Source: Bacteroides sp. (GTDB lineage Bacteria > Bacteroidota > Bacteroidia > Bacteroidales > Muribaculaceae). From it: a stretch of DNA of 64,000 nucleotides. Both the position numbers and the translations under genes were made by a program. The notes under the pieces were generated by a model. It did not search any database. It had not been told where the DNA came from and was given only the letters and a program-made list of their open reading frames with translations. Below are positions 1 through 64,000 of this stretch, one piece after another (position 1 is the first letter of the stretch; every line of letters starts with the position of its first letter). The stretch is from NCBI GenBank assembly GCA_014802015.1, contig JAAVDB010000026.1:1-64000 (forward strand), in the 5' to 3' direction.

Positions 1-537
1 CCCGAGGCTCTTGAGATACTCAAGCAGAAAAAGAATCGTATCATCCTCGTGCAGAAAGCCCCTCTCACCACTACACGTCAGTTCCGCTCATGTCTCAACG
101 GCGCTCTCGTACAGGATCGTGACCTTAAGATCGAGACTCCCGAGGAACTCAAACAGGTTACCGTACTTTCTGTTACTCCTGCTCAGGCTGATGATCTGCT
201 GTTTGCCAATAAGATTGTCAAGAACTCCAAGAGCAATGCCATCGTACTTGCCAAGAACGGAATGCTTCTCGCAAGCGGCGTAGGTCAGACATCACGTGTT
301 GACGCGCTCAAGCAGGCTATCGAGAAGGCCCGTTCGTTTGGTCATGATCTGCAGGGCGCAGTCATGGCTTCGGACGCATTCTTCCCCTTCCCCGACTGTG
401 TCGAGATCGCAGGTAACGCCGGCATCACAGCTGTCGTTCATCCCGGAGGTTCAATCCGTGATGCCGAGAGTGTAGCTTACTGCGACGCACACAATATGGC
501 AATGGTTACCACCGGTTTCCGTCACTTCAAACACTAA
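1..537 (+). CDS. purH: PurH C-terminal part (AICAR transformylase/IMP cyclohydrolase), partial
   Basis: The frame is open from the first base, so this is the 3' end of a gene starting upstream of the window. The visible ~178 residues match the AICAR formyltransferase half of PurH, which performs the last two steps of IMP synthesis. Recognisable stretches are KNGMLLASGVGQTSRVDA, the ASDAFFPFPDCVE segment and the terminal TGFRHFKH, all typical of the PurH C-terminus. The ORF track begins at an internal Met (49), which is not the true start. It lies 46 bp upstream of mreB with no evident terminator between, so read-through into the elongation operon is possible. Confidence 0.96.
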   Translation, partial: PEALEILKQKKNRIILVQKAPLTTTRQFRSCLNGALVQDRDLKIETPEELKQVTVLSVTPAQADDLLFANKIVKNSKSNAIVLAKNGMLLASGVGQTSRVDALKQAIEKARSFGHDLQGAVMASDAFFPFPDCVEIAGNAGITAVVHPGGSIRDAESVAYCDAHNMAMVTTGFRHFKH

Positions 538-583
538 ATAATAAAGTTCTAAGCTTATAATCTCCTCATTAATATTAAAATAA

Positions 584-1603
584 ATGGGACTTTTTTCATT
601 AACCAAAGAGATAGCGATTGACCTCGGAACGGCCAATACTATCATCATACACAATGATAAAATCGTTATCGACGAGCCCTCGATCGTAGCGCTTGAGAAA
701 CGTACCGGCAAGCTTATTGCTGTCGGTCGTGAGGCCAAGCTCATGCAGGGTAAGGAGAACGACGGTATCGAGACAATCCGCCCTCTGCGTAAGGGTGTGA
801 TAGCCAACTTTAACGCGGCTGAGATGATGATACGTGGTCTCATCAAGAAGGCCAGCTCAAAGAGCAATTGGTTCTCGCCATCGATGAAGATGGTGGTCGG
901 CATACCCTCAGGCTCTACCGAGGTAGAGATACGTGCTGTGCGTGACTCGTCGGAGCACGCTGGCGGACGCGATGTATACATGATATACGAGCCGATGGCT
1001 GCCGCTCTCGGTATCGGTATCGATGTTCTCGCTCCACAGGGTAATATGATCGTTGATATAGGTGGCGGTACCACCGAGATCGCCGTAATATCTCTTGGCG
1101 GCATCGTGTCAAACAAGAGTATTCAGGTGGCAGGTGATGACCTCACTGATGACATCATGGAGCACATGGGACGCGTGCATAATGTTAAGGTTGGCGAGCG
1201 TACTGCCGAGCAGATCAAGATCAATGTAGGATCTGCACTCACCGAACTCGATAATCCCCCGGAGGATTATATCGTGCATGGCCCCAATAAGATGACTGCA
1301 CTCCCGATGGAGGTTCCCGTAAGCTATCAGGAGATCTCGCACTGCATTGAGAAATCGATCTCGCGCATCGAGGCCGCCGTGCTTCAGGCGCTTGACGAGA
1401 CCCCTCCCGAACTCTATTCCGACATCGTGATGAACGGTATCTTCCTTGCCGGCGGCGGTGCTATGCTCCGCGGTCTTGACAAACGTCTCACCGATAAGAT
1501 CGGCATACAGTTCCACATCGCCGAGGATCCCCTGCTCGCAGTAGCCAAGGGTACAGGCGTTGCACTCAAGAACATCGAGACATTCTCGTTCCTTATCCGT
1601 TAA
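584..1603 (+). CDS. mreB: Rod shape-determining protein MreB
   Basis: Actin-like cytoskeletal ATPase that organises lateral cell-wall synthesis at the inner membrane. At 339 residues it has the normal family length. The actin-fold nucleotide motifs are present: DLGTANT near residue 13, DIGGGTTEIAVI near 158 and FLAGGGAMLRGL near 288. It heads the order mreB-mreC-mreD-PBP2-rodA, the conserved elongasome cluster. I saw no TAnnTTTG box in the 46 bp before it, so transcription may come from upstream of purH. Confidence 0.98.
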   Translation: MGLFSLTKEIAIDLGTANTIIIHNDKIVIDEPSIVALEKRTGKLIAVGREAKLMQGKENDGIETIRPLRKGVIANFNAAEMMIRGLIKKASSKSNWFSPSMKMVVGIPSGSTEVEIRAVRDSSEHAGGRDVYMIYEPMAAALGIGIDVLAPQGNMIVDIGGGTTEIAVISLGGIVSNKSIQVAGDDLTDDIMEHMGRVHNVKVGERTAEQIKINVGSALTELDNPPEDYIVHGPNKMTALPMEVPVSYQEISHCIEKSISRIEAAVLQALDETPPELYSDIVMNGIFLAGGGAMLRGLDKRLTDKIGIQFHIAEDPLLAVAKGTGVALKNIETFSFLIR

Positions 1604-1643
1604 CGATCTCAAAATCTTTCAGAGGTAAGATTCTGAAACTACA

Positions 1644-2498
1644 GTGAGCGAGCTGCTTAAATTTTTGGTGCGATACAGTTCGTGGTTTCTGTTCGTACTA
1701 TATGTGATTGCCGGGTGCGTGTTGCTCTTTGCGGGCAACCCGTTCCAGCATCACGTGTATCTGACATCGGCCAACGAAGTGTCATCGGGCCTCTATAAAG
1801 CCACCAATAGTGTCACCTCATATTTTGCCCTCAAGGACATCAATGAGGATCTGCAACGACGCAACTCGGATCTTGAGCTGGAGATATACCGGCTCAACGA
1901 TGTGATCCGCGGCTATCAGCAGAAGGCTTACGCTGACACGATGACGGTAGACTCGGCCCTGTTGCGTTATCATTTTGTCATAGCCCATGTCATAAATAAC
2001 TCCATCAGTCACGCTCATAATTATATCACGATCGAAAAGGGGCGTCTTGACGGCATAGAGCCTGAGATGGGTGTCATGGACCAGAACGGTATCGTGGGTA
2101 TAGTCAATGTGGTCGGTGACCATACGGCCCGTATCCTGTCGGTCCTCAATCCCTATCTGCGTCTGTCATGTAAGGTCAAGGGGCATGATCAGGTAGGATC
2201 ACTCGTGTGGGACGGACGCGATCCCGGCGAGGCCATACTTGAGGAGTTGCCCAAGCATTCCGAGTTCACACCGGGTGACACCATCGTCACGAGCGGTTAC
2301 TCATCGGCTTTCCCCGAAGGGGTTCCTGTCGGAGTCGTATTGTCCAGCTCGCGTGACAACGAGGACAACTTCTACACACTCCGCGTACGGCTCTTCACCG
2401 ACTTCTCCACGCTCTCGACCGTGCGCGTGATTCGCGACAATATGCGTGACGAACTTGCTACGATCGAGAAGGAACTGGAGATTAAGAATGTAAATTGA
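1644..2498 (+). CDS. mreC: Rod shape-determining protein MreC
   Basis: Periplasmic scaffold of the elongasome, linking MreB/MreD to PBP2. The 284-residue protein has one N-terminal membrane segment (about residues 12-30), a coiled-coil stretch around 60-90 and the beta-rich MreC core, including NYITIEKGRLDGIEPEMGV and the later SGYSSAFPEGVPVGVV motif. The start is GTG. It follows mreB by 40 bp and precedes mreD by 48 bp. Confidence 0.95.
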   Translation: MSELLKFLVRYSSWFLFVLYVIAGCVLLFAGNPFQHHVYLTSANEVSSGLYKATNSVTSYFALKDINEDLQRRNSDLELEIYRLNDVIRGYQQKAYADTMTVDSALLRYHFVIAHVINNSISHAHNYITIEKGRLDGIEPEMGVMDQNGIVGIVNVVGDHTARILSVLNPYLRLSCKVKGHDQVGSLVWDGRDPGEAILEELPKHSEFTPGDTIVTSGYSSAFPEGVPVGVVLSSSRDNEDNFYTLRVRLFTDFSTLSTVRVIRDNMRDELATIEKELEIKNVN

Positions 2499-2546
2499 TA
2501 CGAATCAACACTACTGACATCATCCGTTAAGGTTACAGCCTAAGAC

Positions 2547-3068
2547 ATGAGCAAGACCGCACTGCAATTCTTATTACTCGGATTCATTCTGGTGCTCGCC
2601 CAGGTGATTGTGTTCAATCACATCTGCATTTTCAATGTGGCTGTGCCGATGGTGTTCATTTATCTGATAGTACGTCTGCCTATCACCCTGTCGCCTAACT
2701 GGGTATTGACCATAAGTTTCTTTCTCGGGCTTATTGTCGATATTTTCTCGGACACTTACGGCATGAATGCACTTGCCTGTACCATTCTTGCGATGGTGCG
2801 TCGTCCGGTGTTGCGTCTGTACGTGCCGCGTGAGGAGGATCTGACCCGTCCCGAGCCCTCCATGCAGTCACTTGGCACAGCGGTATATATGAAGTATCTT
2901 CTCACGATGACTCTTATATACTGTACGCTGATATTCCTTATCGAAGCCTTTACCTTTTTCAATCCTCTCCAGCTCGTGCTCCGCATTCTGTTCAGTACAC
3001 TTCTGTCAATGATACTGATGCTGGGCATAGATGCAATAATGACTCCACGAAGTGAGAAAAGATTATAA
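2547..3068 (+). CDS. mreD: Rod shape-determining protein MreD
   Basis: Small integral membrane subunit of the elongasome. The 173 residues are mostly hydrophobic with about five membrane segments, and the segment FFLGLIVDIFSDTYGMNALA matches the conserved MreD core. Sequence identity is low in this family, so the call also rests on its place between mreC and PBP2. Its last 17 bp overlap the start of the PBP2 gene, suggesting translational coupling. Confidence 0.93.
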   Translation: MSKTALQFLLLGFILVLAQVIVFNHICIFNVAVPMVFIYLIVRLPITLSPNWVLTISFFLGLIVDIFSDTYGMNALACTILAMVRRPVLRLYVPREEDLTRPEPSMQSLGTAVYMKYLLTMTLIYCTLIFLIEAFTFFNPLQLVLRILFSTLLSMILMLGIDAIMTPRSEKRL

Positions 3069-4914
3069 CCTTGCCAAGAGGCAATATGTCATAGGCGGAT
3101 TTATAATTGTCATTGCGATAATATATGCTTTTCGCCTTTTCAACCTCCAGGTAATGGAGGCGAAATACAAAGACTTTGCCGATTCAAACGCCTTTCTCCG
3201 CAAGGCCGTGTATCCGTCGCGAGGCATCATTTATGACCGTGACGGACGTCTTGTCGTATACAATCAGCCCGCCTATGATGTCATGGTCATACCGCGTGAC
3301 ATAAAGGATTTTGACACGATAGATTTCTGTCAGGCGGTAAACATCACGCCTGAAGATCTTGTCAAGCGTATGAACGATATGCGTGACAAGCGTCGCAATC
3401 CCGGCTGGTCGCCATACTCCCCTCAGAAACTCCTGACGCATCTCTCCGCTGAAGAATACGGTCGCCTTCAGGAGAAACTTTACCGTTTCCCCGGATTTTA
3501 TATCCAGAAGCGTATCCTGCGCGAGTACAACTACAAGTGTGCGTCAAACGTATTGGGAAATATCCGTGAGGTAGCCCCTGCGGATATGGAGAAGGACCCG
3601 TACTACATGCGCGGCGACTACATGGGCGACATCGGTGTCGAGCATACTTACGAACAATACCTGCGCGGAGTGAAAGGCACCGAGGTATTGATGCGAGATG
3701 CACTCGGCCGTATTCAGGGCCGCTACGAGGATGGTGCGCTTGACCGTGACGCTGTGGCCGGTAAGAATATAAAACTCAGTCTTAACATCGAGCTTCAGCA
3801 GTATGCCGAGTCACTGATGGTAAATAAAAAGGGTGCGGTCGTAGCGATCGAACCCTCTACCGGCGAAGTGCTCTGTCTGGTCACAGCTCCCTCTTACGAC
3901 CCGGCCCTGCTCGTAGGCCGTGAGCGCGGTAACAATTACAATAAGCTGATGACCGACCTTGACAAGCCTCTGCTCAACCGAGCCATTCAGGCTACTTACC
4001 CTCCCGGATCGACATTCAAGCCTACGCAGGGACTTATATTCATGCAGGAAGGCATCATCACACCCAACACTCCGTTCCCGTGTTCGCACGGTTTCGTTCT
4101 CGGTCGTCTGAGGGTAGGTTGTCACTCGCACGGCTCACCGCTCACGCTTAAACCTGCATTGCAGACATCCTGCAACGCTTACTTCTGCTGGGGTCTGAAA
4201 GCGATGATCGACAAGAAGAGCAAATACGGATCTTCGGCCGACGCTTTCGACGTATGGAAGCATCACATGATCTCTCAGGGTTACGGCTATCGTCTCGGCA
4301 TAGATCTCCCGGGCGAGTATCGCGGTTTCATACCCAATGTCGAGTATTATGACAAGCGTTACGGTTCGGGCCATTGGAGCGCCACAACCGTGATCTCCAT
4401 CGCCATCGGTCAGGGTGAGATTCTTGCCACACCATTGCAGATCGCCAATCTGTCGGCTACGATAGCTAATCGCGGGCATTACATCACTCCACATGTGGTA
4501 AAGGAGATTCAGGATACGGTCATGCCGGCCGAATATCTCGAACGGCACGACACATCTATCGATAACCGATGGTATGAAGAGGTGGCCGAAGGCATGCGTA
4601 TGGCTGTGACCGGAGGTACATGCCGTCTGGCTAATCTCCCTGACATTGAGGTGTGCGGTAAGACCGGTACGGCACAGAATCCACACGGACGTGACCACTC
4701 GGCATTCATGGGTTTCGCACCCTATCACGAACCTAAGATTGCTGTCGCGGTCTATGTCGAGAATGCCGGTTTCGGTGCAGCGTTCGGTGTGCCTATCGGA
4801 TCGCTCGTCATGGAGAAATATCTGCGCGGATACATCCCGCCTGAACGCAAGCATATCGAGGAACGTATGTTGCAGAGCAATACGATACAGTTTGCCGGCA
4901 CCAAGAAACATTGA
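3052..4914 (+). CDS. mrdA: Penicillin-binding protein 2 (elongasome transpeptidase)
   Basis: Class B PBP that cross-links peptidoglycan during elongation. It has one N-terminal membrane anchor (about residues 12-30), a PBP dimerisation domain and a C-terminal transpeptidase domain. Catalytic motifs are visible: SxxK in PPGSTFKP near residue 320, the SxN equivalent in TSCNAYF near 373 and KTG in GKTGTAQ near 537. The 620-residue length is normal. The start is GTG inside mreD with a 17-bp overlap. rodA follows after 30 bp, and RodA and PBP2 form the polymerase/cross-linker pair. Confidence 0.96.
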   Translation: MRKDYNLAKRQYVIGGFIIVIAIIYAFRLFNLQVMEAKYKDFADSNAFLRKAVYPSRGIIYDRDGRLVVYNQPAYDVMVIPRDIKDFDTIDFCQAVNITPEDLVKRMNDMRDKRRNPGWSPYSPQKLLTHLSAEEYGRLQEKLYRFPGFYIQKRILREYNYKCASNVLGNIREVAPADMEKDPYYMRGDYMGDIGVEHTYEQYLRGVKGTEVLMRDALGRIQGRYEDGALDRDAVAGKNIKLSLNIELQQYAESLMVNKKGAVVAIEPSTGEVLCLVTAPSYDPALLVGRERGNNYNKLMTDLDKPLLNRAIQATYPPGSTFKPTQGLIFMQEGIITPNTPFPCSHGFVLGRLRVGCHSHGSPLTLKPALQTSCNAYFCWGLKAMIDKKSKYGSSADAFDVWKHHMISQGYGYRLGIDLPGEYRGFIPNVEYYDKRYGSGHWSATTVISIAIGQGEILATPLQIANLSATIANRGHYITPHVVKEIQDTVMPAEYLERHDTSIDNRWYEEVAEGMRMAVTGGTCRLANLPDIEVCGKTGTAQNPHGRDHSAFMGFAPYHEPKIAVAVYVENAGFGAAFGVPIGSLVMEKYLRGYIPPERKHIEERMLQSNTIQFAGTKKH

Positions 4915-4944
4915 TAGAAACATAAGAATTCAATACCCAGACAG

Positions 4945-6408
4945 ATGCAGCAGAGGGAGACCACAGCTTCGGTGTTCAAATATGTCGATTGGTTCACGAT
5001 AGTATTATATATCATACTCGTGATGCTCGGCATGGTGAGCATCTATGCGGCAAGTTATGACTTTGACCATGCCAATATGCTCAGTTTTGCCGAATTTTCG
5101 GGCAAACAGTTCCGTTGGATAGGACTGTCACTCGCGTTGGGTCTTGTCATACTGCTGATAGATGTCAGGGTATATGAGAATTATGCCTACGTCATATATG
5201 CCGGGTTGCTGTTGCTGCTTTTGGTCACGATATTCATAGCGCCTGACACCAAGGGTTCACATTCATGGCTTGTATTCGGACCGATGAGTCTCCAGCCGGC
5301 CGAGTTCGGAAAATTTGCCACGGCATTGTGTCTTGCCAAACTGTTTTCAAGCTATAATTTTTCGCTCAATGCTTCCAATAAGAATTATGTGAGGGTATTG
5401 ACCGTGATATTCCTGCCTGTCATACTCATTATCGGACAGAATGAGACCGGATCGGCCCTTGTGTACCTGTCACTGTTTTTTGTCCTTTATCGTGAGGGTA
5501 TGAGCGGACTGGTATTGCTTGCCGCGTTTTGTGCCGTAGTGTTCTTCGTTGTAGCGGTCAAATTCACCGATTCGACGTTGCTCGGCATTCCAACCGGTGA
5601 GGCAGCGGTATTCATAATGATAATGGTGCTGATAGTAGCCATGCTTGCCGTGTACTGCAAGGAGATGAATGCCGCCCGCAATGTAGCATTGTGGTTTATA
5701 GCTACAGGACTGCTGGCAGGCGGCCTCGGTTTTGTCGGACTACAGTTGCCGGGAACGATATTCTTTATCGGAACCATAGCTGTCGCGCTCGGTTACTGCA
5801 TATTGCTTATCTTCAAGACCCGGGCAAAAAAGTTGCTGATAACGGTCGGAACGGCCGTCGTCTCGATAGTGTTCCTGTTCTCGGTCAACTATACGTTTAC
5901 ATCAGTGCTCAAGGAGCATCAGCAGATGCGTATCAAAGTAGCGCTCGGCATCGAGGAAGACCTTCAGGGCGTGGGCTACAACGTCAATCAGTCTAAAATC
6001 GCTGTCGGCTCAGGTGGCTTATGGGGCAAAGGGTTTCTCAACGGTACGCAGACCAAGCTGAAATATGTACCCGAGCAGCACACCGACTTTATCTTCTGTA
6101 CAATAGGTGAGGAGGAAGGATTCATCGGCTCATCGATCGTGCTGTTGCTGTTTGTGATACTGATCTTGCGCATACTGTCCATTGCCGAGCGTCAACCCAC
6201 GGTGTTCGGCCGCGTGTACGCATATTGTGTCGCGAGCTATTTCATATTTCACATATCTATTAATATAGGTATGGTGATAGGTTTATGTCCTGTCATCGGT
6301 ATTCCCCTGCCGTTCTTCAGTTACGGAGGCTCGTCACTGTGGGGATTCACATTCCTGCTGTTTATACTTCTTCGTATCGACGCCTCACGTCGTGAACGCT
6401 CATTTTAA
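4945..6408 (+). CDS. rodA: RodA, SEDS peptidoglycan glycosyltransferase
   Basis: SEDS-family polymerase that makes glycan strands from lipid II with PBP2. The 487-residue protein is strongly hydrophobic. C-terminal SEDS signatures are clear: SKIAVGSGGLWGKGF, the EQHTDFIFCTIGEEEGF segment and GIPLPFFSYGGSS. It is about 100 residues longer than E. coli RodA because of extra hydrophobic segments between roughly residues 180 and 300; I recall longer RodA proteins in other Bacteroidota. Last gene of the mre cluster, followed by a weak hairpin and the galM promoter. Confidence 0.96.
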   Translation: MQQRETTASVFKYVDWFTIVLYIILVMLGMVSIYAASYDFDHANMLSFAEFSGKQFRWIGLSLALGLVILLIDVRVYENYAYVIYAGLLLLLLVTIFIAPDTKGSHSWLVFGPMSLQPAEFGKFATALCLAKLFSSYNFSLNASNKNYVRVLTVIFLPVILIIGQNETGSALVYLSLFFVLYREGMSGLVLLAAFCAVVFFVVAVKFTDSTLLGIPTGEAAVFIMIMVLIVAMLAVYCKEMNAARNVALWFIATGLLAGGLGFVGLQLPGTIFFIGTIAVALGYCILLIFKTRAKKLLITVGTAVVSIVFLFSVNYTFTSVLKEHQQMRIKVALGIEEDLQGVGYNVNQSKIAVGSGGLWGKGFLNGTQTKLKYVPEQHTDFIFCTIGEEEGFIGSSIVLLLFVILILRILSIAERQPTVFGRVYAYCVASYFIFHISINIGMVIGLCPVIGIPLPFFSYGGSSLWGFTFLLFILLRIDASRRERSF

Positions 6409-6463
6409 CGAGGGACTTATTGTAAAATTTCAGTCAAATCTTAGCATAAAACAGGTCATTTTG

Positions 6464-6492
6464 TCCCGTAGCGGGAATTTTCACACTTTTTA
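6464..6492 (+). terminator. Weak candidate terminator after rodA
   Basis: A short hairpin TCCCG-TAG-CGGGA (6464-6476) is followed by ATTTT and, a few bases on, CACTTTTT. The stem is only five G/C-rich pairs, so this is a weak terminator. It lies where one would be expected, between rodA and the galM promoter. Confidence 0.4.
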
Positions 6493-6505
6493 GATGCATG
6501 AGTAG

Positions 6506-6536
6506 TTGTTAGGCTTATAATTAATATGTAAATTTG
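6506..6536 (+). promoter_or_regulatory. Bacteroidota-type promoter of the galM operon
   Basis: TAAATTTG at 6529-6536 fits the -7 consensus TAnnTTTG, and TTG at 6506-6508 lies 20 bp upstream as a -33 element. The predicted transcription start is near 6543, about 13 bases before the galM start codon. Confidence 0.7.
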
Positions 6537-6555
6537 CCAAAACAACGTAATCATC

Positions 6556-7599
6556 ATGGCTATTATCGAAAAAACTTATCCCTCGCAGAAGGGAACAATC
6601 ACACACTATACCATAACCAACGCATCGGGAGCGAGTGTCACACTCTCAACTCTCGGAGCCGGTATCGTATCGGTTATCGTACCTGACAAGGACGGTAATA
6701 TGGCTGATGTGGCACTTGGATATAAGGATGCCGCGTCGTGGATCGCCGACGGTCCATGTATGGGCAAGATACCCGGACGCTTCGCCAACCGTATCGCCCG
6801 CGGACATTTCACACTCGACGGCAAGGAATATACACTTGCCATCAACAACGGCCCCAATGCCCTGCACGGTGGCCTGGAAGGATTCATGAATCAGATCTGG
6901 GATGCCCGCACGGTTGGTGAAAATAAAGTTGTAATGGTGTACTGTTCGGAAGATGGCGAAGAGGGCTATCCCGGTAATCTTGTCGCCACGGCTGAATATA
7001 CATGGAGTGAGGATAATAAACTCACCCTCCGCCTTTCAGCTACAACGGATGCTCCGACGGTAATCAATCTCACCAATCACGCGTATTTCAACCTCGATGG
7101 AGAGAACAGCGGCTCGGTCCTCGACCATGAGCTCAAGCTCAATGCCTCACGCTGGCTCCCTACCGACGAGACTCAGATACCGACCGGCGAGCGTGCTCCC
7201 GTTGCCGGCACCCCTATGGATTTTACCGAATTCAAGACTATCGGCCGCGACATCAATGCCGACTTTGAGGCACTCAAGATTGGCAAGGGATATGATCACT
7301 GCTGGTTAGTGGACGATTATAATAAGGGTAATCTGAAAGAGGTAGCCGAGCTCCGCGCTCCGCGCTCCGGACGTCGCCTTATTGTCGAGAGCACTCAACC
7401 CGGCATGCAGATTTACACCGGCAACTGGCTGGCAGGATGCCCCGAGAGTATATCCGGCGGTGAATACAAGGATTACGATGGTGTAGCCATCGAATGTCAG
7501 GCATTCCCCGACGGTCCCAATAAGCCCGATTTCCCATCGGTAACGCTCCGCCCCGGTGAGGAATATGATGAGATTATCACATTTAAATTCTGTAATTGA
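6556..7599 (+). CDS. galM: Aldose 1-epimerase (galactose mutarotase)
   Basis: Interconverts alpha and beta anomers of galactose or glucose before phosphorylation. The 347-residue length is usual. Family motifs include the early NRIARGHFTLDGKEY segment with the substrate-binding Asn-Arg, the catalytic His in LTNHAYFNLDG and the general-base Glu in VAIECQAFPDGPN near the C-terminus. No signal peptide is visible, so it is cytoplasmic. First gene of galM-nucleotidyltransferase-galK, 55 bp before the next gene. Confidence 0.95.
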   Translation: MAIIEKTYPSQKGTITHYTITNASGASVTLSTLGAGIVSVIVPDKDGNMADVALGYKDAASWIADGPCMGKIPGRFANRIARGHFTLDGKEYTLAINNGPNALHGGLEGFMNQIWDARTVGENKVVMVYCSEDGEEGYPGNLVATAEYTWSEDNKLTLRLSATTDAPTVINLTNHAYFNLDGENSGSVLDHELKLNASRWLPTDETQIPTGERAPVAGTPMDFTEFKTIGRDINADFEALKIGKGYDHCWLVDDYNKGNLKEVAELRAPRSGRRLIVESTQPGMQIYTGNWLAGCPESISGGEYKDYDGVAIECQAFPDGPNKPDFPSVTLRPGEEYDEIITFKFCN

Positions 7600-7654
7600 T
7601 CAAAATTCTGACGTATAGTTCAGAGAGATATATCAGTAATACCTATAACGAGTA

Positions 7655-8560
7655 ATGAAACCCACTTTATTTGTGCTTGCTGCCGGTATGGGCAGCCGTT
7701 ACGGCGGCCTCAAGCAGCTTGATCCCCTCGGTCCTCAGGGCCAGACTATCATGGACTATTCCATCTATGATGCGATTCAGGCCGGATTCGGAAAAGTCGT
7801 ATTCGTAATACGTAAGGACTTTGAAAAAGATTTCCGCGAGAAGATTCTCTCGAAATACGAAGGCCATATCCCTGTCGAGGTAGTATTCCAGTCTACTGAC
7901 AAGCTCCCCGAGGGATACACCTGTCCCGCTGACCGTACCAAACCCTGGGGTACCAATCACGCCGTACTTATGGGAAAGGAAGTGATCAGCGAACCGTTTG
8001 CAGTAATCAATGCCGATGACTTCTACGGCCGCGATGCATTCCGTGTCATCGCTGAGGATCTAATGCGTCCCCGTGACCGTAAAGGCGACTATTCGATGGT
8101 CGGATTCCGCGTCGGTAACACCATGACCGAGAACGGCTCCGTGGCCCGTGGCGTATGTTCGAAAGGCGAAGACGGAAACCTTACCGGTGTTGTCGAGCGC
8201 ACAGCTATCAGCTATGCTCCCAACGGCGATATAGTCTTCACTGACGAGAACGGTGTTGAGCAGACTCTCGACCCCATGACTCCCGTATCGATGAATCTCT
8301 GGGGCTTTACCCCCGACTATTTCGATTATAGCGAGCGTGAGTTCAAAAAATTCCTTGATAAAGACATCAATACACCCAAGGCTGAGTTCTTCATTCCGCT
8401 TTGCATCGACACACTCATCCGCAACGGCGAGGCATCGGTCAAGGTGCTTGACACGGATTCAAAGTGGTTTGGTGTGACATACGCAGCCGACCGTCCCGGT
8501 GTGGTCGAGAAGTTTGCCCAGCTTCATGCCGAAGGTGTATATCCCGACAAGATGTTCTGA
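7655..8560 (+). CDS. Sugar-1-phosphate nucleotidyltransferase family protein
   Basis: A 301-residue GT-A-fold nucleotidyltransferase. The N-terminus has the pyrophosphorylase loop LAAGMGSRYGGLKQL (residues 8-22), in which GxGxR and the downstream Lys bind NTP. The metal-binding Asp is in VINADDFYGRDA. This family charges hexose-1-phosphates with a nucleotide. Its position between galM and galK suggests that it acts on galactose-1-phosphate or a related sugar phosphate, which would stand in for GalT; that is inference. It could also be an ordinary glucose-1-phosphate uridylyltransferase. Confidence 0.85.
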   Translation: MKPTLFVLAAGMGSRYGGLKQLDPLGPQGQTIMDYSIYDAIQAGFGKVVFVIRKDFEKDFREKILSKYEGHIPVEVVFQSTDKLPEGYTCPADRTKPWGTNHAVLMGKEVISEPFAVINADDFYGRDAFRVIAEDLMRPRDRKGDYSMVGFRVGNTMTENGSVARGVCSKGEDGNLTGVVERTAISYAPNGDIVFTDENGVEQTLDPMTPVSMNLWGFTPDYFDYSEREFKKFLDKDINTPKAEFFIPLCIDTLIRNGEASVKVLDTDSKWFGVTYAADRPGVVEKFAQLHAEGVYPDKMF

Positions 8561-8604
8561 TCAGACAGTTATCCCGAATAATACTTACCTATTAATATAT
8601 CACC

Positions 8605-9747
8605 ATGGATTTAAAAGAAAAAATCGTTAAATCGTTTGAAGAGCATTTTGGCGGTAAAGGTACACTCTATGCATCTGCAGGCCGTATCAATCTCATAGGC
8701 GAACACACTGACTATAACGGAGGTTTTGTATTCCCCGGCGCGATCGACAAAGTCATTATGGCCGATATTCGTCCTAACGAGACCGACACCGTAAACCTCT
8801 ATTCTATCGACCTCGGTGAAGAGGCTCACTTTGGCCTCAATGAGGATGATGCACCCTCACAGCAGTGGGCGCGCTACGTCTTCGGCGTATGTCGCGAGAC
8901 TATCAAGCGTGGTGGCGTAGTCAAAGGTTTTGATGCTGTCTTTGCCGGTAATGTTCCTCTCGGTGCAGGTCTCTCGTCATCGGCGGCCCTTGAGTCATGC
9001 TTCGCTTTCGCTCTCAATGACCTCTTCAACGGCAATACTATCGAGAAGTTCGAGCTTGCCAAGATCGGTCAGTCCACCGAACACAACTATTGCGGTGTGA
9101 ACTGTGGTATTATGGACCAGTTCGCATCAGTATTCGGTAAGAAAGACTGTCTGATACGTCTCGACTGCCGCTCGCTGGATTATGAATATTTCCCCTTCAA
9201 GATCGACGGTCACAAGCTCGTGCTCGTTGACTCTGTAGTCAAGCACGAACTCGTCGACTCACCCTACAACAAGCGCCGCCAGTCATGCGAACGAGTGGCC
9301 AAACGTCTCGGCATCGAGACACTCCGTGATGCCGACATGGAGGCTCTCGACGCAGTCAAGGCTGACATCTCGGCCGAGGATTACATGCGTGCCAAGTTTG
9401 TAATCGGTGAAAAACAGCGTGTGCTCGACGTGTGCGACGCACTCGAACGCGGAGATCTTGAGACCGTAGGCCGTTGCATGTACGAGACACACGAAGGTCT
9501 GTCAAAGGACTATGAGGTGTCATGCGAGGAGCTTGATTATCTCAATGACATTGCCAAGGAGTGCGGTGTGCTCGGTTCACGTATCATGGGCGGTGGCTTC
9601 GGTGGCTGTACCATCAACCTTGTGGCCGATGACAAATATGACAATTTCATCGCCACAGCCAAGGAGAAATTTGCTGCCAAGTACGGTCACGAGCCTAAAA
9701 TCTATGATGTGATTATCTCTGACGGAGCCCGTCGCATCGAGGAGTAA
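8605..9747 (+). CDS. galK: Galactokinase
   Basis: GHMP-family kinase that phosphorylates galactose at C1 using ATP. The 380-residue length is standard. The three GHMP motifs are present: the galactokinase signature GRINLIGEHTDYNGG near residue 26, the ATP-binding loop PLGAGLSSSAALE near 117 and GGGFGGCTINLV near 330. It is preceded by 44 bp and followed by a strong hairpin terminator, so it is the last gene of the operon. No galT or galE is present in the window. Confidence 0.96.
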   Translation: MDLKEKIVKSFEEHFGGKGTLYASAGRINLIGEHTDYNGGFVFPGAIDKVIMADIRPNETDTVNLYSIDLGEEAHFGLNEDDAPSQQWARYVFGVCRETIKRGGVVKGFDAVFAGNVPLGAGLSSSAALESCFAFALNDLFNGNTIEKFELAKIGQSTEHNYCGVNCGIMDQFASVFGKKDCLIRLDCRSLDYEYFPFKIDGHKLVLVDSVVKHELVDSPYNKRRQSCERVAKRLGIETLRDADMEALDAVKADISAEDYMRAKFVIGEKQRVLDVCDALERGDLETVGRCMYETHEGLSKDYEVSCEELDYLNDIAKECGVLGSRIMGGGFGGCTINLVADDKYDNFIATAKEKFAAKYGHEPKIYDVIISDGARRIEE

Positions 9748-9775
9748 TCCCATCCGTATAGATCTATAAAATCAT

Positions 9776-9820
9776 ATATCACCGCATCGCTCTCACGGGC
9801 CATGCGGTGATATTATTATC
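9776..9820 (+). terminator. Rho-independent terminator of the gal operon
   Basis: A perfect 12-bp inverted repeat, ATATCACCGCAT (9776-9787) and ATGCGGTGATAT (9802-9813), has a 14-base loop and a T-rich tail. It sits 28 bp after galK. The alternative GTG start of the next ORF (9807) falls inside this stem, which argues for the later ATG at 9831. Confidence 0.8.
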
Positions 9821-9830
9821 AGTTTATCTT

Positions 9831-10673
9831 ATGCGTTTGATTAATAAAGTGATTCTTCTCGCACTTCCGTTCATAGCCGGTTGTGTGGCTGAAAGTGTAA
9901 GTGCCCGGAGTGTTATACCTGTGCCTGAGAGTCACGTCACGCCCGGCACGCAATGGCAAGGCAAGAAGGTAGGTGTGCTCGGCGACTCGATGAGCCAGCC
10001 CCGTGACACCACGCAGTCCAAGCGATTCTACAACTATCTCGCTGACCTCATGGGCATCGAGCCTTACGTATATGCCGTGTCGGGCTATCAGATGAAACAG
10101 ATGCTCGGCGAGGCAGAACGTATGCATGCCGACCATCCCGAAGGACTCGACGCCATCCTCATCTGGGCAGGTACCAATGATTATAATTCATCAATACCTG
10201 TAGGGGAGTTCTTTACTGAAGAGCCTGCCGAGGTCAATGTCAACGGAGTTATGAGCCGGCGCATGCATCGCACACACGTGATGTCCGACTCTACGTTCTG
10301 CGGGCGTATCAATATGTTACTGTCGACACTTAAAGACCGTTATCCCGAGACTCAGATAGTTATACTCACTCCCATTCATCGTGGTCCGGCTCGATTCAGC
10401 GGTAAGAACATCCAGCCGCCCGAGGATTACGCCAACGCCACAGGTGCGTATCTGGATGATTACGTATCGGCCCTGCGTCGTGGTGGCGAGATATGGAGTG
10501 TGCCGGTAATAGACCTGTTCAGCATATCCGGACTTTATCCTGCCTCACGCGGATATGACGACTATATACAGAAGGTCGACACCGACCGTCTTCATCCCAG
10601 TGATCTCGGACATTACCGACTGGCGCGCACATTACAGTTTCAGCTGATGGCTCTCCCTCCCGACTGGAGATGA
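9831..10673 (+). CDS. SGNH/GDSL-family hydrolase, putative lipoprotein
   Basis: The start is placed at ATG 9831, not at the track's GTG 9807, because the latter lies in the galK terminator stem and the ATG gives a clean lipoprotein signal with lipobox IAGC. The mature part is an SGNH esterase/lipase fold: block I has GVLGDSMSQ with the nucleophile Ser, block III has GTNDYN and block V has DRLHPSDLGH with the catalytic Asp-His. Such enzymes often deacetylate glycans or cleave acyl esters in the envelope, but the substrate cannot be told here. It converges on the PagL-like gene with an 8-bp gap. Confidence 0.85.
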   Translation: MRLINKVILLALPFIAGCVAESVSARSVIPVPESHVTPGTQWQGKKVGVLGDSMSQPRDTTQSKRFYNYLADLMGIEPYVYAVSGYQMKQMLGEAERMHADHPEGLDAILIWAGTNDYNSSIPVGEFFTEEPAEVNVNGVMSRRMHRTHVMSDSTFCGRINMLLSTLKDRYPETQIVILTPIHRGPARFSGKNIQPPEDYANATGAYLDDYVSALRRGGEIWSVPVIDLFSISGLYPASRGYDDYIQKVDTDRLHPSDLGHYRLARTLQFQLMALPPDWR

Positions 10674-10681
10674 CAGTCCGG

Positions 10682-11881
10682 TCATTTCAGTCTCACGCCG
10701 ATGCCGAGCATGAGATTCTGTGGATCCTTGAAGTTGCCGAGGCGGTAACCGACATTGAGAAACAGATAGTCCGTAACAAAAGTCTTTAATGTCAATGACT
10801 GATAAAACCGTTTCTCGCCACGCGGACTGATAAAATCATATCCCAATCCGGCATTTACTGAAAATATAGGCATAGTCAACTCGGCATGGGCGGAAACTCC
10901 CATGCTGAGTTGTTTTCTGAAAGGCGGACGTTCAAACATAATATCCTCACCATAACTTCCCTCTATCCAATAGGAATCAATGCCGGCCCCTTCATCCCAC
11001 TGGGCATCGAGACTCGGGCCGACAGCTATCAGTCTGTTAAGTCTGAAGAGAGGGGAGAATTGCAGACCTGCTACACCGAAGCGCCCAGGGCATAGCTCAG
11101 GTTCGGCAGGATCGCCTACTGTCACGATGTGTTTGCGCCATGCGCCGTATGCCGTGATGTCATACATCCAGCCATGACGGTCCGCATTATTCGCAAGCTC
11201 CGTATCTTCGGGTTGGGTCTGATGATTAGGATTGATAATATATGCGATACCCACGGATACGCCTACGCTATTTATGCCGGCATTGGGCCATGAGGTGTTA
11301 CCGTTTGAGTTGTGATGGGCTCTTACTCCTAACGACACACGCCATCGGTCACTGAGGCTGTAATGCAGTTTCAGGCCGAGTCCCATGTGGGCAGTGACAG
11401 CCGTGCTGACTACATTATTACTCTCCTTCGGATTTTCGATGTGATGTCTCCATCCGAACGCTGCACCGAACTGCCACTCATATCCGAGCCATAGCCGTGA
11501 GCTGAAATTAGCGATCGGAGCGCCCTGATATACGTAGGCCGTCACTGGTGTCCCGAGCATAGGCGATGCGAAGTAGGTACCTGCACCTATACCGATACCT
11601 TGATAGAGTCCTTTGTACAGCATTCCCTCCCGGGTCGAGGGGTTGAAACTGAAATCAGCACGGATGTCACCTGACAGATAGCTGTCTATCCGTTTACCCT
11701 CAGGATTCGCTCCGCGCAGATAATCGTTTGTGCCCGGGACCATGGCCGGAGAGATTTCTGCCCCGACACGCCATTCCAACGGACGCGAGAAGGCTGACGC
11801 AATCGTGTCGGCATGCACCGAGACACTGACCGCCGACATTAGGGCGATCACCTTAATCAGTCGTTTCAATTCGGATCTCAT
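10682..11881 (-). CDS. PagL-like acyloxyacyl hydrolase, outer membrane
   Basis: A 399-residue protein with a signal peptide ending near VHADT. The region around residues 40-225 looks like a PagL (lipid A 3-O-deacylase) beta-barrel, with the catalytic-type motif HHNSN followed by SWPNAGINS. By my alignment the canonical PagL Glu, 12 residues after the Ser, is Asn here. The C-terminal half (about 235-399) is another barrel-like set of amphipathic strands ending in LGIGVRLK, making the protein about twice the PagL length. The first 29 bp overlap the preceding lipoprotein gene, so the two are probably co-translated. A role in lipid A remodelling is inferred. Confidence 0.72.
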   Translation of the reverse strand: MRSELKRLIKVIALMSAVSVSVHADTIASAFSRPLEWRVGAEISPAMVPGTNDYLRGANPEGKRIDSYLSGDIRADFSFNPSTREGMLYKGLYQGIGIGAGTYFASPMLGTPVTAYVYQGAPIANFSSRLWLGYEWQFGAAFGWRHHIENPKESNNVVSTAVTAHMGLGLKLHYSLSDRWRVSLGVRAHHNSNGNTSWPNAGINSVGVSVGIAYIINPNHQTQPEDTELANNADRHGWMYDITAYGAWRKHIVTVGDPAEPELCPGRFGVAGLQFSPLFRLNRLIAVGPSLDAQWDEGAGIDSYWIEGSYGEDIMFERPPFRKQLSMGVSAHAELTMPIFSVNAGLGYDFISPRGEKRFYQSLTLKTFVTDYLFLNVGYRLGNFKDPQNLMLGIGVRLK

Positions 11882-12782
11882 AGCTTACGGGATAGTAAGA
11901 TGACATATTAAAGTTGATGGGAACACGATGCCCGAGAGTCTCGTTGAGGAAATACATCGTACCCGAGACATCGGCGCAGGCATATTTCATTTCGGTGATT
12001 ACGTATCCGTTACTTTGGGCCGGTACGGTCACCTCGACACTTGTCAGATAATCAGGACCCGGGTAAATATATTCGAATCCCGGTCGTATGCCGGACTGCT
12101 GCACCATCACCCACTCTCCGTTCTTATATATCGGTACATCCATTGATACGGGTATATCCTTGACCCATGCATCCGTAGTGTTGATCATAGGTTCGACTAA
12201 TACGTATGGATAACGGTTGAGATAGGGATATTCCAGATATGTAAGATCTGAGGTGCTGGTGTTCTCAAACCCCATTCTGAATACTTTGGTCATGGCATCG
12301 TCAGTGACGCGCAACTCGGAGTTATAATGCACCGATTCGAGTTTCATGGGTTCACCGGGCAATATCACTACATTGATAAACCGGTTGCCGTAACTGTATT
12401 CAAGCACGACCTCCTCATGTGATTCGTAATGGGAGGTATTGCTGATACTTTCCAGTACAAGTCGTGAGCCGTCCTTTCGGATTTCAAAACGTCGCAGGCT
12501 ATTCTCGCATACGATAAGGCTCACTTCCGATGCCGGAGATGAGCTGTCGATTATATCGCCCTTTGAATTATAATATGTACAGTCCTGCCGTGAGGAAAAA
12601 TAGTTGAGCGAAATATTCTGCAACCCTTTGGTCGGAATTGTAAATTCCGCCGTTCCGCCATTCCCTTCGATGGTGACTTCGGTCGATATCGGTATATCCG
12701 GCTCATCAAGAAAAATATCGCCGTTACAGCCAGATAAGAGCACCGCCACAATCAGCATCGCTATGTAATAGAGATGTCTCAT
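11853..12782 (-). CDS. Lipoprotein of unknown function
   Basis: A 309-residue protein with a lipoprotein signal and lipobox LLSGC (Cys19), followed by Asn-Gly-Asp. The mature part is rich in Thr, Ser and Tyr with alternating hydrophobic residues, suggesting beta-sandwich domains; I recognise no family. It overlaps the PagL-like gene by 29 bp and may act with it at the outer membrane. It begins 56 bp after the TolC gene of the ABC efflux operon, and I saw no terminator between them, so it may be read from the same transcript. Confidence 0.75.
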   Translation of the reverse strand: MRHLYYIAMLIVAVLLSGCNGDIFLDEPDIPISTEVTIEGNGGTAEFTIPTKGLQNISLNYFSSRQDCTYYNSKGDIIDSSSPASEVSLIVCENSLRRFEIRKDGSRLVLESISNTSHYESHEEVVLEYSYGNRFINVVILPGEPMKLESVHYNSELRVTDDAMTKVFRMGFENTSTSDLTYLEYPYLNRYPYVLVEPMINTTDAWVKDIPVSMDVPIYKNGEWVMVQQSGIRPGFEYIYPGPDYLTSVEVTVPAQSNGYVITEMKYACADVSGTMYFLNETLGHRVPINFNMSSYYPVSYEIRIETTD

Positions 12783-12838
12783 AATTAGTAAAGATATTAT
12801 TTATATAACGAAACTATGTGTGGCAAATTGTGTGGTAG

Positions 12839-14149
12839 TCAGTTCTCCCGGTTATAGAAACCGATTATGCGTGAGCGGAGTATCATTTCATATTTGGCCT
12901 GGACCTGTTGCGATAGGGTGGTGATGTAGGATGAGCGGGCCTGTTCCCACTCGGTAGCATTGGCTCGTCCGTAGTTGTACTTTTCGGTCATAGCATCGAG
13001 GGCGGCTTTGGCTGACTCTACGGCGACTACACCGGCCTGATAGCGGGTACGTGCGCCTTCGGTCTGACAATAGGCTTGACGGATAGTCTTGAGGAGATCC
13101 ATCTCACGACGTTCGAGTTCGAGCTCGGCTGACAGACGTTGTGCACGGGCCTGACGCACCTGATTACGTGTAGAGAATGCATCGAATATAGGCACGTTTA
13201 ATGATATGCCTATTGACTTGGAGAAGTTATCCCTCATCTGCCGTGCAAATGATATATTGTCAGATCCTGATAATGTATAATAGCTTGAGCCGATACCTGC
13301 GTTCAGTGACAGCCTCGGCAGGTAGCCGCTGCGGGCTACAGAGATTGCATGATCGGCAAGTCCGATGGCCGAGCGTGCGGCAAGTATACCGTTGTTATTA
13401 CTCAGTGCATTGCGGTAGACAACATCCGCACTCGGCGGCAGTGATATGTCGCCATCGAAGTCGACCGTCTGAATGTCGAATCCATCGGTGTCGCCGAGTT
13501 CGAGCGCCCGTGTCAGATCGACGAGTGCAAGTCGATAATCATTCTCGGCATTGACGACGTTGACCTCGCCTGACGCTACCTCGGCTTTGGCCTGCAATAC
13601 ATCCACTTCCGGCACTTTACCGGCTTCGAGCAGAGTCTCCTGTCGCCTGAGCTGAGTCTCGGACAGACGAAGTTCCTCCCTGCGTACGGCAAGTATCTCG
13701 CTGTTGTACAGCACCTGTAGGTAATAGGCCATGATGCCGAGTGTCACTTCATCCTTTGCGTAGGCGACCTGCAGGTCAAGAGTATGGATATTGGCCTGAG
13801 CCTGTCGGAGTTGTCGCAGGGCGCTCAGGCCCTGAAACAGCGGCAGGGAGAAACTTACGTGCCATCCGAGGGCCGAAGTGTTGCGGTTGGCATAGGTGTT
13901 CTGTGCGGTAAGTCCGCGCCCGAAGTCCCAGCTCTGACTCGCTGATGCCGAGAGGGTGGGGAGGAAACGGTCCTTGGCCTCGGTGAGGCTCAGGTCACCT
14001 TTGTATCGGTCGAACTGGGCTGACCTTACGTCCAGATTGTGTGTGACGGCATAGTTGATACAGCTGTCGAGGCTCCATGCCTCGGCGTATGAAGCTGAGA
14101 CCGCGAGTGTCAGCATGGCTGATGCGGCAATAGTGCGTAGCAGTTTCAT
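12839..14149 (-). CDS. TolC-family outer membrane efflux protein
   Basis: Outer-membrane channel subunit of a tripartite efflux pump. The 436-residue protein has a signal peptide ending near SASYAEA and two OEP repeats rich in long amphipathic helices with Arg, Gln, Ala and Leu. It ends an operon with two MacB-type permeases, an ATPase and an adaptor; its start is 8 bp from the adaptor stop. The substrate is unknown. Confidence 0.93.
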   Translation of the reverse strand: MKLLRTIAASAMLTLAVSASYAEAWSLDSCINYAVTHNLDVRSAQFDRYKGDLSLTEAKDRFLPTLSASASQSWDFGRGLTAQNTYANRNTSALGWHVSFSLPLFQGLSALRQLRQAQANIHTLDLQVAYAKDEVTLGIMAYYLQVLYNSEILAVRREELRLSETQLRRQETLLEAGKVPEVDVLQAKAEVASGEVNVVNAENDYRLALVDLTRALELGDTDGFDIQTVDFDGDISLPPSADVVYRNALSNNNGILAARSAIGLADHAISVARSGYLPRLSLNAGIGSSYYTLSGSDNISFARQMRDNFSKSIGISLNVPIFDAFSTRNQVRQARAQRLSAELELERREMDLLKTIRQAYCQTEGARTRYQAGVVAVESAKAALDAMTEKYNYGRANATEWEQARSSYITTLSQQVQAKYEMILRSRIIGFYNREN

Positions 14150-14157
14150 ATAGTAAT

Positions 14158-15258
14158 TTATTTGCCTGTTGCTACGCGTCCGCGCAGACGGGTGGATGAG
14201 GTTACTCCTGATTTCACTTCGATGTTCATTCCGTCAGAGATACCTGTGATAACCTGTGTACGGTCAAACTTCTGTCCCTTGACCGAGTCGGTGAGCACAT
14301 ACACGAATGTGCTGTCTTCGGCCCATTCGATAACACTCTCAGGGATGGTGAGAACGTTAGCGGCCCTGTTGAGCATCACCGAAGCATTGGCACTGTAACC
14401 CGCACGCAACTGTCGGCCTTCGGGTACGGTGATGGCGGCTTTGATCTCGAAAGTATTGGCTCCGTTGGTCTCAGTGCCTTTAGGAGCGATATTCTCGATT
14501 ACAGCGTCAAGTTGCAGGTCAGGCAGCGCACCGATGGATATTGTCATGGGTTGGCGTACACTCAGCAGTCCGACTTCGGTCTCGTCAACCTTGCCCTTAA
14601 AGATGAGGTTATTCATATCCGCAACTGTCGCGACTGTAGTGCCGTCATTCATAGTATTGGCCTGGATTACTGACGAGCCGACCTTGACTGGCACATCAAG
14701 TACCAGACCTGAAGTCGTGGCACGGACGAGGGTATTGCTCTCCTTGGCGTTATTACGTGACACACCCTCCTTGACGATCGAATAAGCATCCTGTGCGTAT
14801 TCAAGCTCGGCCTCAGCCTTGGCAAGGGTGGTTGCGGTATTTTCGTATTCCTCACGGCTTATCACCTTCTTGTCGAAAAGGAGTGTGTTACGGTCATGTT
14901 TGGCACGTGCATCGGCGAGTGATATTCGGGCAGTCTCGATGCGTGACAGTGCTGATGACAGCTGGCCCTCGTCGGGAATAATCTTGATGCGAGCCACTAC
15001 ATCACCCTCGCTGACCATATCACCTGCTTCGACATTGATCTCTGAGATGATGCCTGACACCTGAGGCTTTATCTCGATTTCATCGCGCGGCTCAATGGTG
15101 CCTGTAAGGATGGTGGTGCGCTCTATGTTGCCGGTGGAGGGCGACACTATCTCGTAGCGTGTCTCACCGGGCCGTGAATTTATGAAAAGATACACGAATG
15201 TGCCGATGAAAATCACGGCTACAAGTGTCCATAGCAGAATCTTGAAAAACTTCTTCAT
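14158..15258 (-). CDS. Periplasmic adaptor subunit (MacA/HlyD family)
   Basis: Membrane-fusion protein of the ABC efflux pump. The 366 residues start with one membrane anchor (about 8-26). A lipoyl-like domain follows (IKPQVSGIISEINVEAGDMV), then a coiled-coil hairpin, the second lipoyl half (VRATTSGLVLDVPVKVGSSV) and beta-barrel domains. It lies between the second permease and the TolC gene with a 40-bp gap to the permease, matching the usual Bacteroidota ABC-ABC-adaptor-TolC order. Confidence 0.93.
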   Translation of the reverse strand: MKKFFKILLWTLVAVIFIGTFVYLFINSRPGETRYEIVSPSTGNIERTTILTGTIEPRDEIEIKPQVSGIISEINVEAGDMVSEGDVVARIKIIPDEGQLSSALSRIETARISLADARAKHDRNTLLFDKKVISREEYENTATTLAKAEAELEYAQDAYSIVKEGVSRNNAKESNTLVRATTSGLVLDVPVKVGSSVIQANTMNDGTTVATVADMNNLIFKGKVDETEVGLLSVRQPMTISIGALPDLQLDAVIENIAPKGTETNGANTFEIKAAITVPEGRQLRAGYSANASVMLNRAANVLTIPESVIEWAEDSTFVYVLTDSVKGQKFDRTQVITGISDGMNIEVKSGVTSSTRLRGRVATGK

Positions 15259-15298
15259 ATCGCGGTTATCGTTTTGTCTCGATTGATTTGTGTGATGA

Positions 15299-16543
15299 TT
15301 ATTTGTCGTTGAGTGCTTCGATCGGTTTTATTTTCATCGCCTTGACGGCCGGAATTATGCCGGCGGCGGTGCCGAGTATGAGGAATGTGAGGAGAATGCC
15401 TGTGGCCTGTGAGAACTCAAGCTGAAAGTGCAACGGTCCTCTCGGGCCGTCGGTGGCCATCTGCACGGTGCCGAGTATCAGTGTGGCGAATACTATCCCT
15501 GTAATGCCGGCTATGGTGGTGAGCACCATCGATTCCGACAGTATCTGTATGATTATGTCACGCGGTTTGGCACCGATGGCACGTCGTATGCCTATCTCAT
15601 GAGTGCGTTCGCGCACTATTATCCACATGATGTTGCCGACACCGATAATGCCTGACATAAGTGTGCCGATACCGACGAAGAGGGCCAGGAGTGTTATGCC
15701 GTAGAAGATATTGTCGAGCATCTCGAATTTTTCCGAGATGTTGAAGTAATTGAATGCACCGTTATCGTCAGGCGCTATGGGATGGTTGGATGCGACGAGG
15801 TGACGCAGCAACCGTTCGTAGTCGGCGGGCCGGCATCCCGACTGATAGGTCATCAGGAATATGTCGATGTGGTTACCGAGGTTATAACCGCGACGCATGG
15901 TGTTGTAGGGGATAAATATGGATTCGTCCATCTTGGCACCGACATTTACTTCGGATGTCTGTCCGATGACTCCGATCACCTTATAATATATGTCGTTAAT
16001 CTGTAATTCTTTCCCTATGCCCGAACCTGTGCCGAACAATTCATCCGCAACCTTTTTGCCGACCACGCACACTTTACGGAAGTTCACGTCGTCAGCCTCG
16101 TTGATAAACCTCCCCTCGTAGACGATCGGCTCGAAAATCTTGTCATAATCCTTCTCTACGCCTGTGAGCTGGGCCGAGGATTTGTTACGTCCGTACAGTG
16201 CCGTACCTCTTGAAAACACTACGGCCGATGAATATTCGATGTCAGGAATGGCACGACGTATGTTGGCCGCATCCTGTGTGTTGAGCTTCACCTCAGTTCC
16301 TTTGTTGAATCCGGCATAACTCTTGGTGGTGCGTCCGGGGAATATGATGGCCGCATTTGTGGCAAAACCCTCGAAATTCCTGTACATGAAGTGCTTCAGG
16401 CCCTCCGATCCACCGATGAGCAGGGCGAGAATGGCTGTGCCCCAGAAGATGCCGAACGCTGTCATAAATGTGCGTGTCTTGTTCTGAGCAAGTGTCGTGC
16501 CGATCTCACGCCAGTTTTCTATGTCAAATACGGGATTTCTCAT
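15299..16543 (-). CDS. MacB-type ABC transporter permease (second)
   Basis: A 414-residue inner-membrane subunit with the MacB periplasmic domain between the first membrane segment (about 28-45) and three C-terminal segments. The FtsX-domain signature RERTHEIGIRRAIGAKP is present, followed by IIIQILSESMVLT. It is paralogous to the gene just upstream, and the two could form a heterodimer with the shared ATPase. It lies 8 bp after the first permease. Confidence 0.94.
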   Translation of the reverse strand: MRNPVFDIENWREIGTTLAQNKTRTFMTAFGIFWGTAILALLIGGSEGLKHFMYRNFEGFATNAAIIFPGRTTKSYAGFNKGTEVKLNTQDAANIRRAIPDIEYSSAVVFSRGTALYGRNKSSAQLTGVEKDYDKIFEPIVYEGRFINEADDVNFRKVCVVGKKVADELFGTGSGIGKELQINDIYYKVIGVIGQTSEVNVGAKMDESIFIPYNTMRRGYNLGNHIDIFLMTYQSGCRPADYERLLRHLVASNHPIAPDDNGAFNYFNISEKFEMLDNIFYGITLLALFVGIGTLMSGIIGVGNIMWIIVRERTHEIGIRRAIGAKPRDIIIQILSESMVLTTIAGITGIVFATLILGTVQMATDGPRGPLHFQLEFSQATGILLTFLILGTAAGIIPAVKAMKIKPIEALNDK

Positions 16544-16551
16544 ATTAGCGG

Positions 16552-17778
16552 TTATTCGTCACGTAATGCTTCGACAGGCTTGATCTTCAACGATTTCAGT
16601 GCCGGAAACAGCCCTGCCAACGCTCCTGCTATTACCAGTACGACGGTTACTTCAAGGGCTACTGTCAGATTGACCGTCGGGTTAAGGATAACAGTCACGT
16701 TACCCTTATCGCAGATATATCCGATAAGTCCGGCCACGGCCACACCGAGCACTATGCCGACGTAGCCGAATAGAGTGGTGATGGCCACGCTCTCTAAGAT
16801 TATCTGCTTGAGTATGCTGAACGGTCTTGCTCCGATGGCTCGGCGCACACCTATCTCATGTGTACGTTCGCGTACGGACACAAACATGATGTTGCTCACA
16901 CCGACTATGCCCGAGAGCATTGTGAGCATACCGATTATCCACACCGCGATGTCCATCGCCCCTGTTGCCGCCGACTGACGCAGGTGGTCGTTGAAGCGGT
17001 TCCATACCCATAGGGCGCTTCTGTCTGATGGATCAAAACTGTGTTCGTTTCCCAGCGCATTGTATATCTCGTTCTCTACTTCGTTGCCGTCCTCGATGGT
17101 CGTCAGCCCTTGTACGCTTACAGTCATACGGTTGACTATGTCAGAGCCTCCGGCCATATTTCTGGCGGTGGTGTAGGGGATGAAACTCCCGGTGTTCCAT
17201 TCGTGTGTGTATACTCCGATGACGGTAAACGACAGGTCATTTATTTTTACGAGTTGCCCAACAGGATCAGAATGTTCGCCGAACAGATTGCGTGCGTTAT
17301 CCTTGTGCAGCACGACTACGCGACGGCCCTGACGTATGTCATTGTCGTTGACAAACCGTCCTGCGGTAAGTTTACCCCCCTCGTCTTTCAGTCCCGAAGG
17401 GTAGACACCCGTATAACCGCCTGTGATATAATCCTTGCCGGTCGATATGACGGCACTGTTATTTTCGATCTGAGCCGAAACGTTGTTTACAGATTCCGGA
17501 TTGCGGTTGGCTATCAGCTGCATATCCTTTTCACGCAATTGTACCTGTCTGTTGTCAGTTAGTCCTTTGAACGGTTTGTTGGCCCATCCGCCTGACACTC
17601 TTATCGACTCGGTGTCGCGCGACGAAAACATTGCATTCATGCCGTTGACAAGTCCGTGCGACACACTCAGCAGCACTATGAGCAGGAATATTCCCCACGA
17701 GACGGCAAATCCCGTGAGAGCGGTGCGCACCTTATTGTGTCGCAGTGTGGCGAGTATTTCATTAATCAGGTCGATCAT
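16552..17778 (-). CDS. MacB-type ABC transporter permease (first)
   Basis: A 408-residue inner-membrane permease with an N-terminal membrane segment, a MacB periplasmic domain and a C-terminal FtsX domain containing VRERTHEIGVRRAIGARP. It overlaps the ATPase gene by 4 bp, which implies coupled translation. The protein mechanically couples ATP hydrolysis to substrate extrusion through the adaptor and TolC. Substrates of such Bacteroidota pumps range from drugs to peptides and cannot be told here. Confidence 0.94.
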   Translation of the reverse strand: MIDLINEILATLRHNKVRTALTGFAVSWGIFLLIVLLSVSHGLVNGMNAMFSSRDTESIRVSGGWANKPFKGLTDNRQVQLREKDMQLIANRNPESVNNVSAQIENNSAVISTGKDYITGGYTGVYPSGLKDEGGKLTAGRFVNDNDIRQGRRVVVLHKDNARNLFGEHSDPVGQLVKINDLSFTVIGVYTHEWNTGSFIPYTTARNMAGGSDIVNRMTVSVQGLTTIEDGNEVENEIYNALGNEHSFDPSDRSALWVWNRFNDHLRQSAATGAMDIAVWIIGMLTMLSGIVGVSNIMFVSVRERTHEIGVRRAIGARPFSILKQIILESVAITTLFGYVGIVLGVAVAGLIGYICDKGNVTVILNPTVNLTVALEVTVVLVIAGALAGLFPALKSLKIKPVEALRDE

Positions 17779-18479
17779 TGCATGGTGATGACCGATGAGA
17801 CAGCGGTCGGAGTTTCGGGTGTGACGATGCGTCCGTCAGAGATACGTATGATGCGGTTGGTCTGTTCGCCGACTCCGGGATCATGTGTGACAATGACGAT
17901 GGTGCGCCCCTCGGCGTTGAGGTCGCGGAACACCTGCATGACCTCGCGCGAGGTTTTTGAGTCAAGTGCGCCGGTCGGTTCATCGGCAAGGAGTATCGAG
18001 GGATTGGTGATGAGGGCACGTGCTATGGCCACACGCTGCTTCTGTCCGCCTGACAGTTCGCCGGGCAGATGGGTGGCACGCTCGGCCATACCCATTCGCT
18101 CAAGCTGCTCCATAGCCATGAGGTTGCGTTTGCGGCGTGGAATGCCGCGATAGAACAGCGGGAGTGCAACGTTTTCAAGCGCGTTCTTGTATCCTATAAG
18201 GTTGAACGACTGAAACACGAATCCTATCATATAGTTACGTAGGTCGGCGGCTTTATTCTCGGTAAGATTCTTGATAAGGACCCCGTCAAGGTAATACTCT
18301 CCGGAATCATAGTTGTCGAGAATGCCGAGTATGTTCAGCAGCGTAGACTTGCCCGATCCGGATGCACCCATGATCGATACAAGTTCACCTTTCTCGATGC
18401 CGAGATTCACATCTTTCAGTACGTGAAGCGGGACTGCGCCGGGATAGGATTTATTAATGTCTTTCAGACGGATTATCAT
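17775..18479 (-). CDS. ABC transporter ATP-binding protein (MacB/LolD type)
   Basis: A 234-residue ATPase with Walker A GASGSGKST (near residue 39), the signature LSGGQKQR, Walker B ILLADEPTGALD and an H-loop in IVIVTHD. It is the first gene of the efflux operon ATPase-permease-permease-adaptor-TolC. Upstream lie a TAnnTTTG promoter and an 11-bp palindrome. MacB usually fuses ATPase and permease in one chain; here they are separate, as in many Bacteroidota. Confidence 0.95.
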   Translation of the reverse strand: MIIRLKDINKSYPGAVPLHVLKDVNLGIEKGELVSIMGASGSGKSTLLNILGILDNYDSGEYYLDGVLIKNLTENKAADLRNYMIGFVFQSFNLIGYKNALENVALPLFYRGIPRRKRNLMAMEQLERMGMAERATHLPGELSGGQKQRVAIARALITNPSILLADEPTGALDSKTSREVMQVFRDLNAEGRTIVIVTHDPGVGEQTNRIIRISDGRIVTPETPTAVSSVITMQ

Positions 18480-18498
18480 TGTGATGAAATTTTCATCG

Positions 18499-18530
18499 CA
18501 AAGTTAAGGATATATCAAGGTACTTTGCAA
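18499..18530 (-). promoter_or_regulatory. Promoter of the ABC efflux operon
   Basis: On the minus strand TAACTTTG (18506-18499) matches TAnnTTTG, and TTG (18530-18528) lies 21 bp upstream as the -33 element. The predicted transcription start is near 18493, 14 bases before the ATPase start codon. Confidence 0.7.
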
Positions 18531-18546
18531 TACATAGTACCTTGAT
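18514..18546. promoter_or_regulatory. Palindromic operator overlapping the efflux promoter
   Basis: A perfect 11-bp inverted repeat, ATCAAGGTACT (18514-18524) and AGTACCTTGAT (18536-18546), has an 11-base spacer that contains the -33 TTG of the efflux promoter. The size and placement fit a dimeric repressor site, for example of PadR or TetR type. No regulator gene is adjacent. A hairpin role is less likely because no T-run follows on either strand. Confidence 0.6.
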
Positions 18547-18565
18547 TAACTTAATTTAACATACT

Positions 18566-19576
18566 CTATTTCGTCGGTACTTTCGAGAATCTGACTGTGG
18601 TCTTGAGCAGTGGGAAGCTGAGTGTGAGCAATGAATGTTCGGTGATGGTGGCACTGATGTCGTCGGTTATCGTCTCGAATGTCGAGTCGATCCAATGCAG
18701 GTCATAATGACCTTCGAAAATCGTCGGATGCAACGTGCCTTTAAGCATCATCGGACTCCAGCTGTTTGCCAGAGTCTGTGCCCCATCTATATAGATTATA
18801 TCATACCCGTCATCGTTGGCACCTGACAGCCTGCTGCGACTTATTACTGCGAGGGTATAGCGTCCGCCCAGCCGTGCGAACATCGGGTCATTGGAGCGGT
18901 CAAAGTATTTCCAGTAACCTTCCACCGGATCGGAAGATGTCGCGAAGTGGCGGTCAAGTTCATCACGCGTCAAGCCTGAGGCAAACGCTCGGTGTGGCGG
19001 ACGGCACACTTCGGTCGAGTAAACTGACAGATGCATCTTACCGACATTCCATACGGATGTTTCAGTCGGGGTTAACGCCCCGTCAAGCGTTATCTCGCAC
19101 AGTCGGCTGCTACGGCTCCCGCCGCCGTCGATAATGAGTCTGTCATCTGTGAGTGTTGCTGTGAGACTGTTATATTCACCGGCACCCGTGTGAAATCCCG
19201 ACACCTCTTTATCGTACAGTTCCTTGTTACCGCGAGTGACTGTCACGACACAGATGCGGCGATCCAGCAGATCTCCGAAATCTGAATTGCCGAACCTCAG
19301 TGCAATGTTAATAGTGTCACCGGGAGCTGTAAGTGACATTCCCCAGTATACGTCTGACATCCCCCGTCCTTCCCGTATCCTGGGGAGTGCTCCTCGGGCC
19401 TCTACGGTCACCGATTCGATGTCAGCATCGCCGGTGTCGAGTTGCCGGGTGACGATGGTGTCTGTCATCTGGATCGTTGAATCGAGATGCGTCCGTACAC
19501 ACCGCTGACCCGCAGACATGCCGGCTGCGAGTAACGATAATGGGATGAGCAGGGACAGACGGAGAGTATCGGTCAT
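18566..19576 (-). CDS. Exported protein of unknown function
   Basis: A 336-residue protein with a hydrophobic N-terminal segment (about residues 6-22) that looks like a signal peptide. I recognise no domain in the mature part. It has regularly spaced beta-strand-like stretches and a segment RYTLAVISRSRLSGANDDGYDI followed by a domain with Gly, Trp and His residues. It starts 36 bp after the PurF-like gene on the same strand and is probably the last gene of the long minus-strand run. The efflux promoter begins just beyond its stop. Confidence 0.6.
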   Translation of the reverse strand: MTDTLRLSLLIPLSLLAAGMSAGQRCVRTHLDSTIQMTDTIVTRQLDTGDADIESVTVEARGALPRIREGRGMSDVYWGMSLTAPGDTINIALRFGNSDFGDLLDRRICVVTVTRGNKELYDKEVSGFHTGAGEYNSLTATLTDDRLIIDGGGSRSSRLCEITLDGALTPTETSVWNVGKMHLSVYSTEVCRPPHRAFASGLTRDELDRHFATSSDPVEGYWKYFDRSNDPMFARLGGRYTLAVISRSRLSGANDDGYDIIYIDGAQTLANSWSPMMLKGTLHPTIFEGHYDLHWIDSTFETITDDISATITEHSLLTLSFPLLKTTVRFSKVPTK

Positions 19577-19612
19577 CAGGACTGGAGGCGAGATAATGAG
19601 GCAGGGGTGAGG

Positions 19613-21502
19613 TCAGCGTTTGTCGACGTTGCCCTCGTAATAATTTATGAATGCGCGGTTGACCAGGCGTGTGCCTCCGGGAGTAGGATAGTCACCCGAG
19701 AAGTACCAGTCGCCGGGATGGTCGGGTATAGCTTCGTGCAGACCTTCAAGTGACTGATATATGATATCGACCTCGGCATTGATAGAACCGTCTGCGGTGA
19801 GCATATCGGCGATCTTGCGCGAGATTTCCTCCTGTGTGAACGGGGCATATACAGCCTTGACACAGTTGGTCAGCTCGAAATCAAGCAGGCCTTCCTGCTG
19901 ACGGCAACGTTCGTACGTCTCGCGCAACACATGTTCCATGCCACGGTCTTTGAGCAGTTCTACAGCCGCACGGAATGCTATAAATTCCCCCATTCGCGAC
20001 ATGTCGATACCGTAATAGTCGGGATAGCGCACCTGAGGTGATGAGGACACGACTACAATCTTGCGCGGATGGAGACGGTCGAGCATGTGAAGGATAGACT
20101 GTTTGAGCGTAGTGCCGCGTACTATGCTGTCGTCGATCACCACAAGATTATCCTTATTGTTTTCGACGATGCCGTATGTGACATCATATACGTGTGCGGC
20201 AAGGTCGTTGCGCGACTCACCCTCGGTGATAAAGGTGCGTAATTTTATATCCTTTATTGCGACCTTCTCGACACGTATGTGCTGACTCATTATCTCATTG
20301 AGTCGCTCCTTGTCAAGCGTTCCGTTAGTCTGTGCGTCGAGTATCTGTGATGCCTTGATCTTATTGAGCTCGTCCTCAAATCCCGATACCATACCGATAA
20401 ACGCAACCTCGGCTGTATTGGGTATGAATGACAGCACCGTGTGTGTCAAGTCACCGTCGACACTCTTCATGATCTGGGGTACAAGATGCTCGCCGAGTTT
20501 TTTCCGTTCGCGGTATATGTCGGCATCGCTGCCGCGTGAGAAGTATATGCGTTCGAACGAGCATTTACGATTGTTGTCCTCACCGAGAATGTCAGTGACC
20601 TTTACCTGTCCGGCTTTGCTGACTATCAGTGCACTGCCCGGTGCAAGCTCGTTTATGTCACGGCGCGCCACATCAAGGACCGTCTGAATGACCGGTCGCT
20701 CGGACGCGAGCACTACGATCTCGTCATCGTGGTAATAGAAGGCCGGACGTATGCCGTGGCGGTCACGGAGTGCGAACATGTCACCCGAGCCGGTAGCACC
20801 GCATATCACGAAACCTCCGTCCCATGCGTGGGCTGTGTTGCCGAGCATGCGGGTGAGGTCAAGATTATCTTCGATGGTGGCGGTCAGTTGCGGGCCGTCA
20901 GTCGTGTCGCGATACTGGCGGTATATGCGGTGGTTCTCCTTGTCGAGTGCGTCGCCGAGCTGTTCGAGCAGTATGACGGTGTCGCTGTAGATACGCGGAT
21001 GCTGGCCGCTCTTGACTACATCCTGAAAGATCGTATCAACATTCGTCATATTGAAGTTGCCACACATCAGCAGGTTACGTGAACGCCAGTTGTTACGGCG
21101 CAGGAACGGGTGACAATATGAGATGCCGCTTTTGCCTGTCGTGGAGTATCGCAGATGCCCCATATATATTTCACCTATAAAGGGTACATCCTCCTCGACT
21201 TCGCGGGGAGTGAGCGAGTCCATGTCGTAGTGCGATATTTTCTCTCTGACGGTGCCGAAAATTTCCTGAATCGCATCCTTGCCGAGCGCGCGTTCGCGAT
21301 ACACATACTCGTTGCCCGGGAGGGAATGCAGTTTGACGACTCCGATACCGGCACCTTCCTGGCCACGGTTATGCTGTTTCTCCATCAGGAGGTAAAGCTT
21401 GTTGAGACCGTAGGCGTAGGCGCCATACTTCTGCTTGTAGTATTCAAGCGGTTTGAGCAGGCGTATCATAGCCACGCCGCACTCGTGTTTGAGAATCTCC
21501 AT
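19613..21502 (-). CDS. Long PurF-like amidophosphoribosyltransferase
   Basis: A 629-residue enzyme with an N-terminal class II glutamine amidotransferase domain and a phosphoribosyltransferase domain. The nucleophile Cys is in HECGV (Cys8), implying removal of a seven-residue propeptide. GATase motifs MGHLRYSTTGKSG and CGNFNMTN and the PRPP loop VVIDDSIVRGTT are intact. It is well over 100 residues longer than classical PurF (about 470-505), with extra sequence between the domains and at the C-terminus. It may be the PurF of this organism or a paralog; the neighbours are not purine genes. Confidence 0.82.
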   Translation of the reverse strand: MEILKHECGVAMIRLLKPLEYYKQKYGAYAYGLNKLYLLMEKQHNRGQEGAGIGVVKLHSLPGNEYVYRERALGKDAIQEIFGTVREKISHYDMDSLTPREVEEDVPFIGEIYMGHLRYSTTGKSGISYCHPFLRRNNWRSRNLLMCGNFNMTNVDTIFQDVVKSGQHPRIYSDTVILLEQLGDALDKENHRIYRQYRDTTDGPQLTATIEDNLDLTRMLGNTAHAWDGGFVICGATGSGDMFALRDRHGIRPAFYYHDDEIVVLASERPVIQTVLDVARRDINELAPGSALIVSKAGQVKVTDILGEDNNRKCSFERIYFSRGSDADIYRERKKLGEHLVPQIMKSVDGDLTHTVLSFIPNTAEVAFIGMVSGFEDELNKIKASQILDAQTNGTLDKERLNEIMSQHIRVEKVAIKDIKLRTFITEGESRNDLAAHVYDVTYGIVENNKDNLVVIDDSIVRGTTLKQSILHMLDRLHPRKIVVVSSSPQVRYPDYYGIDMSRMGEFIAFRAAVELLKDRGMEHVLRETYERCRQQEGLLDFELTNCVKAVYAPFTQEEISRKIADMLTADGSINAEVDIIYQSLEGLHEAIPDHPGDWYFSGDYPTPGGTRLVNRAFINYYEGNVDKR

Positions 21503-21522
21503 TGTGTAGGCTTATTTCACCG

Positions 21523-21530
21523 CAAAAGTA
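21523..21530 (-). promoter_or_regulatory. Candidate -7 promoter element for the PurF-like gene
   Basis: On the minus strand TACTTTTG (21530-21523) matches TAnnTTTG, with the start codon about 14 bases downstream of the predicted start site. A second match, TATTTTTG, lies at 21551-21544. I saw no convincing -33 box for either. Confidence 0.5.
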
Positions 21531-21597
21531 CACATTTTTTGCGCAAAAATAATGCCGGGATAACCTTTTTTTGAGTGTTAAAATATCATGGACTGAG

Positions 21598-24036
21598 TTA
21601 CTCTCTGTAATACACACGCTTGACGCGCTGCGAGATTGAGGTCAGGACTTCGTAAGGGATGGTGTCAAGGATTTTCGCGATGGTGTCGACCGGGATTGTG
21701 TCACCGAATATTTCCACGCTGTCACCCGTGCTGACATCGGGTACGTCCGTAACGTCAAGCATGAATGCGTCCATACAGATTGTTCCGACAGTGGGACACA
21801 GGACTCCGCGCACGTTGAATGACGCACGTCCCCAGCCGAGGTGACGGTTGAGTCCGTCGGCATATCCGATGGGGACGGTGGCGATGATCGAGTCGCGTGT
21901 CAGTCGTCCGCGACGGTTGTAACCTATAGTGGTGCCGGCAGGCCAATGTTTGAGCGAGATGATGGAACTGCGCAGGGTTGACACCGGACGCAGTTCTTCC
22001 TGCGATCCGTCATGCATTGTACGCACTCCGTACAGGCCGATGCCGAGACGCACAAGGTCGTGCTGCTGTTCGGGAAAACGGGTGATGCCTGTCGAGTTGA
22101 GTATATGACGCCGTATCTTCCTATCGGGGAATGCTTCTGCGAGCATGTCGCAACACTTATCGAAATACTCGAACTGCGAGCGGGTATAGTCATCCTCAGC
22201 CGGGTCATCGGCTGCACACAGGTGTGAGAAGATAGTGCTCGGCACCACATTCTCCTGACCGTTGAGCACTTCGATTACCTCCGGAAGTGTTTCGAGACGG
22301 AATCCGAGCCTATGCATGCCGGAGTCGATCTTGATGTGTACGGGGTAATCCGTGATGCCGCGGCGACGTGCCTCGTCAATGAGACTGCGCAGGAACTCTA
22401 TCGAGTATATCTCAGGTTCGAGATTATTGTCAAAAATCGATTTCAGACTGTCGACAGCCGGATTGAGTACGATGATAGGCATTGTGATACCTGCCTGACG
22501 CAGATCCACACCTTCGTCATGCACAGCCACTGCGAGATAGGATGCTCCCTGACTCTGTAAAGTCTTGGCGAGTTCATGTGAGCCGGCTCCGTAGCCCGAG
22601 GCCTTTATCATGCACACCATTCCGGTGGTAGGACGTATGAGTGAACGGAAGTAGTTGAAATTGTCGACTACTGCGTCAAGATTTATCTCAAGAACGGTCT
22701 CGTGGCGTTTTTTCTCAAGCAGGCGTGCCACCGCATCAAGCGACTCGTCGGGTGAGCCTTTGAGCAGGACGAGTTCCGACTTGAAATCATCTGCGGAATT
22801 GGCCGCAAGGAACTGTTCCACCGAAGGATAGACGCTGACATCCTGAGGCAGTGACTCGCGTTCGGCATATACGCGCGGACCGATGGCTATCACACGGCCG
22901 ACGTTGCGCAGCTCCATGAGGTGTGCAACACGTCTGTACACTTCAGCCGGCTCCTCACCCTGAGTGTCCATGTCTCCGAGTATGACGGTAAGAGTGTGAT
23001 CGGGTGTGAGTCGGCGCTCGACGAAGTCGAGTGCGAGCGCGAGGGTTGTTATGTCGGATGCGAACGTGTCGTGAATCAGCTGGCAGTCATTGACTCCGTC
23101 GATGACATTGAGGCGAGTGCGTACAGGACGGAGCGTAGCCATGCGCTCGCTGATAGTCTCGGGCGAATAGCCGAGCAGTAGCATGAGTGTGAGTGCATGC
23201 AGGGCATTCTCGATGTCATGTTCGGCTGTGAACGGAATCTTCACATTGTTCTCGATGATTCTGTCATCTGCATCCTCCGGCATCCACATATAATATACAG
23301 TAGTGCAGCCGTCGGTCTTGGTCATGGATTTAACACGAAGACGTGCACCCGGAGCATTGTCACGCGTCCATCCGACTTGGCCGGGACCGTCGGGGACGGA
23401 GGATGCTATCAGCGAATTGTCGGCACAGTAGATGACACTGCGGCATCCTTGCAACAGCAGGGCCTTCTCGCGACATTTCTCCTCGGCCGAACTGAATCCC
23501 TGGCTATGCTGGTTGCCGATGTTGGTGAATATACCTATCTCGGGTGATATGATTGACTCCAGACGCTCCATCTCGCCGGGGTGTGATATGCCCGCTTCGA
23601 TAACGGCGACATCGGTGTCGGGACGTATGTTCCAGAGCGACAGCGGGACACCGGTCTGGGAGTTGAAACTGCGTGGCGACCGCACTACCTTCATGTTAGG
23701 TGACAGTAGCCGGTAGATCCATTCCTTCAGAGTCGTTTTGCCACGGCTGCCGGTGATACCTATAACGAGTGCATTGCTGTCGCGTCGATGGCTCGCTCCG
23801 AGTTCCTGAAGAGTGTGTAGAGGTGATACAGTAACATGAAATCTTGCGTCGGGCATATCGGATGCATCTGACGGCAGAGTCTCGACCACGAAGTCGCGCA
23901 CCCCGCGGTCATAGAGATTACGTATATACTTATGTCCGTCGCCCGAGGCTGTACGCAGTGCGAAGAATAGTGTCCCGTGCGGGTCAAGGAGAGAGCGGCT
24001 GTCGGTGAGCAGCGTGGTAATGTTACTGTATTCCAT
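21598..24036 (-). CDS. murF-alr: Bifunctional MurF ligase-alanine racemase fusion
   Basis: The N-terminal half is a Mur ligase that adds D-Ala-D-Ala to UDP-MurNAc-tripeptide, with the ATP loop GITGSRGKTTLKEW near residue 97. The C-terminal half, from about residue 445, is alanine racemase: the PLP lysine is in MIKASGYGAGSH, and GYADGLNR and GTICMDAFMLDVTDV carry later conserved residues. One chain thus makes D-Ala and uses its dipeptide product. This fusion is known in Bacteroidota. I chose the ATG at 24036 over the upstream TTG at 24066; it overlaps the GSCFA gene by 14 bp. D-Ala-D-Ala ligase is not in the window. Confidence 0.94.
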   Translation of the reverse strand: MEYSNITTLLTDSRSLLDPHGTLFFALRTASGDGHKYIRNLYDRGVRDFVVETLPSDASDMPDARFHVTVSPLHTLQELGASHRRDSNALVIGITGSRGKTTLKEWIYRLLSPNMKVVRSPRSFNSQTGVPLSLWNIRPDTDVAVIEAGISHPGEMERLESIISPEIGIFTNIGNQHSQGFSSAEEKCREKALLLQGCRSVIYCADNSLIASSVPDGPGQVGWTRDNAPGARLRVKSMTKTDGCTTVYYMWMPEDADDRIIENNVKIPFTAEHDIENALHALTLMLLLGYSPETISERMATLRPVRTRLNVIDGVNDCQLIHDTFASDITTLALALDFVERRLTPDHTLTVILGDMDTQGEEPAEVYRRVAHLMELRNVGRVIAIGPRVYAERESLPQDVSVYPSVEQFLAANSADDFKSELVLLKGSPDESLDAVARLLEKKRHETVLEINLDAVVDNFNYFRSLIRPTTGMVCMIKASGYGAGSHELAKTLQSQGASYLAVAVHDEGVDLRQAGITMPIIVLNPAVDSLKSIFDNNLEPEIYSIEFLRSLIDEARRRGITDYPVHIKIDSGMHRLGFRLETLPEVIEVLNGQENVVPSTIFSHLCAADDPAEDDYTRSQFEYFDKCCDMLAEAFPDRKIRRHILNSTGITRFPEQQHDLVRLGIGLYGVRTMHDGSQEELRPVSTLRSSIISLKHWPAGTTIGYNRRGRLTRDSIIATVPIGYADGLNRHLGWGRASFNVRGVLCPTVGTICMDAFMLDVTDVPDVSTGDSVEIFGDTIPVDTIAKILDTIPYEVLTSISQRVKRVYYRE

Positions 24037-24991
24037 CGGAAATGTATCGGTCAATAATCGGCGCAAGTGCTGGGTGAGATTTTTTGAAGTCGTTGACGGT
24101 CTGATCGGCTGAGAGCGACATGTCGGTCGGGCCGAACGGACGGTGTGCCAGACGCCGTGTGAGTTTTCGTGCCTCAGCGGCTATAAGCCTTGTTGAGGGG
24201 GTATAATATGAAGAAGAGAAGTTTTCGTAGATATATCTGACGGCCTGAGCGGAAGGATGCTTCATGTCATCGGCATAGAAACGGTAATCGCGCAGATCGT
24301 CCATCATTATTTCGTAAGCGTGGAAATAATATATGTCGGGCATCGTTGCCATCACATTGTCGACAGCCATAAGCAGTGTCGACTTGGCTATGGCATTGGC
24401 GTGTGCCCCGTGATTGAGGTAACGTAGCGGGCTTACGGTAAAAATGATTTTGAGTCCGGGGTTGAATTGTCGGGCTATCTCAACGGTGCGTCCGAGCAGG
24501 TCGGTACACTCTTGGAGCGATAGGATACGTTCCTCAAATTCCCGTCCCGGCAGTTTGTGACAGTTGGCCACGACACGTCGGTCATCGCCACGCGTGAAGA
24601 TGCGTGTGGTGCCGAGCGTGAGTATCAGCGTGCCGGCGTCACGCAGTGTATGATAAGCCCGTTCGATGCTCATATTCATCTTGAGCTGTGCCTCGCCGGC
24701 GCTGGGAGCGGAGTACCGTGAATGAAACAGGAAACTGTGCCAGCGCCCCTCATGCTCGAAAAGTTCACTATCTTCGATATGTCGGCGGTTGACGACAGTC
24801 TCAATAGCCTTGAGTATCGAGGCCGGGTTGTAAATAGGTCCGAACGGGTTGACACATACGTCAAAGAGCTCGTCACGCATGCATCCACCGATATTGTCTG
24901 TGAAGCATGAGCCTGCGAGCATGACAGGGGAGGAGTGCGATATTAAGCCCTCCTCCCCGGTTATAGGTTTGATCTCAGTACGGAACTCCAT
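24023..24991 (-). CDS. GSCFA-domain protein
   Basis: A 322-residue cytoplasmic protein. The motif LAGSCFTDNIGG near residue 26 names the GSCFA family, whose fold resembles SGNH esterases with the Ser in GSCF as the likely nucleophile; LTLGTTRIF and a C-terminal DDMKHPSAQAV, with an Asp and a His, support a catalytic triad. ATG at 24991 was chosen over the GTG at 25006, which would overlap the upstream lipoprotein gene. It overlaps murF-alr by 14 bp, so it may work in envelope precursor metabolism. The activity is not established from sequence. Confidence 0.85.
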   Translation of the reverse strand: MEFRTEIKPITGEEGLISHSSPVMLAGSCFTDNIGGCMRDELFDVCVNPFGPIYNPASILKAIETVVNRRHIEDSELFEHEGRWHSFLFHSRYSAPSAGEAQLKMNMSIERAYHTLRDAGTLILTLGTTRIFTRGDDRRVVANCHKLPGREFEERILSLQECTDLLGRTVEIARQFNPGLKIIFTVSPLRYLNHGAHANAIAKSTLLMAVDNVMATMPDIYYFHAYEIMMDDLRDYRFYADDMKHPSAQAVRYIYENFSSSYYTPSTRLIAAEARKLTRRLAHRPFGPTDMSLSADQTVNDFKKSHPALAPIIDRYISDGIQ

Positions 24992-24995
24992 GTAT

Positions 24996-25388
24996 TTATA
25001 TTGCACTCAACACGAGCGGATCACCGCCATCGTCAGGATAGAGGTAGAGATTGTTGCCGCTGAGGGAGTATCCGAATGAATACACTTCGCCGTATCCGTA
25101 GTCAATGACTAATCCGGAATTGCCTTCGGTCCACCATGCGAAGTTATACCCGTCTTCGCCCCAATCATCGTTGACATAATAATAGCCTGTCCCGTCGTCA
25201 TAGAACGAGTAGGATGCGTATCCGTCAATCGTAGGTGCTACCTGAACCCATGTACCGGTCAGGTAGTAGAACTCATCGTCTTCAGGTTCACAAGATGTAA
25301 AGGTCGTGAAGGCAGTGAGGGCAAGCAACATTAAGAACAGTGCTCGCAACGGATGTCGTGTGGGGGCGATAGATTGTGTCATTTGCAT
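24996..25388 (-). CDS. Small lipocalin-like lipoprotein
   Basis: A 130-residue protein with an N-terminal basic and hydrophobic signal and lipobox FTSC (Cys33), followed by an acidic stretch EPEDDEFYYLTGTW. The mature part is rich in Tyr, Gly and Asp with the LTGTWVQ start and alternating strands typical of small lipocalin-like domains in Bacteroidota. The function is unknown. It ends 4 bp before the GSCFA start codon and may share its transcript. Confidence 0.7.
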   Translation of the reverse strand: MQMTQSIAPTRHPLRALFLMLLALTAFTTFTSCEPEDDEFYYLTGTWVQVAPTIDGYASYSFYDDGTGYYYVNDDWGEDGYNFAWWTEGNSGLVIDYGYGEVYSFGYSLSGNNLYLYPDDGGDPLVLSAI

Positions 25389-25440
25389 AAATTAAATTTA
25401 TACGATTTTAACGTCAAAAAGCATAAATTTGTTTAACGGC

Positions 25441-27474
25441 TTACAAAAATAATGAAATGTTATGACTCCTGCAAAACGAAACGCTGTGATAAGGGGTGTG
25501 GCGCAGCGATCTGTGCGGGATAGAGCCGGCGGTGAGTTCGCGCACATATCTGTCATGTCTGCGCAGGTTAAGGTCGCTGCTGATAAGAATTGAGTCGGGA
25601 GCTACCAATGTCGCTACATCTGTGATGTCTCCGCGAAATCCCCTGCACACCACGGCGTAATCTGGTCTGATACCATATTCATGTACATGTGAATTATTGT
25701 GTATGAATACATAGCTCTTTCCTCCCGCTAATATCATATTGCCTCCGCGAGCCGTATGTTCACCGTATGTCCTGTCGGCCAGTGGAGTTATTGAGCGGAT
25801 GCCGCGTCTCACCATATAATTTCTATATCGTGCTTCGTCGCGGGCTATGATCTCGTTCTCCGCTCCGGCCCTGGCCGTCGTGTAGCTGTACAGATTGTGA
25901 CCCTCTTTTATCAGCATCGTTGTCTCGGTGTGTGATCTCGTGATAAATACCTCGCTGTCACAATAATCCGGTGTTGAGATGATGAATATAACCGTTGCCC
26001 CGACCATAATCATTGCAATAGCCGCAAGTATCGCTGTGCGGCGCCATCTGAGATAGAGTGCGCATAAGGCGATGAGCAGACAGTATATCCAGACGATCCA
26101 TCCGGGACACCATATATTATCGATCAGTGCTCCGGGCAGCGAGGATATGAAGTGAGCGGAGCTGTCGATGAGATTATAGATGAAATCACATATCTGCCCG
26201 AGCCAAAGGGCGTTCACGCCGAGTGCATTAAGCAATACAAGTATGATGCCGAGTCCGAGTAGTGGCGGCAGCATGAGCGACACCGCTACATTAGTGATGA
26301 GAAAGTATACGGGAAAGGTATGGAAATAGTATATGCACACCACTCCCGTACCGAGCATTGCAGCGACTGTGACGCTCAGATAACCGACTGAATTGCGTGC
26401 CGTGCGGTAAACAGGTGAAACGGGATTGAGGGCGTCGGCAAACAGGATGATGGATAGTACGGCTGAGAATGATAGGATAAAACCGAGCGAATAGATGGCG
26501 GACGGAGTGACCAACATTATGACTATCGCGGCAGCGCTTAGTGCATTGAGCGGTGACCACACCCGTTGCAGCATCGTACATACTGCAAACATCGTAGCCA
26601 TGATCACGGCACGGACCACCGATGGTGAAAGTCCGGTGAGTATGGCGAAGATCCACAATGCGAGTATCGTGATGACCAGTCTCCCGTAACGTCCGCCCCT
26701 GATCCCTGACAGTGGCATAAGCAGTACCAGCAGCAGGGCTGTGATGACACCGACATGCAGTCCGCTCAGGGCAAGGATGTGTGCTATGCCGGTAGACGAG
26801 AACAGAGTGCGGGTCGACGGTGCGAGCCATTCGCGATCGCCCGTGAGCGTGGCTAAGAGAAATGACCTTGTCCCCTCTGAAACAGGTATTGTGGATATGA
26901 GATGTTGCAGAGGACGACGCAGACGCCTGATGTCGTGTATAAATCCCGGTTCTGCTGTGATGGATATGATACTGTCCGACACGACTATAGCTTCGGCCGT
27001 AACACCCATCCGCCTCAGGTGGGCGTTATAGTCGATCTCCTCTGGTAGGTCGGTTTCACTCGCAAGGGGTGAGAATGTCGTGCTGAAACGGATTCTGTCT
27101 GTCTCATCCGTCTGTGGTATGACCGATGGTACAAGACATTTTGACAAGAAACCGTTTATCCGTTGTCCGTCGCACGAATCTATACGTACTATCATCATCT
27201 GTGCCCCTTCGTATTCGCGGTGTTCGGTCACCACGCCCGAGTAAACGGCCGACTGCTCCATGAGACTGTCGGGAATGCCGGGAGGCATACGTAAAGCGGC
27301 CGCCACAAATCCTGTGGCGACCGATAAAAGCAGTATGGCGTAATATGTACGTCTTAAAAATAATGCAGTCACAGCTGCGGCTAACGGCACGCATATCCAC
27401 CACAACGAGCTGACAGCGCCAAACATCAATATTCCGGCTGTCAGGGCAAGTGCGAGAGGAAAGAGGGGTGCCAT
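25441..27474 (-). CDS. ComEC/Rec2-family membrane protein
   Basis: A 677-residue polytopic membrane protein. It has an N-terminal hydrophobic region and OB-like DUF4131 domain (about 30-180), then the Competence domain, with STGIAHILALSGLHVGV near 235 and GLSPSVVRAVIMATMF near 290, and many membrane segments to about 500. The C-terminal ~170 residues are in the place of the metallo-beta-lactamase domain, but I see none of its His/Asp metal motifs. ComEC forms the DNA-uptake channel in competence. The family call is firm; DNA uptake in this organism is not shown. Confidence 0.88.
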   Translation of the reverse strand: MAPLFPLALALTAGILMFGAVSSLWWICVPLAAAVTALFLRRTYYAILLLSVATGFVAAALRMPPGIPDSLMEQSAVYSGVVTEHREYEGAQMMIVRIDSCDGQRINGFLSKCLVPSVIPQTDETDRIRFSTTFSPLASETDLPEEIDYNAHLRRMGVTAEAIVVSDSIISITAEPGFIHDIRRLRRPLQHLISTIPVSEGTRSFLLATLTGDREWLAPSTRTLFSSTGIAHILALSGLHVGVITALLLVLLMPLSGIRGGRYGRLVITILALWIFAILTGLSPSVVRAVIMATMFAVCTMLQRVWSPLNALSAAAIVIMLVTPSAIYSLGFILSFSAVLSIILFADALNPVSPVYRTARNSVGYLSVTVAAMLGTGVVCIYYFHTFPVYFLITNVAVSLMLPPLLGLGIILVLLNALGVNALWLGQICDFIYNLIDSSAHFISSLPGALIDNIWCPGWIVWIYCLLIALCALYLRWRRTAILAAIAMIMVGATVIFIISTPDYCDSEVFITRSHTETTMLIKEGHNLYSYTTARAGAENEIIARDEARYRNYMVRRGIRSITPLADRTYGEHTARGGNMILAGGKSYVFIHNNSHVHEYGIRPDYAVVCRGFRGDITDVATLVAPDSILISSDLNLRRHDRYVRELTAGSIPHRSLRHTPYHSVSFCRSHNISLFL
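25444..25451 (-). promoter_or_regulatory. Possible -7 promoter element for the lipoprotein-GSCFA-murF genes
   Basis: Minus-strand TATTTTTG (25451-25444) matches TAnnTTTG and would start transcription about 50 bases before the lipoprotein gene. It overlaps the last codons of the ComEC-like gene and lacks an obvious -33 box, so it could be chance. Confidence 0.3.
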
Positions 27475-27492
27475 CGGCCTGAGGGGAGATTA

Positions 27493-28476
27493 TCAGGCGA
27501 TTGTCTCCATTACGACGAAGAAGCTGCTCACACCTATAATAATCCAGAGCAGGACCGCGAGTATGAACGGCTTGACACCGACAGCCTTGATCATCTTGAC
27601 CGACAGTCCGGCTCCGATCAGGAACAGCGTGAGCACAAGGCCTTTCTTAGACAGATAGACGAGTGTAGCGGTGAGTGCTGTCGGAAGGGGAAGATAGGTA
27701 TTTATGACCATCGCGAGGATAAACAGGAAGATGAACCAGGGGATAGAAATCTTGCTGTTCTTGTCGCGGAATATCAGCATAGTGACAAGTGCCAGAGGTA
27801 TGATCCACAGCGCGCGTGTGAGTTTGATGAGGGTCGCAAGCTTCAGTGCTTCACCCGCATTCGCTACACCCTTGGCGGCAAGCATGTTGGAGTATGCGTC
27901 ACCGGCACCGACTACGGACGAAGTGTCGTGGATAGCGATGGCGGCCCATGTGCCGAACTGGTTGGCCGACATCTCGAAGTACGCACCTATCGGCGGGAAG
28001 ATGAACAGCGCGATGGCATTGAGCACGAAGATAACACCGAGCGACACAGCCATCTCATGATCATCAGCCTTGAGCACAGGTCCGACAGCTGCAATGGCAC
28101 TGCCTCCGCAGATGGCCGTACCGGCCGAGATGAGATAGGAGGTTTTACGGTTAAGTTTGAGCCAGTAACCGCACAATACACCTATGACCATCACACCGAT
28201 CACAGACACTACGGTGAACATCATACCTTCGCTACCGCTCTTGAGCGACTCGTTGAGATTCATGCCGAATCCGAGTCCTACCACCGATGCCTGAAGCAGA
28301 TATTTGGATGTCTTTTTGTTGAATTTAGGATAAGGGCACTCGAAAAACAGTGCGAAAACAATGCCTAAGAAGAGTGCGAACCATGGGGCTATCGATACGC
28401 CTGCACCAAGCAGGTCAAATGGGAAGATAACCACGACAATAAGAAGTATGTACAGATACTTTACGGTCGGTTTCAT
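27493..28476 (-). CDS. YeiH/UPF0324-family membrane transporter
   Basis: A 327-residue protein with about ten membrane segments. Conserved stretches of the YeiH family are present: LLQASVVGLGFGMNL, SAGTAICGGSAIAAV near residue 118 and WAAIAIHDTSSVVGAG near 175. Members are annotated as putative sulfate or sulfonate exporters, but the substrate is largely untested. It follows aroE by 21 bp and precedes the ComEC-like gene by 18 bp. Confidence 0.9.
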   Translation of the reverse strand: MKPTVKYLYILLIVVVIFPFDLLGAGVSIAPWFALFLGIVFALFFECPYPKFNKKTSKYLLQASVVGLGFGMNLNESLKSGSEGMMFTVVSVIGVMVIGVLCGYWLKLNRKTSYLISAGTAICGGSAIAAVGPVLKADDHEMAVSLGVIFVLNAIALFIFPPIGAYFEMSANQFGTWAAIAIHDTSSVVGAGDAYSNMLAAKGVANAGEALKLATLIKLTRALWIIPLALVTMLIFRDKNSKISIPWFIFLFILAMVINTYLPLPTALTATLVYLSKKGLVLTLFLIGAGLSVKMIKAVGVKPFILAVLLWIIIGVSSFFVVMETIA

Positions 28477-28497
28477 TTTTAATTATATAATTATAAG

Positions 28498-29256
28498 TTA
28501 TTTATTCCAGATATTCCATGCACCTATGGCTTGAAGCTCAAGCATTTCATGCCCGTTTTTTATTGCGGCGCCATGTTCCGCTCCTTTTTTAAGGAATGTG
28601 GTGAGTTCGGGATTATACACCAGATCATACAGAAGATGTCCGGGGGTGAGATATTCGTATGGGATGTCCGGGCAACTCTCTACATCGGGATATGTGCCCA
28701 CTGGAGTAGAGTTGACTATCACTCGGTATTCGGCCATCACCTCAGGTGTGAGACGGTCATAACTCAGCATGCCGTCACGCGGTGTCCTTGACACGAATAC
28801 AGGTTCGACCCCGAGTGATTTAAGTCCGTGATACACGGCTTTAGATGCACCGCCCGTGCCGAGAATCAGGGCCTTCCGACGCTCATCGGTGATGAATGGT
28901 GCGATAGACTCGCGGAAACCTATCACATCTGAATTATAGCCGACGAGTCTCACCGTCTCAGGTTCTTCAGGATCGCGTATGACCTTTATTACATTTACCG
29001 CACCGATGGCGGCAGCTTCGTCATCAAGACTGTCAAGGTAGGGGATGACCTGCTGTTTGTAAGGTATGGTGACGTTCAGTCCTGCAAGATCAGGGTGATT
29101 GCTGACAATGTCATTGAACTCCGTGATGGCGGGTATCTCGAAATTACAGTATTCGGCATCGATCCCTTCGTTGGCGAATTTCTCATTGAAATATCTTCGT
29201 GAGAACGAGTGTCCGAGCGGATAGCCTATCAGGCCGTATGTCTTGTGTTGGTTCAT
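28498..29256 (-). CDS. aroE: Shikimate dehydrogenase
   Basis: Reduces 3-dehydroshikimate to shikimate with NADPH in aromatic amino acid synthesis. The start is set at ATG 29256, giving MNQHKTYGLIGYPLGHSFS; the track's 40 extra upstream residues overlap the preceding gene and are not family-like. The 252-residue protein has the substrate-binding SFS motif, NVTIPYKQQV with the catalytic Lys, the partner Asp in VGYNSDVIGF and the dinucleotide loop LGTGGASKAV. It lies 22 bp after the sulfatase-fold gene. Confidence 0.95.
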   Translation of the reverse strand: MNQHKTYGLIGYPLGHSFSRRYFNEKFANEGIDAEYCNFEIPAITEFNDIVSNHPDLAGLNVTIPYKQQVIPYLDSLDDEAAAIGAVNVIKVIRDPEEPETVRLVGYNSDVIGFRESIAPFITDERRKALILGTGGASKAVYHGLKSLGVEPVFVSRTPRDGMLSYDRLTPEVMAEYRVIVNSTPVGTYPDVESCPDIPYEYLTPGHLLYDLVYNPELTTFLKKGAEHGAAIKNGHEMLELQAIGAWNIWNK

Positions 29257-29278
29257 TTTATTGTGTTTTGTCCTGTGT

Positions 29279-31099
29279 TTATCGTTTGGCCAGGTCTTCA
29301 TACAGATACTGTAGTATGACGCGACCTTTGTGTTCTCGGTCCGCGTCGGGCGAATCGATAGCCTCGCCTGACACATTATCCACTACCGTATAGCCCGTAG
29401 CGTCACGAAACATGAATCCGTTGACAAACGTATGGAATCCGAACGGATACTTGTAGCTCTCCGACATGACATCACGACTGAATATGAACTCCTCATGTCT
29501 GATGCCGAGCTGGCCGAGTATCGTGGCGGCGATGTCTGACTGTGACATGAGCGTATCTATGTGTCGCGGTTGTTTGACAGCTCCGCCGAGCATCAGCAAC
29601 GGTATATGTGCGTATTTGTCGTAGGCGAGAAACTGTCCGGTATTGCATCCGTGGTCACCTGTCACGACGATGAGCAGATTCTTCCATGCCGGTGTGTTTT
29701 TCAACCGTTCGACCAGTCTGCCCAACGCGTCGTCGACATAGGCGAACGAATTGGTTATCGGATTATCTTTGATACGGTCGTAGGGCACTATCCACGGTTC
29801 GTGCGAACTGAGGGTCTGTACTGTGGTGAACCACTGTTTCCCCTCTGCGGTCTTTTTCATTATGTCGTCATATACCCAGTCGAAGACGATGCCGTCGTGT
29901 ACGCCCCATTTGCCCCGTTCGTAAGAGCGCGGGAAGTCATTCTCACCGACCACGCGGTCATGCCCCATGGTCAGATAGTATTCCGACTTATGAAACACCT
30001 TCAGGTCTCCGCCATGCACCGCCATAGTGTCATAACCGAGCTCCTTGAACTTGCGCGGGAATGCCGGAAGATTGGATACTTTTTTGGTCATGCGTATTAC
30101 GCTCGTGGTGGGTTGGGCGAGATAACCGCTGAGCAATGCCACCAGTCCGCGGTCAGTGCGGAAACTGTTGCAGTCGACATGTGTGAAGAATAATCCCTCC
30201 TGTGACAGTCTGTTGATATTGGGGGTGACGTCAGGCTCTCCGCCAAGCGCACCGACAAACCGTGCGCTCAGACTCTCCCAGATTATAAACAGTACATTGG
30301 GGCGGTCGGTATTGAGTAGTTTTTCGATGGGGAAACTGTCACCCGGAAACAGTTCTGCAAACTCGCGATGACAGGTCTCGTCATCCATTGAGCGAAACGC
30401 TCCCTCAATCTTGTCGTTGACCGACAGCGAGTAGATGAACGAATAGAGCGGATTGAGCGCACAATGGTTGAAAAACAGCACGTTGGAGTAGAATGATACG
30501 CTCGGATTGTTGGGGCGACGTCCGAGTCCGCGTATCATCGCAAACAATGCCCCGACCGAAAGGATCAGCGTGAGTATCGACAGGAGTATCTGAGTGACGC
30601 CACGCGCAGTGAACGTGTCTGATGCATAATATGACGCACCTTGCAACCATACTGCCGTGAATATAGTCATGGCGAGGATGGATATGATTGCCGTTATCAG
30701 ATAGGGAGTGCTGACGCTTGAGCACGCGCTCCTTAGCTCCTTGACATAATTGAGCACCGATGCGTCGAGCTTGAATTTCCAGAATGGGTAGAGTCCGGTA
30801 TCGACTGCAACTCCGAGTCCTGTCACAATACCTATTGCGATATTGTAGAGAGTCATGAATCCGTCGAGGAAACGGACCGGGACGAGAGTCTGTATAAATG
30901 CTGCAATGACGGGGATAGCCGTAATGTATGAGCATACTATTATGTCCGAGCGCAGTCCGTAACGCTCCATCCGCACAAATTCCTCCATGGTGATGTGCTC
31001 AGCGGTCTCCTTGCGGTTATAGATAACAAAAAGAGGACGCTGAATGAACTGAAAGTACAGCAGACATCCGATGAAATATGTGCAGATAAAGACTATCAT
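29279..31099 (-). CDS. LtaS-like sulfatase-fold membrane transferase
   Basis: The 606-residue protein has about five N-terminal membrane segments and a periplasmic sulfatase-superfamily domain. Metal and catalytic motifs are visible: FIIWESLSARF, HVDCNSFRTDRG with the nucleophile Thr, DTMAVHGGD and VTGDHGCN. The start is ATG 31099, which overlaps the GT9 stop codon as ATGA; the longer ORF start is not used. LtaS relatives move phosphoglycerol or phosphoethanolamine from lipids to a glycan. Placed in an LPS gene cluster, it may decorate the LPS core or a surface polymer; this is inference. Confidence 0.85.
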   Translation of the reverse strand: MIVFICTYFIGCLLYFQFIQRPLFVIYNRKETAEHITMEEFVRMERYGLRSDIIVCSYITAIPVIAAFIQTLVPVRFLDGFMTLYNIAIGIVTGLGVAVDTGLYPFWKFKLDASVLNYVKELRSACSSVSTPYLITAIISILAMTIFTAVWLQGASYYASDTFTARGVTQILLSILTLILSVGALFAMIRGLGRRPNNPSVSFYSNVLFFNHCALNPLYSFIYSLSVNDKIEGAFRSMDDETCHREFAELFPGDSFPIEKLLNTDRPNVLFIIWESLSARFVGALGGEPDVTPNINRLSQEGLFFTHVDCNSFRTDRGLVALLSGYLAQPTTSVIRMTKKVSNLPAFPRKFKELGYDTMAVHGGDLKVFHKSEYYLTMGHDRVVGENDFPRSYERGKWGVHDGIVFDWVYDDIMKKTAEGKQWFTTVQTLSSHEPWIVPYDRIKDNPITNSFAYVDDALGRLVERLKNTPAWKNLLIVVTGDHGCNTGQFLAYDKYAHIPLLMLGGAVKQPRHIDTLMSQSDIAATILGQLGIRHEEFIFSRDVMSESYKYPFGFHTFVNGFMFRDATGYTVVDNVSGEAIDSPDADREHKGRVILQYLYEDLAKR

Positions 31100-32127
31100 A
31101 ATTTCGCCATAACTTTTGAAACTATAGTTTCCTCGGACAGTGTGCGCAGACAGTTGGTATGCCCCTTCGGACATTCGTCACTGCCGGCTATGGTGCAGGG
31201 TTGACACGGAAGATTGAGACATACGGCATCGTCAGCCGTCTGCCCGAATCCTAAGAATCCGCATGCGGGAGTGGTACTGCCCCATATCGAGATGACCTTC
31301 GTGCCGCCAAGTGCCGCCAGATGCTGATTGGCCGAGTCCATGCTGACCATTACGTCGAGCTGTCCCATTATGGCGATCTCATCTTCAAGCGGGAATTGTC
31401 CTGCTAAGGATGTTATGCCGTCTTCCTGCCATGAGGCGAGGGTTTCGGCCTCGGCTCCACGGCCACCGAACAGATATACGTTCACTCCGCGTGCCGCCAG
31501 CTGTCGGGCGACGTTACGCATCTTCTCGGGTGGATATGTCTTGTTGGCATATCTGGCAAATGGAGCTATGCCGACCGCCGGTGATTTTATCCGCACGGGA
31601 AGGTTATAATTCTCCTTACCGTACACCGGGCTGAAGACAGTTTTAGCGTCTAACCCGAGTCGGCGGAAGGTGTCGAAATATCGGTCGATATACTGCCTCT
31701 GAGGCTCACCTCCGGCATATACCTTATGACGGGCTCCACGTGCCTTGTCGACGGTCACGGTTTTTGCTCCGTGCATTCTCAGCCATGCCGTGATGACCTT
31801 TGTCCTTGCTATGTCATGCAGATCAGCCACATAGTCAGGGCGCAACCGAGCCAGTTCACGGGCTATGCGGATTGTGCCGCGCAGACCTCTGTATTGCTCC
31901 TTGAGGTCAAATGTCATCACCCTGACATTGGCAGGCGGATTGATGAACATGCGTCCGAAAAACGGACGGGTGACAAAGATTATCTCCATCTCGGGATAAG
32001 CCTTTGCCACCGAATATATGACCGGGACGGTCATAGCGATATCGCCAAGCGCCGAGAACCGTATGGCCACGAGACGCTTGGCGTATCCTTGATTATCGCA
32101 TGTGTCGCTGTGTGAAGACACGGTCAC
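31096..32127 (-). CDS. Glycosyltransferase family 9 (heptosyltransferase-like)
   Basis: A 343-residue GT-B enzyme. The N-terminus LVAIRFSALGDIAMTVPVI is typical of GT9, as are IGIAPFARYANKTYP in the nucleotide-binding domain, the SMDSANQHLAALGG motif and the final PCQPCTIAGSDECPKGHTNCL segment. GT9 enzymes add heptose or related sugars to the LPS inner core at the cytoplasmic face. The start is GTG 32127, one base after the cytidylyltransferase stop codon; the stop overlaps the next start as ATGA. Confidence 0.88.
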   Translation of the reverse strand: MTVSSHSDTCDNQGYAKRLVAIRFSALGDIAMTVPVIYSVAKAYPEMEIIFVTRPFFGRMFINPPANVRVMTFDLKEQYRGLRGTIRIARELARLRPDYVADLHDIARTKVITAWLRMHGAKTVTVDKARGARHKVYAGGEPQRQYIDRYFDTFRRLGLDAKTVFSPVYGKENYNLPVRIKSPAVGIAPFARYANKTYPPEKMRNVARQLAARGVNVYLFGGRGAEAETLASWQEDGITSLAGQFPLEDEIAIMGQLDVMVSMDSANQHLAALGGTKVISIWGSTTPACGFLGFGQTADDAVCLNLPCQPCTIAGSDECPKGHTNCLRTLSEETIVSKVMAKL

Positions 32128-32128
32128 G

Positions 32129-32860
32129 TTATTTTCCGAGATTCTTGAGGTATGCCTCTACACCGTCGATGTCCTTGCGGTTATCCACCGACAGGGACTT
32201 GCAGTGACAGTTGTAATAGTAGATGGGCATGTGATTTTCGAGGAAGCGGAACGAGTCGTTCTCTTCAATCTTCTCGATGGGGCCTCGCGGGGTGTTGTGA
32301 TAGAAGTCGAGAGCCTTGCGGGTGAATGCTCCCACTCCGACAAATTTATGGAACACGTAGTCCATGGCACCTTTAGGATAGGGGATGGGTGAACGTGAGA
32401 TGAAGAGACAGCGGTCATCGGCGGCTGTGACGATCTTAAGGTTGGTGGCATCAACCACTTCGACGGGATTGGTGAAGTCGGTCATAAGATTAGACACGAA
32501 GAAATCACCGGGCTGCAGGCCGTCGGGGATGCACTGTATGATTGCGTCGCGGGTGAGCAGGGGTTCGTCACCGTTGACCATCACATAAAGGTCGGCCTCG
32601 ATGCGGGTTGACACCTCATAGAGGCGTTCCGTAGCAGTGTCATGGTCGTCACGGGTCATTATGACCTTGGCGCCGAAACTCTCGGCCTTATCCTTGATTT
32701 TCTCGCTGTCGGTAGCCACATATACCTCCTCGAATATCTCTACCTCCTTACAGTGCTCATACACCCACTCTATCATGGGTTTACCGAGAATAAGTGCAAG
32801 CGGTTTCTCAAAGAATCTTGTCGACTCGGCTCTGGCCGGAATCACGCATATAATCTTCAT
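32129..32860 (-). CDS. KdsB-like CMP-sugar-acid cytidylyltransferase (divergent)
   Basis: The start is ATG 32860, giving MKIICVIPARAESTRFFEKPL; the track's 28 extra residues overlap the upstream gene. The 243-residue protein has the family layout: PARxxSTR loop, KPLALILGKPMIEWVYEH, VYVATDSEKI, a Gly-Asp-Glu-Pro motif and SRSPIPYP. It differs from canonical Kdo cytidylyltransferase at key places: TATERLYEV where SGTDR is expected, and VNGDEP for VQGDEP. The operon has waaA, so a Kdo or related ulosonate substrate is likely, but the exact sugar acid is open. Confidence 0.78.
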   Translation of the reverse strand: MKIICVIPARAESTRFFEKPLALILGKPMIEWVYEHCKEVEIFEEVYVATDSEKIKDKAESFGAKVIMTRDDHDTATERLYEVSTRIEADLYVMVNGDEPLLTRDAIIQCIPDGLQPGDFFVSNLMTDFTNPVEVVDATNLKIVTAADDRCLFISRSPIPYPKGAMDYVFHKFVGVGAFTRKALDFYHNTPRGPIEKIEENDSFRFLENHMPIYYYNCHCKSLSVDNRKDIDGVEAYLKNLGK

Positions 32861-32907
32861 TGCGATATATAGGTTTTTTGATTTATTATCAGGATTTATT
32901 GTCGTTA

Positions 32908-33780
32908 TCATTGAAACAGCCATCTGCGGTGTGACCACAGCCACAGTCCGGGGCGCCGGCGGATGGTCTGTTCGAGCATCTCCATGTAGCGCCGGGTGTA
33001 AGGTGAATCTACGTCAAGGCTCTCCGGCTCGATGGGTTTGAATGTCAGTTTATAATGTCCGCGTCCGGTTTTCTCTACATCAATATAAGCGTATGCTGCG
33101 TTGATACGCTTGCCGATCTCTTCGCCTCCGGTATTGAACGGGGTGTTCTGGCCCATAAAGATGGTGTGGTGATGCGAGACGTTGGTGTTGGAGCGGTGAT
33201 CGGCGATGAATCCGATGATGTAAGGTACCTTGTCGCGTGACCACTGAAACATGGTGCGGAACACTTTGTCCTGTCTGACCGACACCGAGTTGAAGCGCGA
33301 GCGTATTTTCAGCATCAGGCGGTCAAACGCTGTGTCACGCAGTTGCTTATATACTTGGGCGCATATCTGCGGCTCCTTGACATGACGCACGATCGCCGGC
33401 ACATATTCCCAATTGGCGTAATGACCGAGATACACTACGACGGGATGCCCTTCGGACACGAGCCTGTCTATCAGATCTGTCCCTTCTACCTTGATGCGTC
33501 TGTCGGCCTCTCGGTCGCTGATATGCAGCAGTTTGGCTGTCTCGACGATATTGTCGGCAAACTGAGTGTAGAAATCCTTCTCGATTTCAAGCAGTTCCTG
33601 CTCGCTCTTTTCGGGGAAAGAGTTCCTGAGATTAGTCCGTATGACGTTTCTGCGATACTTTATTACCTTGGACAGTATGAACCGTATGCCGTTGCTCATG
33701 GCATACAGCACCGGAAAGGGGAGAATGGCGAGCGATGTGAACAGCCCGCGATAGAGGGCATATTTCATTTTTTCGCGCAT
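32908..33780 (-). CDS. Lipid A late acyltransferase (LpxL/HtrB family)
   Basis: A 290-residue membrane-associated acyltransferase with an N-terminal hydrophobic stretch and the catalytic motif HYANWE (HX4E) in VVYLGHYANWEYVP. It also has the family segment ADHRSNTNVSHHHTIFMGQNTPF. It adds a secondary acyl chain to Kdo-lipid A precursors. It overlaps the waaA end: the track start is ATG 33780, but an equally good ATG at 33768 overlaps the waaA stop codon as ATGA. Sequence alone does not decide between them. Confidence 0.88.
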   Translation of the reverse strand: MREKMKYALYRGLFTSLAILPFPVLYAMSNGIRFILSKVIKYRRNVIRTNLRNSFPEKSEQELLEIEKDFYTQFADNIVETAKLLHISDREADRRIKVEGTDLIDRLVSEGHPVVVYLGHYANWEYVPAIVRHVKEPQICAQVYKQLRDTAFDRLMLKIRSRFNSVSVRQDKVFRTMFQWSRDKVPYIIGFIADHRSNTNVSHHHTIFMGQNTPFNTGGEEIGKRINAAYAYIDVEKTGRGHYKLTFKPIEPESLDVDSPYTRRYMEMLEQTIRRRPGLWLWSHRRWLFQ

Positions 33781-35039
33781 AGCCTGTCAAGTATATGACG
33801 CACCACACGGGGAGTGGCGCCGGTGTTCTGGTTTACATATTTGGCTGCACGCTTGGCGATATAATCTCGGCGTGCCCTGTCGCTCTTCAGACGTTTGAAC
33901 CATTGGTCAAGTTCCTCGGTGTCATGCACGACTCTACCGATGCCGAGGCGCACCATTTCGGTCGGGGTGACCTTGCGACGGATGTTCGGGCCGAACGACA
34001 CGGGTATGCCGTAGACGGCCGGTTCGATGACGCTGTGCAGCAGACGTGTGAATCCGCCCCCCACATACGCCCATGAGGCGTAGCGGTATATATAGGCGAG
34101 TGCGCCGACAAAATCAACTATCAGCACGCGGGCATCACTCATATCGGTGTCGGGCGTGCACTGTGAGTAGCGCACGCACCGCCCTTTGACCTTTGCCTCG
34201 ATGTCCTTGATGATGTCGTCTGTAATCTCGTGTGGTACGATGACGAATCGGATGTCGGGATGACGGTTGACCAGCTCGGTCACCATCTCCAGATCCTTGT
34301 CATGGTGGATGCTTCCGGCCAGAAATATCTCATGGTTGCCCTTGAATCGTTCGATCAATTCATCTTTCCAAGGGGTTGAGGCTACAAGCGCAACGTTGTC
34401 GAACAGCGGGTCGCCGTTGACTGATGCGTTCTCTACGCCGAGTCTCTCCAGATTTTTTATCGAGTTTTCGTCAAGTGTGAATACCTTTGACATGCTCTTG
34501 ATCGAGCTGCGGTATAGGTTGCCATACCATTTGAAGAACGGTCCGTCATCACGTATTATCGCCGACACGAGCAGTGACGGAATGCCTCGCTCCCTGAGCT
34601 GATGCAGGTAATTGTGCCAGTATTCCGACACCATGAACACAGCGCAGTCAGGACGCACGGCGTCAAGAAATCGTGATGCGTTGGCGTTGGTGTCAAGCGG
34701 GAGATAAAACACGCGGTCGATGTCGCGCGGATTTTTGCTAACGGCTTCATAACCTGTCGGCGAGAAGAACGTCACCACCACATTGCAGTCGGACTCGCTC
34801 TTGATGGCTTTGATTATGGGACGCGCTATGCCGAACTCGCCAAGCGACGCTGCGTGAAGCCACACGGTAGGTTTCGATCGGTCAAGGGTAGATGCTCCTT
34901 TCTCGACATCCTCTACAGCGTGTCGCTGGCCACGAATGAAACGCATCAGCTTGGCCGGACTATTGTCTGACACAAAGGGCGATGCGCCATTGATGGCGTA
35001 TCGCGCTATGCGCATCACCGTGTCGTATTTTCTTAGCAT
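33765..35039 (-). CDS. waaA: Kdo transferase WaaA (KdtA)
   Basis: Transfers Kdo from CMP-Kdo to lipid A precursor at the inner membrane. The start is ATG 35039 (MLRKYDTVM); the longer ORF runs past the predicted transcription start region. The 424-residue protein has VWLHAASLGEFGIARPII with the catalytic Glu region, VNGDPLFDNV in the middle and the GGGFTRLLHSVIEPAVYG nucleotide-binding motif, in which the Glu is conserved. It is first in waaA-lpxL-like-kdsB-like-GT9-LtaS-like, an LPS inner-core group. Confidence 0.93.
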   Translation of the reverse strand: MLRKYDTVMRIARYAINGASPFVSDNSPAKLMRFIRGQRHAVEDVEKGASTLDRSKPTVWLHAASLGEFGIARPIIKAIKSESDCNVVVTFFSPTGYEAVSKNPRDIDRVFYLPLDTNANASRFLDAVRPDCAVFMVSEYWHNYLHQLRERGIPSLLVSAIIRDDGPFFKWYGNLYRSSIKSMSKVFTLDENSIKNLERLGVENASVNGDPLFDNVALVASTPWKDELIERFKGNHEIFLAGSIHHDKDLEMVTELVNRHPDIRFVIVPHEITDDIIKDIEAKVKGRCVRYSQCTPDTDMSDARVLIVDFVGALAYIYRYASWAYVGGGFTRLLHSVIEPAVYGIPVSFGPNIRRKVTPTEMVRLGIGRVVHDTEELDQWFKRLKSDRARRDYIAKRAAKYVNQNTGATPRVVRHILDRLCAKK

Positions 35040-35109
35040 AGGTGGCTGTCGAGGTCGGTTTTTATATACATTGTGGCCCGGGCATGGCGCGGACATAGAT
35101 TAGAGTTGA

Positions 35110-35117
35110 CAAAATTA
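35110..35117 (-). promoter_or_regulatory. Candidate -7 element for the waaA operon
   Basis: Minus-strand TAATTTTG (35117-35110) matches TAnnTTTG, giving a predicted start about 65 bases before waaA. No clear -33 TTG is seen. It is divergent from the promoter at 35124-35159. Confidence 0.55.
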
Positions 35118-35123
35118 CGACAT

Positions 35124-35159
35124 TTTGTTGAATTATTAATGCTTTTTTCAGTAATTTTG
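35124..35159 (+). promoter_or_regulatory. Promoter of the YciO-like/FemAB-like pair
   Basis: TAATTTTG at 35152-35159 fits TAnnTTTG and TTTGTTG at 35124-35130 gives a -33 element 21 bp upstream. The predicted start is near 35166, leaving a leader of about 120 bases that holds a 41-codon ORF. Confidence 0.7.
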
Positions 35160-35166
35160 CATTGCT

Positions 35167-35292
35167 ATGGATGTAAGGTTTGAAAATACAATAAGGGAGA
35201 TGGCTCAATCACAGCCCGCCGTGGCACTCGGCAGTCTTTCCGAAAACAATATCCGAACATATATTATCACTCTAAACTATCACCGGCCATGA
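35167..35292 (+). CDS. Possible 41-codon leader ORF
   Basis: An ORF starting ATG at 35167 encodes 41 residues beginning MDVRFENTIREM, and its TGA overlaps the start codon of the YciO-like gene as ATGA. It begins at about the predicted transcription start, so it would have to be leaderless or start at an internal Met (codon 12). No family is recognised. It may be only an untranslated leader. Confidence 0.25.
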   Translation: MDVRFENTIREMAQSQPAVALGSLSENNIRTYIITLNYHRP

Positions 35293-35888
35293 AAACTCTC
35301 CGTATGTATCCGACCAGTCTTAACGACCGATTCCTTGACGATGCGGTCGAGGCACTGCGTGACGGCGATATAATCATATATCCCACTGATACGCTTTATG
35401 CCCTCGGATGTAACGCTCTCAATAACAATGCGATCGAACGTCTGTGTAAATTCAAGGGAGTAAATCCTCAGAAACAGACCCTGTCGATAGTGTGCGACGG
35501 CCTGTCGATGGCGAGTGAATATGCGCGTATCGACAATGAGGCCTTCCGCATATTGCGTACCAATCTTCCGGGACCGTTCACATTTATCCTCCCGGCCGCC
35601 ACGACGCTCCCCAAGGTGTTCAAGGGGCGCAGGACTGTAGGAGTGCGTGTCCCTGACAATACCATAGCCCGAGCCATAGCCGAGCGGCTTGGCAATCCCG
35701 TACTCTCGACATCCATAGCGCAGGAGGGGGATGGTGTCGATCCGATGACATTCGCATTTGAGTATGACGATGTGGCCTCACTGCTGATAGACGGTGGCGA
35801 GAGTGACGGCATACCCTCCACGGTTATAGACATCACCGACAGCCGTTCGCCCGAGATAATCCGTGAGGGCAAAGGTGAACTTGAATGA
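35289..35888 (+). CDS. Sua5/YrdC/YciO-family protein, YciO-like
   Basis: A 199-residue protein with the YrdC fold: IIYPTDTLYALGCNALN near residue 31, the LPGPFTFILPA strand and RRTVGVRVPDN. TsaC/Sua5 enzymes make threonylcarbamoyl-AMP for the tRNA t6A modification. This sequence reads closer to E. coli YciO, for example PVLSTSIAQEGD where TsaC has a Ser-x-Asn motif, and the STVIDITD...REG ending. It may thus have weak or different nucleotide activity. It ends with a 4-bp overlap into the next gene. Confidence 0.82.
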   Translation: MKTLRMYPTSLNDRFLDDAVEALRDGDIIIYPTDTLYALGCNALNNNAIERLCKFKGVNPQKQTLSIVCDGLSMASEYARIDNEAFRILRTNLPGPFTFILPAATTLPKVFKGRRTVGVRVPDNTIARAIAERLGNPVLSTSIAQEGDGVDPMTFAFEYDDVASLLIDGGESDGIPSTVIDITDSRSPEIIREGKGELE

Positions 35889-36835
35889 TATATGAGATGA
35901 TAAGGCGAGTCAGTCCGAAGGAATACGGCAATCTTTTTCCCGAGCCGTCACACGTTTTTGACAGTGTCGCGTTCAATGAACTCAATCGTGAGAAATGTGA
36001 CGGGATACATTATCTTGTCATGTCTGATGCCGGCGGTAAGGTGCGTTTCGGCCTGATTCTCGGCGAGCGTGGCGATGAATTGCGGTCACCGTTCTCAGCG
36101 CCTTTCGGTGGCTTGGAGGCTCGTGGACGATCGCAACGCGTAGGCCATTACATCGATGCCATAAAGGATGTGATGGATTACGGACGTAGTCTTGGCCGCA
36201 GGATTGTGATCACGCTTCCCCCTGCGGTTTATGACAATAAGTCATCCGTTATGGCATCACAGTTGCAGGCGGCTCTGAGCTGTGGCGCGACCGTCGGGCA
36301 TTCCGATTATAATTATCATTATCCGCTTGATTCGTTCGGATCGTTTGTCAGTGATCTTGACATCAAGGTCCGTCAGAAATTCCTTGCTTCCGACAGGCAG
36401 GGATTTGAGTTTGAACATCACGCCATACATGAGCATGAGGCGGTCGAGGAGATTTACTCCATAATCCTTGCCAACCACACGGCACTCGGTTATCCGGTGC
36501 GCATGTCGCTCGACGACATCCGGCGGACGTCAACGTGTGTACCGATGGATTTCTTCATGCTCCGCAAAGAGGGGCGTGGTGTAGCCGGTGCGATGGTCTA
36601 TCACACATCGCCCGATGTCGCACAGCTGATCTACTGGGGTGATATGCTTGAATACCGCGCACTCCGTCCGATGAATTATTTTGCTTACAGGATACTGGAG
36701 TATTATCACAGGCAGGGCAAAAGGGCATTTGACCTCGGCCCGTCCTCCTCTGACGGCATCCCGTCGCTGGGGTTGTGCGACTTTAAGGCGGGACTCGGAT
36801 GTGTGCTTACACCGAAATTTACTCTGATACTCTGA
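35885..36835 (+). CDS. FemAB/GNAT-like acyltransferase-fold protein
   Basis: A 316-residue protein starting 4 bp inside the YciO-like gene. Its layout, with a first half around SAPFGGLEARGR and a second half with YSIILANHTALGYPVRMSLDDI followed by VAGAMVYHTSPDVAQLIYWGDM and FDLGPSSSDG, resembles the tandem-GNAT FemAB/Acetyltransf_6 proteins of Bacteroidota. Related proteins transfer amino-acyl or acyl groups to peptidoglycan precursors or glycans. The substrate is unknown. A bidirectional terminator follows. Confidence 0.65.
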   Translation: MIYEMIRRVSPKEYGNLFPEPSHVFDSVAFNELNREKCDGIHYLVMSDAGGKVRFGLILGERGDELRSPFSAPFGGLEARGRSQRVGHYIDAIKDVMDYGRSLGRRIVITLPPAVYDNKSSVMASQLQAALSCGATVGHSDYNYHYPLDSFGSFVSDLDIKVRQKFLASDRQGFEFEHHAIHEHEAVEEIYSIILANHTALGYPVRMSLDDIRRTSTCVPMDFFMLRKEGRGVAGAMVYHTSPDVAQLIYWGDMLEYRALRPMNYFAYRILEYYHRQGKRAFDLGPSSSDGIPSLGLCDFKAGLGCVLTPKFTLIL

Positions 36836-36875
36836 TCTCCCTAAGTTTTTGTCATCACGTTTCCTGAAAAAAATC

Positions 36876-36930
36876 ACAGACTCCCGAATGTTTCTGACGA
36901 ACATCCGGGAGTCTGTCGTTTATTCCTTTT
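36876..36930. terminator. Bidirectional terminator between convergent genes
   Basis: An 11-bp stem ACAGACTCCCG (36876-36886) pairs with CGGGAGTCTGT (36906-36916) and is extended inside by ATGT/ACAT after one mismatch. T-rich stretches flank both sides (CGTTTATTCCTTTT on plus, GATTTTTTC on minus). It can serve the FemAB-like gene and the minus-strand gene that ends at 36949. Confidence 0.85.
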
Positions 36931-36948
36931 AGATACGGCGAGACTTTT

Positions 36949-37506
36949 TTACATATTCTCGTCAAATGTCATTTCGTCAAAACCTGCTGCATCAAACTCG
37001 TCCTCATTGTATTCATCCGAGCCGTAGAACTCGTCATCAAGGTCGGTCGTGGCCTGCTGCGCTGCCTTGGCATCGATTTTGGCATCAAAATCATCCATGT
37101 CTACTGACTGAGCCGGTGCGTCACCCATGGAGATAGAGCAGAGCGGGTCGATGAGATGCTTGCCGGGTACCGAACGTTTCATTTCGATAAAGAACGAGCG
37201 GTCGGTGAGATAATCGAATACCCACACGAGTCGCTGTCCTTCATCCTCGATGAAATCGCTGAGTACGCTATCCTCCATCAGATAGACATCCTGCGATGAG
37301 TCGCTACCCATATCTTCAAGACAGATTTCCTGCTCACGCTCCCATCCGCTGTCGCAGAGAAAAAATGAGCTGAACTGACTTTTGTCATAGCCTACACTGT
37401 CACAGATGGCGTTACGCAGGTCAAGAAATGTGGCGTCGGCGTCGATTTGTATTTCGCGCTTGAAGTTGTCAACTTCGTCAGAGACTATGCGGAAATTGTA
37501 TATCAT
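36949..37506 (-). CDS. PRiA4_ORF3 (IS1096 TnpR-like) family protein with acidic tail
   Basis: A 185-residue protein. The N-terminal part (MIYNFRIVSDEVDNFKREIQID, then FLDLRNAICDSVGYD and SFFLCDSGW) matches the plasmid pRiA4b ORF-3-like domain, a small fold found in mobile elements and in chromosomal proteins. The last ~60 residues are strongly acidic with many Asp, Glu and Tyr, such as FYGSDEYNEDEFDAAGFDEM. No transposase or repeat is near, so it looks like a resident gene. The function is unknown; the tail may bind nucleic-acid-binding partners or cations. Confidence 0.75.
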   Translation of the reverse strand: MIYNFRIVSDEVDNFKREIQIDADATFLDLRNAICDSVGYDKSQFSSFFLCDSGWEREQEICLEDMGSDSSQDVYLMEDSVLSDFIEDEGQRLVWVFDYLTDRSFFIEMKRSVPGKHLIDPLCSISMGDAPAQSVDMDDFDAKIDAKAAQQATTDLDDEFYGSDEYNEDEFDAAGFDEMTFDENM

Positions 37507-37583
37507 ATCGTTGTGTCGTTATGTTTGAATCTATGTTGCGAAAGTAGTAACTTTTTTTTAATCCGAAAATACTTTGAAGAAAA

Positions 37584-40052
37584 TTATTTCCATGATATGC
37601 GTAAATCGCGCAAAAGTGTGGCGGAGGCACCTACAGAGCCTGTGTGCTGGATCAGCAGCGAACTGTTACGTGTCGGACTCACCGGCGCGGTCAGCATCAC
37701 GTACGGTCGGATGTCGGATGACGAGGGTGTCACATCCGGTGCATCGGTCTTGGCCGTGACAGTGAAATTATTGTCGTTTATGTCGAGCGTTATGTGGCAG
37801 GGAGTGCGGTAACAGCTTGTGGCTACAGGTTCGCTGATAGCGGTAGCCTTTCCGTCTGTATAGCGCATGAGTGTGAACGTCACGGCCTTGTCATAATCGG
37901 GAGTACGCTCTATGCGCAGTGCGTATCCGGTCAGAGTCACCGGGTCAAACTTTACGCAGATGTCCATGTATTGTCCCGTCGCGCTTCCGAATCCCTGTCC
38001 GGGGCCTTTGGCCGGCTCGGCGATAATGTTTACCGACATCGAGCGGCACTCTCCGCGTGACGGCGTGTATGACAGTCTTGCGCCGCGAGTAGCCTGGACG
38101 AGTCCTATGCCTGTGGCCGCATCCACGCCGTGTCCGTAATACCAGCTTTGTGTCGAGTCTGCTTCCCAATCGTGAGCGGAGGTGTCGGCCGGTTTGTATG
38201 TATCAAAATTCCAGAATCCCGGTCGGCCCGCGACTCCTCGGCGTATAGGTATCTCGGCAAATGAGGTCGTGAGCGTGCGTTCCTTCTGCGGTAGCAGGCT
38301 TATCATTCCTGATGTCACAGGCTTTTCATAGCTCGCAGTCATCGGGGAGCCGCTGCGTGTGTCGGTAAGTTTGGGCATTACCGCTGCTGAGATATAATAA
38401 TTCTTGTCGGCCGGAGTGAGCGGATAGGTACGTGCCGATAGTCCGCGCCCGTGTCGCACGGCTGTCGAGTCGGACAGGTCGGGACTCGTGGAGCGGTACC
38501 ATATTATATAACTGTCATCCTGGCCATCTTCGGGTAGGGTGTAATCCAGTTGCAGGGCATTCTTTCCGGCTGATACGGTCGGCCGCCCGGTGAATAAGGG
38601 CGCTTCGCGCAGATAGGGTTCGATCTTCACCGATGTAGCTCCGGCGAGACCTGTAGGTGATGAGGCTGATACGAGACATGACATCTCCTGCGGATACTCA
38701 TTTGCCGAGACTGCGGTCATTCTCTCGGTTGTCGACAGCATGGTCAGTACCGACGGGGCCGACCATGTTATGACTCCGGGTTGAACGGACGATTCATAAT
38801 CGCCCCACAGTCGCAACGAGGGAGTCACGCTAAGAGTGTCCCCCTGAGGTGTCAGCAGGAGCGACGAGGGTGTCAGTCTCATCATCACCGGGAGGCCGAG
38901 CAGTCTGACTGACGTCTCGCGTGCTATTTCAGCCACACGGTCACGCAGCCCGGTCGGATCCCATCCATCGTCTCCTCCGAGCAGATTGGGGGTATTATAA
39001 ATGGTGGCATCATCATAATATACTTTGTAGGCGTCCAGCAGAGGTGAGTCAGTGATAATACGGCTGAGTTCGCGACGGTCATTATCGATGATCACAGGCT
39101 CACCGTTGAGAGTGACGTCACTCTGATAGCATATCACCGGCGATGCGTCGCGGGTCCATTTCAGAGTCACCGGGTATTCGGACGTGAATCTGGTGTCGAT
39201 CATCGTCACTATACCGGGCATTTTGGTAAGATACTGAGTGCCGTTGACCAGAGAGTGTATGTCGCAGTCAAGGAATACCGCACCGGTCGCAGATGTCGAG
39301 TAAAAAGGTTTGCCGCTGTAGAATGTGAATTTGCATCCGAGATATACTGCTGAACCGGACAATGCATCATCGGTACATTCAAAGTAGCAGTTCTCGTACA
39401 GCGTGCGTCTTGCTCCGACGAGTGGGCAGAGATTCAGACGGCTGATAAATCGACTGTTGCGCACATACAGCCTGTCTGTCCCGGAGCATATACCCACCTG
39501 AGCCTGTACGATTGCATCGCGGCGACGTTCGCGTGACAGAGAGGGATTACGGGGATACGTAAGGTCGACGTTACAGTAATTGCCCATCGTCATGTTCTCA
39601 ACCCTCAGACTTTGGCCGGTGAAATGTAGCATCGTATAGTTGCCAAGCGCCCCTTGGGTCTGTCCGCGGTTTACGGCAAAGACCACATCCTTGGGATTGT
39701 CTGCAAGTCCGATTATCGAGAGTGTGTCACAACACACTTCGACGGCAAACGGCACATTGCCCGAATTAGCCGGATTACGGCGTATGGCCGGATCGTCGGG
39801 GTTATCGAGCCAGTAGACTGATGGTGCCACGAGCAGAGTCACATTCTTAAGATTAGAGCTGTTGATTTTCTCCAGAGCCTTTACGGCATCATCAAATGTA
39901 TATTCCGACGGCTTCGCATCGTGCGACAGTAGCAGCGTCGATGGGCCGAGCTCGTACGTATTACCTCCGAAAGTCACGCTTTCGGCATGAGCGGACAACA
40001 TAATGGCCGCAACGGCCGATGTCAGTATGAATTGTTTTATCATGGGTGTCAT
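37584..40052 (-). CDS. Exported beta-helix (pectin-lyase-fold) protein
   Basis: An 822-residue protein with a signal peptide from MIKQF to AHAES. Start ATG 40052 is chosen; ATG 40043 is equally possible, and the track start at 40109 lies upstream of the predicted transcription start. Residues about 50-360 contain repeated short strands of the pectinesterase/right-handed beta-helix type (LRVENMTMGNYCN, YVRNSRFISRLN, YENCYFECTDDALSG, FLDCDIHSLV). The rest has Ig- or Fn3-like segments and a C-terminal jelly-roll-like domain. I see no clear pectinesterase catalytic set. A glycan-degrading or glycan-binding role is possible. Confidence 0.7.
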   Translation of the reverse strand: MTPMIKQFILTSAVAAIMLSAHAESVTFGGNTYELGPSTLLLSHDAKPSEYTFDDAVKALEKINSSNLKNVTLLVAPSVYWLDNPDDPAIRRNPANSGNVPFAVEVCCDTLSIIGLADNPKDVVFAVNRGQTQGALGNYTMLHFTGQSLRVENMTMGNYCNVDLTYPRNPSLSRERRRDAIVQAQVGICSGTDRLYVRNSRFISRLNLCPLVGARRTLYENCYFECTDDALSGSAVYLGCKFTFYSGKPFYSTSATGAVFLDCDIHSLVNGTQYLTKMPGIVTMIDTRFTSEYPVTLKWTRDASPVICYQSDVTLNGEPVIIDNDRRELSRIITDSPLLDAYKVYYDDATIYNTPNLLGGDDGWDPTGLRDRVAEIARETSVRLLGLPVMMRLTPSSLLLTPQGDTLSVTPSLRLWGDYESSVQPGVITWSAPSVLTMLSTTERMTAVSANEYPQEMSCLVSASSPTGLAGATSVKIEPYLREAPLFTGRPTVSAGKNALQLDYTLPEDGQDDSYIIWYRSTSPDLSDSTAVRHGRGLSARTYPLTPADKNYYISAAVMPKLTDTRSGSPMTASYEKPVTSGMISLLPQKERTLTTSFAEIPIRRGVAGRPGFWNFDTYKPADTSAHDWEADSTQSWYYGHGVDAATGIGLVQATRGARLSYTPSRGECRSMSVNIIAEPAKGPGQGFGSATGQYMDICVKFDPVTLTGYALRIERTPDYDKAVTFTLMRYTDGKATAISEPVATSCYRTPCHITLDINDNNFTVTAKTDAPDVTPSSSDIRPYVMLTAPVSPTRNSSLLIQHTGSVGASATLLRDLRISWK

Positions 40053-40079
40053 TTCTTGGTATTTCGATAATCTTTTTTG

Positions 40080-40111
40080 CAAAAATAGTGAAAAAAACAC
40101 AAGCGACACAA
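40080..40111 (-). promoter_or_regulatory. Promoter of the beta-helix gene
   Basis: Minus-strand TATTTTTG (40087-40080) fits TAnnTTTG and TTG (40111-40109) lies 21 bp upstream. The start would be near 40074, about 22 bases before the start codon. It is embedded in the distal arm of the rho terminator hairpin. Confidence 0.55.
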
Positions 40112-40176
40112 GGCCTGATATTTCAGGACGGTAATTTCTACCAATCCCCTCGTTGCCTTATGTCACTTGTGTTTTT
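40093..40176 (-). terminator. Long-stem terminator of rho
   Basis: Arms 40093-40114 and 40155-40176 are 22 bases each and pair along their whole length. The two non-Watson-Crick positions are G-U pairs in the minus-strand RNA, so the hairpin is stronger for the rho transcript. The arm ends in a T run on the minus strand (GTGTTTTTTTC). The 40-base loop holds a further small hairpin, CCTGA-TATT-TCAGG. Confidence 0.7.
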
Positions 40177-40206
40177 GGTCGGGTTTATTCAGCTCTCCAA
40201 GTTGGA

Positions 40207-42312
40207 TCAGTCACCCATGGTGCGGAGCAGTTCCTCGTTGTCGTAAGTGCGCTCCATGCGGTCCTTGATGAACTCCATCGCCTCGATAGAGTTGCGGTCG
40301 CTCAGGAATCGGCGGAGTATCCACATGCGGTTGAGTGTCTCGTTGCGCAGCAGCAGATCGTCGCGGCGTGTGCTTGAGGCCATGATGTCCACGGCGGGGA
40401 ATATACGCTTGTTCGAGAGCTTGCGGTCAAGCTGGAGTTCCATATTGCCTGTGCCCTTGAACTCCTCAAAGATCACTTCGTCCATCTTGGAGCTTGTCTC
40501 GGTGAGTGCGGTGGCGATAATGGTCAGCGAACCCCCCCCCTCGATGTTGCGGGCAGCTCCGAAGAATCGTTTGGGTTTCTGGAGAGCGTTTGCATCGACA
40601 CCACCCGACAGGATTTTACCCGAAGCGGGTGCGCACGTGTTGTAGGCACGAGCCAGACGGGTGATCGAGTCGAGGAGTATCACTACATCGTGACCGCACT
40701 CCACCATGCGTTTTGCCTTTTCGAGCACGATCTGCGCGATGCGCACGTGGCGCTCGGCAGGTTCGTCGAATGTCGATGCTATGACTTCGGCATTGACACT
40801 GCGGCTCATGTCGGTCACCTCCTCTGGGCGTTCGTCGATGAGGAGGATCATGATATATGTCTCAGGATGATTCTCGGCGATGGCATTAGCTATATCCTTG
40901 AGCAGGATGGTCTTACCTGTTTTGGGCGGTGCGACGATAAGTCCGCGCTGACCCTTGCCGATGGGCGAGAACATGTCGACTACACGTGTCGACAGATTGT
41001 TGCTCTGTCCGGATGTGAGATCAAATTTTTCGTCCGGGAACAGAGGTGTCAGGTGCTCGAACGCCACACGATCACGTATGAACTCGGGAGAACGGCCGTT
41101 GACCGACAGTATGCGTGTGAGCGGGAAATACTTCTCGTCAGCGCGCGGAGGACGGACATTCGCTTCGACTACGTCGCCTGGGCGCAGACCGAACTGCTTG
41201 ATCTGCTGTTGTGTCACAAGCACGTCGTCGGGTGACGCGAGGTAATTGTAATCACTTGAGCGAAGGAATCCGTGTCCCTGAGGTTCGATTTCCAGTACGC
41301 CTGACGTGACGATGATATCGTCGAAATTGTACTGAGCCTGATAACGGGCCCTTTCTTCGGCATTTATATCGTTATTCTTATTGCGGTTTTTCTTGTTACG
41401 CTTGCCCTGCTGCTGTTGAGGCTGAAGTCTCTCCATGCCGGGCTCGCTGAGTGTTATTGGTGCCTCGGCGGCATTCTTGATGGACTGCTCCTTCTCCTGC
41501 TGTGAGCGCGGAGCGAATGTGCGGCCGCCGGCACGCGGGAAGAATGAGCCTAAAGATGAGTTCTCGGGACGGAGCATGTCGGCGCTCTCGTTTGCCCCAG
41601 GGCGGATAAAGACACCGCGGTGAGGCTCCTCGCTACGGGGCTGTCCGGCATTTTCGGTATGGGCCGGAAGTGCAGGCACCTCATTCATTACGGGACGGCT
41701 CTCGGGCTCGGCTTCCTGATTATTGTTGTTCTGATATTGTTCGCGGGCTGCGGCTTCACGCTCCATGATCTCCTGACGTGAGGGACGGCCACGTTTTCTT
41801 TTTACAGGCTGTTCTGCAGCGGGCTCTATAGGCTCAGGAGTATCCTCCAGTCTCATTTCCTCAGCCTTGACGGGGGCGATTGCCTCTTCCTGCGGTGTCT
41901 CGGTCTGAGGAGCGACATTCTCCACGGGTTGTTGATTCTTTGGTTTGCGACCACGACGCTTGGGTGCATTTGCCGGTTGAGCCTGAGACTCCTGAGCCTG
42001 GGCTTCGGGAGCAGGTGTGGCTGTCTGGGATGCCTCCTGCGGCTGCTCGGCCGGTGTTGCGGCCTGAGAGTCGGCTTCCTTCTTGCGGCGTTGCTTGGAG
42101 CCTTCGCCGTTATCTTTCTTTTTGCGGCGGGTCTTGTCCTGAGGCTGTGCATTAGCCGATGCGTTAGCTGCAAGATCACGAGCCTGTTTTTCGAGAATCT
42201 CATACACGAGGTTCTCTTTGTCTGTCAGATTTATTCTGCTTATACCTATGGCTTTGGCGGCTTCTTGCAGTCGCTCGTCGTCCATTTTGTTTAGTTCGTC
42301 GAAATTATACAT
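40207..42312 (-). CDS. rho: Transcription termination factor Rho with long insertion
   Basis: Hexameric RNA helicase/ATPase that ends transcription. The 701-residue protein has an N-terminal Rho_N helical domain (about 1-45), then a ~265-residue low-complexity insertion rich in Gln, Pro, Ala, Glu, Asn, Lys and Arg. The RNA-binding cold-shock-like domain ([18 protein letters not shown]) follows. The ATPase has Walker A APPKTGKT, Walker [17 protein letters not shown] and the [13 protein letters not shown] segment. E. coli Rho is 419 residues. Insertions here are known in Bacteroidota, and one has been reported to phase-separate. A nine-G run lies in the EGGGS codons. Confidence 0.97.
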
Positions 42313-42410
42313 ATAATATATGTGCGGGAATTTGAGGGCTATTATATTGTGAGATTAGGCACACATGCTGATGATGTGTACGCATGATAACAGTCGTAAA
42401 ATAATACGGA

Positions 42411-42602
42411 CTATGACAGTGATGAAGTTAATTTCCGATTCGGAGAGAGGTAAGCAGGACTGACATCCGGCATTAAATATATGAACCGAAAATGTCCTGT
42501 GTTAAAAGACAGCTTTAAATCAAAAGGATGATTGACAGTTGAATTTATTGAGTAAGGTGGGGGTGGTTGACGGTAATGAACGTATATTTTAAACGTATTC
42601 AT
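42411..42602 (-). CDS. Possible leader peptide upstream of rho (63 codons)
   Basis: An ORF in the predicted rho leader begins 22 bases after the expected transcription start and ends about 100 bases before rho. It encodes four consecutive prolines (RQPPPPYS), the kind of motif that stalls ribosomes without EF-P. Composition and lack of a known family leave coding unproven. It could be the uORF of an attenuation system or a chance ORF. Confidence 0.3.
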   Translation of the reverse strand: MNTFKIYVHYRQPPPPYSINSTVNHPFDLKLSFNTGHFRFIYLMPDVSPAYLSPNRKLTSSLS

Positions 42603-42630
42603 TATCTGACGTTCAACACTATCTTCGTTG

Positions 42631-42662
42631 CAAAGTTACAACCGTTTTTAATTTCTAACAAA
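42631..42662 (-). promoter_or_regulatory. Promoter of rho
   Basis: Minus-strand TAACTTTG (42638-42631) fits TAnnTTTG and TTTG (42662-42659) lies 20 bp upstream as the -33 element. The transcription start would be near 42624, giving a leader of about 310 bases. Confidence 0.7.
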
Positions 42663-42690
42663 TATTTTTAAAAAAAGTTGCCGATTATAT

Positions 42691-42721
42691 TTTAGTAATC
42701 GCTCTGTGAGCCGTATCTTTG
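42691..42721 (+). promoter_or_regulatory. Promoter of udk-lptB
   Basis: TATCTTTG at 42714-42721 fits TAnnTTTG. TTTA at 42691-42694 may be the -33 element, with about 19 bp between. The start would be near 42728, about 30 bases before udk. Confidence 0.6.
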
Positions 42722-42757
42722 CATAAAAATCATCCCTGAAATAATTCACAAGCCGAG

Positions 42758-43372
42758 ATGTTAGTGATTGGAATAGCCGGCGGAACAGGTTCCGGCAAGA
42801 CTACTGTCGTAAAAAAGATCATCAATGCGCTGCCCCCGGGTGAGGTGGCTGTGCTCCCTCAGGATTCGTATTACCGTGACCTGAGCCATCTGCCAATGGC
42901 AGAAAGGGCTAAGACCAATTTTGACGAACCGGCATCGATCGAGTGGCCGCTGCTCGTCAGGCATATTGAGGCTCTGAAGCGTGGCGAGACGATCGAGATG
43001 CCTGTATACTCCTATCTCACATGCACGCGTCAGCCTGAGACTGTCACTGTGTCACCCCGTGAGGTAGTTATCGTTGAGGGTATCCTTGTGCTGACCGACC
43101 CTGTGCTGCGCAAGATGCTTGATGTCAAGGTATTTGTTGATGCTGAGGCCGATGAGCGTCTTATCAGGGTTATCGAGCGTGACTGTGTAGAACGAGGCCG
43201 CACGCCTCAGATGGTACTCGACCGTTATCGTGACGTGCTGAAACCGATGCATGAGATGTATATCGAACCGTCCAAGAAGACTGCCGACCTCATTGTGCCG
43301 CAGGGTGGCAGTAATGTCGTGGCCATCCAGTTGCTGACCGATTATATCGAATCGCGTCTGCGTTTGAAATAA
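42758..43372 (+). CDS. udk: Uridine kinase
   Basis: Phosphorylates uridine and cytidine with ATP or GTP in pyrimidine salvage. The 204-residue protein is a P-loop kinase with GIAGGTGSGKTTVVKK at the N-terminus, QDSYYRDLSHL (substrate-binding Asp region), NFDEPASIEWPLL and RVIERDCVERGRTP of the lid. Length and motif order are normal. It is followed by lptB after 12 bp, and the two appear co-transcribed. Confidence 0.95.
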   Translation: MLVIGIAGGTGSGKTTVVKKIINALPPGEVAVLPQDSYYRDLSHLPMAERAKTNFDEPASIEWPLLVRHIEALKRGETIEMPVYSYLTCTRQPETVTVSPREVVIVEGILVLTDPVLRKMLDVKVFVDAEADERLIRVIERDCVERGRTPQMVLDRYRDVLKPMHEMYIEPSKKTADLIVPQGGSNVVAIQLLTDYIESRLRLK

Positions 43373-43384
43373 AATAGAGAATAC

Positions 43385-44215
43385 ATGGAAGAACAGAATA
43401 TATCCGGACAGAATATTTCCGAAGAAACATCCTCCGTAGTCGGTGCTGCTCTCTCGGACGGGCGCATGGTGCTCCGCACAGAGAATCTGGTTAAGAAATA
43501 CGGTAAGCGAACCGTGGCCAATCATGTATCGATCAATGTGACGCAGGGTGAGATCGTGGGATTGCTCGGACCGAATGGCGCCGGCAAGACCACCACATTC
43601 TATATGACCGTGGGACTTATCACTCCGAATGAGGGACAGATATATCTCAACGACCTTAACATCACGAAGTATCCGGTGTACAAACGTGCGCAGAACGGCA
43701 TCGGCTATCTGGCCCAGGAGGCGAGCGTGTTCCGTAAACTCACGGTCGAGGACAATATCAAGGCTGTGCTGCAGATGACCAATACATCCGCGCAGTATCA
43801 GAAGGAGAAACTGGAGAGTCTCATCAAGGAATTCAGTCTTGAAAAGGTGCGTCATAATCTCGGTGACCGATTGTCGGGAGGCGAGCGCAGACGTACCGAG
43901 ATAGCACGCTGTCTGGCTATCGACCCCAAGTTCATCATGCTTGACGAACCGTTTGCCGGTGTCGACCCTATCGCGGTCGAGGATATTCAGTCGGTCGTCT
44001 ATCATCTCAAGGAACGAAATATCGGCATTCTCATCACCGACCACAATGCTCAGGAGACACTCCGCATCACCGATCGTGCCTATTTGCTGTTCGAGGGCAA
44101 GATTCTGTTTCAGGGTACATCCGAGGAACTGGCCGAAAATCCCATCGTGCGTGAGAAGTATCTCGGACGTGACTTTATTTTCTACCGCAAGAAATTTGAG
44201 GAGAGACAGCCTTGA
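43385..44215 (+). CDS. lptB: LPS export ABC ATPase LptB
   Basis: ATPase that powers LPS transport from the inner membrane to the LptA bridge. The 276-residue protein has an N-terminal extension of about 30 residues, then Walker [16 protein letters not shown], the signature [13 protein letters not shown] and Walker [14 protein letters not shown]. The LptB-type sequences [14 protein letters not shown] and [16 protein letters not shown] are clear. No lptF/G, lptC or lptA genes are nearby. A convergent terminator follows. Confidence 0.93.
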
Positions 44216-44238
44216 CGTAGTGACATGCGATAAAAAAA

Positions 44239-44274
44239 ATCGGCCGTACGATGTAGAATCATCGCGCGGCCGAT
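44239..44274. terminator. Bidirectional terminator between lptB and gad
   Basis: ATCGGCCG (44239-44246) pairs with CGGCCGAT (44267-44274), and after a 2-nt internal bulge the inner CGATG pairs with CATCG over a 6-base loop. An A8 run precedes it, giving a T-run on the minus strand, so it best serves the minus-strand gad; it may also act for lptB. Confidence 0.75.
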
Positions 44275-44295
44275 CTTATAATATATTCATTGTGG

Positions 44296-45732
44296 TTACT
44301 TGCCGGTATGATTGTAGCTCTTGGAGACGAGCGGCAGATTCTTCTCCATGGCTATACGTGACGGGGTGGGGTATTCGAGTTTGTCAAGATCGGCGAGTGC
44401 GAATTTGATGTCGCCGAGCAACTGGTCGGCCATGTCGCGGCTGAAGCCCTGCTTGCACAGCACACGCATCACCACCATATTCTCGATATTGGCAGGCATG
44501 GTGTAGGCCGGTACCATCCATCCCTTCTGGGCGAGTTTGTCCTGAAGATCATAGAGAGTCCATTTTGCAGACTTCTGATACTCTTCATCCATGTGCCATA
44601 CGAATATCGGGTTAGGAATTTCGGGCGAGTAGGGCACGAACTCCTTCATCTCACCGATCTTCTTATGGAGATATTTGGCTACTTCAAGCGAATTGTACTG
44701 AACATTCTTGTAACCCTCGAATCCGAGACGTATGAACTGGTAATACTGTCCGAGTATCTGTGCGGCGGGGCGTGAATAGTTAAGTCCCACTTGAGTGACT
44801 TCGGCGCCGAGATAATTGACGGTAAATGACATGTCGTCGGGAAGGTATTTCTTATCCTTCCACACTACCCATCCCAGACCCGGGTAAACCAGACCGAATT
44901 TATGGCCTGACGTACTGATTGACAGAACCCATTTCAGTCGGAAATCCCACTTTTTCTCAGGCTCAAGGAACGGAAGGATAAATCCGCCAGAAGCCGCATC
45001 GATGTGGATGCACACCTCGTTGCCTGTCTCGGAGTTGTACTTGTCAAGAGCTGCGTCAAGAGCCTCGACATCATCGTTAAGACCGCTCCATGTCACACCG
45101 AGGATAGGCACGACACAGATAGTGTTTTCATCGCACATGCTGATCGCCTTGTCGATGTCAAGTGTAGGATGCTCGGGCGACAGTGGCACCACACGCATCT
45201 CCACATCCCAGAATGTGGCGAATTTCTCCCACACTACCTGATAGGCTGTGCTGATGACGATATTAGGCTTGTCGTAAGGCTTGCCGGCCTTCTTGCGACG
45301 GGCTTTCCAACGCTTGAGCGCTGCCAGTCCGCCAAGCATACAGGCCTCCGATGAACCGATGGCGAGTGCTCCGGCTTTCCACTTGGCTGTCTCGGGAGTG
45401 TTCCACAGGTTAGCCATGATGTTGATACATTTCTGGCACATAACAGCGATACGCGGATACTCCGTCTCATCGATGTAGTTTATGCTGACGGCTTCGTTCA
45501 TAAGCCGTGTAGCATATTCATCCATATAGGTAGTGACAAAGGTGGCGAGGTTAAGTCGCGGCTGTGTCTGTGCGTATGTCTCATCCTTCACCATCTGATA
45601 GGCTATCTCAGGGGTAGTGGGACCTTGAGGTATTCGTTCGGACGGGGCGGGTTGGAGCATTGCCTCCGAGCCAAACACGTTGGTCTTGGCATCACCGCTA
45701 CGATAATCGGGGTCTGTTTTAGGGGTTGACAT
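44296..45732 (-). CDS. gadB: Glutamate decarboxylase
   Basis: PLP enzyme that turns glutamate into GABA and consumes a proton, used in acid resistance. The 478-residue length is normal. The PLP lysine is in SISTSGHKFGLVYPG near residue 280, preceded by the cofactor Asp in CIHIDAASGGFILPF. The family sequence ASIN/ASEACMLGGLAALKRW is also present. The gene stands alone, with no glutamate/GABA antiporter next to it; 165 bp separate it from thrA. Confidence 0.94.
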   Translation of the reverse strand: MSTPKTDPDYRSGDAKTNVFGSEAMLQPAPSERIPQGPTTPEIAYQMVKDETYAQTQPRLNLATFVTTYMDEYATRLMNEAVSINYIDETEYPRIAVMCQKCINIMANLWNTPETAKWKAGALAIGSSEACMLGGLAALKRWKARRKKAGKPYDKPNIVISTAYQVVWEKFATFWDVEMRVVPLSPEHPTLDIDKAISMCDENTICVVPILGVTWSGLNDDVEALDAALDKYNSETGNEVCIHIDAASGGFILPFLEPEKKWDFRLKWVLSISTSGHKFGLVYPGLGWVVWKDKKYLPDDMSFTVNYLGAEVTQVGLNYSRPAAQILGQYYQFIRLGFEGYKNVQYNSLEVAKYLHKKIGEMKEFVPYSPEIPNPIFVWHMDEEYQKSAKWTLYDLQDKLAQKGWMVPAYTMPANIENMVVMRVLCKQGFSRDMADQLLGDIKFALADLDKLEYPTPSRIAMEKNLPLVSKSYNHTGK

Positions 45733-45864
45733 ATTATAATTATATTTGGTTATTTACTTAAAATGTAACATACCGGAGCCTTTAAATGTTTGCTTTTTAC
45801 ATTAAACTTTTCTCAATGCTTTAAAATATTAAGAAAAATGGTGTGCCGAGAACGAAAAAATTAC

Positions 45865-45872
45865 TATTTTTG
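45865..45872 (+). promoter_or_regulatory. -7 promoter element of the threonine operon
   Basis: TATTTTTG matches TAnnTTTG 25 bp before thrA. The -33 box is not obvious. The predicted start leaves a leader of only about 20 bases, too short for a classical thr attenuator with a leader peptide. Confidence 0.6.
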
Positions 45873-45897
45873 CACCTAAATTTGAAAAAAGGAACTA

Positions 45898-48330
45898 ATG
45901 AAAGTCTTGAAATTTGGCGGCACCTCTGTAGGAAGTGTCGCAGGAATCAAAAATCTTAATGAAATTGCCCGGGCGTGCGATAAGCCTGTAGTGGTTGTGG
46001 TCAGTGCGCTCGGTGGTGTCACTGATATGCTTATCTCTACGGCAGACTCGGCCGCAGCCGGCGACGAGGCTTTCCGTGAGGGAATGGCACGAATCACTCT
46101 ACGTCACCACGATATTATTGATGAGGTGATCACCGACTCTCCCGACACACTCAAGGTGGAGGTTGACGCCCTGCTTGATGAGTTGGCATCGATATACCAC
46201 GGTCTGTTCCTTATCCGCGACCTCAGTCCCAAGACCAAGGCGCTGATAGTAAGCTATGGCGAACGTCTCAGCTCGCTGATAGTCAACCGTCTCGTGACAG
46301 ATTCGATACTGCACGATTCGCGCAAGTTCATCAAGACCGAGGATAAGCATCACCGTACGCTGCTCGCCACCGAACTTACTGACGAACTGGTGCGTGCCGA
46401 GTTCTCCGGCCCCGATTATGAAGGACACATCCACATCGTGCCCGGATTCATATCATCCGACGCCGTTACCGGTGAGGTTACCAACCTCGGTCGCGGTGGC
46501 AGTGATTACACAGCTGCGATTATAGCCGCCGCGCTTGATGCCGAAGTGCTTGAGATATGGACCGATGTGGACGGATTCATGACCGCCGACCCGCGTGTCA
46601 TTCCCACAGCCTATACGATAAATGCCCTCAGCTATGTCGAGGCGATGGAGCTTTGCAACTTTGGTGCAAAGGTGGTCTATCCTCCCACGATCTATCCTGT
46701 ATGTGTCAAAAATATACCCATTCTTGTAAAGAATACTTTCCATCCCGAGGCTCAGGGGTCGGTGATACGTAATGTGATCGAGGATGACCGCAAACCTATC
46801 AAGGGTATTTCGAGCATCAACGGCACGTCGCTGATCACCGTCGCCGGTCTGTCGATGGTGGGTGTGATCGGTGTCAACCGCCGTATCTTCACCGCGCTTG
46901 CCGACAATGGCATATCAGTCTTCATGGTGAGTCAGGCTTCGTCCGAAAATTCTACCTCGGTCGGTGTCCGTGACGAGGATGCGGCTGAGGCTGTAAGGGT
47001 GCTTGACAACGAGTTTGCCAAGGAGATACGTACCGGAGCGATGTTCCCGATGCATGCCGAGAGCGGTCTTGCCACCGTGGCTATTGTCGGTGAGAATATG
47101 AAGCACACCCCCGGCATCGCCGGCAAGCTCTTCGGGGCACTCGGCCGTAGTGGCATAAGTGTCATTGCATGCGCTCAGGGCGCGAGCGAGACCAATATCT
47201 CGTTTGTCGTTAACGGTGCTTATCTGCGCAAGTCGCTCAATGTTCTGCATGACTCATTCTTCCTCAGTGAATACAAAGAGGTCAATCTCTTCATCTGCGG
47301 TGTCGGCACTGTCGGCGGTATGCTCCTTGAGCAGATCCGCTCACAGCAGGAGGAACTGATGCGTACCCATCGTCTCAAACTCAATGTGGTGGGTATAGCT
47401 TCAAGCAAGCGCCTCGTGCTCGACCGCGCGGGAATCGACCTTGCAAACTTCCGTGAGATTCTTGACAACGGCATGCCGAGCTCGCCTGCGATACTTCGTG
47501 ACGAGATACTGAAAATGAATATTTTCAACAGCGTGTTTGTCGACTGTACCGCTTCCAAGGATGTTGCCGAGCTCTATCAGACATTCCTCGACCACAATAT
47601 CTCGGTAGTGGCAGCCAACAAGGTCGCAGCCTCTAATTCTTATGAGATATACGAACGGCTCAAGGAGACTGCGCTCAGACGCGGCGTCAAGTTCCTGTAC
47701 GAGACCAACGTGGGTGCCGGTCTGCCAATCATCGGCACAATCAATGACCTGCGTTCGTCCGGCGACCGTATCCTGCGCATCGAGGCCGTACTGAGCGGCA
47801 CGCTCAACTATATATTCAATACACTCTCGGCCGACGTTCCGTTCTCCGAGACCGTACGTCTTGCCAAGGAGATGGGTTACAGCGAGCCTGATCCGCGCAT
47901 CGACCTGAGCGGTACCGATGTGATACGTAAGCTTGTCATCCTCACCCGCGAGGGCGGTTACCGTGCCGAGCAGGACGAGGTGGAGCGCAACCTGTTCGTG
48001 CCCGCCGATATTATGAACGGTAATCTCGAGGAGTTCTGGAGCCGTCTCCCCGAGCTTGACGCTGACTTCGAAGCCCGACGCAAAGTGCTTGAGGCCGAAG
48101 GTAAACGCTGGCGTTTCGTAGCCCGTATGGAGTTGGGCCGTATGAGTGTCGGACTTGAGGCTGTCGATTCAAGGCATCCGTTCTATGACCTCGAAGGTTC
48201 AAACAATATAATATTGCTCACCACCGAACGTTACCGCGAATATCCCATGCTCATACAGGGCTATGGTGCGGGTGCAGCCGTGACCGCGGCCGGTGTGTTT
48301 GCCAACATCATCTCTACTGCAAATAATTAA
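45898..48330 (+). CDS. thrA: Bifunctional aspartokinase-homoserine dehydrogenase
   Basis: Carries out the first and third steps of threonine synthesis. The 810-residue chain has an aspartokinase domain (KFGGTSVGS at the start, GRGGSDYTA near residue 200), two ACT regulatory repeats between about 300 and 450, and a homoserine dehydrogenase domain with the NAD loop FICGVGTVGG near 460 and ANKVAASNSYEIYERL later. The ACT repeats imply feedback control by threonine. It is first in thrA-apgM-thrC. Confidence 0.97.
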   Translation: MKVLKFGGTSVGSVAGIKNLNEIARACDKPVVVVVSALGGVTDMLISTADSAAAGDEAFREGMARITLRHHDIIDEVITDSPDTLKVEVDALLDELASIYHGLFLIRDLSPKTKALIVSYGERLSSLIVNRLVTDSILHDSRKFIKTEDKHHRTLLATELTDELVRAEFSGPDYEGHIHIVPGFISSDAVTGEVTNLGRGGSDYTAAIIAAALDAEVLEIWTDVDGFMTADPRVIPTAYTINALSYVEAMELCNFGAKVVYPPTIYPVCVKNIPILVKNTFHPEAQGSVIRNVIEDDRKPIKGISSINGTSLITVAGLSMVGVIGVNRRIFTALADNGISVFMVSQASSENSTSVGVRDEDAAEAVRVLDNEFAKEIRTGAMFPMHAESGLATVAIVGENMKHTPGIAGKLFGALGRSGISVIACAQGASETNISFVVNGAYLRKSLNVLHDSFFLSEYKEVNLFICGVGTVGGMLLEQIRSQQEELMRTHRLKLNVVGIASSKRLVLDRAGIDLANFREILDNGMPSSPAILRDEILKMNIFNSVFVDCTASKDVAELYQTFLDHNISVVAANKVAASNSYEIYERLKETALRRGVKFLYETNVGAGLPIIGTINDLRSSGDRILRIEAVLSGTLNYIFNTLSADVPFSETVRLAKEMGYSEPDPRIDLSGTDVIRKLVILTREGGYRAEQDEVERNLFVPADIMNGNLEEFWSRLPELDADFEARRKVLEAEGKRWRFVARMELGRMSVGLEAVDSRHPFYDLEGSNNIILLTTERYREYPMLIQGYGAGAAVTAAGVFANIISTANN

Positions 48331-48341
48331 GATAAGAGTTT

Positions 48342-48368
48342 CCTTCCCCCTCTATGTGAGGGGGGAGG
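48342..48368 (+). repeat. GC-rich hairpin between thrA and apgM
   Basis: CCTTCCCCCTC and GAGGGGGGAGG pair over a TATGT loop, 11 pairs with one G-T wobble. No T-run follows. It may tune expression of the second gene or protect an mRNA end after cleavage. Confidence 0.45.
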
Positions 48369-48398
48369 GGACTACTTGTTGACTTGAATGATAGGTAC

Positions 48399-49643
48399 AT
48401 GAAACATCTTATAATACTTGGCGATGGCATGAGTGATCATAAGGTGGCCCGTCTCGACGGAAAGACACCTCTTGAGTATGCCTCAACACCCAATTTCGAC
48501 CGTCTTGCGGCCGAGGGTCGTTCAGGTCTGCTTGTCACAGTGCCGGAAGGGTTTCCTCCGGGCAGCGAGGTGGCCAATACCTCGATACTCGGATATGACC
48601 TGAATGAAGTGTATGAAGGTCGCGGACCGCTTGAGGCTGCCAGCATAGGCTATGAGATGCAGCCGGATGATCTGGCCTTGCGGTGCAATCTGCTGACACT
48701 TGCCGCTGACGGCACCATTACCAATCACCACGGCGGACATCTGACTACCGAAGAAGGGCGCGAGCTGATCGAGATGCTTGACCGCGAACTCGGAGATGAA
48801 AGAGTCAGGTTTATACCCGGCATTCAGTACCGCCACCTTCTCGTCATCAAAGGTGGAAACAAGCATATAACCACTACTCCGCCGCATGATCATCCCGGCG
48901 AATTATGGAGGCCGCTCCTCGCTAAGGCCGACGGTGACCCCGTGCCCGAGCAAGGGCGTATGACACCGCAGGAGACGGCCGATCTGATCAACTCGCTCAT
49001 CGAACGTTCGCACACCCTGCTTGCCGGACATCCTGTCAATGAACGGCATAAGGCCGAAGGGCGCCCCGTGGCAAATTCTATATGGCCGTGGAGTCAGGGC
49101 TATCGCCCTTCGATGCTGACACTTCAGGAGATGTATCCCGAGATCAGGACGGGCGCAGTCATCACGGCTGTCGATCTGATCAGGGGCATAGGCCATTATG
49201 CAGGATTACGTACTATCGATGTGCCGGGCGCGACCGGTCTGGCCAATACCAATTACGAAGGTAAATGTCAGGCGGCGATCGAAGCGTTGCGCAAGGATGA
49301 TTTCGTATTTCTGCATGTCGAGGCTACTGACGAGGCCGGCCATGACGGAGATATTGACCTCAAGGTGCGTGCCATCCAATATCTTGACAGTCGGATAGTA
49401 GGACCGCTGATCGATGAGATCGCGACATGGAACGAACCTGTTGCCGTGGCTCTGTTGCCCGACCACGCCACGCCCGTCGAACTCCGCGTGCATAAAGCCG
49501 AACCTGTGCCCTTTACGATATGGTATAAAGGCATAGAGCCTGATGATGTCCGAGCCTATTCCGAGGCTCAGTGCGCGCAGGGAGCCTTCGGCACATTGCG
49601 CCTGATGGAGTTCATGCACGAATTTATGAATCTCAATAAGTAA
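48399..49643 (+). CDS. ApgM-type phosphoglycerate mutase homolog, putative homoserine kinase
   Basis: The start is ATG 48399 (MKHLIILGDGMSDHKVA); the track's TTG at 48384 is rejected. The 414-residue protein has the alkaline-phosphatase-superfamily layout of archaeal-type cofactor-independent phosphoglycerate mutase: LGDGMSD, SEVANTSILGYD with the likely nucleophile in the loop, HVEATDEAGHDGD and LLPDHATP with metal ligands. Its place between thrA and thrC, with no GHMP-type thrB here, supports the proposed role of this subgroup as homoserine kinase. Glycolytic mutase activity cannot be excluded. Confidence 0.88.
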   Translation: MKHLIILGDGMSDHKVARLDGKTPLEYASTPNFDRLAAEGRSGLLVTVPEGFPPGSEVANTSILGYDLNEVYEGRGPLEAASIGYEMQPDDLALRCNLLTLAADGTITNHHGGHLTTEEGRELIEMLDRELGDERVRFIPGIQYRHLLVIKGGNKHITTTPPHDHPGELWRPLLAKADGDPVPEQGRMTPQETADLINSLIERSHTLLAGHPVNERHKAEGRPVANSIWPWSQGYRPSMLTLQEMYPEIRTGAVITAVDLIRGIGHYAGLRTIDVPGATGLANTNYEGKCQAAIEALRKDDFVFLHVEATDEAGHDGDIDLKVRAIQYLDSRIVGPLIDEIATWNEPVAVALLPDHATPVELRVHKAEPVPFTIWYKGIEPDDVRAYSEAQCAQGAFGTLRLMEFMHEFMNLNK

Positions 49644-49651
49644 ATCCATAT

Positions 49652-50959
49652 ATGAACTATTATAGCACTAACAATTCATCATCAGATGTAACGCTGGCCG
49701 AGGCCGTCATCAAGGGTCTTGCACCGGACCGCGGCCTATATATGCCCGAGCGCATAGAGCGTCTGCCCCGTGAGTTTTTTGACGGGATCGCCGATATGTC
49801 ATTTCATGAGATCGCATGCAGGGTGGCCCGCGCTTTCTTCGGCGACGATATTCCCGGAGATGAGCTTGATGCAATCGTGTGTGATACGCTTTCGTTTCCG
49901 ACTCCGTTGGTTGAGGTCGATCCGGGCATATACAGCCTTGAGCTGTTTCACGGCCCAACGCTTGCGTTCAAGGATGTCGGAGCGCGGTTTATGGCACGTC
50001 TGTTGCAATATTTCATACGCAAAGGAGATGACCACCGTAAGGTGCATGTGCTCGTGGCTACGAGCGGTGACACAGGGTCAGCCGTGGCAAACGGTTTCCT
50101 CGGTGTAGACGGTATAAACGTACATGTGCTCTATCCCAAAGGTAAGGTCAGCCCGATACAGGAGTGTCAGTTCACTACGCTCGGACGTAACATAACGGCC
50201 ATAGAGGTTGACGGTGTGTTTGATGACTGCCAGCGTCTGGTCAAGAGTGCGTTTCTTGACGAAGAACTGAATGAAAGACTTCTGCTCACGTCGGCCAACT
50301 CGATCAATGTAGCACGCTTCCTGCCTCAGGCATTCTATTATTTCAACGCATACGCCCAGCTTAAACGGCTCGGCAAGGCTGACAATGTGGTGATGTGCGT
50401 GCCGAGCGGTAATTTCGGCAACATCACCGCCGGTCTCATAGCTCACAGAATGGGATTGCCGATCAAACGCTTCATCGCGGCCAATAATGCGAATGACGTA
50501 TTTTTTAACTATCTTCAGAGCGGAGTATATACCCCCAAGGCGAGTGTCGCCACCATTGCCAACGCTATGGATGTGGGTGATCCGAGCAACTTCGCAAGAA
50601 TCCTTGACCTCTATGGCCATGACCATTCGGTTATCACGTCACTGATCTCAGGCACGACCTATTCTGACGGACTCATTGCCGAGACCATGAAGGATTGTTA
50701 TGAACGTACGGGTTACATTCTTGACCCCCACGGTGCGGTCGCTTATCGTGCGCTCCGCCAGTTGTTGCTGCCCGGAGAGACAGGTGTGTTCCTTGAGACC
50801 GCCCATCCGGCCAAATTCAAGGAGACAGTAGAGGCTCGGATCGGTGCAGAGGTGACGATACCTGAACGTCTCGCCGCTTTTATGAAGGGTAAGAAGCAGT
50901 CGGTGGAAATGTCAAAGGACTTCGCTGACTTCCGCGCATATCTCGCTTCACTTGAGTAA
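49652..50959 (+). CDS. thrC: Threonine synthase
   Basis: PLP enzyme converting O-phosphohomoserine to threonine. The 435-residue length is normal. The PLP Lys is in LAFKDVGARFMARL near residue 110, with ATSGDTGSAVANGF just after and VPSGNFGNITAG near 250. The ending FKETVEARIG is typical. It starts 8 bp after the apgM-type gene and is followed by a strong terminator. Confidence 0.96.
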   Translation: MNYYSTNNSSSDVTLAEAVIKGLAPDRGLYMPERIERLPREFFDGIADMSFHEIACRVARAFFGDDIPGDELDAIVCDTLSFPTPLVEVDPGIYSLELFHGPTLAFKDVGARFMARLLQYFIRKGDDHRKVHVLVATSGDTGSAVANGFLGVDGINVHVLYPKGKVSPIQECQFTTLGRNITAIEVDGVFDDCQRLVKSAFLDEELNERLLLTSANSINVARFLPQAFYYFNAYAQLKRLGKADNVVMCVPSGNFGNITAGLIAHRMGLPIKRFIAANNANDVFFNYLQSGVYTPKASVATIANAMDVGDPSNFARILDLYGHDHSVITSLISGTTYSDGLIAETMKDCYERTGYILDPHGAVAYRALRQLLLPGETGVFLETAHPAKFKETVEARIGAEVTIPERLAAFMKGKKQSVEMSKDFADFRAYLASLE

Positions 50960-50985
50960 GAACTCTCACTCCACATAATAAAAAT

Positions 50986-51036
50986 AAAACGTCAGGCATA
51001 CGGTCTAAGCAACTTACCGTATGCCTGTCGTTTTTT
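50986..51036 (+). terminator. Rho-independent terminator of the threonine operon
   Basis: CAGGCATACGGT (50993-51004) pairs perfectly with ACCGTATGCCTG (51016-51027) over an 11-base loop. The stem is extended by AAAACG with CGTTTT after one T-T mismatch, and a TTTTTT tail follows. Confidence 0.9.
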
Positions 51037-51116
51037 GTTAAATGTCATTAAAACTTATGCCGTAAAGGACAATATAGCGACAACGAAACCGGTGAGTCAG
51101 TTGTTAAAAGTTCATT

Positions 51117-52514
51117 ATGGCAAATATTCTTCACGTTTCAGCACTTGTCCTGCTGCTTGCAGGAGCAACAGGGGTCATCTCGGCACAGGACCGTAGTTAT
51201 GACGCCACACATCTACGTCAGCCTATGCCCGAACGGTGGACGTTCAGTCAGGAAGTAACGCAGACGCTCCCCTCGGATGATCCCTGGTGGAAGACGTTTG
51301 ACGATGCGACGCTTGACTCGCTCATCTCTATGGGTATAGACAATAACTATAATGTCAGTCAGGCATTGCACCGGCGCGAGATAGCCCGCCTGGCCATACG
51401 ACAGGCTCAGAGCGGTTATTATCCCACATTGGGGGTCTCAGCCGGATACACCCGTTCACATTCCGGCCGTGAGATTGACACCAATGCATTTACGGCAGGC
51501 GCCACGCTCAACTGGGAGGTGGATGTGTTTGGTCGTATAACATCGCAGGTCAAGTCTAAACGGGCTGCTTATAACGCATCGCGTGCCGAGTATGTCGCCA
51601 CGATGGTAAGCATCACATCCGACATCGCTACCTACTACATCAATTATCTTGTGCTCAGAAACGAGATTGCCGTGACCCGTGAGCATATCCAGAGTCAGAA
51701 ACGTGTCGTAGAGATCGCCGAGGCGCGCCATGAGGCGGGACTGGTGTCAAAACTTGACGTTGCACAGGCTAAGACGGTATTATACTCCACTCAGGCCACT
51801 CTGCCCGCTCTTCAAGCCAAAGCGACGCAGACGCTCAACGCATTGGCGACGCTGCTTGGTGTCTATGCCTCCGACATCGCTCCTATGATCAAGGATGACG
51901 CGAAACTCCCGTCATATCAGCAGATACTCCCGGTCGGGATTCCTGCCAACCTGTTACGCCGTCGTCCGGATATCGCCGAGGCTGAGGCTCAGATGGCTCA
52001 GGATGCTGCTGCGATAGGTATTGCAAAGAAAGATTTTCTCCCCGTTCTGAGTCTCAGCGGCTCGGTAGGGTGGGGTGGTGATAAGGTAAACGGAATGTTT
52101 GACAGCGACCATTTCACCTACAGCATTGCGCCCACTCTCTCATGGACCATATTTGACGGATTCTCACGCAAATACGCGCTCGCACAGGCTAAGGAACAGA
52201 TGATGACAAGCATCGACGCTTATAATCTCACCGTGATGACCGCCTATACCGAGGTCGAGAACGCCATGACATCCTATAATGCCGCTGTCGAGTCGTATGA
52301 TCTTGACAATGCCGTCTTTCAGCAGAGCCATGAGGCTTTTGAATTGGCTATGGATCAATATAAAGAAGGACTCGCGGCATTTACCAATGTCGTTAATGCC
52401 CAGATTGACTGGCTCAACTGTGCCAATTCGCTCGTAGAGGCACGCGGTGATGCTATCATTGCCCTGATTGATTTATACAAGGCGCTCGGCGGTTCACCTA
52501 ACGAGGTCAATTAA
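51117..52514 (+). CDS. TolC/NodT-family outer membrane efflux lipoprotein or channel
   Basis: Outer-membrane channel of the RND pump that follows. The 465-residue protein has a signal peptide (about 1-24, ending ISAQ) and two OEP repeats; LLRRRPDIAEAEAQMAQ is the family signature of NodT/OprM-type channels. No lipobox Cys is seen. It is first in channel-adaptor-RND, with 57 bp to the adaptor. I found no TAnnTTTG promoter and no adjacent regulator. Confidence 0.93.
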   Translation: MANILHVSALVLLLAGATGVISAQDRSYDATHLRQPMPERWTFSQEVTQTLPSDDPWWKTFDDATLDSLISMGIDNNYNVSQALHRREIARLAIRQAQSGYYPTLGVSAGYTRSHSGREIDTNAFTAGATLNWEVDVFGRITSQVKSKRAAYNASRAEYVATMVSITSDIATYYINYLVLRNEIAVTREHIQSQKRVVEIAEARHEAGLVSKLDVAQAKTVLYSTQATLPALQAKATQTLNALATLLGVYASDIAPMIKDDAKLPSYQQILPVGIPANLLRRRPDIAEAEAQMAQDAAAIGIAKKDFLPVLSLSGSVGWGGDKVNGMFDSDHFTYSIAPTLSWTIFDGFSRKYALAQAKEQMMTSIDAYNLTVMTAYTEVENAMTSYNAAVESYDLDNAVFQQSHEAFELAMDQYKEGLAAFTNVVNAQIDWLNCANSLVEARGDAIIALIDLYKALGGSPNEVN

Positions 52515-52571
52515 TTTCACTTATACAATACAAGAACATTTCTCTATAACATCCTCACCCAGTAAACTATT

Positions 52572-53687
52572 ATGGATACCAGACTTATACTTGCCCTCCT
52601 TACGGTCTCATCCGCATTCGCGTCGTGCCATCGGGCATCAAAAGAATCACCGTCTGACATGGCCGAGACAGTTGATGTCGCAATACCGACAGTCGAAAAT
52701 GTCACTTTGTCAAATGTCTATCCCGGTTATCTGACCGCCAACAGTTCGGTCGATGTCGTGGCTAAGGTCAACGGACAGATAGTCACAAAAAATTTTGAAA
52801 GCGGGTCGATGGTTCAGAAAGGACAGGTGCTGTTTACGATCGATCCCACTACCTACCTCGATCAGGTCAAGCAGGCAGAGGCAACCCTTGCCACTGCCAA
52901 CAGTACCCGCGACTATGCCAAAGCTCACTATGACGCCGTGAAAAAAGCACTTGAAAGCGATGCGGTGAGCAAGATGGAGGTCATACAGGCCGAGAGTGCC
53001 TACGAGCAGGCTGAGGCATCAATCAAGAGTGCCACCGCCGCTCTTGCCGATGCCCGCCGTCTGTTGAGTTATTGCACAGTCACAGCGCCGATCACCGGGC
53101 GAGTCGCCGACGGAGTCTACAGCGTCGGTACTTATGTGAGCGGCCAGGCTGCGCCGGTGGTCGTCACAACAGTCTATGACAACACCACGGTTTCGGCTAA
53201 TTTCGCCATCGAGGATGACATCTATCACGATATAATCAATTCCCTTTCGCGTCAGGATTCCCTCAATTATAATAAGGTGCCGGTCATATTTGAAGAACCT
53301 ATGCCACATGATTATACTGGCGAGGTCTCTTATCTCGCACCTGCGCTCAATAACTCGACGGGGACGCTTACAATCAAGTGCCGTATCGACAATCCGTATG
53401 ACGAACTGCGTGCCGGAATGTATGTCAAGGTCGATCTGCCCTACGGACGTCTTGATAATGCCATTCTCGTAAAGGACGCATCGCTCGGCACCGATCAGCG
53501 TGGCAAATATCTGTATGTGGTTAATGATTCCGATAAGGTAGTCTATACACCTGTCACCGTCGGACCGCTCTTTCACGACTCACTGCGTGTAGTTGAGAAG
53601 GGGATAACGGCCAAAGAGCGTTATGTCACCAAGGCCCTGCTCAAAGTCCGTGATGGCATGACTGTCAAACCTCATCTCGTGAAGTAA
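52572..53687 (+). CDS. RND efflux periplasmic adaptor (AcrA/MexA-type)
   Basis: A 371-residue membrane-fusion protein with a lipoprotein-type signal (FASCHRAS, Cys19). It has the lipoyl half FESGSMVQKGQVLFTIDPTTYLDQVKQAEATL, a coiled-coil hairpin, the second lipoyl half (CTVTAPITGRVADGVYSVG) and beta-barrel/membrane-proximal domains (LRAGMYVKVDLPYGR). It links the RND pump to the TolC channel. The RND gene starts 18 bp later. Confidence 0.95.
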   Translation: MDTRLILALLTVSSAFASCHRASKESPSDMAETVDVAIPTVENVTLSNVYPGYLTANSSVDVVAKVNGQIVTKNFESGSMVQKGQVLFTIDPTTYLDQVKQAEATLATANSTRDYAKAHYDAVKKALESDAVSKMEVIQAESAYEQAEASIKSATAALADARRLLSYCTVTAPITGRVADGVYSVGTYVSGQAAPVVVTTVYDNTTVSANFAIEDDIYHDIINSLSRQDSLNYNKVPVIFEEPMPHDYTGEVSYLAPALNNSTGTLTIKCRIDNPYDELRAGMYVKVDLPYGRLDNAILVKDASLGTDQRGKYLYVVNDSDKVVYTPVTVGPLFHDSLRVVEKGITAKERYVTKALLKVRDGMTVKPHLVK

Positions 53688-53705
53688 CCGTTAAATCAGC
53701 CTATT

Positions 53706-56700
53706 ATGTTTTCAAAATTCTTTATTGACAGGCCGATTTTTGCGACGGTACTTGCCATTCTGATGGTGATAGTCGGCATTGTCACGGTGAAATCGCTCCC
53801 CATAGCGCAATATCCCGACATCACACCTCCTACCGTCATGGTCAATGCCACTTACCCCGGAGCCGATGCCGAGACGGTAGCCAAGGTCGTCGGCGAACCT
53901 ATCGAGCAGCAGGTCAACGGCGTTGAGGGTATGATGTATATGAGCTCAAACTCCAGTGCGGGATCATACTCGCTCACAGTGACGTTCGAGAACGGTACTG
54001 ATCTCGACGAGGCGGCTGTGAAAGTCCAGAACCGTATATCGCTTGCTGAAGCTACACTCCCGACGGCTGTCAAGGAGCAGGGTGTGTCGGTGACATCCGA
54101 GTCATCCAACATCATCCTGTTTGTCGGACTTGAGGGTGACAAGGATCACGACTATTCTGCTCTATATCTCACCAATTACGCACAGCTCAATATCATTGAT
54201 GAGATCACCCGTATCGACGGCGTCGGAGGTGCGATGGCATTTGGCGGAGGTGAGTACAGCATGCGCGTATGGCTCGATCCGGCCAAGATGCAGGTGCGCG
54301 GGCTCACGCCTGCTGATGTCATGCAGATGATCCAGTCACAGAATCTTGAGGTCTCGGCGGGTAGTGTGGGCACACCTCCGGCTGACAGTAATGTCGAATT
54401 TGAGTTCACGCTTACGGCTCAGGGCCAGCTCTCCACACCCGAGGAGTTCGGCAATATTATCCTGCGCTCCGAGCCTGACGGCTCGCTTCTGCATCTCAAA
54501 GATATAGCCACGATTGACCTCGGCAGTAGCTCCTACTCGACAATCTCGCACGTCTCGGGCAATGCAGCAGGTTTGATCGGCATTCAGCAGTTGCCGGGTG
54601 CGAATGCGCTTGAGGTTGCCAAGAATGTAAAGGCCAAGCTTGACGAACTGTCACAATACTTCCCCGAAGGAGTTCACTATCGCGTGATCATGGATACGAC
54701 CGAATTTGTAACCTCCTCTATCGACGAGGTGTTGGTGACATTTGTCGAGACCACGCTGATCGTGATGATAGTCATACTTATCTTCCTTCAGAGCTGGCGA
54801 GCGGTTATTATCCCGATGATAGCCATCCCGGTGTCGCTCATAGCCACGTTTGCGGTAATGAAATTGATGGGATTCTCGCTCAACACGCTATCACTCTTCG
54901 GTCTCGTGCTTGCCATCGCTATTGTGGTCGATGATGCTATAGTGGTGGTGGAGGACTGTGCCAGATTGGTGCAGGAGGGGAAACTGACACCACGGCAGAG
55001 TGCCGAAAAAGCGATGCAGGAACTGCAGGGGCCTGTCATCGGTGAGGTGCTCGTCCTTCTTACGGTCTTTATCCCTACCGCCTTTATCAGCGGCATTACA
55101 GGTGAATTATACAAACAATTCGCCCTCACCATCGCCACAGCCGTAGCATTCTCGGGATTCAACGCATTGACGTTCACTCCAGCGATGTGCGCACTGTTTC
55201 TCCGCAAGAAAGAGGACCCCAATCCTCATTTCTTCCTCTACAAATGGTTCAACAAAGGTTATGATCTGACTCTTGCCAAATATGTCAAATGTGTCGGTGC
55301 GCTCCTGAAGCGTCCATTCGTGGCGATAGGTATATACGTCGTCATCTGCGGACTCGCGTTCTGGGGATTTGTGAAATGGCCTTCAAGTTATATCCCCGAG
55401 GAGGATCAGGGTTATTTCATGACCTCGATACAGTTGCCTAACGGTGCATCGCTCGAACGTACGGATGAGGTGGTCAGCTCACTCTCGGATGAGTTGCTCC
55501 GTCTGCCTGAAGTTGCCGATGTTATCTCTATCTCTGGACAGTCGATGATGGGTGGTGGCACAGGTGGCAATACGGGCTCGCTATTCGTGGTGCTCAAGCC
55601 GTGGAACGAGCGTCATGGTAAAGCTGAAAGTGTGACCGGTGTAATCGCCAAGGTCAACGAGATAGCCTCACGCTATCAGGAGGCCGTCGTATTCTCTATC
55701 AATCCTCCCGCCATTCCCGGACTCGGCATGACCTCAGGTATGCAGATGCAGATTCTCGACATCAACAATCTCGGAGCCGACGCCCTTGCCAGCGCCATCG
55801 ATGCGATGAAACAAAAAGGGGCGACCGACAAACGTTTCGCCCAGCTCTCATCGCAGTTTCAGGGAGCTGTGCCGCAGTATGCCGTCAAGGTAGACCGCGA
55901 TCGTGCAAAACTGCTCGATCTTCAGCTTGAGGATGTCTACTCGGCATTGTCGGCATTTATGGGTGGATCGTATGTCAACGACTTCGTGAAGTTCGGACGT
56001 ACCTATCAGGTCACGATCAGTGCCGACAGCGAGGCGCGCAATCACATCGACGACATCCCGCGGCTGTCGGTGCGTAACAGCAAGGGTGAGATGGTGCCAT
56101 TCTCGTCGTTCGCATCGGTCGTACCCTCCGAGGGACAGGCGACAGTGAGCCGTTACAATATGTATACTACTGCTTCGATCACGGGCATCCCGGCTCAGAA
56201 TGTATCGACTGCTGATTGTATAAGCGGAATGGAAGAATTGCTCAAGGAATCGGTAGGAGATGACTTCTCGTATGCGTGGACCGGTGAGGCTTATCAGGAG
56301 ACGCAGGCCGGTACCACAATCTCGCTCGTGTTGATTTTCGCCGTCATAATAACGGTGCTCGTGCTTGCCGCACAATACGAGAGCTGGACCGATCCAATCG
56401 CAGTGGTAATATCGATGCCGACGGCTATACTCGGCACTGTGATCGGATGTATCTTCATGTCGCAGTCCATATCCATATACACGCAGATAGGTATAATCCT
56501 ATTGCTCGGACTTTCGGCCAAGAATGCCATCCTGATTGTCGAGTATGCGATTGATTTCCGCAAATCGGGAGTGAGCATACGTCAGGCGGCGCTTGATGCA
56601 GGACGCATTCGATTCCGTCCGATTATGATGACTGCCTTAGCGTTCGTATTCGGAGTAATGCCGATGCTGTTCGCCACAGGAGCAGGTGCGGCATCGCGTA

Positions 56701-56921
56701 TAGCGCTCGGTGCTGCGGTAGTGTTCGGTATGGCGGTCAACGCGATTGTAGGTACTCTCTTTGTGCCCGGCTTCTGGGAACTGTTACAGACGTTCAAGGA
56801 GAAATATCTCAGTAAAGTATTCGCCTCGTCAACTGAAGTGTCAGGCGGTCAGAAGCCGAACCCCGCAGATGGGGGAGTGAATGATGCCGACGATACACCG
56901 AACTCTTCGGACGGAGTATGA
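53706..56921 (+). CDS. RND multidrug efflux permease (AcrB/HAE1 family)
   Basis: Proton-driven inner-membrane pump of 1071 residues with 12 expected membrane segments and two large periplasmic loops. Family features are clear: [20 protein letters not shown] at the N-terminus, the paired acidic residues in [17 protein letters not shown] (TM4 proton relay) and the [19 protein letters not shown] motif near the end. The final ~30 residues are polar. It ends 4 bp before the convergent AlkD-like gene. Substrates are unknown. Confidence 0.97.
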
Positions 56922-56925
56922 GTTG

Positions 56926-57798
56926 TCATTGATCGGTCGAACTTCGATCGGTCAGTAGGCTCGGATTTACCATACGTGTAATCGATGGTGCCGGATGGCT
57001 GCCTGTGCGGCTGTCCGGCATCATCTGTCTTTTGGGGATTGTCTCCATCCAGCGTGCTCGTTCGGATGCATCCATCTTCTCGATGGCATAGCGCAGCGCA
57101 GTGCGCGGCATCATGCGATGATGTTCGGCAAGAAAATCCCTCAATACGGATATGTCGCGCTTGCCTACCTCGCGCAACATCCATCCCACGGCCTTGTGTA
57201 TGAGGTCGTGAGGATGATTAAGCAACATCTTCGCTATGCGCAGCGTGTCGTCAAACTGTTCGGAGCGTATGAATGCCAGAGTGCTGACGATGGCAATGCG
57301 TTGTTCCCACAGGTTATCGCTTGCAGCCAGTCTGTCAAGGACTCCGCGCGACGGCATCGTGCCGTCAGTCCCCGGGAGCAGCATGTACGGACCGAGAATA
57401 TATTGGCATGACAGGTCCACAAGATCCCAGTTATTGACACGGCGAGTATGGCTAAGATAGAACTCGGCCAGCATGGCGCGACGTTCGGCGTGCAGGGTGG
57501 GGGAGTCACGACGGCGCGGTGTGGCTGCTTTCATCTCCTCGACGAGCAGGAGCAGTCCGCACAGGCGCGCTTCGTGCCATGGACTGTCAAGCAGACGGGC
57601 TATCTCATGCAGTGGTACCTGCAGGCGCGCCCGGAGTGTCACCGATCGTGTCTGCGGTACTTTCAGACCGAGAAACATATCGCCCTCACCGTATTCGCCT
57701 CTGCCGGTCTTGAAGAAGCGTGTCAGTACGTTGCGTTGCTCTTCGTTTTCCATAGTACGCAGAGTCTCAACTATGTCGTCAGCCGTAATCATTGTCAT
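56926..57798 (-). CDS. DNA alkylation repair protein (AlkD-like)
   Basis: A 290-residue HEAT-like repeat protein. The order FFKTGRGEYGEGDMFLGLKVPQ, ARLLDSPWHEARLCGLLLLV, NNWDLVDLSCQYILG and LIHKAVGWMLREVGKRD matches the AlkD family of glycosylases that remove N3- and N7-alkyl purines; the Trp-His and Trp-Asp (WDLVD) residues at the active site are present. The last ~50 residues, Pro, Arg and Ser rich, extend beyond the family length. Start ATG 57798 is used; ATG 57792 is possible. Confidence 0.9.
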   Translation of the reverse strand: MTMITADDIVETLRTMENEEQRNVLTRFFKTGRGEYGEGDMFLGLKVPQTRSVTLRARLQVPLHEIARLLDSPWHEARLCGLLLLVEEMKAATPRRRDSPTLHAERRAMLAEFYLSHTRRVNNWDLVDLSCQYILGPYMLLPGTDGTMPSRGVLDRLAASDNLWEQRIAIVSTLAFIRSEQFDDTLRIAKMLLNHPHDLIHKAVGWMLREVGKRDISVLRDFLAEHHRMMPRTALRYAIEKMDASERARWMETIPKRQMMPDSRTGSHPAPSITRMVNPSLLTDRSSTDQ

Positions 57799-58106
57799 TA
57801 GGGAAGAAAAACCGTATAATATCAGTTACAAATTTACTAATATTCATCTGAAAATTTACCCTATAAGCGGAAAATTTTCTACATGGAGTTTGTAAAGGGT
57901 TTATAGCTAATGAAATAGAATTTGTATAAAATAAGTTATGATTTGAAACGGCCTGATATTTGGGATTTTATCAATTGTTAATATTTCTAAAATTGAGCCT
58001 GTTTTTTTCAAATATTATGGTAGTGTGATAGAAATTTGCTACTTTTACTATGGATTCGTCTAAAATACAACCTAAAAGCCAATTTTAATTAAAAAGAAGT
58101 CAGTGC
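57799..58106. promoter_or_regulatory. AT-rich 308-bp divergent region between alkD and susC
   Basis: No gene is seen. On the minus strand TAAATTTG (57836-57829) is a -7 match for the alkD-like gene. On the plus strand no exact TAnnTTTG exists near susC; the nearest are TAGAAATTTG (wrong spacing) and TACTTTTA (58041-58048). The SusC operon may therefore use an alternative sigma factor, such as an ECF, or an activator. Confidence 0.45.
57829..57836 (-). promoter_or_regulatory. -7 promoter element of the AlkD-like gene
   Basis: Minus-strand TAAATTTG fits TAnnTTTG; the predicted start near 57822 leaves about 25 bases before the start codon. No -33 TTG was found at the expected distance. Confidence 0.5.
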
Positions 58107-61100
58107 ATGAAAAATTGTAACTATTTTAAGATCATGCTGGCAGTTTTCACAATGGTGTTATCATCAATGTGGAGTATGCCCGGCATACATGCGCAATCTA
58201 AATCCGGCGAAGCTGAGATAAAGCCCATCATGGGTCAAGTGCTTGACGATGAGGGTGAGCCGCTGCCGGGAGCAGGTGTGCGCATCAAAGGAATGAAAGG
58301 AGTGAATGCTGTAACAACCACTGATGCACACGGTACGTTCGGATTTAAATATGAAATGAAGAACGGTGCCCGTCCTGTACTTGAAGTATCTTATATAGGT
58401 ATGGAGACCAAGGAAGTGCCGGTGGATTTCAAGAAGCCTCTGAAGATCCGTCTTGAGGCCGACGCTCTTAAACTTGATGAAGTGACTGTGGTCGATGACG
58501 GTTACAACCGTCTGCCCCGTCGTGACATGGTGGGCGCATATACCACTCTTAAAGCTGAGGATGTGATCATCCCGGGTTATCAGTCGATTGACCAGATGCT
58601 TCAGGGACGTGTCGCAGGTATGGTCGTGAGCAATTCATCGGCCCGTGTGGGTTCGTCCCCCTCGATCAAGATCCGCGGTACGTCTACGCTGCTCGGCAGC
58701 ACCGATCCTCTGTGGGTAGTCGATGGTGTGATACAGCCCGATCCTATACATATCGATGCCAGTGAGGCTCTTACCGAGGATATGTCTACCCTTATCGGTA
58801 ATCAGGTGTCATGGCTCAACCCGCTCGATATCGAGACCATCACCGTGCTCAAGGACGCATCCGCAACCGCTATCTATGGTTCGCGCGCGTCAAACGGTGT
58901 GATCGTGGTCACCACCAAGAAGGGTTCAAACGAGCGCGTGTCCGTACGTTATCAGGGCAGCTTGAGCATACGTGAACGTAAAGGTTATGACCATTACAAT
59001 ATGATGAACTCGCTCGAACGCATCCAGTTTAGCAAGGAAGCGTACGATGCAGGTGCACGTTATGCCAGCACTCCTGTACCCCAGCTCAATACTTACGAGG
59101 GTCTTATGGAGATGTTTAACAGACGTATGATTGACGAGACCCAGTTTGCAGCCAATATGCAGCGACTTGAGACGGTCAATACCGACTGGTTTGACCTCCT
59201 TACCCGTAACTCGCTGTCGACCAGTCACAATGTGAGTGTGTCAGGCGGTTCGGACAAGGTGACCTATAACGGTTCGGTCGGATATTCGGTCAATAACGGT
59301 ACTGAGGTCGGTAACAGCAACAATCAGTTTACTTCGCGCCTCAATCTCGGCATCCAGTTCAGCAAGCGTCTGCGTGTCACTCTCAATATGAGCGGTTCAT
59401 ACCGTAACAGTGACGGCTATGCCTCGGGTGTCAACCCCTCGTCGTTTGCGTTGAATACCAGCCGTTCGATTCCCGCGTTCAACGAGAAGGGTGAGTACGA
59501 ATATTATTATATGCCGTACACCTCCTATCCCATGAACCCGAGCACGCTTACTGCCGGCTATAATATCTTGAACGAGATGGAAAACAGTTATTCAAAGAGT
59601 GTCAACAAGAGTTTCTCGACATCACTCAATGCCGAGTACAAGATACTCGACTGGATGACCTATACGTTTGGCGGTAGCATCTTCCAGTCCAACAATAACA
59701 TTGAGTCATATCTCGGTGAGAAGACTTCGTATGTCGAGATGCATTACCGCGGTTATCCCGCAGGTAGTGAGGAGTACGGATCGGATCTCTACAAGGCAGC
59801 GATGCTCCCTGTCGGCGGTCAGCTCAGTACGACTGCGTCACAGTCGACTACCTACTCTATGTCACACAAGCTGACGATGTCACAGACATTCGCTGAAAAG
59901 CACCGCGTGAACCTCCTCGCAGGTTTTGAGATGCGTTCGGCCAAGAGCAGCTCAAACACCAACAACGTATTCGGATATATTCCCGAACGTGGTCAGATGA
60001 TGGTGGCTCCTACGCCTCCCGAGGAGATTGTTCCTATCGGAGGCAGTCATTATGACTGGGGTGTGTATGAGAGGGTGTTCCGTTACGGTAGCGGCTGGCG
60101 CAAGTATGACCATACTGACAATCAGCTGTCTATATTCGGCGTGCTTGCCTACTCGTTCGATAATGTGCACGTGCTCAATGCCAACTTCCGTTGGGATGCC
60201 TCAAACCGTTTCGGTCAGGATACGAACAACAGGTTCAACCCCACATATTCGTTCGGTTATTCATGGCGTGTGGCCCAGCAGGGCTTCATTAAGGATAACG
60301 TGGAATGGCTCAACCAGTTGAATCTGCGTGCTACGTACGGTATACAGGGTAACGTCGTTAACTCTGTCAGCCCTGACCTGCTCGCCGCTTACGGCGTGGG
60401 TGGATTGAAACAGCCCTACAACCAGTATTATGCAACAATCTCTTCTCTCCCCAACCCTTATCTCAACTGGGAGAGCACAAAGACCTGGAATGCCGGTATC
60501 GACCTCCAGTTCCTGCACAAGTTCACACTCAACCTTGAGTATTATACCCGTGCATCTAACGTGATCCTACAGCAGAACATCGCCGAGGAGTATGGTATGC
60601 GTACCATGAAGCTCAACGGTGGTAAGCTTCACAACCACGGTCTTGAGCTTACGTTCAATTTCACCCCGATCTCACGCAAGGATCTTGCTCTCACCATCGG
60701 ATTCAATGCGTCTAAGAACTGGAACCGTTCGGACAACCCCGAAGAGTATGTGAAAGCCAACCAGCCGCAGTATACCGACTACCTGTCGGGCAACAAGGAT
60801 CGCCCCCTCAAGGAGGGTTATCCCGTGAGCGCGTTCTGGTCATACTCTTTTGCCGGACTCGATCCCGAGACGGGTTATCCTCTGTTTAATCTGCTTGACG
60901 TGGAGCGGAGCGATGATCCTACCAACTTCATGGTTTATTCGGGACAGACCGAGGCTTACTTCACGGGTGGTTTAAACTTCCGCCTGCGTTGGAAGGATAT
61001 TTCACTCAGTTCTACGCTGTCATGCCTTCTGGGAGCCAAGCGTCGTCTCCCCAACCCTTACAGAAACTTCAACAATGGTAAGATACCCGATCCGTGGAAC

Positions 61101-61487
61101 AATATTGACCGCGACCTCAATAATCGCTGGAAGAAACCGGGTGATGAACAGAATACCATCATCCCCGCGCTCTGGACGGCCGTGTATGAGAGCATCAACT
61201 ACACGCTGCCTACCCTGGGTAACACCGTGAACAACCGTTATATGATGTGGGCCAACTCGGATGTTATGGTGGCCGATGCTTCGTTCCTGCGTTGTAACAA
61301 CATCGCCCTCTCGTATTACCTGCCTACGAAGTGGTGTAATGCGTTCGGTGCTCAGAGCCTCAACCTCTCGGCTTCGGTAAGTAACATCTTCGTTATCGCA
61401 AGCAAGAAATGGAGAGGATTTGACCCCGAACTGGGCAACAGCGTGATGCCTCACATGTATTCGGTGACCTGCTCACTCAGCTTCTAA
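58107..61487 (+). CDS. SusC/RagA-family TonB-linked outer membrane protein
   Basis: Outer-membrane TonB-dependent transporter of 1126 residues. It has a signal peptide (to about residue 30), an N-terminal carboxypeptidase-like regulatory domain (IMGQVLDDEGEPLPGAGVRI), a TonB-box/plug region with VTVVDDGYNRLPRRDMVGA, the plug motif ATAIYGSRASNGVIVVTT near 255 and a long beta-barrel ending in MYSVTCSLSF. It lacks an extra N-terminal STN domain, so an anti-sigma interaction is not evident. It is first in susC-susD-lipoprotein; SusC and SusD form a lidded importer. Confidence 0.95.
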   Translation: MKNCNYFKIMLAVFTMVLSSMWSMPGIHAQSKSGEAEIKPIMGQVLDDEGEPLPGAGVRIKGMKGVNAVTTTDAHGTFGFKYEMKNGARPVLEVSYIGMETKEVPVDFKKPLKIRLEADALKLDEVTVVDDGYNRLPRRDMVGAYTTLKAEDVIIPGYQSIDQMLQGRVAGMVVSNSSARVGSSPSIKIRGTSTLLGSTDPLWVVDGVIQPDPIHIDASEALTEDMSTLIGNQVSWLNPLDIETITVLKDASATAIYGSRASNGVIVVTTKKGSNERVSVRYQGSLSIRERKGYDHYNMMNSLERIQFSKEAYDAGARYASTPVPQLNTYEGLMEMFNRRMIDETQFAANMQRLETVNTDWFDLLTRNSLSTSHNVSVSGGSDKVTYNGSVGYSVNNGTEVGNSNNQFTSRLNLGIQFSKRLRVTLNMSGSYRNSDGYASGVNPSSFALNTSRSIPAFNEKGEYEYYYMPYTSYPMNPSTLTAGYNILNEMENSYSKSVNKSFSTSLNAEYKILDWMTYTFGGSIFQSNNNIESYLGEKTSYVEMHYRGYPAGSEEYGSDLYKAAMLPVGGQLSTTASQSTTYSMSHKLTMSQTFAEKHRVNLLAGFEMRSAKSSSNTNNVFGYIPERGQMMVAPTPPEEIVPIGGSHYDWGVYERVFRYGSGWRKYDHTDNQLSIFGVLAYSFDNVHVLNANFRWDASNRFGQDTNNRFNPTYSFGYSWRVAQQGFIKDNVEWLNQLNLRATYGIQGNVVNSVSPDLLAAYGVGGLKQPYNQYYATISSLPNPYLNWESTKTWNAGIDLQFLHKFTLNLEYYTRASNVILQQNIAEEYGMRTMKLNGGKLHNHGLELTFNFTPISRKDLALTIGFNASKNWNRSDNPEEYVKANQPQYTDYLSGNKDRPLKEGYPVSAFWSYSFAGLDPETGYPLFNLLDVERSDDPTNFMVYSGQTEAYFTGGLNFRLRWKDISLSSTLSCLLGAKRRLPNPYRNFNNGKIPDPWNNIDRDLNNRWKKPGDEQNTIIPALWTAVYESINYTLPTLGNTVNNRYMMWANSDVMVADASFLRCNNIALSYYLPTKWCNAFGAQSLNLSASVSNIFVIASKKWRGFDPELGNSVMPHMYSVTCSLSF

Positions 61488-61512
61488 TCTATCAAAGACA
61501 CAGAATAATATT

Positions 61513-63084
61513 ATGAATAAGATATATATCAAGTCAATCATATTCGGCCTTCTGGGATTGTCGCTCAATTCCTGCAACGACTTTCTGGAGCCTCAGTCGT
61601 CCTCGGAGTTCGTGCCGAAGGATGCTAACTCGCTCAACGAGATTCTGCTTGGTGAGGCCTATCCCCACACCTCTTCATCTTACTATCTGGAGGGTTTCGT
61701 TCACCTTTTTGACGATGATGTGGCTATGGCTGAGTATCAGGATCCCCAGTCGGGATTCAATATTGAGCAGTATTTCATACCGTTCACCTGGCAGCCCGAT
61801 CTCTGGAACGAACTTGATCAGGTCGTTACTGCGAAAAGTTACAACCAGTATTATTACTGCTATGAGTTCATCCTCGGATGTAACGCTATCCTCGACTATA
61901 TCGGTCAGGCTGAGGGAGATCTGCAGGACGACATCGATAATGTTGTAGCTCAGGCTCACACGTTGCGCGCGTTCTATTATCTACAGCTTGTGAATCTGTT
62001 CGGCGCACCCTATACGTATGCGCCCGATTCGCCCGGTGTGCCCCTGAAACTCACTTCTAAGATCGAGAATAAGCCTCTTACCCGTAATACGGTACGTGAG
62101 GTGTATGAGCAGATCGTCGAGGATTTGACAGAGGCTATCACTCTTTACGAGGGTCTGCCCGAGAACCGTAAATGGAAGATGGACTATCGTACCAGTCTGC
62201 CCATGGCTGAACTTCTGCTCTCGCGTGTATACCTCTATATGGAAAACTGGGAAGAGGCTGCCAAGTATGCCGAGCGCGTGATGAAGAACAGTAACTTCAC
62301 ACTCACCGATCTCAACACCATTCAGCGTTACACCACCACGACTCCCGTTCAGCGCACATACCATGACTTCCACAGCTACACCGGTTCGACCGAGTGTATC
62401 TGGCCATACGGACGCCGAGGCGATTTCTTCCTGTGGCTTACCGATTATGTTGTGGAGCAGGGTTCAGGTCTCGTGAAGCATTCATATTTCAAGGCATCTC
62501 CCGACCTGATGGATTCGTTCGAGGAGTATGACCTTCGAAAGGATTGTTACGTAGTCAGAAGCTGGTATGTAGACTCAAGCGGTGAGGAGTTCCCTCAGGC
62601 TGTTGGTAAGACTACGGTGTCAGCACAGTTTACCTGTAGCAATGACAACCTCTCTATATTCGGCCGTTCGCTCAGATATGCCGAGGCTTTCGTGAACTAT
62701 GCCGAAGCTAAGTCCAATATCCCCGGTGGGGAGATCGACGCTATCGCGGCCCTCAATGAGCTGCGTGAGATGCGATTCGAGAGCGGTCACTATCAGCCTC
62801 TGGGCAATATGAGCGCTGAGGCTTGCCGTCAGTTCGTGCGCGAGGAGCGTCGCCGTGAGTTGTGTTTCGAGGGTCAGCGCTGGTTTGACCTGCGCCGCTG
62901 GGGCATGCCTGAGATCAAGCATGTATGGTATCCCGATGCGGAGACAGCTGTCGAGTATGTGCTGTCGGCTCAGGATCTCCAGTATACTCTCCCGTTGCCT
63001 AACTCTACGGTTGATTCCAACCCCGAGCTGACTCAGAATCCTCAGGCTTCAGGTCCGCGTCAGGGCACCACAATATCCAGATAA
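61513..63084 (+). CDS. SusD/RagB-family surface lipoprotein
   Basis: Surface lid subunit of the SusCD importer, 523 residues. The lipobox is LNSC (Cys21), followed by NDFLEPQSSSEF. The helical TPR-like region is marked by AQAHTLRAFYYLQLVNLFGAPY and the C-terminal signature FVREERRRELCFEGQRWFDLRRWG. It starts 25 bp after susC. The bound ligand, glycan or peptide, cannot be told, and no glycoside hydrolase is present in the window. Confidence 0.95.
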   Translation: MNKIYIKSIIFGLLGLSLNSCNDFLEPQSSSEFVPKDANSLNEILLGEAYPHTSSSYYLEGFVHLFDDDVAMAEYQDPQSGFNIEQYFIPFTWQPDLWNELDQVVTAKSYNQYYYCYEFILGCNAILDYIGQAEGDLQDDIDNVVAQAHTLRAFYYLQLVNLFGAPYTYAPDSPGVPLKLTSKIENKPLTRNTVREVYEQIVEDLTEAITLYEGLPENRKWKMDYRTSLPMAELLLSRVYLYMENWEEAAKYAERVMKNSNFTLTDLNTIQRYTTTTPVQRTYHDFHSYTGSTECIWPYGRRGDFFLWLTDYVVEQGSGLVKHSYFKASPDLMDSFEEYDLRKDCYVVRSWYVDSSGEEFPQAVGKTTVSAQFTCSNDNLSIFGRSLRYAEAFVNYAEAKSNIPGGEIDAIAALNELREMRFESGHYQPLGNMSAEACRQFVREERRRELCFEGQRWFDLRRWGMPEIKHVWYPDAETAVEYVLSAQDLQYTLPLPNSTVDSNPELTQNPQASGPRQGTTISR

Positions 63085-63117
63085 TTCACGATATAATTTA
63101 CGAAAGTAATTTGAGTC

Positions 63118-64000
63118 ATGAAAAAGACTATATTATATACTTTGTTCGGACTGCTCGCACTCAGCTCCTGTACCAAGGACGAGGAACCCATACAGCCATC
63201 CGGAAATTATTCAGTGTTGCGTTTTGATTTCCCGCAGGGCAATCATCCGTACGATGACGACATCGTCAAGATTAAGGAAATCTATGACACTTACCTTATC
63301 TACAAGGATATTACCCCTCAGGATCTTAACCGTCAGTGGCAAGGTCTCGGTACGGGTAGCCTTAAAGCGTGTGATCCCGTAGATGAGGAAAATGTAGCGT
63401 TTTATGTAGATTTCATGAAGGATCACGTATTCTCGTACATGACCCCTGAGGCAGTGCGTAAGGCTATGCCGGTCAAGATATACCTGGTGCAGAATCTGCG
63501 CGACGTCGCTGCTGATTCCGATGGCAGTGAGGATAATAGCTCAAGCTCGTCGGGTACGGGTTCTGCCACAGACAACTCGCCCGTTACGGTCAAGACTGAC
63601 GGATTTGATTACTGGGCTCTCAGCTTCACACCCGAGGGTCTGGCCAACAGAGATGAGGCCGGCATGCGTTTTGCCCGCTGTAAATTCCTTTATGTAATCA
63701 TCAAGGCATGCTATCTTGACGGTATCATAGAGGAGCCTCTGGACATCCGCAATAAGATTACCTGGTACAATACGGACGGTACGTACAAGGCTCTCGAATC
63801 AGACCCTCGCAGTCCCAACTATTCATGGGAGCGCGGTTTCCCTGACCGTGTTGTCGAGAAGGATTTCAAGGAATACTTCAATCATTACATCACGCAGTGG
63901 ATGAGAGAATTTAATGCCTATTCCGTCGAGTACGACTGGTTCCTTAATTACTGCCGTATGGCTATGTTCTATGGCCGTGACTACATTGAGAAGAAGTACG
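63118..64000 (+). CDS. SusCD-associated lipoprotein, degenerate zinc-hydrolase-like, partial
   Basis: Starts 33 bp after susD and runs off the window at residue 294; it is not in the ORF track. The lipobox is LSSC (Cys18). The order VAFYVDFMKDHVFSYMTPEAV, MPVKIYLVQN and ERGFPDRVVEKDFKEYF resembles the substrate-import-associated zinc metallohydrolase lipoprotein family. Where that family has HExxH, this protein reads KFLYVIIKACYL (about 189-200), with none of the His or Glu ligands. A Ser-rich insertion occupies about 134-155. It may bind rather than cleave. The family call is by eye. Confidence 0.6.
   Translation, partial: MKKTILYTLFGLLALSSCTKDEEPIQPSGNYSVLRFDFPQGNHPYDDDIVKIKEIYDTYLIYKDITPQDLNRQWQGLGTGSLKACDPVDEENVAFYVDFMKDHVFSYMTPEAVRKAMPVKIYLVQNLRDVAADSDGSEDNSSSSSGTGSATDNSPVTVKTDGFDYWALSFTPEGLANRDEAGMRFARCKFLYVIIKACYLDGIIEEPLDIRNKITWYNTDGTYKALESDPRSPNYSWERGFPDRVVEKDFKEYFNHYITQWMREFNAYSVEYDWFLNYCRMAMFYGRDYIEKKY

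Follow-up and report, generated by a model that had tools for sequence, protein, structure and literature searches.

In E. coli, rho is autoregulated through attenuation in its leader (PMC6582626). Rho can likewise terminate rho early in the leader in Salmonella, where the sRNA SraL pairs with the leader and protects it (PMC6582626). Rho-dependent attenuation also occurs ahead of rho in B. subtilis: E. coli Rho revealed candidate Rut sites at the expected places, and when B. subtilis Rho was used for the selection, its autoregulated rho gene yielded no Rut peak (PMC12350095). Pseudomon-Rho, a structured rho-associated RNA, came from comparative genomics and is listed for Pseudomonas only (PMC2864571). 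We found no literature account of rho attenuation, or of how the amount of Rho is set, in Bacteroidota.

Here we analyzed the rho locus of a 64,000-nt stretch of DNA (the window), part of a 2.63-Mb genome from the genus that includes Duncaniella muris (Muribaculaceae). Its features are collected in Table 1. The upstream neighbor of rho is udk, which is divergent. A first-pass annotation of the sequence had placed a good promoter about 310 bases before rho. We observed a perfect TTTG-N20-TAACTTTG promoter, the sole perfect one within the rho-udk gap, which ends at 42631, 318 nt 5' of the rho ATG. Judging from its position, transcription would start near 42624. The resulting leader is far longer than the median promoter-defined leader in Duncaniella DNA (62 nt); the median 5' UTR in B. 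thetaiotaomicron is 32 nt (PMC7366714).

Table 1. Coordinates of the rho locus features in the window and of the leader RNA of Bacteroides rho loci
Feature	Position	Strand	Description
rho	40207..42312	-	701 aa; Pfam Rho_RNA_bind and ATP-synt_ab; long low-complexity insertion
rho leader RNA	42313..42625	-	~312 nt, promoter to rho ATG; 75 C versus 40 G
63-codon ORF, ...RQPPPPY...	42411..42602	-	Judged a chance ORF: unconserved, no longer than expected by chance, codon use non-coding
C-rich, G-poor tract, mostly unpaired (predicted)	42526..42580	-	Candidate rut-like Rho-loading site; 21 C, 2 G
Predicted hairpin, 5' side of the C-rich tract	42567..42618	-	GUUGAACG...CGUCAAC with inner UAAUGAA...UUCAUUA; read directly and predicted by RNA folding
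Bacteroidota sigma-AB promoter TTTG-N20-TAACTTTG	42631..42662	-	Perfect match; near-identical in all Duncaniella rho loci
Candidate leader RNA (model R1)	L313-L342, e.g., L334:1669-1758 (-), L299:510-598 (+)		5' stem and AUCCC; absent from Rfam 15

The same annotation had counted about 21 C to 2 G in the RNA of 42580-42526, and our recount returned exactly these numbers. Counting both strands, the window has 127,892 55-mers, of which only 23 reach this excess of C over G. In the predicted fold, the probability of being unpaired is 0.69 in the best 60-nt segment of the leader versus 0.51 over the whole leader. The inner stem of the hairpin on the 5' side of the tract is present in both the MFE and the centroid structures. 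No terminator-like site (0 sites) was found in the leader, and cmscan at E values up to 10 returned no rho-type Rfam family in the window, Pseudomon-Rho (RF01720) included. A strict spaced-C pattern had 0 matches in the window, though it is satisfied in G011. Prediction of rut sites is not reliable.

Does the leader persist in related species? Across 22 Duncaniella rho loci, with leader lengths taken from predicted promoters, the promoter, the leader length, and the base bias are conserved, whereas the leader sequence and the position of the C-rich segment are not. A strong promoter, most commonly of the form TTTGTT...TTGTAACTTTGCA, lies 240-530 nt upstream of rho in 22/22 loci (median 343). 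C exceeds G in the leaders of all 22 genes, with a mean excess of 0.094 per nt, and the bias is weak only in the subclade L015/L018/L020/L021. The upstream neighbor of rho varies, udk occupying that place in the three nearest relatives only, and the leader remains with rho. Even among the nearest relatives (76-80% Rho identity), leaders align poorly beyond the first ~30 nt. The 22 leaders split into 19 groups without a common 14-mer, no sequence or structure conserved between the groups was found, and the C-richest segment sits anywhere from 13% to 89% of the way along the leader. Since the 19 groups have no 14-mer in common, we conclude that the C bias is maintained independently of sequence. 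The C-richest 60 nt are more often unpaired in prediction than the leader that contains them (0.64 versus 0.51), partly as an effect of composition. The middle of the Duncaniella leaders (-220..-90) has less structure than the controls do (mean z of +0.29 versus -0.76), and in the last 100 nt no structural difference between leaders and controls was found.

In five D. muris-type species (L013, L014, L016, L017, and L019), the last ~45 nt before rho contain a C run, then a short hairpin, and then the AU-rich start of rho. The hairpins (CGGCAAG/CTTGCCG, CGGTAAG/CTTACCG, GCTGAA/TTCAGC) seemingly keep their pairing in some cases despite letter changes. By eye they covary; a pair count in that alignment gave no support.

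We asked how special the length and the C bias are, drawing Duncaniella controls from ~1.26 Mb, namely the stretches of three relatives together with the window. When 183 Duncaniella upstream gaps, each 250 nt or longer, were ranked for C excess, the three rho leaders among them took 3rd to 5th place. The full set of 22 rho leaders exceeded the 180 control gaps (Mann-Whitney p ~1e-9, nominal because the sequences are related). When only promoter-defined leaders longer than ~125 nt were considered (n = 19), the three rho leaders came 1st, 2nd, and 3rd; the other 16 averaged 0.004, and the difference gave a nominal p of 2e-5. All such p-values are nominal because the genomes are related; the best safeguard against this is that 19 of the groups cannot be aligned with one another. 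In the wider family and order, leaders are shorter and the bias is positive in ~80% of the cases with a recognizable promoter. The bias is positive in 33/34 Bacteroides rho leaders (p = 5e-12 against controls, nominal; control mean of -0.003).

The Bacteroides rho leaders (~145-195 nt) can be aligned. They have in common a 5' stem, CGUUGAA...UUCAAC, with an inner hairpin that varies, and an unpaired AUCCC, nearly invariant, that precedes an A/U-rich stretch. The outer helix is paired in 98.8% of cells, and two of its pairs are changed on both sides. This count of double-changed pairs was reached by 15 of 500 shuffles; because the covariation is modest, we call the RNA a candidate. A covariance model of the 5' stem and AUCCC built in the present analysis (R1) matched Bacteroides-type leaders only, including some outside its building set: L334 and L340, and more weakly L341, L333, and L337. 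None of eight Bacteroidaceae loci had a rho-type Rfam match at gathering score. In the window, R1 had no match at E values up to 10. Homology between the window leader and the Bacteroides motif was considered and rejected, as R1 gave nothing convincing in Muribaculaceae.

A long, open, C-rich, G-poor, and untranslated RNA that lies ahead of rho and is kept for its properties and not its sequence is how a Rho-loading region should look. We take autoregulation by attenuation as the most likely function, since the properties of the leader fit Rho loading and E. coli and B. subtilis provide precedents. On balance, the leader is probably an untranslated, degenerate region where Rho loads and attenuates transcription of its own gene. 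RNA polymerase would start ~312 nt before rho, and the nascent leader would expose long C-rich, G-poor, largely unpaired stretches not covered by ribosomes. When free Rho is abundant, it would load on the leader through YC-type primary-site contacts, catch the polymerase, and stop it ahead of rho or soon after it has entered the gene; with Rho in short supply, the polymerase would complete the rho mRNA. Of the regulatory leader proposed by the first-pass annotation, the rut-like, autoregulatory part thus gains comparative support from length, promoter, and C over G bias in 22/22 loci, and the stalling-peptide part fails, as described below.

The resemblance to E. coli lies in a long leader before rho in which C exceeds G, by 0.075 per nt over 255 nt of the rhoL region when the same measure is applied. 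Unlike the Duncaniella leaders, which have no conserved uORF, the E. coli leader carries an annotated leader peptide, rhoL. No rhoL-like leader ORF was recognized here, and rhoL is a feature of E. coli and not general to rho autoregulation. The promoter type and sequence are also unrelated to those of E. coli, and termination in the window is a prediction. Like Salmonella rho, the window gene would have a leader in which early termination by Rho is possible. B. subtilis belongs to another phylum, and attenuation is demonstrated there, whereas in the window we infer it. As to Pseudomon-Rho, neither the window nor the Bacteroides rho leaders matched an Rfam family of the rho type. The window locus is hence a plausible instance, new to Bacteroidota, of the rho-leader control known from E. 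coli and B. subtilis.

Might translation of the leader contribute? A 63-codon ORF with four consecutive prolines had been reported over the tract, and it is indeed there (42602-42411). A leader peptide stalled at PPPP that controls access to the rut site is nevertheless highly improbable. The longest ATG ORF in the leaders of close relatives has 14 codons in L003 and 3 codons in L004, and L006 has none. PPPP occurs in the window alone among the 22 leaders; PPP occurs in one other, within an unrelated ORF. An ORF as long arises in 12% of dinucleotide shuffles of the window leader (p = 0.12), and ATG ORFs in the 22 leaders range from none to 114 codons, a chance-level length. The codon score of the ORF is -0.29, which falls among chance ORFs and outside real genes (0.16 to 0.43), and the ORF had no Pfam match. 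From this sequence evidence, the ORF is most likely accidental. The alignment of rho leaders that had been suggested as a check therefore divides the original picture: the C over G bias is kept, and the ORF, PPPP, and the position and sequence of the C-rich stretch are not. The leader thus lacks the conserved uORF and conserved stall motif of a ribosome-stalling leader-peptide attenuator, and an intrinsic attenuator was rejected because no terminator was found (0 sites).

The leader might instead have no regulatory role, its length and C bias having arisen by drift of intergenic DNA downstream of a distant promoter. Single leaders of other genes do attain a comparable C excess in the upstream-gap comparison, and the leader sequence is unconserved. 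Under drift, however, some leaders should have become shorter or lost their bias, and promoter position and bias are maintained in 22/22 species across 19 unalignable groups; we regard drift as quite unlikely. A further reading is that the leader is a platform for another binder, be it an RNA-binding protein, an sRNA, or a metabolite, acting on translation or mRNA stability, with low G merely keeping the leader open. The conserved 5' stem and unpaired AUCCC of Bacteroides suggest more specificity than one would expect of a degenerate rut site, and the whole-leader fold of the window is stabler than shuffles (z of -2.8). Between Duncaniella groups, however, neither sequence nor structure is conserved, and the Bacteroides model matched none of the searched Muribaculaceae rho loci convincingly, so that we consider this reading unlikely. 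It is conceivable, and we put it forward tentatively, that Bacteroidota control rho in a way unlike E. coli: without a uORF, with a leader kept by composition in Muribaculaceae, and in Bacteroides with a structured RNA whose unpaired AUCCC would be dedicated to binding Rho or one of its partners. The leader would then set the amount of Rho and hence condensate formation.

Rho is essential in Gram-negative bacteria. In B. thetaiotaomicron, Rho condensation affects termination (PMC13269538), and for both reasons the amount of Rho matters. Under autoregulation by attenuation, a leader kept for composition and not sequence would provide a clean natural test of which RNA features Rho recognizes; the rho leader also offers a concrete locus for a reporter assay.

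Within rho itself, a run of 9 G (40532-40540, minus strand) encodes part of an IEGGGSL motif and places a slippage-prone homopolymer in an essential gene. The Rho insertion (41300-42200, minus strand) comprises ~250 low-complexity, Q/E/K/P-rich residues that separate the N-terminal part from the RNA-binding domain. It resembles the disordered region for which B. thetaiotaomicron Rho has been studied (PMC13269538). Total Rho length differs between relatives. A Muribaculaceae-type rho is also carried by four public MAG records whose titles name Staphylococcus, Lachnoclostridium, Clostridium, and Pseudoflavonifractor (L165, L174, L192, and L213); these records are probably mislabeled.
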